Shown: in pieces, positions 1 through 18,694 of the stretch
Layout: each line of letters begins with the position of its first letter
Position numbering within the stretch: position 1 is the stretch's first letter
Origin: an uncultured Blautia sp.
GTDB taxonomy: Bacteria; Bacillota; Clostridia; Lachnospirales; Lachnospiraceae
Reading direction: 5' to 3'
DNA length: 18,694 nucleotides
Assembly: GCA_934364795.1 (NCBI GenBank)
Contig: CAKRMK010000049.1
Location: forward strand, 1-18,694
Program-made: the position numbers and the translations under genes
Notes under the pieces: model-generated
The model's input: the letters and a program-made list of their open reading frames with translations, nothing else
Database searches by the model: none
Told to the model about the DNA's origin: nothing

Positions 1-66
1 CCCACACAAGCGCAATGCTTACAAGATCCTTAGTCTTGCTCGTCTGCCAGTTCCGACACTTCCGCA
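1..66 (-). tRNA. tRNA-Leu(AAG), 3' part cut off by window edge
   Basis: Read on the minus strand, this has the acceptor 5' half GCGGAAG, a Leu-type D arm (CGGAACTGGCAGACG), the anticodon stem CAAGA/TCTTG around loop CTAAGGA (anticodon AAG), and a long class II variable arm AAGC-ATTGC-GCTT. It is nearly identical to the complete tRNA at 136-220. The variable-arm stem differs by a compensated base pair (A-T here, G-C there). The T arm is cut after GTGTGGG and the 3' acceptor strand lies outside the window. It is probably the second gene of a two-tRNA transcript. Confidence 0.93.
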
Positions 67-117
67 TACCGCATTTCGCAGAGATAAAAATCTCTTCGCG
101 GTGAAATATGAAATTGT

Positions 118-134
118 GACTATCTTAAATAGTC
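118..134. other. Short inverted repeat between the two tRNA-Leu genes
   Basis: Arms GACTAT and ATAGTC flank a 5-nt loop. It starts two bases after the 3' end of the tRNA at 136-220 on the minus strand. No T-run follows, so it is not a terminator; a processing stem in the tRNA spacer is a guess. Another small hairpin (AGAGAT/ATCTCT) lies at 81-96. Confidence 0.4.
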
Positions 135-135
135 A

Positions 136-220
136 TGCGGAAGATGGGACTTGAACCCACACGAGCGCAATGCTCACAAGATCCTTAGTCTTGCTCGTCT
201 GCCAGTTCCGACACTTCCGC
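136..220 (-). tRNA. tRNA-Leu(AAG)
   Basis: Complete 85-nt class II tRNA on the minus strand. The acceptor stem is GCGGAAG paired with CTTCCGC and the discriminator is A (complement of 136). The anticodon stem is CAAGA/TCTTG with loop CTAAGGA, so positions 34-36 are AAG. The variable arm is GAGC-ATTGC-GCTC, and the T arm contains the GTTCAAGTC loop. CCA is not encoded. The AAG anticodon reads CUU, and more if A34 is converted to inosine. CTT is a frequent Leu codon in neighbouring genes such as the sigma factor. The gene sits directly behind a strong promoter at 271-299 and upstream of a second copy at 1-66. Confidence 0.96.
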
Positions 221-270
221 ATATCGCGTTTCTCTCGGAGAAATGTTTCTTTCTCGCTGCGACGGATATT

Positions 271-299
271 AGTATAACAAAGGGGTATCATATTGTCAA
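271..299 (-). promoter_or_regulatory. Sigma-A promoter of the tRNA-Leu pair
   Basis: On the minus strand, TTGACA (294-299) and TATACT (271-276) are separated by exactly 17 bp, an almost consensus housekeeping promoter. Transcription would start near 264, about 40 nt before the first tRNA, and run away from dgt. Confidence 0.85.
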
Positions 300-309
300 C
301 ACCTTTTTT

Positions 310-350
310 GCAAAAAAATAAAAAAATTAATTTTTTTTTTGAAAAAAAGA
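310..350. other. A/T-tract block between divergent promoters
   Basis: Runs of A and T, including an 18-bp perfect palindrome (320-337) centred on TTAA, separate the leftward tRNA promoter from the rightward dgt leader. It could act as an UP element or as curved DNA. It codes for nothing. Confidence 0.5.
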
Positions 351-373
351 GGAATTTGAAATTTTGTGTAGAA

Positions 374-379
374 TATAAT
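374..379 (+). promoter_or_regulatory. Possible -10 box for dgt
   Basis: TATAAT lies 55 nt before the dgt start, downstream of the A/T-rich block. No good -35 is found at 16-18 bp: TTGAAA at 356-361 is only 12 bp away. An AGGAGG at 384-389 has no start codon after it. The call rests on the -10 alone. Confidence 0.35.
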
Positions 380-433
380 TAATAGGAGGAAAATAATCGG
401 CACACCTGTCAGTCTTTGGAGGAGCATTTTTAT

Positions 434-1444
434 ATGAATATCAGAGAAAGCATGGAAGAAAGAGAACTGGAGCTGTTAAGCCCCTACGCCGCATACAGCG
501 GACGTTCCAGAGGAAGGAACCGTCCGGAAGAAGAATGCGATGTAAGGACTGTGTACCAGCGTGACAGAGACAGGATCCTGCACAGCAAGGCATTTCGCCG
601 TATGAAGGATAAGACCCAGGTTTTTCTGGCACCTCAGGGAGATCATTACCGGAACCGCCTGACACACACTCTGGAGGTTTCCCAGATTGCCCGGACCATT
701 GCCAAGGCACTTCGTTTAAATGAGGATCTGGTAGAAGCCATTGCACTGGGGCATGATCTTGGACATACTCCATTTGGCCATTCCGGGGAGACGGCGCTTA
801 ATAATATCCATCCAGAAGGATTCGCCCATTATCAGCAAAGTGTCCGTGTTGTGGAAATACTGGAGAAGAACGGATATGGACTGAATCTGACCTGGGAGAC
901 AAAGGATGGCATCCTGAATCACCGCACCAGCGGGAAGCCGTCTACTTTGGAAGGCCAGGTGGTACGTTTCTCTGATAAGATTGCCTATGTTCATCATGAT
1001 ATGGATGATGCACAGAGAGCCGGAATCATTACGGAGATGGATATTTCCAAGGGAATCCGTGATTTTCTCGGACAGACCACAAGGGAAAGACTGAACACTT
1101 TTGTCCACGATATCATTGAGAACAGTATGGACCAGCCTTCGATCCGTATGTCGGCACCTGTGGAGCAGGCCCTTATGGATCTTCGTGGGGAAATGTTCCA
1201 GAAAGTGTATTTAAACCCGGTTGCAAAAAAAGAAGAATCCAAAGCAATCAAAATGCTGACAGAGCTGTACCTGTACTACATAGATCACCCCGAAGCCATG
1301 TCGAAAGAATACAGGGCACTGATAGAAGAGCGGGGAATGCCAAAGGACCGGGTAGTATGTGACTGGATGTCAGGAATGACAGACCAGTATTCTATGAAAA
1401 AATTTAAAGAAATCTTCATTCCGAGAGCCTGGGAAGTCTATTAA
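434..1444 (+). CDS. dgt: dGTPase-like HD-domain dNTP triphosphohydrolase
   Basis: 336-aa cytoplasmic protein of the deoxyguanosinetriphosphate triphosphohydrolase-like family. Known members hydrolyse dNTPs to the deoxynucleoside plus tripolyphosphate. The HD metal site is visible: H78 (RLTHTLEV), H107-D108 (ALGHDLGHTPFGH) and D181 (FSDKIAY). The start is ATG 434, nine bases after GGAGGAG (418-424). The TTG at 416 in the same frame overlaps that binding site and is unlikely. It is the first gene of the dgt-dnaG-sigA cluster. About 113 bp holding a repeat remnant separate it from dnaG, so cotranscription is likely but not proven. Family assignment is firm; the preferred dNTP cannot be told from the sequence. 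Confidence 0.93.
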   Translation: MNIRESMEERELELLSPYAAYSGRSRGRNRPEEECDVRTVYQRDRDRILHSKAFRRMKDKTQVFLAPQGDHYRNRLTHTLEVSQIARTIAKALRLNEDLVEAIALGHDLGHTPFGHSGETALNNIHPEGFAHYQQSVRVVEILEKNGYGLNLTWETKDGILNHRTSGKPSTLEGQVVRFSDKIAYVHHDMDDAQRAGIITEMDISKGIRDFLGQTTRERLNTFVHDIIENSMDQPSIRMSAPVEQALMDLRGEMFQKVYLNPVAKKEESKAIKMLTELYLYYIDHPEAMSKEYRALIEERGMPKDRVVCDWMSGMTDQYSMKKFKEIFIPRAWEVY

Positions 1445-1455
1445 AGCCTGCTTCT

Positions 1456-1514
1456 CAAAAACTTCCACAAACTGTAACGCAGATTTTGCAGAAAGTTTTT
1501 TGGGGCACGCTCTA
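1456..1514 (+). repeat. Half copy of the 166-bp palindromic element
   Basis: About 59 bp align with the right half of the copy at 18407-18572 (core words CACAAACTGTAACGCAGAT, TTGCAGAAAG, CACGCTCTA), with one deletion in the T-run. The right end has GGGGCACGCTC, as in the 8285-8450 copy. The left half and left arm are missing; dgt ends at 1444. It is diverged and probably an old, truncated copy. It fills most of the dgt-dnaG gap. Confidence 0.8.
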
Positions 1515-1557
1515 AATCCGGGATCGGAAAGAAAAGCAGATAAAAAGGAGGATAAGC

Positions 1558-3351
1558 ATGCGTTATTCTGACGATATCATTGAAGAAGTACGAATGAAAA
1601 ATGATATTGTAGATGTGATATCCCAGTATGTGCGGCTGACCAGAAAAGGCAGTTCCTATTTTGGTCTGTGTCCTTTTCATAATGAAAAGACGCCGTCCTT
1701 TTCCGTGACACCATCCAAACAGATGTATTACTGTTTTGGCTGCGGGGCGGGCGGCAATGTATTTAACTTTGTAATGGAATATGAGAATTATTCCTTTGGA
1801 GAAGCACTATCCCACCTGGCAGAACGTGCAGGAGTAGAGCTTCCCAAGATCGAATACTCCAAAGCAGCCCGTGAAAAAGCAGAAAGACGAGCCACCTTGC
1901 TTGAGATTAATAAAACAGCGGCGCAGTATTTCTATTATCAGCTTCGGCGGGAAAATGGAAAAGCAGCCTATGAATATCTTACAGGCAGAGGCTTAAGCGA
2001 AGAAACCATCAAGAAATTCGGGCTTGGATATTCAGACAAGTACAGCGATGACCTGTACAAATATTTAAAATCAAAAAATTACAGTGACGAGCTTTTACGG
2101 GAATCCGGTTTGTTCAATATTGATGAACGGCACGGGATGTATGACAAGTTCTGGAACCGGGTTATTTTTCCAATTATGGATGTCAATAACCGTGTGATTG
2201 GTTTTGGAGGGCGTGTCATGGGAGATGCAAAGCCCAAATACCTGAATTCCCCGGAAACCCAGATTTTTGACAAAAGCCGGAACCTGTACGGACTGAATGT
2301 TGCAAGAACCACAAGAAAGAATTATCTGATTCTGTGTGAGGGCTACATGGATGTGATCTCCATGCACCAGGCTGGCTTTACCAATGCGGTGGCTTCTCTT
2401 GGAACAGCGCTTACATCAGGACATGCCAGTCTGGTAAAGCGTTACACCCAGGAAGTACTCCTTCTGTATGACAGCGATGAAGCTGGTGTAAAAGCAGCAC
2501 TTCGTGCCATACCTATTCTAAGAGAGGCTGGTGTGAATTCCAGAGTGGTAAATCTGCGGCCCCACAAAGACCCGGACGAGTTCATTAAGACAGAAGGGGC
2601 AGAAGCCTTCGAAAAAAGACTGGAAGCTGCCACAGACAGTTTTATGTTCCGTGTGGGCATTGCAGCCGGGGAATTTCCAATGGAGGAGCCACAGGGGCAG
2701 AACCGGTTCTTTGACCGCTGTGCCCAGTACTTACTGGAGCTTTCCGATGAGCTGGAGCGGAATCTGTACATTGAAGCAATTGTAAAAGAGTACAGAAGAT
2801 ATGGAATCAGCGTGGAGAATCTTAGAAAGAGAGTGAACACTCTGGCAATGAAAGGTACTCCCGCCGAGAAACGGATCCAGCCAAAATCCGGTGACCCGGT
2901 TTCAAAGAAGCGGGAAAGCGGGGCTGACAAGTCCCAGAAACTTATGCTGACCTGGCTTGTCACCTATCCGGGAATTTTTGAAACTGTGGAGAAATATCTT
3001 ACGCCTTCTGATTTTGTGGTTCCTCTTTACAAAGAGGTGGCACAGATGCTCTGGGACCAGAGAAAGGAAGGAGACGTAAATCCTGCAAGGCTTCTGAATG
3101 CCTTTACAGACAGCGAGGAGCAGCGGGAAGTGGCGTCATTATTTAATGCCACCATCCACCTTGAGACAAAGGAAGAGCAGGAGAGAGCTTTTGGGGATGC
3201 CCTTCTTCGAATCAAGCAGGAGAGCCTGACAGAAAAAAATAAAAACTGGGATCCTACAGATATGAGTGCTTTACAGGAACTTGTAAAGGCAAAAAAAGAT
3301 CTGGAGGAGCTTGGAAGAAAAAGGCAGCAATTGCATATTTCTTTTGAATAA
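1558..3351 (+). CDS. dnaG: DNA primase DnaG
   Basis: 597-aa primase that makes RNA primers at the replication fork. The N-terminal zinc ribbon is intact: C38-x2-H41 (LCPFHNEKTPSFSV) and C59-x2-C62 (YYCFGCGAGG). The RNA polymerase/TOPRIM core has the acidic motif CEGYMDV near residue 261 and LLLYDSDEAG with D305 and D307. The C-terminal part (about 440-597) fits the DnaB helicase-binding region, preceded by a charged linker. ATG 1558 follows AAGGAGG at normal spacing. It lies 38 bp before the sigma factor gene, the classic macromolecular-synthesis pairing. No clear promoter of its own was found in 1516-1557. Confidence 0.98.
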   Translation: MRYSDDIIEEVRMKNDIVDVISQYVRLTRKGSSYFGLCPFHNEKTPSFSVTPSKQMYYCFGCGAGGNVFNFVMEYENYSFGEALSHLAERAGVELPKIEYSKAAREKAERRATLLEINKTAAQYFYYQLRRENGKAAYEYLTGRGLSEETIKKFGLGYSDKYSDDLYKYLKSKNYSDELLRESGLFNIDERHGMYDKFWNRVIFPIMDVNNRVIGFGGRVMGDAKPKYLNSPETQIFDKSRNLYGLNVARTTRKNYLILCEGYMDVISMHQAGFTNAVASLGTALTSGHASLVKRYTQEVLLLYDSDEAGVKAALRAIPILREAGVNSRVVNLRPHKDPDEFIKTEGAEAFEKRLEAATDSFMFRVGIAAGEFPMEEPQGQNRFFDRCAQYLLELSDELERNLYIEAIVKEYRRYGISVENLRKRVNTLAMKGTPAEKRIQPKSGDPVSKKRESGADKSQKLMLTWLVTYPGIFETVEKYLTPSDFVVPLYKEVAQMLWDQRKEGDVNPARLLNAFTDSEEQREVASLFNATIHLETKEEQERAFGDALLRIKQESLTEKNKNWDPTDMSALQELVKAKKDLEELGRKRQQLHISFE

Positions 3352-3360
3352 GGATAAAAT
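3331..3360 (+). promoter_or_regulatory. Possible internal promoter for sigA
   Basis: TTGCAT (3331-3336) and TAAAAT (3355-3360) with an 18-bp spacer overlap the end of dnaG. Internal promoters before sigA are known in other Firmicutes. Here the -35 is weak, so this is only a candidate. Confidence 0.3.
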
Positions 3361-3389
3361 ATTAACACTATATGGAGGTTAGAGTACCT

Positions 3390-4517
3390 ATGGAAATGAA
3401 TATGGGCAAATTCAGCGAGAAACTGGTGGAGCTTCTGGAACTTGCAAAAAAGAAGAAAAATGTACTGGAATATCAGGAAATCAGTGATTTCTTTAAAGAC
3501 CAGCCGCTGGATGCTGAACAGATGGACAAGATCTTCGATTTCCTGGAGGCAAGCGGCGTAGATGTACTTCGTATTACAGACAACAGTACAGATGATCTTA
3601 TGCTGGATGATGACATGGATATTGATGGACTGGACGATGAGGAAGAGGTTGAGCTTGATAAGATCGACCTTTCTGTTCCGGAAGGCGTAAGCATTGAAGA
3701 TCCGGTTCGTATGTACCTGAAAGAAATCGGTAAGGTTCCTCTTCTTTCAGCAGAAGAAGAGATTGAGCTTGCAAAAAGAATGGAGCAGGGAGACGAGAAC
3801 GCGAAAAAGCGTCTGGCAGAAGCCAACCTTCGTCTTGTTGTCAGCATTGCAAAGCGCTATGTAGGCCGTGGAATGCTTTTCCTTGATCTGATCCAGGAAG
3901 GAAATTTAGGTCTTATCAAAGCCGTTGAGAAATTTGATTACCGCAAGGGCTATAAATTCAGTACTTATGCTACCTGGTGGATCCGTCAGGCAATTACAAG
4001 AGCCATTGCAGACCAGGCACGTACCATTCGTATCCCGGTTCATATGGTAGAAACCATTAACAAGCTGATCCGCGTTTCCAGACAGTTACTCCAGGAGCTT
4101 GGACGTGAACCTACTCCGGAGGAAATTGCAGAGGAGATGGATATGCCGGTAGACCGTGTACGTGAAATCCTGAAGATTTCCCAGGAGCCGGTTTCTCTTG
4201 AGACTCCTATTGGTGAGGAAGAGGACAGCCATCTTGGTGATTTCATTCAGGATGACAATGTTCCGGTTCCGGCAGATGCAGCTGCATTTACCCTTCTGAA
4301 AGAGCAGCTTGTGGAAGTGCTTGGAACTCTTACAGAAAGAGAACAGAAGGTTCTGCGCCTTCGTTTTGGACTGGATGATGGTCGTGCAAGAACTCTGGAA
4401 GAGGTTGGCAAGGAATTTAACGTTACCAGAGAACGTATCCGTCAGATTGAGGCGAAAGCCCTTCGTAAGCTCCGTCATCCAAGCCGTAGCCGTAAGCTGA
4501 AGGATTATCTGGATTAA
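3390..4517 (+). CDS. rpoD: Primary sigma factor SigA/RpoD
   Basis: 375-aa housekeeping sigma-70. Region 1.2 begins near residue 104 ([11 protein letters not shown]). Region 2 carries [19 protein letters not shown] and [12 protein letters not shown] (core binding, -10 recognition and melting). Region 3 contains [11 protein letters not shown]. Region 4.2 holds the helix-turn-helix [18 protein letters not shown] that reads the -35. An acidic stretch (about 66-93) separates the short N-terminal domain from region 1.2, and there is no large non-conserved insert, as usual in Firmicutes. ATG 3390 is chosen because GGAGG at 3374-3378 overlaps the earlier in-frame ATG 3372; ATG 3396 and 3402 are less well spaced. 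It is followed 10 bp later by trmK. Confidence 0.98.
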
Positions 4518-4527
4518 GGAGAATAAT

Positions 4528-5304
4528 ATGCAGTTATCCTTAAGATTATCTGCAATTGCAGATATGGTGACGAAAGGAAACCGGCTGGTAGATGTGGGAT
4601 GTGATCATGGATATCTGCCGGTGTACCTGATACAGCAGAAAAAAATTCCATCCGCCGTTGCAATGGATGTGCGAAAAGGTCCCCTTTCCAGGGCGAAGGA
4701 GCACATCAGACAGTATGGACTGGAGAAATACATACAGACACGGCTTTCAGACGGTCTTAGTGCCCTTGAAGCCGGTGAGGGCGATACTCTCGTGATAGCA
4801 GGCATGGGAGGCCCTCTTATGGAAAGAATTCTCACAGACGGACAGTCTGTGAGAGATTCTTTTTCTGAACTGATTTTGCAGCCCCAGTCAGATATTCCCC
4901 ATTTCCGCAGATATATCCAGTCACAGGGCTGGAAGATCGCAGAAGAGAAAATGGTGGAAGAGGACGGCAAATTTTATCCCATGATGCGTGTGATAAAAGA
5001 AGAAAGAGAAAGAACAGAATCTTTGGGAGCAGAAATCAGTTTGGCTGATGGCACCGGACAAGAGAACGCAAAAGGTGTAAATGCAGAAGCTCCATATACA
5101 CTGGCAGAGGCTTTTGGTGCATTTTTACTGGAAGAACACAATCCGGTGCTGTACCGTTACCTGCAAAGAGAGGCCAGGATCCGTGAGAATATTTTAAAGC
5201 AGCTTGAGGCAGCGCCTGTGGCTGAAGCGGTAAGTGCACGTATCCGGGAAGTAAAGGAGGAAGCACAGCTGATAAGTGCTGCGCTGGCAGAATATGAAGG
5301 TTAA
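4528..5304 (+). CDS. trmK: tRNA (adenine(22)-N1)-methyltransferase TrmK
   Basis: 258-aa class I SAM methyltransferase. Known TrmK makes m1A22 in the D arm of tRNAs. Visible motifs are motif I VDVGCDHGYLP (21-31), the acidic AMDVRKGPL (45-53), AGMGGPLM (91-98) and the family signature LQPQSDIPHFRRYI (117-130). The C-terminal part is charged and helical, fitting the family's coiled-coil extension. ATG 4528 follows AAGGAG at 4516-4521, which overlaps the end of the sigma gene. The 3' end overlaps the next gene by 11 bp. The order sigA-trmK-nif3 matches that in Bacillus (yqfN-yqfO). Confidence 0.93.
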   Translation: MQLSLRLSAIADMVTKGNRLVDVGCDHGYLPVYLIQQKKIPSAVAMDVRKGPLSRAKEHIRQYGLEKYIQTRLSDGLSALEAGEGDTLVIAGMGGPLMERILTDGQSVRDSFSELILQPQSDIPHFRRYIQSQGWKIAEEKMVEEDGKFYPMMRVIKEERERTESLGAEISLADGTGQENAKGVNAEAPYTLAEAFGAFLLEEHNPVLYRYLQREARIRENILKQLEAAPVAEAVSARIREVKEEAQLISAALAEYEG

Positions 5305-6076
5305 AGAATTAACAGACTGGCTGGAAGAAAATTTCCCACCTTCTGTTGCAGAGGAATGGGACAATGTGGGACTTCTCACAGGGGATGATGAAAATGAGGT
5401 GAAACATGTTTTCCTTGCACTGGATCTTACAGATGAGGTATTAAAGGAAGCAATAGAAGCAGGGGTTGATATAATCCTTACCCATCATCCGATGATCTTT
5501 TCCGGTATAAAGAAAATTAATAATCATAACTTTACAGGAAGAAGAATTCTGAATCTGGTGCGCCATGGAATTTCTTACTACGCCATGCACACCAATTATG
5601 ACATTCTGGGAATGGCAGATTTAAGTGCCAGATATCTGGAGCTTTCTGATGTACAGGTTCTTTCTGTTACAGGGGAAAAAGAGGGTAAACCGGTTGGTTT
5701 TGGAAGAGTTGGCCAGATTCCGAAGAAAATGACTTTGAAAGAATATGCACTTCTTGTAAAAAAGAACCTGAAGCTTTCGGATGTGAAAGTTTACGGAGAT
5801 TTAAACCAGGTAATAGAAAGAGCAGCTGTTTGTACCGGATCCGGCAAAAGCATGATCCAGGATGTGCAAAAAGCCGGTGCTGATGTATATGTCACAGGAG
5901 ACATTGACCATCATACAGGAATTGATACTGTTGCAGCAGGACTTAATATCATTGATGCAGGACATTACGGCACAGAGTATATTTTTATGGAAGACATGAA
6001 GGAGCGGCTTGAAAAAGCTTTTCCACAGCTGAAGCTTACCTGCGCGAAGGTAAAATGTCCGTATACCATTTTATAA
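5294..6076 (+). CDS. Nif3-like dinuclear metal centre protein
   Basis: 260-aa member of the NIF3/YqfO family (sometimes named GTP cyclohydrolase 1 type 2, function not settled). Known members form hexamers with a two-metal site. Putative ligands are H64-H65 (LTHHPMIF), D103 (HTNYD), H224 and E228 (DAGHYGTEY). It is the short form without the inserted PII-like domain of B. subtilis YqfO. ATG 5294 gives the usual family N terminus (MKVKEL...) and overlaps trmK by 11 bp, suggesting translational coupling. A GTG at 5276 would add six residues and lies closer to AAGGAGG at 5254-5260, so the start is not certain. Confidence 0.88.
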   Translation: MKVKELTDWLEENFPPSVAEEWDNVGLLTGDDENEVKHVFLALDLTDEVLKEAIEAGVDIILTHHPMIFSGIKKINNHNFTGRRILNLVRHGISYYAMHTNYDILGMADLSARYLELSDVQVLSVTGEKEGKPVGFGRVGQIPKKMTLKEYALLVKKNLKLSDVKVYGDLNQVIERAAVCTGSGKSMIQDVQKAGADVYVTGDIDHHTGIDTVAAGLNIIDAGHYGTEYIFMEDMKERLEKAFPQLKLTCAKVKCPYTIL

Positions 6077-6110
6077 TATGGCGTATTCCCGGATAAGGAG
6101 GGCTTATGTT

Positions 6111-7775
6111 ATGGATGAGACAGTAAAACTTACGATAAATGGACAAACAAGGGAATTTCCAAAGGGGATTTCCTTCAAAGATGTGGTAAAAGAATATGAA
6201 GGTACCACAGATGCTCCTGTAATCCTGGTGATTGCAGGGGGCAAAATCCGTGAGCTTCATAAAACTGTCACACGGGATTGTACAGTACAGTTAGTGACCA
6301 CAAAAGACAGTATCGGAAATAAAACATATAAGCGTACTGCCTGCCTGGTGCTTTTAAAAGCAATTTATGATCTGGCAGGAAAAGAAAATGTAGAGAAAGT
6401 AGTTCTTCATTATTCGGTTGGCAGCGGCTTTTATTTTACCATGGAGGGAAAACAGAAGCTGGATCAGGCATTTCTTGACCAGGTGAAAAACAGAATGACT
6501 AAGCTGGTAGAAGCGAAAATACCTGTGAAGAAAAAAAGTGTAGGTACAGACGATGCGATTGCTCTTTTTCATCACCATGGAATGTATGATAAAGAGAAGC
6601 TGTTTCGTTACCGCAGGGTTTCCAAAGTAAACATTTACAGTATAGAGAATTTTGAAGATTATTTTTATGGTGCCATGGCGTATGATACCGGATATGTGCC
6701 ATATTTTGACCTGTGTCTTTATGACGAGGGATTTGTGCTCATGCTGCCAGAGGCTAGCCGGCCAGATGTGATTCCTGCGTTTGTGCCACAGGATAAAATT
6801 TTCCAGGTTCAGAAGGATTCAGAAGAATGGGGAAAGAAGCTGGATATTTCCACAGTTGGGGAGCTTAATGACCAGATCACATCCCAGGGAATCCAGAAAA
6901 TTCTTCTCATGCAGGAAGCTATTCAGGAATCCAGGATATCAAAAATCGCAGAGCAGATTGCACAGGCGGGGAATAAGAAGTTTGTGATGATCGCAGGACC
7001 TTCTTCTTCAGGAAAGACCACTTTCTCTCATCGTTTATCCATTCAGCTTGCAGCCCATGGACTGAAGCCTCATCCTATAGCAGTAGATAATTATTTTGTA
7101 AACAGGGAACATACACCGCTTGATGAATTCGGGGAAAAGGATTATGAATGTCTGGAAGCCATTGATGTAGAGCAGTTTAATAAGGATATGCTGGAGCTTC
7201 TTGAGGGCAAAAAGGTAGAGCTTCCTGTGTTTAATTTTAAAACCGGACAAAGGGAGTATAAAGGGGATTATCTTCAGCTGGGAAAAGAGGATATTCTGGT
7301 GATAGAGGGAATACACGGTCTGAATGACAAATTAAGCTATGCCCTTCCAAAAGAGAGCAAATTTAAAATTTATATCAGTGCCCTGACACAGCTTAACATT
7401 GATGAGCATAACCGGATTCCTACTACAGATGGCAGACTGATCCGAAGAATTGTCCGCGATGCACGGACACGGGGGACTTCTGCAAAGGAGACAATTGCCA
7501 GATGGCCCTCTGTAAGAAGAGGGGAAGAAAGAAATATTTTCCCTTATCAGGAGGAAGCAGATGTGATGTTTAATTCGGCTCTGATCTATGAGCTGGCGTG
7601 TCTGAAAGTGTATGCAGAGCCTTTGCTGTTTGGAATTTCCAAGGAAGATCCGGAATATCTGGAAGCAAACAGGCTTTTGAAATTCTTTGACTATTTCGTG
7701 CCGGTACCAAGTGAGGAGGTGCCAAACAATTCCCTGCTTCGGGAATTTATTGGAGGAAGCTGCTTTAATACCTGA
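6111..7775 (+). CDS. TGS-domain nucleoside (uridine-like) kinase
   Basis: 554-aa two-part protein. The N terminus (about 4-65) looks like a TGS/ubiquitin-like fold (LTINGQTREFPKGISFKDVV). It is followed by a threonyl-tRNA-synthetase-like second domain with HHHGMYDKEKLF. The C-terminal half is a P-loop kinase of the uridine kinase/phosphoribulokinase superfamily: Walker A GPSSSGKTT at 296-304, then VDNYFVNREHTPLDEFGEKDYE and VIEGIHGLND. A nucleoside kinase role is inferred from the family; the substrate is unknown. ATG 6111 is chosen because AAGGAGGG (6095-6102) sits 8 bp upstream; the in-frame ATG 6078 lacks a site. It is the last gene of the cluster, 85 bp before rnpB. Confidence 0.85.
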   Translation: MDETVKLTINGQTREFPKGISFKDVVKEYEGTTDAPVILVIAGGKIRELHKTVTRDCTVQLVTTKDSIGNKTYKRTACLVLLKAIYDLAGKENVEKVVLHYSVGSGFYFTMEGKQKLDQAFLDQVKNRMTKLVEAKIPVKKKSVGTDDAIALFHHHGMYDKEKLFRYRRVSKVNIYSIENFEDYFYGAMAYDTGYVPYFDLCLYDEGFVLMLPEASRPDVIPAFVPQDKIFQVQKDSEEWGKKLDISTVGELNDQITSQGIQKILLMQEAIQESRISKIAEQIAQAGNKKFVMIAGPSSSGKTTFSHRLSIQLAAHGLKPHPIAVDNYFVNREHTPLDEFGEKDYECLEAIDVEQFNKDMLELLEGKKVELPVFNFKTGQREYKGDYLQLGKEDILVIEGIHGLNDKLSYALPKESKFKIYISALTQLNIDEHNRIPTTDGRLIRRIVRDARTRGTSAKETIARWPSVRRGEERNIFPYQEEADVMFNSALIYELACLKVYAEPLLFGISKEDPEYLEANRLLKFFDYFVPVPSEEVPNNSLLREFIGGSCFNT

Positions 7776-7823
7776 TTACAGGAAACCGTGGTATTATAAG
7801 ATAGCTGGCAGGAAAATTTATGC

Positions 7824-7852
7824 TTTACATTGAGGAACAATGATGTTAAAAT
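7824..7852 (+). promoter_or_regulatory. Promoter of RNase P RNA
   Basis: TTTACA (7824-7829) and TAAAAT (7847-7852) are spaced by 17 bp, with a TG one base before the -10 (extended -10). The expected start at about 7859-7860 coincides with the predicted 5' end of the RNA. Confidence 0.8.
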
Positions 7853-7859
7853 AGCACAT

Positions 7860-8212
7860 GCATGAGCAGGCCAGGTGATCGCGGCTGGACAGACGAAAGG
7901 GTTCAGACGAGGAAAGTCCGGGCTTCGCAGGGCAGGATGCCGGATAACGTCCGGTGGAGGTGACTCCCAGACCAGTGCAACAGAAATAAACCGCCATGGT
8001 TTCCATGGTAAGGGTGGAAAGGCAGTGTAAGAGACTACCGCCGTCCTGGTAACAGGCCGGGCACATGTAAACTCCATTCGAAGCAAGACCGAGAAGAAAG
8101 CGATACGGCTGCCCGTCGTGCTTTCAGGTGGGTCGCTTGAGCCTTCTGGTAACGGATGGCCTAGACAGATGATCACTCAACGACATAACCCGGCTTATCG
8201 GTCTGCTTGTGC
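7860..8212 (+). ncRNA. rnpB: RNase P RNA, class A
   Basis: Catalytic RNA of RNase P, which matures tRNA 5' ends. Universal blocks are present: GAGGAAAGTCCGGGC (from 7909), ACAGAAATA (from 7980), CTGGTAACAG and GTAAACTCCA (around 8046-8077), and CGACATAACCCGGCTTATCGG (8181-8201). P1 pairs GCATGAGCAGGCC at the 5' end with GGTCTGCTTGTGC at the 3' end, allowing wobbles, which sets the boundaries to within a few bases. The GTAAACTCCA region resembles the ancestral class A form rather than the Bacillus class B form. It has its own promoter and terminator. Confidence 0.96.
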
Positions 8213-8237
8213 ATTAAATTAATATGATAAAAAGAGA

Positions 8238-8280
8238 AAGCTCTGAGAATTCGGAAGATTGAATTTTCAGGGCTTTTTTA
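8238..8280 (+). terminator. Rho-independent terminator of rnpB
   Basis: A 15-bp stem, AAGCTCTGAGAATTC pairing with GAATTTTCAGGGCTT (two G-U wobbles), has an 8-nt loop and is followed by a T-run. The T-run continues directly into ATGTACTAG and the palindromic element. Confidence 0.88.
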
Positions 8281-8284
8281 TGTA

Positions 8285-8450
8285 CTAGAGCGTGCCCCCA
8301 AAAGGCTTTCTGCAAGATGTGCGTCACAATTTGTGGGAGATTTTACCCAGATGAGGGCGTCGTAGCGGGCTACGTAGGCCGAATTTGGGTGAAATATACC
8401 GCAAAGTGGGGCGTGCAGATTGCGGGAATGATTTTGGGGGCACGCTCTAG
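8285..8450 (-). repeat. 166-bp palindromic element, full copy
   Basis: Begins CTAGAGCGTGCCCCCAAAA and ends with its exact complement, a 19-bp perfect inverted terminal repeat. The interior also folds on itself: CACAATTTGTGGG...ATTTTACCCA (8325-8361) pairs imperfectly with GGGTGAAATATACCGC...GTG (8385-8408), and CGTAGC-GG-GCTACG forms a central hairpin. The whole unit is thus one long stem. It matches 18407-18572 in the opposite orientation and at the same length. There is no ORF of note. TA borders both ends if the element is taken as GAGCGTG...CACGCTC. It sits just after the rnpB terminator. Confidence 0.9.
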
Positions 8451-8490
8451 TTCCTTTTTCAAACTTGCTTTGCCAGATTCTTTATAGTAG

Positions 8491-8533
8491 CAAAAATCCC
8501 GCAGAACCATATAAAGACTCTGCAGGATTTTTG
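8491..8533 (-). terminator. Terminator of pyrBI
   Basis: On the minus strand, a 14-bp stem (AAAAATCCTGCAGA with TCTGCGGGATTTTT, one wobble) encloses a 13-nt loop and ends in a T-run. It lies about 40 bp after the pyrI stop. The flanking A and T runs would let it work in both directions, protecting pyrBI from rnpB readthrough. Confidence 0.85.
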
Positions 8534-8572
8534 TTAAAATTGTTATGAAAATAACGCTATATTCACATAAAA

Positions 8573-9010
8573 TTATTTGTTTCTGTGACCTCTGTATTTC
8601 TCTTCACAATATTTACATCTGTAAACCTCATTCTCTTCATCTGCAAGAACAAAGATCTGGTCAAGTCCCTGCTCAATGGAGGTAATGCAGCGAGGATTTT
8701 TGCATTTGATTACATTTACAACCTGTTTGGGAAGACGGAGATCTTTTTTCTCAACGATCTGCTCGTCTTTGATAATGTTGACTGTGATGTTGTGGTCAAT
8801 GAAACCAAGAATATCAAGATCCAGATCCTCAATAGGACACTCTACTTTGATAATATCCTTTTTGCCCATTTTGTTGCTGCGGGCATTCTTGATGATTGCA
8901 ACAGTACAGTCAAGCTTGTCAAGCTTCAGGTCATGATAAATAGTCATGGCCTTGCCTGCTTTAATATGGTCTAATACATAACCTTCACGAAGTGCTCCAA
9001 CATTTAACAT
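8573..9010 (-). CDS. pyrI: Aspartate carbamoyltransferase regulatory subunit PyrI
   Basis: 145-aa regulatory chain of ATCase. In known enzymes it binds CTP/ATP in the N-terminal domain and holds zinc in the C-terminal domain, where it contacts PyrB. The zinc ligands are intact: C103-x4-C108 (CKNPRC) and C132-x2-C135 (CKYC). The N-terminal allosteric domain covers about 1-97 ([19 protein letters not shown]). The ATG overlaps the end of pyrB by 7 bp, and GGAGGTGG lies upstream within pyrB, so translation is coupled to the catalytic subunit. This implies a dodecameric, allosterically regulated ATCase. Confidence 0.97.
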
Positions 9011-9927
9011 GGCAGTTCCACCTCCAATAATGTAAGAATCAACGCCATACGTACATATACGCCGTACTGCGCCTGTTTGAAATATGCAGCTCTTGGATCG
9101 TTGTCCACTTCAACAGCAATTTCATTGACACGTGGAAGCGGATGAAGAATATACATGTCCTCTTTTGCAAGAGAAAGTTTCTGTTTGTCCAGTATGTAGA
9201 AGTCTTTCATGCGGACGTAATCTTCTTCATTGAAGAAACGCTCCTTCTGAACACGGGTCATGTAAAGGATATCAAGATCCGGGATAGCATCCTCAAGACG
9301 TTCTTCCTCTACAAATTCAATATTGTTCTTCTTCAGTACATCTTCGCGGATGTAGCTTGGAATGCGAAGCTCTTCAGGAGAAATCAGTACGAATTTCACA
9401 TTAGGGTAACGTACCAGTGCCTCGATGAGGGAATGAACGGTACGGCCAAATTTCAGATCTCCGCACAGACCGATGGTAAGGTTGTCGAGACGACCTTTTA
9501 AAGAACGGATAGTAAGTAAATCGGTAAGAGTCTGAGTGGGATGCTGATGACCACCGTCACCGGCGTTGATAACAGGAATATTAGAAACCATAGAAGCTAC
9601 TAACGGAGCACCTTCCTTGGGATGACGCATAGCACAGATATCTGCGTAACAGGAAACAACACGAATGGTATCGGAAACAGTTTCGCCTTTGGCTGCGGAA
9701 CTGGAATCTGCGGATGAGAAACCAAGAACCTTACCGCCAAGGTTCATCATAGCAGCTTCAAAACTGAGACGGGTACGGGTGCTTGGCTCATAGAAAAGAG
9801 TGGCAAGACGTTTGTCGTCGCAGGTGTGGGCGTATTTTTTGGGGTTTTTCTCAATATCGCTGGCAAGATCCAGAAGCTTCTCAAGCTCCGGCACACTAAG
9901 GTCCAGCGGACTCATTAAGTGTCTCAT
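9004..9927 (-). CDS. pyrB: Aspartate carbamoyltransferase catalytic subunit PyrB
   Basis: 307-aa enzyme joining carbamoyl phosphate and aspartate, the committed step of pyrimidine synthesis. Visible active-site motifs are the carbamoyl phosphate loop [13 protein letters not shown] (45-57, STRTR 49-53), the 80s loop SSAAKGE (76-82), AMRHP (99-103), [12 protein letters not shown] (127-138), and HPLPR near 262. The start is ATG 9927 after TGGAGG. It is transcribed with pyrI from a promoter at 9979-10007. No other pyr genes are in the window. The 5' leader is short (about 45 nt), without room for a PyrR-type attenuator. Confidence 0.98.
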
Positions 9928-9978
9928 GATATACCTCCATTTATGAGTGTTTTTTATAGTTCAAAATCTCTTCGACCT

Positions 9979-10007
9979 ATCATATACTACTTGGAATGAT
10001 TTTTCAA
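9979..10007 (-). promoter_or_regulatory. Promoter of pyrBI
   Basis: On the minus strand, TTGAAA (10002-10007) and TATGAT (9979-9984) are spaced by 17 bp. The -35 box contains the TGA stop codon of the upstream membrane-protein gene. Transcription would start near 9972. Confidence 0.75.
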
Positions 10008-10393
10008 GAAGATTTTGTAAGTATTTTTTCGAAAAATAATCCGGTGAAAAACCATACCGGAAGATAGTCAAGACGGATGATTCCTTTATACTGATGAGGA
10101 GCAGCAGAATAGTCCCAGGGACACATGTGAAAAGCCTGTAAAATAGAGCCGCTTGTGAATTCCCCGAAATAAAAGCCGGCAGTGTATAAAGAACCCCGCA
10201 GGAAGACCGGCAGCTTTCTGATCTTTTTATACACAGGAATAATAAGGGCTGCACAGCCATAAATAGGAAACATAAGAAGAGAAGTGGTTCCCTTCATGGC
10301 TGCGTCCCCCTGAAGAAAAGAATGGAGCCCTGTCCACAGAATTTCCAGGCACCATCCTGTAAAACCACAGAAAAGAAATGGATATTTATTCAT
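10004..10393 (-). CDS. Small polytopic membrane protein, CmpB-like (putative ABC transporter permease family)
   Basis: 129-aa hydrophobic protein with about four membrane segments (near 4-22, 37-56, 65-85, 110-125). The motifs GWCLEILWTG, FPIYGCAAL, CPWDYS and GIIRLDYLPVWFFTGLFFE resemble the PF06541 (ABC_trans_CmpB) family, whose function is not established. The start is ATG 10393, seven bases after GGAGG. An earlier in-frame ATG at 10435 precedes the binding site and is not favoured. Its 3' end contains the -35 of pyrBI. It has no obvious partner here, and a transport role is not shown by the sequence. Confidence 0.72.
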   Translation of the reverse strand: MNKYPFLFCGFTGWCLEILWTGLHSFLQGDAAMKGTTSLLMFPIYGCAALIIPVYKKIRKLPVFLRGSLYTAGFYFGEFTSGSILQAFHMCPWDYSAAPHQYKGIIRLDYLPVWFFTGLFFEKILTKSS

Positions 10394-10437
10394 TGGTAAG
10401 CCTCCCAGATATAAAGTTAAAATTAATATTCCCATTC

Positions 10438-10466
10438 TTGCTTATTTTATACGGTAAGGGTATAAT
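10438..10466 (+). promoter_or_regulatory. Candidate promoter of folC-pheA
   Basis: TTGCTT (10438-10443) and a perfect TATAAT (10461-10466) are spaced by 17 bp. The start near 10473 would put the 69-bp tandem repeats inside a roughly 200-nt leader before folC. The -35 is weak. Confidence 0.55.
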
Positions 10467-10477
10467 GAAGGAAATAT

Positions 10478-10636
10478 GCGATGCGTAGGATCGCATATTT
10501 CCGCTACGCAAACGTAGCCGAAGGCGGAGTTCGCGGTTCCCGCGAAGCGATGCGTAGGATCGCATATTTCCGCTACGCAAACGTAGCCGAAGGCGGAGTT
10601 CGCGGTTCCCGCGAAGCGATGCGTAGTATCGCATAG
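10478..10636 (+). repeat. 69-bp tandem repeat, 2.3 copies, hairpin-rich
   Basis: Units at 10478-10546 and 10547-10615 are identical; a 21-bp partial third unit (10616-10636) has one G-to-T change. Each unit holds three inverted repeats: GCGAT/ATCGC around GCGTAGG, GCTACG-CAAA-CGTAGC, and TTCGCGG-TTC-CCGCGAA. In the first unit the first hairpin extends to a 13-bp perfect stem (10470-10482/10490-10502). The period is a multiple of three, so reading frames stay open. One on this strand runs from ATG 10481 to 10636 (51 aa, repeating AMRRIAYFRYANVAEGG) after an AAGGA; it is probably not a gene. The unit is GC-richer than its surroundings. Confidence 0.92.
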
Positions 10637-10675
10637 GTTTTAATTTATTTTATTAGAAAATTCAGGAGTTTTGTT

Positions 10676-11977
10676 ATGGACTACAGAGAATGCCGGTCTT
10701 ATATTGATGATTCGGCAAAATACGGTTCCGTTCTGGGACTTGATAATATGCGTGAAATGCTGGAACGTCTTGGGAATCCCCAGGATGCTCTTTCTTATGT
10801 GCACGTAGCCGGAACCAATGGAAAGGGTTCTGTTATTGCATATTTATATACTACACTTACCAGAGCCGGGTATAAGGTTGGAAGGTATATTTCTCCTACT
10901 TTATATTCTTACAGGGAGCGGCTGGAAGTGGCGGGAGAGAGGATTTCCCGTGAGAAATTTGCAAAGCATGTCACTACAATCTCACAGGCAATTGGTGAGA
11001 TGACTGCAGCAGGGCTTGCACATCCCACACCTTTTGAAATTGAGACTGCGGCAGCATTTTTATATTTTAAAGAAGAAAACTGTGATCTTGTCCTTCTGGA
11101 GACAGGAATGGGTGGTAATCTGGATGCCACCAATATTATTAAGAATACGAAGCTGGCCATACTGGTTTCTATCAGTATGGATCATATGTCATTTCTTGGA
11201 AATACCCTTGGTGAAATTGCAGAGAAAAAAGCCGGTATTATAAAGCCTGGCTGTAAGGTGCTGACTACCAGGCAGCCAGAAGAAGCTGCACAGGTGATAA
11301 AACAGACCTGCGAAAAACTGGGCGTTTCTTGTACAGTATCAAATCCCGATGAAGCAATTCTGGAAGAAGAAAGTGTGTTTGGACAAAAGTTTTCCTGGCA
11401 GGGTGAAGAGTTTGAAATTTCTCTTGCCGGAGTTTATCAGAAAGAAAATGCCCTGCTGGCACTTCATGCCCTGGCTCTTTTGGATGAGCTGGGATGGCAT
11501 ACCACTGTGAATCAGCGAAAAGAGGGGCTTTTTCATACAAGATGGAACGGTAGGTTTACAGTCATTAACAAAAAGCCTCTGTTTATTGTAGATGGAGCAC
11601 ACAATGCAGGTGCAGCTCAGAAAATGGCAGAATCCATCCGCCATTATTTTAAAGGGAAAAAGTTGATCTACATTATGGGCGTTTTTGCAGACAAGGAGTA
11701 TGACACAGTCCTTGAAAAAACTGCCTGTTTTGCGAAGAAAATTTATACTATAGAGACACCGGATAATCCACGGGCACTTCCGGCAAAAGAGCTTGCAAAG
11801 GCAGCAAAGAAGTATAATCCTGATGCCGAAAGTACCGCCGGAATCCAGGACGCAGTAAACAAAGCTTTTGCACTTGCAGAAGAAGATGAGAATTATGTGA
11901 TCCTGGCGTTTGGTTCCCTTTCTTTTATAGGGGCACTGACAGATGCAGTTAAAAAGCGGGAAACAAAAAACAATTAA
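10676..11977 (+). CDS. folC: Folylpolyglutamate/dihydrofolate synthase FolC
   Basis: 433-aa Mur-ligase-type enzyme adding glutamate to folates (and to dihydropteroate in bifunctional members). The P-loop AGTNGKGS is at 45-52. YISPTLYSYRERLEVAGERIS (71-91) is the folate-binding region and ETGMGGNLDATNI the family signature. The C-terminal domain has VDGAHNAG near 305. ATG 10676 follows AGGAG at 10664-10668. It is preceded by the tandem-repeat leader and followed 39 bp later by pheA with no terminator, so the two are probably cotranscribed. Whether it has the dihydrofolate synthase activity cannot be decided by eye. Confidence 0.95.
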   Translation: MDYRECRSYIDDSAKYGSVLGLDNMREMLERLGNPQDALSYVHVAGTNGKGSVIAYLYTTLTRAGYKVGRYISPTLYSYRERLEVAGERISREKFAKHVTTISQAIGEMTAAGLAHPTPFEIETAAAFLYFKEENCDLVLLETGMGGNLDATNIIKNTKLAILVSISMDHMSFLGNTLGEIAEKKAGIIKPGCKVLTTRQPEEAAQVIKQTCEKLGVSCTVSNPDEAILEEESVFGQKFSWQGEEFEISLAGVYQKENALLALHALALLDELGWHTTVNQRKEGLFHTRWNGRFTVINKKPLFIVDGAHNAGAAQKMAESIRHYFKGKKLIYIMGVFADKEYDTVLEKTACFAKKIYTIETPDNPRALPAKELAKAAKKYNPDAESTAGIQDAVNKAFALAEEDENYVILAFGSLSFIGALTDAVKKRETKNN

Positions 11978-12016
11978 AAAGATAAGTTAAAAACAACAGA
12001 AGTGAGAGGAAGCAAT

Positions 12017-13147
12017 ATGACAGATTTGCAGGAATGCAGACAGAAAATAGACGAGATCGATAACCAGATGGTGGAGCTTTTTGAAAAAAGAATGAAGGTG
12101 TGTGAAGAGGTTGCCGCATACAAAATCCGCACAGGGAAAAAAGTTCTGGATCCCGAGAGGGAGCATGCCAAGCTGGAAGAGATAAGAAAGAAGGCACATG
12201 GAGAATTTAACGAATTAGGAGCACAGGAGCTTTTCCAGCAGATCATGGCAATCAGCAGAAAGCGCCAGTACCAGCTTCTTACAGAGTTTGGACAGGAAGA
12301 AGAGGAAACGTTTCATCTGGTAGATCAGCTTCCAAGAAACAATGTAAATGTTGTATTTCAGGGCGTGGAGGGCGCATACAGCTATGGCGCCATGCGTGCC
12401 TATTTTCCGGATGATATTAAAAGCTATCACGTAAAAACCTTCCGGGATGCCATGGAGGAAGTGGCAAAGGGAAATGCAGATTATGCAGTTCTTCCCATCG
12501 AAAATTCCACAGCAGGGATTGTGGCAGATATTTATGACCTGCTGACAGAATATAAATTGTTTATTGTAGGGGAACAGGTGTTAAAAGTAGAACATGTGCT
12601 CCTTGGACTGCCACATGCCCAGCTTTCTGATATTTCCTGTGTTTATTCCCATCCCCAGGGACTTGCCCAGTGCAAGGCTTATCTGGAAGAGCACAGGCAG
12701 TGGAAAAGTGTGGAGGTAAGTAACACTGCCGCTGCCGCAAAAATGGTAAGCGAGGAAAAGGATAAAACACATGCAGCCATTGCAAGCCGTGATGCAGGAG
12801 AATTTTATAACCTGAAGGTGCTTGCAGAAAATATCTGCAAAAATGACTGCAATGTAACCCGCTTTATTATTCTTGGAAAACAGCCTGTCTATGAAAACAA
12901 GGCGTCCAAGATCAGCGTATGCTTTGAAGCCCGCCATGAAAGCGGAACTTTGTATAATGTACTTTCCCATATGATCTACAATGGCCTTAACATGACCAAG
13001 ATCGAGTCCCGTCCTATTCCTGGCAAGACCTGGGAATACAGATTCTTCGTGGATTTTGAGGGAAATTTAAGGGACAGTGCTGTAAAAAATGCCCTCAGGG
13101 GAATGGAGGCAGAAACCAGTTATCTTAGAATTCTTGGAAATTATTAA
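12017..13147 (+). CDS. pheA: Bifunctional chorismate mutase/prephenate dehydratase (P-protein)
   Basis: 376-aa enzyme taking chorismate to phenylpyruvate in phenylalanine synthesis. Domains in order: AroQ-type chorismate mutase (1-90; CRQKIDEIDNQMVELFEKR, K36, RKRQYQ), prephenate dehydratase (about 111-288; FQGVEGAYS, PIENSTAGIV, SHPQGLAQC 211-219, catalytic TRF 281-283) and a C-terminal ACT domain (about 298-376; GTLYNVL, ESRPIPGKTWEYRFFVD) for feedback by phenylalanine. ATG 12017 is chosen because AGAGGAAG just upstream is its binding site; the in-frame GTG 12002 overlaps that site. No aromatic attenuator is visible in the short gap after folC. Confidence 0.96.
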   Translation: MTDLQECRQKIDEIDNQMVELFEKRMKVCEEVAAYKIRTGKKVLDPEREHAKLEEIRKKAHGEFNELGAQELFQQIMAISRKRQYQLLTEFGQEEEETFHLVDQLPRNNVNVVFQGVEGAYSYGAMRAYFPDDIKSYHVKTFRDAMEEVAKGNADYAVLPIENSTAGIVADIYDLLTEYKLFIVGEQVLKVEHVLLGLPHAQLSDISCVYSHPQGLAQCKAYLEEHRQWKSVEVSNTAAAAKMVSEEKDKTHAAIASRDAGEFYNLKVLAENICKNDCNVTRFIILGKQPVYENKASKISVCFEARHESGTLYNVLSHMIYNGLNMTKIESRPIPGKTWEYRFFVDFEGNLRDSAVKNALRGMEAETSYLRILGNY

Positions 13148-13155
13148 TACTTAAA

Positions 13156-13184
13156 ATGACCTGAATCTATAAATGAGACATAAT
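13156..13184 (+). promoter_or_regulatory. Candidate promoter of the DUF815-ppx-ppk operon
   Basis: ATGACC (13156-13161) and CATAAT (13179-13184), 17 bp apart, lie in the 59-bp gap between pheA and the next gene. Each box is one or two bases off consensus. No terminator is seen after pheA. Confidence 0.4.
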
Positions 13185-13206
13185 ACGAAATTGAGAGGAA
13201 ACAAAA

Positions 13207-14517
13207 ATGGCAAGAACAGAAGAATGTATCCTTTACCGTGATTTTGAAAACGGTGAGATACTGCACACAATGACATCACTGATGAACAGCTATGAGGCAA
13301 AAGAAGAAGGTTTTGAAAAACGCAGGGAAGAGTTTTTCCATATGGCAGGAAGCCTGGTGGAAATGGCAGGAATGTATGGCTTTTCCGGAAACCTGTGGCA
13401 CAATTACCTGACACAGCTTCTTGTAAATCACGAAAATGCATTCAGCACGGCGTCTGAAATCCGCGGGGCTGTAAATGGCAGCATTAACCATCTGGCAATG
13501 CACGATTTTCAGATTTTCAAAGAGCTTTATGACTTTGATCTTGCTGTTTTTGATAAGGCTTTTGGAACAGATTGTACCGGATTTCTCTGCGATTATGTAA
13601 ATACTGGCTGCAACAGCAAGGTATATAATCAGCGTATCTGCGACCGTATCTGTGATATGAGTAAGACTCTGGCTCAGACTTCCACAGTGGAAGAATTTAT
13701 GGCAGATATGGTACAGTTTTATAAAGATTTTGGAGTTGGCAAGCTGGGACTGAATAAGGCATTTCGCATCGAGCATGGCAAAGATGGCAAGCCGGTAATT
13801 GCACCAATTACCAGAATTGCACATGTAAATCTGGATGACCTGGTTGGCTATGAGATTCCCAAACAGAAGCTGATCGAAAATACAGAAGCCTTTGTAAGAG
13901 GCAGAAAAGCAAACAACTGCCTTTTGTTTGGTGATGCAGGTACCGGTAAATCTTCCAGCATCAAGGGAATCCTCAACCGCTATTATGACGAAGGACTTCG
14001 TATTATTGAGGTTTACAAGCACCAGTTCCAGGATCTGAACGATGTGATCGCGAAGATCAAGAACCGAAACTATAAATTTATTCTTTACATGGATGATCTT
14101 TCTTTTGAAGAATTTGAGATTGAGTATAAATATCTGAAAGCTGTAATCGAGGGCGGCCTGGAGAAAAAACCGGACAACATCCTGATTTATGCAACCAGCA
14201 ACAGACGTCACCTTGTGCGGGAGAAATCCGGAGATAAGCTGGAGGTGGCAGACGATGAAGATCTGCATTCCTCCGACACAGTTCAGGAGAAGCTGTCACT
14301 GGTGTACCGTTTTGGTGTGCGTATTTATTTTGGTGCACCGAACAAAAAAGAATTTCAGAATATCGTTACTACACTGGCAGAACGCTATGGTGTTACAATG
14401 CCAAAAGAGGAGCTTCTTATGCAGGCAAATGCCTGGGAGCTTTCCCATGGCGGCCTGACAGGAAGAACAGCCCAGCAGTTTATCGATCATATACTTGGCA
14501 CGAAAGAAGAAAAATAA
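13207..14517 (+). CDS. DUF815 AAA+ ATPase
   Basis: 436-aa protein of the DUF815 (PF05673) P-loop ATPase family, function unknown. The N-terminal half (1-200) is a family-specific helical region without a recognised motif. The ATPase part has Walker A GDAGTGKSS (242-250), Walker B FILYMDDLSFEE (291-302), sensor-1 YATSNRRHLV (329-338) and a sensor-2-like SHGGLTGRTAQQF (413-425). There is no signal peptide or membrane segment, so it should be cytoplasmic. ATG 13207 follows GAGAGGAA. The gap to the ppx-like gene is 36 bp with a good binding site and no terminator, suggesting a shared transcript with polyphosphate genes. Confidence 0.88.
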   Translation: MARTEECILYRDFENGEILHTMTSLMNSYEAKEEGFEKRREEFFHMAGSLVEMAGMYGFSGNLWHNYLTQLLVNHENAFSTASEIRGAVNGSINHLAMHDFQIFKELYDFDLAVFDKAFGTDCTGFLCDYVNTGCNSKVYNQRICDRICDMSKTLAQTSTVEEFMADMVQFYKDFGVGKLGLNKAFRIEHGKDGKPVIAPITRIAHVNLDDLVGYEIPKQKLIENTEAFVRGRKANNCLLFGDAGTGKSSSIKGILNRYYDEGLRIIEVYKHQFQDLNDVIAKIKNRNYKFILYMDDLSFEEFEIEYKYLKAVIEGGLEKKPDNILIYATSNRRHLVREKSGDKLEVADDEDLHSSDTVQEKLSLVYRFGVRIYFGAPNKKEFQNIVTTLAERYGVTMPKEELLMQANAWELSHGGLTGRTAQQFIDHILGTKEEK

Positions 14518-14553
14518 AAAGCCACATAAAACCTTGGCAGGAGGGAGAAAGGT

Positions 14554-16089
14554 ATGGCAGTAACCACATTTGCGGCAATTGATATCAGTGCTTATGAGAT
14601 TTGTATGAAAATTTTCGAATTTTCAAAAAAATCCGGATTTCGTACAGTTGATGACATCCGGTACCGCCTGAATCTTGGAACAGAAGTTTATTCTGGCAGG
14701 ACGATGGGCGTAGATCAGGTGGATACCATCTGTGAGGTGTTAAATGATTTTAAAAGAATCATGGCAGAATACGGAGTGAAAGAGTACCGTGCCTGCACTA
14801 CCAGTGTGTTCCGTGAAATGAAAAATCCAATCATTATTATCGAACAGATTTTCAGAAGAACCGGAGTCTATGTGGAAGTTTTAAGTAATGCGGAACAGCA
14901 TTTCCTGGGTTACAAGTCCATTGCGGCTATTGAGAATGGTTTTAAGAAAATGATCCAGAAGGGAACTGCCATTTTGGATGTTGGTGGTGGAAACCTGCAG
15001 ATTTCCCTGTTTGACAAGGATGCTCTTGTGACTACCCAGAGCCTGAAAATGGGAAGTGTGCGTATCCGTCAGCGCCTGAAAGAGCTGGAAAAAACCAATA
15101 CCAATTATGCACAGCTGGTGGAAGAGTTTATCCGCAATGATCTTACCGGATTCAAACGCCTTTATCTGAAAGACAGGGATATCAAAAATGTGATTCTTAT
15201 GGGGGATTTCCTTACAGAAACTATTTTCCGTGAAGAGCGCCAGGATAACATTATTACAAAAGCAGAATTCCTGAAAAGATACGAAAACACCGTATACAAA
15301 ACAGAAGAAGCACTGGCAGAGGAGATGGACATTGACCCGGAATATGCCGCTTTGATTGTTCCTACCATGGTTATCTGCAAGGATTTTATTGATCTGTTTA
15401 ATGCAGAAGCTTTGTGGATGCCTGGTGTTTCCCTGCTGGATGGAATTGCATATGATTTTGGGGAAAAGAAAAATTTCATCAAGAGTGTACACAATTTCGA
15501 AAATGATATTCTGGTTGCATCCCATAATATTGCGAAACGGTATTCCACAGGAAAAGATCACATCCGTGGAACCACCGAGCTGGCACTTGCTATTTTTGAC
15601 AGTATGAAGAAGGTTCACGGAATGGGAGCCAGGGAACGGCTGCTTTTGCAGATTGCTGTTCAGCTTCATGACTGCGGAAAATACATCAGTATGGGAGATG
15701 TGGCAGAGTGCTCCTACCAGATCATCATGGCAACAGAGATCATCGGTCTTTCTACAGAGGAACGCCAGATTATTGCAAATGCAGTGCGTTATAATACCAC
15801 AGAGTTTGTTTCCTACAGAGATATTGCAGGGGAAATCGGAATGGACCGTCAGGTATATCTTCTCATTGCAAAGCTGGCAGCAATCCTTCGTATTGCAAAT
15901 GCCATGGACAGAAGCCATTATCAGAAAGTAAAAAATATGAAAGCAGTATTAAAGGACAGAACCCTGCTTCTGACTGTGGATTCCGAGCAGGATATTTCCC
16001 TGGAGCTGGGGCTTTTAAAGGATAAAGTAGAATTTTTTGAAGAGGTATTTGGTATCCGTCTGGTATTCAGACGTAAGAGAAAAATGTGA
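14554..16089 (+). CDS. Ppx/GppA-type phosphatase-like protein with HD domain, active site altered
   Basis: 511-aa protein laid out like exopolyphosphatase: two ASKHA lobes (1-305) and a C-terminal HD-type domain (about 315-510). Retained: fold motifs CTTSVFREMKN (81-91), LDVGGGNLQIS (141-151), MPGVSLLDGI (289-298), and the HD dyad H372-D373. Changed relative to E. coli PPX by eye alignment: the first phosphate loop DLGSNS is DISAYE (10-15); catalytic E121 is Q115; E150 of GGGSTEL is Q149; and in the HD domain the H of HSAY is C386 and the H of RYHR is N414. It may therefore be a weak or inactive phosphatase, perhaps a polyphosphate or (p)ppGpp sensor (inference). ATG 14554 follows AGGAGGGAG. 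Its stop is 11 bp before ppk. Confidence 0.85.
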   Translation: MAVTTFAAIDISAYEICMKIFEFSKKSGFRTVDDIRYRLNLGTEVYSGRTMGVDQVDTICEVLNDFKRIMAEYGVKEYRACTTSVFREMKNPIIIIEQIFRRTGVYVEVLSNAEQHFLGYKSIAAIENGFKKMIQKGTAILDVGGGNLQISLFDKDALVTTQSLKMGSVRIRQRLKELEKTNTNYAQLVEEFIRNDLTGFKRLYLKDRDIKNVILMGDFLTETIFREERQDNIITKAEFLKRYENTVYKTEEALAEEMDIDPEYAALIVPTMVICKDFIDLFNAEALWMPGVSLLDGIAYDFGEKKNFIKSVHNFENDILVASHNIAKRYSTGKDHIRGTTELALAIFDSMKKVHGMGARERLLLQIAVQLHDCGKYISMGDVAECSYQIIMATEIIGLSTEERQIIANAVRYNTTEFVSYRDIAGEIGMDRQVYLLIAKLAAILRIANAMDRSHYQKVKNMKAVLKDRTLLLTVDSEQDISLELGLLKDKVEFFEEVFGIRLVFRRKRKM

Positions 16090-16100
16090 GGAGGGGCACA

Positions 16101-18260
16101 ATGGATCTGAAAAATTTTGAAAAACCGGAATATTTTGTGAACAGGGAGTTAAGCTGGCTGAAGTTTGATGACCGTGTTCTTTCTGAAGCAAGAGATAAAA
16201 GCCTGCCGTTATTTGAAAGGCTGAAATTTACCAGTATCGTATCTTCCAATCTGGATGAGTTTTATATGGTCCGTGTGGCATCTTTAAAAGATCAGGTTCA
16301 TGCAGGCTATGAAAAAACAGATATTGCAGGAATGAGCCCCAAAGCCCAGTTAAAAGAGATCAGCGCCCAGACCCATGAGTTGGTCCGCTCCCAGTACAAC
16401 ACTTTGAACCGTTCTCTTTTACCTGCACTTGAAAAAGTGGGACTCCACCTTGTGATGGAACATGAGAAGTTAAATGAAGAGCAGCAGGAATATGTAGACC
16501 GGTATTTTGAGGACAATGTATATCCGGTGCTGACTCCTATGGCCATGGACTCTTCCAGACCGTTTCCGCTAATCCGCAATAAGACTTTGAACATTGGTGC
16601 CCTGATTTCCAAAAAGGATAAGAAAAAGGGCAAAGAGGTTCTGGTATTTGCCACTGTGCAGGTTCCTTCTGTGCTTCCCCGTGTGATCGTGATTCCTTCT
16701 GTAAAAAAAGAAGATACCACCGTGATTCTTCTGGAGGAGATCATTGAGCGCAATATTGGCAAGCTGTTCCTTGGCTATGATGTGGTTTGTGCACATCCTT
16801 ACCGTATTATGAGAAACGCGGATCTCTCCATTGATGAGGACGGGGCAGAGGATCTTCTTGTGGAGATTCAGAAGCAGCTGAAAAAGCGCCAGTGGGGGGA
16901 AGTGATCCGCCTGGAAGTGGAGGATAAAACAGACTCCAAGCTTCTTGGTATTCTGAAAAAAGAGTTTGAGATTAAGGAAGAGGATACCTTCTACATTAAC
17001 GGACCGCTGGATCTTACCATGCTGATGAAAGTGTACGGACAGGATGGTTTTGACCAGTATAAAGAGCCAAAATATACGCCTGCTGTAGTTCCGGCATTTG
17101 CTGATACTACAAAAGATATTTTCCAGGTGATCCGTGAGGGAGATGTATTTCTTCATCATCCATATATGAGTTTTGATCCGGTAGTAAATTTTGTACGGCA
17201 GGCGGCAAAGGATCCGGATGTACTTGCAATCAAGCAGACTTTGTACCGTGTCAGTGGCAATTCTCCTATTATTGCGGCTCTGGCACAGGCAGCGGAAAAT
17301 GGCAAACAGGTTTCTGTTCTGGTTGAGCTGAAAGCTCGTTTTGATGAAGAGCACAATATTGTATGGGCAAAAATGCTGGAAAAAGCAGGATGCCACGTTA
17401 TTTATGGCCTGGTAGGATTAAAAACCCACAGCAAGATTACTCTTGTAGTGCGCCGTGAAGATACAGGAATCCGCCGTTATGTCCATCTGGCAACAGGTAA
17501 CTATAATGATTCCACTGCCAAGCTTTATACAGACTGCGGTATTTTTACCTGTGATGAGCGATTTGGAGAGGATGCAACTGCTGTGTTTAATATGCTTTCC
17601 GGTTACTCTGAGCCAAAGAGCTGGAACCGTCTGATCGTAGCGCCGATCTGGATGAAGGACCGGTTCCTGAAGCTGATTGAAAGAGAGGCAGAGCATGCGG
17701 AAAAGGGAATGCCAGGGCTGATTGTGGCGAAAATGAATTCCCTTTGTGATCCAAAGATCATTGCTGCTTTGTATCATGCATCTTCCTGTGGGGTACAGAT
17801 TTACCTTCTTATCCGTGGAATCTGCTGTCTGCGTGTGGGAATTCCGGGAATCAGTGAAAACATTCATGTGCGTTCTATTGTAGGTAATTTCCTGGAGCAC
17901 AGCCGGATTTTCTATTTCAAAAACGGCGGAAACGATGAGATTTATATGGGAAGTGCGGACTGGATGCCACGTAACCTGGACCGCCGTGTGGAGATTGTTT
18001 TCCCTGTGGAAGACGAACAGATCAAAAATGAGATCAAACATGTGCTGGATCTTGAATTCCGTGATAATGTAAAAGCACATATTCTGCAGCCAGACGGAAC
18101 CTATGAGAAGCCGGATCGAAGAGGTAAAATCCAGATCAATTCCCAGATGGAATTCTGCAAAGAAGCTACGGAAAAAGCACAGGCTTTGAAGAAAAAAGAG
18201 AAGAATGATAATTCAAGAGTCTTTATTCCGGCAGAACCGGCAGAGGATGTTGAAGAATAG
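16101..18260 (+). CDS. ppk: Polyphosphate kinase Ppk1
   Basis: 719-aa enzyme that reversibly moves the terminal phosphate of ATP onto polyphosphate. The N-terminal domain starts YFVNRELSWLKFDDRVL. The PHP-like middle domain ends in the FLHHPYMSFDPV region. The two PLD-like C-terminal domains carry GLKTHSKITLVVRR with the likely phospho-histidine H443, GNYNDSTAKLYTD, and FLEHSRIFYF with H600. It is full length for the family. The C-terminal tail (after about 680) is charged and ends in an acidic stretch. ATG 16101 is chosen because GAGGAGGGG is directly upstream; the in-frame GTG 16086 overlaps the ppx-like stop. It is the last gene of the operon. Confidence 0.98.
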   Translation: MDLKNFEKPEYFVNRELSWLKFDDRVLSEARDKSLPLFERLKFTSIVSSNLDEFYMVRVASLKDQVHAGYEKTDIAGMSPKAQLKEISAQTHELVRSQYNTLNRSLLPALEKVGLHLVMEHEKLNEEQQEYVDRYFEDNVYPVLTPMAMDSSRPFPLIRNKTLNIGALISKKDKKKGKEVLVFATVQVPSVLPRVIVIPSVKKEDTTVILLEEIIERNIGKLFLGYDVVCAHPYRIMRNADLSIDEDGAEDLLVEIQKQLKKRQWGEVIRLEVEDKTDSKLLGILKKEFEIKEEDTFYINGPLDLTMLMKVYGQDGFDQYKEPKYTPAVVPAFADTTKDIFQVIREGDVFLHHPYMSFDPVVNFVRQAAKDPDVLAIKQTLYRVSGNSPIIAALAQAAENGKQVSVLVELKARFDEEHNIVWAKMLEKAGCHVIYGLVGLKTHSKITLVVRREDTGIRRYVHLATGNYNDSTAKLYTDCGIFTCDERFGEDATAVFNMLSGYSEPKSWNRLIVAPIWMKDRFLKLIEREAEHAEKGMPGLIVAKMNSLCDPKIIAALYHASSCGVQIYLLIRGICCLRVGIPGISENIHVRSIVGNFLEHSRIFYFKNGGNDEIYMGSADWMPRNLDRRVEIVFPVEDEQIKNEIKHVLDLEFRDNVKAHILQPDGTYEKPDRRGKIQINSQMEFCKEATEKAQALKKKEKNDNSRVFIPAEPAEDVEE

Positions 18261-18327
18261 AGAGCAGATAAAATAGAATAAATATATAAATAGTATATAA
18301 CAGGGGATACTAACAGAATATATCTGT

Positions 18328-18403
18328 GATACGCTCCTTTCCAGGGAAAACTTATATTTGTTTGCTGGAAGTGGAGTGTGATCCTGCCCGGTAGGGCTTT
18401 TAT
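18328..18403 (+). terminator. 3' hairpins and likely terminator after ppk
   Basis: A large hairpin (arms 18328-18344 and 18365-18383, about 17 pairs with two bulged bases, 20-nt loop) is followed at once by a short GCCC-GGTA-GGGC stem (386-397 of the 18 kb block) and TTTTAT. The T-run is short and the second stem only 4 bp, so termination may need both stems. The stretch 18261-18327 before it is A/T-rich and holds nothing else recognisable. Confidence 0.6.
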
Positions 18404-18406
18404 GTA

Positions 18407-18572
18407 CTAGAGCGTGTTTGAAAAATCATTCCCACAATCTGCACGCCCCACTTTGCGGTATATTTTACCCGAATTCAGTTGCCGTAGCCCGCTACGGCGC
18501 CCTCATCCGGGCAAAATCTCCCACAAATTGTGACGCACATCTTGCAGAAAGCCTTTTTCAAACACGCTCTAG
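18407..18572 (+). repeat. 166-bp palindromic element, full copy
   Basis: Begins CTAGAGCGTGTTTGAAAAA and ends with its exact complement (19 bp). It is the same length as 8285-8450 and closely similar throughout, but in the reverse orientation. The central hairpin is CCGTAGC-CC-GCTACGG. Five bases of the left arm differ from the other copy (TTTGA instead of CCCCC), and the right arm carries the matching five changes. It lies between the ppk terminator and the tRNA-Glu terminator. An 84-aa frame through it is not a real gene. Confidence 0.9.
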
Positions 18573-18595
18573 GAGATTCCAACGGAATTTCCTAG
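18569..18595. repeat. 27-bp CTAG-bounded palindrome
   Basis: CTAGGAGATTCC-AAC-GGAATTTCCTAG has 12-bp arms with one mismatch. It shares its first CTAG with the end of the large palindrome and its last with the ATGTACTAG that follows the tRNA-Glu terminator on the minus strand. Confidence 0.7.
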
Positions 18596-18597
18596 TA

Positions 18598-18629
18598 CAT
18601 AAAAAAACTTCCGAATCACTTCGGAAGTT
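18598..18629 (-). terminator. Terminator of the tRNA-Glu transcript
   Basis: On the minus strand, a perfect 10-bp stem AACTTCCGAA-GTGA-TTCGGAAGTT is followed by a run of seven or more Ts and then ATGTACTAG. It begins six bases after the tRNA-Glu 3' end. Confidence 0.9.
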
Positions 18630-18634
18630 CCTAG

Positions 18635-18694
18635 CAGCCAGTACGAGAATCGAACTCGTGTTTTCGCCGTGAGAGGGCGACGTCTTAACCCCTT
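18635..18694 (-). tRNA. tRNA-Glu(CTC), 5' end cut off by window edge
   Basis: Read on the minus strand: D-loop end GGGGTTAAGAC, anticodon stem TCGCC/GGCGA with loop CTCTCAC (anticodon CTC), T arm ACGAG-TTCGATT-CTCGT, acceptor 3' strand ACTGGCT and discriminator G (complement of 18635). CCA is not encoded. The 5' acceptor strand lies outside the window. Confidence 0.93.

Follow-up and report, generated by a model that had tools for sequence, protein, structure and literature searches.

Among the described systems that come closest to the element studied here is RUP of pneumococcus, a 107-bp repeat that is tightly folded with its terminal inverted repeats (TIRs) paired and that has IS630-like ends at TA (PMC3049150, PMC2229807). 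ERIC/IRU of enterobacteria is a 127-bp repeat, RU-1 (PMC2759123), whose RNA fold reportedly acts on upstream transcripts in one of its orientations (PMC2229807), and for Correia/NEMIS of Neisseria, a MITE, it has been proposed that an RNA stem-loop is a substrate of RNase III (PMC2229807). REP sequences with a GTAG tag are 20–40 bp long and have at one end a GTAG or CGTC motif that is left unpaired (Di Nocera 2013, PMC3733652). Lastly, insertion sequences of the IS427 group are about 850 bp long, contain two ORFs and generate mostly 2-bp duplications (PMC3281130).

In this study, we followed up a palindromic element found in a window of 18,694 nt from an uncultured Blautia sp. RUP (with IS630-Spn1) resembles the Blautia element in being short and without a gene, in having TIRs like those of a resident IS, in its TA target and in its tight fold. 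However, the partner in Blautia is of the IS5/IS427 type, homologous interiors occur with several different ends, and the one-strand fold, the covariation and the G.T excess described below have been measured for the Blautia element alone. ERIC/IRU belongs to another host group; for the Blautia element an IS partner is known, and strand bias has been measured for the Blautia element alone. The likeness to Correia/NEMIS, both being MITEs with a stem-loop, is one of description and not of compared sequences. With REP sequences the element shares a palindromic structure, many copies and an intergenic location; membership of the REP/BIME class, which calls for a 20–40-bp hairpin with an unpaired tag, was rejected for an element of 160 bp whose GTAG is paired inside an apical stem. 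The partner IS is similar in size to the IS427 group, for which a 2-bp duplication is described (PMC3281130), and likewise has two ORFs in different frames, whereas the MITE is without a transposase and has only its ends in common with the IS. No published account of the element was found in the literature searched, in which subscription papers were mostly outside coverage, and an earlier description is possible.

We consider it probable that the whole is best explained as a MITE that is moved in trans by an IS5-family transposase and that carries a strand-specific structured module. In its ends, target and carrier the element is, judged from sequence, a MITE of a known kind, and we infer its mobilisation by the IS transposase.

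Two full copies, bordered by CTAG, are present in the window at 8285–8450 on the forward strand (copy 1) and at 18407–18572 on the reverse strand (copy 2), and these are mutually inverted and 87% identical over 167 aligned nt. According to a boundary rule taken from a near-empty site in genome G002, the mobile unit is 160 bp long (8288–8447 and 18410–18569) and is flanked by a duplicated TA within CTAG (8286–8287 and 8448–8449 for copy 1). The perfect 19-bp terminal repeats read CTAGAGCGTGCCCCCAAAA in copy 1 and CTAGAGCGTGTTTGAAAAA in copy 2; the TIRs of copy 1 (8288–8303 and 8432–8447, forward strand) are of a CCCCC variant and the arms of copy 2 are of the TTTGA type. Both copies fold end to end (z = -11.6 for copy 1 and -11.0 for copy 2; none of 200 shuffles equalled either), with an apical hairpin, GTAGCGGGCTAC in copy 1, at 8362–8373 (+) and 18484–18495 (-) that occurs too in elements with other ends. 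Sequence alignment and folding bear out the preliminary description, which had reported two inverted 166-bp copies at these positions, perfect 19-bp inverted repeats with arms that differ between the copies and agree within each, and an interior that pairs with itself and ends in a hairpin. The inner mismatches of the window copies are chiefly G.T and G.A, and for this reason the element folds well on a single strand only. A further copy, at 1456–1514 (-), is incomplete: one half, with an arm of the CCCC type, is present and the other is lost.

Copy 1 is located directly after a terminator-like hairpin downstream of rnpB (RNase P RNA, class A; 7863–8213, +), and copy 2 is flanked by a ppk-like gene and by a tRNA gene that is cut by the window end (18635–18694, -). 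Both RNA genes lie outside the element, and the names of window genes other than rnpB and the tRNAs were given by eye. Neither in the window nor in 15 further loci did the element have an Rfam match above the gathering score; in those loci two other RNAs (L261, L262) were found, both away from the element. At E values up to 1, only miRNA models appeared, far under their gathering scores. Two further repeats were observed in the window. At 10478–10635, ahead of a gene that by eye resembles folC, there are two perfect 69-bp tandem units and a partial third, rich in small palindromes (GCTACGCAAACGTAGC), whose letters resemble the apical hairpin, a likeness that need not mean kinship. Positions 1–96 and 156–251 are direct repeats with 88% identity, the second of which overlaps a tRNA-Leu gene (135–221), the single tRNA called there.

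The element is dispersed well beyond the window. A pattern scan of genome contigs returned 13 stretches, 12 of which come from records with Blautia in the title, while the other comes from a Clostridia bacterium MAG (G004). Among 64 genus-group genomes this MAG is also the best match for the DNA of the ppk-like gene (82% over 664 bases), which makes the host a relative of Blautia. With copy 2 as the query, matches were obtained in all five genomes searched, and the complete Blautia-group chromosome G041 contains at least 23 near-full copies and shorter ones besides, 40 of its 114 candidates having been scored. The fetched loci held 100 distinct places with matches of at least 135 aligned nt, of which 99 were usable after removal of a truncated duplicate (L014); this set comprises the window, 14 genomes and one phage-labelled record and, being made up of chosen loci, is a sample of the existing copies. 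The possibility that only the window copies exist, named in the preliminary description as one that would undo its reading, is contradicted by the many copies in Blautia-group genomes. An element of 160 bp, without a transposase gene and dispersed in many copies, qualifies as a MITE, and this identification, put forward earlier as a resemblance, is upheld by the copy number, the IS-matched ends, the TA duplication and the near-empty site. Internally deleted forms of about 77–90 bp, of at least two deletion types and with both ends retained, were also seen (L220, L226, L227, L003 at ~5001–5077 and L232 at ~1501).

Plasmid records contained no match to copy 2 or to the element L272. Four phage records matched copy 2 and two matched L256; the four phage-labelled records inspected are unverified fecal scaffolds without annotation. 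In viral contigs, a strict 23-base interior pattern gave no match and a 19-base end pattern gave two. As a separate observation, both viral-contig ends at 31–50 and 5893–5912 of L360 lie within one palindromic element with the shared core, and the contig may therefore be a circle or a piece of host DNA flanked by two copies.

Insertion would occur at YTAR with duplication of the TA. The TAs were preceded by a pyrimidine and followed by a purine in 86 of 92 copies, and TA was present on both sides in 75 of the 92, seven decayed or truncated copies and the duplicate having been removed from this set. One copy in G041 (L300, ~16314) reads GACAGAAC-TA-element-TA-GTGG, and the site in G002 reads GACAGAAC-TC-GTGG, where the matching right flank lies at a contig end and is just 43 bases long, and where the target is TC instead of TA. 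This site fits an element of 160 bp plus a 2-bp duplication, with one base different. The place of a second G041 copy (L300, ~8378) is occupied in both G002 and G001 by about 755 other bases, with no clean empty site. Of 30 relatives, 21 had a readable rnpB–pyrI spacer, which is 39–97 nt long in 14 and 133–823 nt long in seven, as against 359 nt in the window; none of the 21 ortholog loci had a match to the element at E 1e-2, and these sites are too diverged to provide an exact empty site. Of the empty sites in relatives that were called for in the preliminary description, one near-empty site, one base off, was thus obtained, and no exact one.

The partner IS measures 885 bp from CTAG to CTAG (888 in L298) and contains two ORFs in different frames, and its ends read GAGCGTG adjoining TA. 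NCBIfam NF033580 together with Pfam DUF4096 and DDE_Tnp_1 assigns it to the IS5 family, and it is, by these domain predictions and its likeness to the IS427 group, an IS5-family element of the IS427 type. An insertion sequence with such ends bordered by TA had been anticipated before but left unassigned; the search for its transposase has now been positive. In G041, 14 places have the left end of the IS, with DUF4096 above the cut-off in 13 and partial in the 14th. The IS ends are identical to the MITE ends in G041 (TCTGAAAAA), G166 (TTTGAAAAA) and G243 (TTTGAAAATT), with one full MITE copy read for each of the latter two (L236 and L240), so that the ends match in three of the five genomes in which both were read. 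In G001 the two IS ends differ from each other (mixed), and in G025 a one-ended IS fragment (AAAAAT) differs from the MITEs of that genome (AAAATT) at positions 18–19. One IS copy of G166 (L298) also has differing ends, TTTGA and TCTGA. The IS was readable at both ends in 12 of 22 loci.

The orfA of the IS was detected at E 1e-10 or better in seven of 299 family genomes and the left end in five of 60 genus genomes, and the DUF4096 domain is present in three of 11 MITE-bearing genomes, many of which are without a detectable IS. Among 64 Blautia-group genomes, no IS with CCCCC ends was found; a CCCCC match in a viral contig was rejected as an IS end, since it falls within an ORF predicted on a phage-like contig and looks like chance. 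IS copies are bordered by CTAG, and in four cases (the one-ended fragment L082, L285, L287 and L297) we observed that an IS had inserted precisely at the CTAG terminus of an adjacent element or IS, so that element and IS ends themselves serve as targets.

The preliminary description had drawn attention to arm changes that are compensated within each copy, and had offered three causes for them, namely selection for the folded form, arm-to-arm conversion, and mobilisation that needs matching ends. In the 99 copies, arm positions 11–15 are identical on both sides in 79 (49 TTTGA/TTTGA, 28 TCTGA/TCTGA and two CCCCC/CCCCC), a number that none of 5000 shuffles, in which right arms were exchanged among copies of the same genome, attained (mean 67.5, maximum 77), and the covariation that was to be tested is borne out. 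When agreement was scored over positions 11–20, no signal was obtained (33 of 99 against a shuffle mean of 31.9), since position 20 is outside the repeat and differs between the arms in most copies. The remaining 20 copies are unmatched, with six TCTGA/TTTGA, one CCCCC/CCCCA, one CCCCC/ATTGA (L180) and 12 others that are mostly one-base differences or decayed ends; arms that disagree, which had been named as evidence against maintained pairing, are therefore real for this minority and do not hold for the set as a whole. CCCC-type ends are found in one of 64 genus-group genomes, G004, at four places, every one of which is the end of an element copy. L232 of G004, a 90-bp deleted form, has CCCCC at both sides, and L180 of the same genome combines a left arm of CCCCC with a right arm that is a TTGA-type remnant. 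In G097, L258 and L272 have interiors that are 91% identical and arm blocks, CTAGTCCTG and ACTGACACG, that are each internally matched; this repeats, on other ends, the compensated change seen in the arms of the window copies.

One way to obtain such arms is template switching in the quasi-palindrome, by which a change in one arm is copied to the other. It would be in keeping with the five-base block change (CCCCC) on both sides, with L180, which looks like an intermediate, and with the differing but matched arms of the G097 pair. Conversion may contribute to the paired arms; as their explanation we think it unlikely, since it should erase the interior G.T and G.A mismatches, several of which are kept in all six clusters of copies, and the arms track the IS ends in three genomes. 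The agreement of the arms and the match to IS ends in three of five genomes make matching ends for mobilisation the best explanation, and of the three causes this one is best supported, both by agreement within copies and by the IS ends tracked in G041, G166 and G243. Accounting for the arms in this manner, an IS5-family (IS427-type) transposase would recognise 16-bp ends of the form GAGCGTG(TTTGA/TCTGA/..)AAAA and move the MITE in trans. Both ends would have to suit the transposase of the day and only copies with matched ends would spread, which is why the arms would change in pairs.

Selection for the folded form, the first of the causes, is supported for the interior on one strand, and this strand-specificity had escaped the preliminary description. 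The strand corresponding to the forward strand of copy 1 folds better as RNA in 89 of 89 distinct copies (mean -93.0 versus -60.7 kcal/mol), and with the ends removed the same strand is again better in 89 of 89, by a mean difference of -29.3 kcal/mol; in 300 simulated neutral full-length palindromes, the strand difference had a mean of -0.7 kcal/mol (SD 10.3, minimum -27.5). Without recourse to any fold, in-register pairs in 85 copies of 166 nt are 71% Watson–Crick, 10.6% G.T and 2.1% A.C, and among the mismatches G.A was counted 828 times versus 101 for C.T, and G.G 192 times versus two for C.C. In 35 interiors, 95.2% of cells are paired, compared with 37–51% for slid partners, and changes on both sides were found in 20 of 48 inner pairs (shuffle mean 11.2, none of 500 as high); these shuffles ignore relatedness and the structure was derived from one sequence, the double changes being the sturdier measure. 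Tandem G.A pairs are present at 69–70 x 97–98 in all six cluster consensuses, and at 32–33 x 134–135 and 73–74 x 93–94 in five of the six.

These data bear on the view that the element is an ordinary palindromic MITE, formed by an inverted duplication that subsequently decayed, with paired arms that reflect transposase fit alone. The ends, target, copy number and IS partner are all typical, and RUP, also a tightly folded element, has IS630-like ends at TA (PMC3049150, PMC2229807). However, decay predicts G.T and A.C in equal numbers, as is seen in private mutations from Watson–Crick pairs (16 to G.T and 15 to A.C), whereas the consensuses of the six clusters, each of at least three copies, have G.T at 17 inner positions and A.C at two (Fisher p 0.007, which is a guide only since the clusters are related). 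Moreover, 20 of the 48 inner pairs have changed on both sides and interiors are common to different ends, and we regard the ordinary MITE as a distinctly unlikely account of the whole. The private mutations are without bias, and therefore the fold seems to be selected in spreading lineages; we read this as selection on spreading copies with a probable relaxation after insertion. A strand-specific mutational process, such as deamination of C on one strand, could also be imagined, in that C-to-T change on the well-folding strand can yield G.T. Private changes at paired positions of that strand comprise 38 G>A and 26 C>T, with no C>T excess, so that mutation bias does not explain the consensus, and we give this explanation scarcely any credence.

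Compared with an ordinary MITE, the interior is unusual, as a strand-specific, covarying, RNA-like rod. The best reading of it, in our opinion, is that of a strand-specific structured RNA (or ssDNA) module on exchangeable transposon ends. The interior would then be a module in its own right: one strand forms a hairpin shaped like a rod, in which G.U and tandem G.A pairs occur together with the apical stem. Comparison shows that this hairpin is kept by compensatory change between lineages while it drifts in individual copies.

The orientation of the element relative to neighbouring genes is non-random as well. It is opposite to that of the right neighbour in 48 cases and the same in 18 (p 3e-4), opposite to that of the left neighbour in 36 and the same in 24 (p 0.16), and between tandem genes antisense in 23 and sense in nine (p 0.02); these counts come from a codon model trained on 13 window genes and applied to 93 copies (89 sites after deduplication, the rest uncalled), and they depend on crude gene calls. 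For the most part, then, the well-folding strand runs antisense to its neighbours, as if it were harmful within an operon transcript, and a simple role in host mRNA is for this reason poorly fitted. Gene orientation could also stand for orientation to the replication fork, in line with the proposal that what is conserved is one DNA strand that folds in replication or transposition, in the manner of REP-like or HUH-like elements. Folding as ssDNA gives the same asymmetry, copy 1 reaching -52.8 versus -36.2 kcal/mol with the same strand favoured, and RNA and ssDNA are therefore indistinguishable by folding. A folded single DNA strand is a possible conserved form. Yet the partners found are DDE transposases (IS5, IS630), and DDE transposases generally use double-stranded ends; that folding of a DNA strand is what has been conserved strikes us as improbable. 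An RNA role when the module is transcribed would be its most likely function. The transcribed well-folding strand would act as RNA and aid spread or tolerance, which would be the simplest cause of the features described.

Related interiors are also found between ends of other kinds. With a covariance model built on the interior (R1), matches were detected in at least 35 of 299 family genomes at E 1e-4, with at least 14 at E 1e-20 or better, and in at least three of 391 class genomes at E 1e-5, G002 among them; these counts are lower bounds, with eight to 11 candidates scored per genome under strict filters. Among the weaker matches are many elements, about 160 bp in length, whose ends are unrelated to these but match each other, such as CTAGTACA(T/G/C)CGTTTCG, TAGTGTACTGACACG, ATACCCGAGAGCGG, GGAACTGGCGTGAAAT and more. 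By BLAST, L246, with ends GGCAGACTGTTCCGAAA, is 76% identical to copy 2 of the window over 135 positions (E 5e-19), a second element in L250 is 78% identical to L254 over 126 (E 1e-19) with different ends, and L258 is 80% identical to L282 over 103. The likeness of the window's A-type interior to other types is short (21 bases between L246 and L257) or detected by the model only, and since the model was used to find most of the related elements, the apical stem that they share is partly a selection effect. All of 22 other-ended elements, drawn from 38 loci of which 14 were without a GTAG..CTAC core and with L250 left out, fold better on the strand matched by the model, and the second L250 element, measured separately, is again better on the core strand (-67.6 versus -41.1); in-register counts are noisy for these elements because their loop lengths differ. 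In L321 (1455–1545), tandem half-elements with CTAGTACA-like ends were seen 45 bp apart.

No parent IS was found for the CTAGTACA-type ends, either in L304, L314 and L328, whose ORFs include no transposase by eye, or in one pattern scan of viral contigs. For some MITEs, an IS630-type carrier is putative on the basis of end similarity. The viral-contig locus L371 contains a 1285-bp element in which two ORFs for an IS630-family transposase lie between identical 28-bp ends, CTAGTGTAGTGACATATTGATATTTAGC. After CTAG, the ends of MITE L272 agree with those of L371 at 18 of 24 positions and with a second IS630-like end (L369) at 20 of 24, versus one of 24 for the IS5 end. Two copies lie directly side by side in G339 (L250): the ends of one are IS630-like (17 of 24) and those of the other are of the IS5 type. 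A broader reading, which is possible and which we offer tentatively, would be that of a mobile structured-RNA module of Lachnospiraceae, in which one class of 160-nt rods, folding on one strand, swaps matched ends (IS5/IS427-type, IS630-type and several unassigned types), the fold is needed for spread and the RNA, rather than the transposon, is the lasting unit.

MITEs are usually viewed as passive debris of insertion sequences. In the Blautia element, recent copies appear neutral while spreading lineages keep the fold, and selection for spreading may thus be separable from later decay, which makes the function of a MITE RNA testable in a gut commensal. Furthermore, the homologous interiors between the ends of unrelated transposase families suggest that a non-coding unit can change its carrier.
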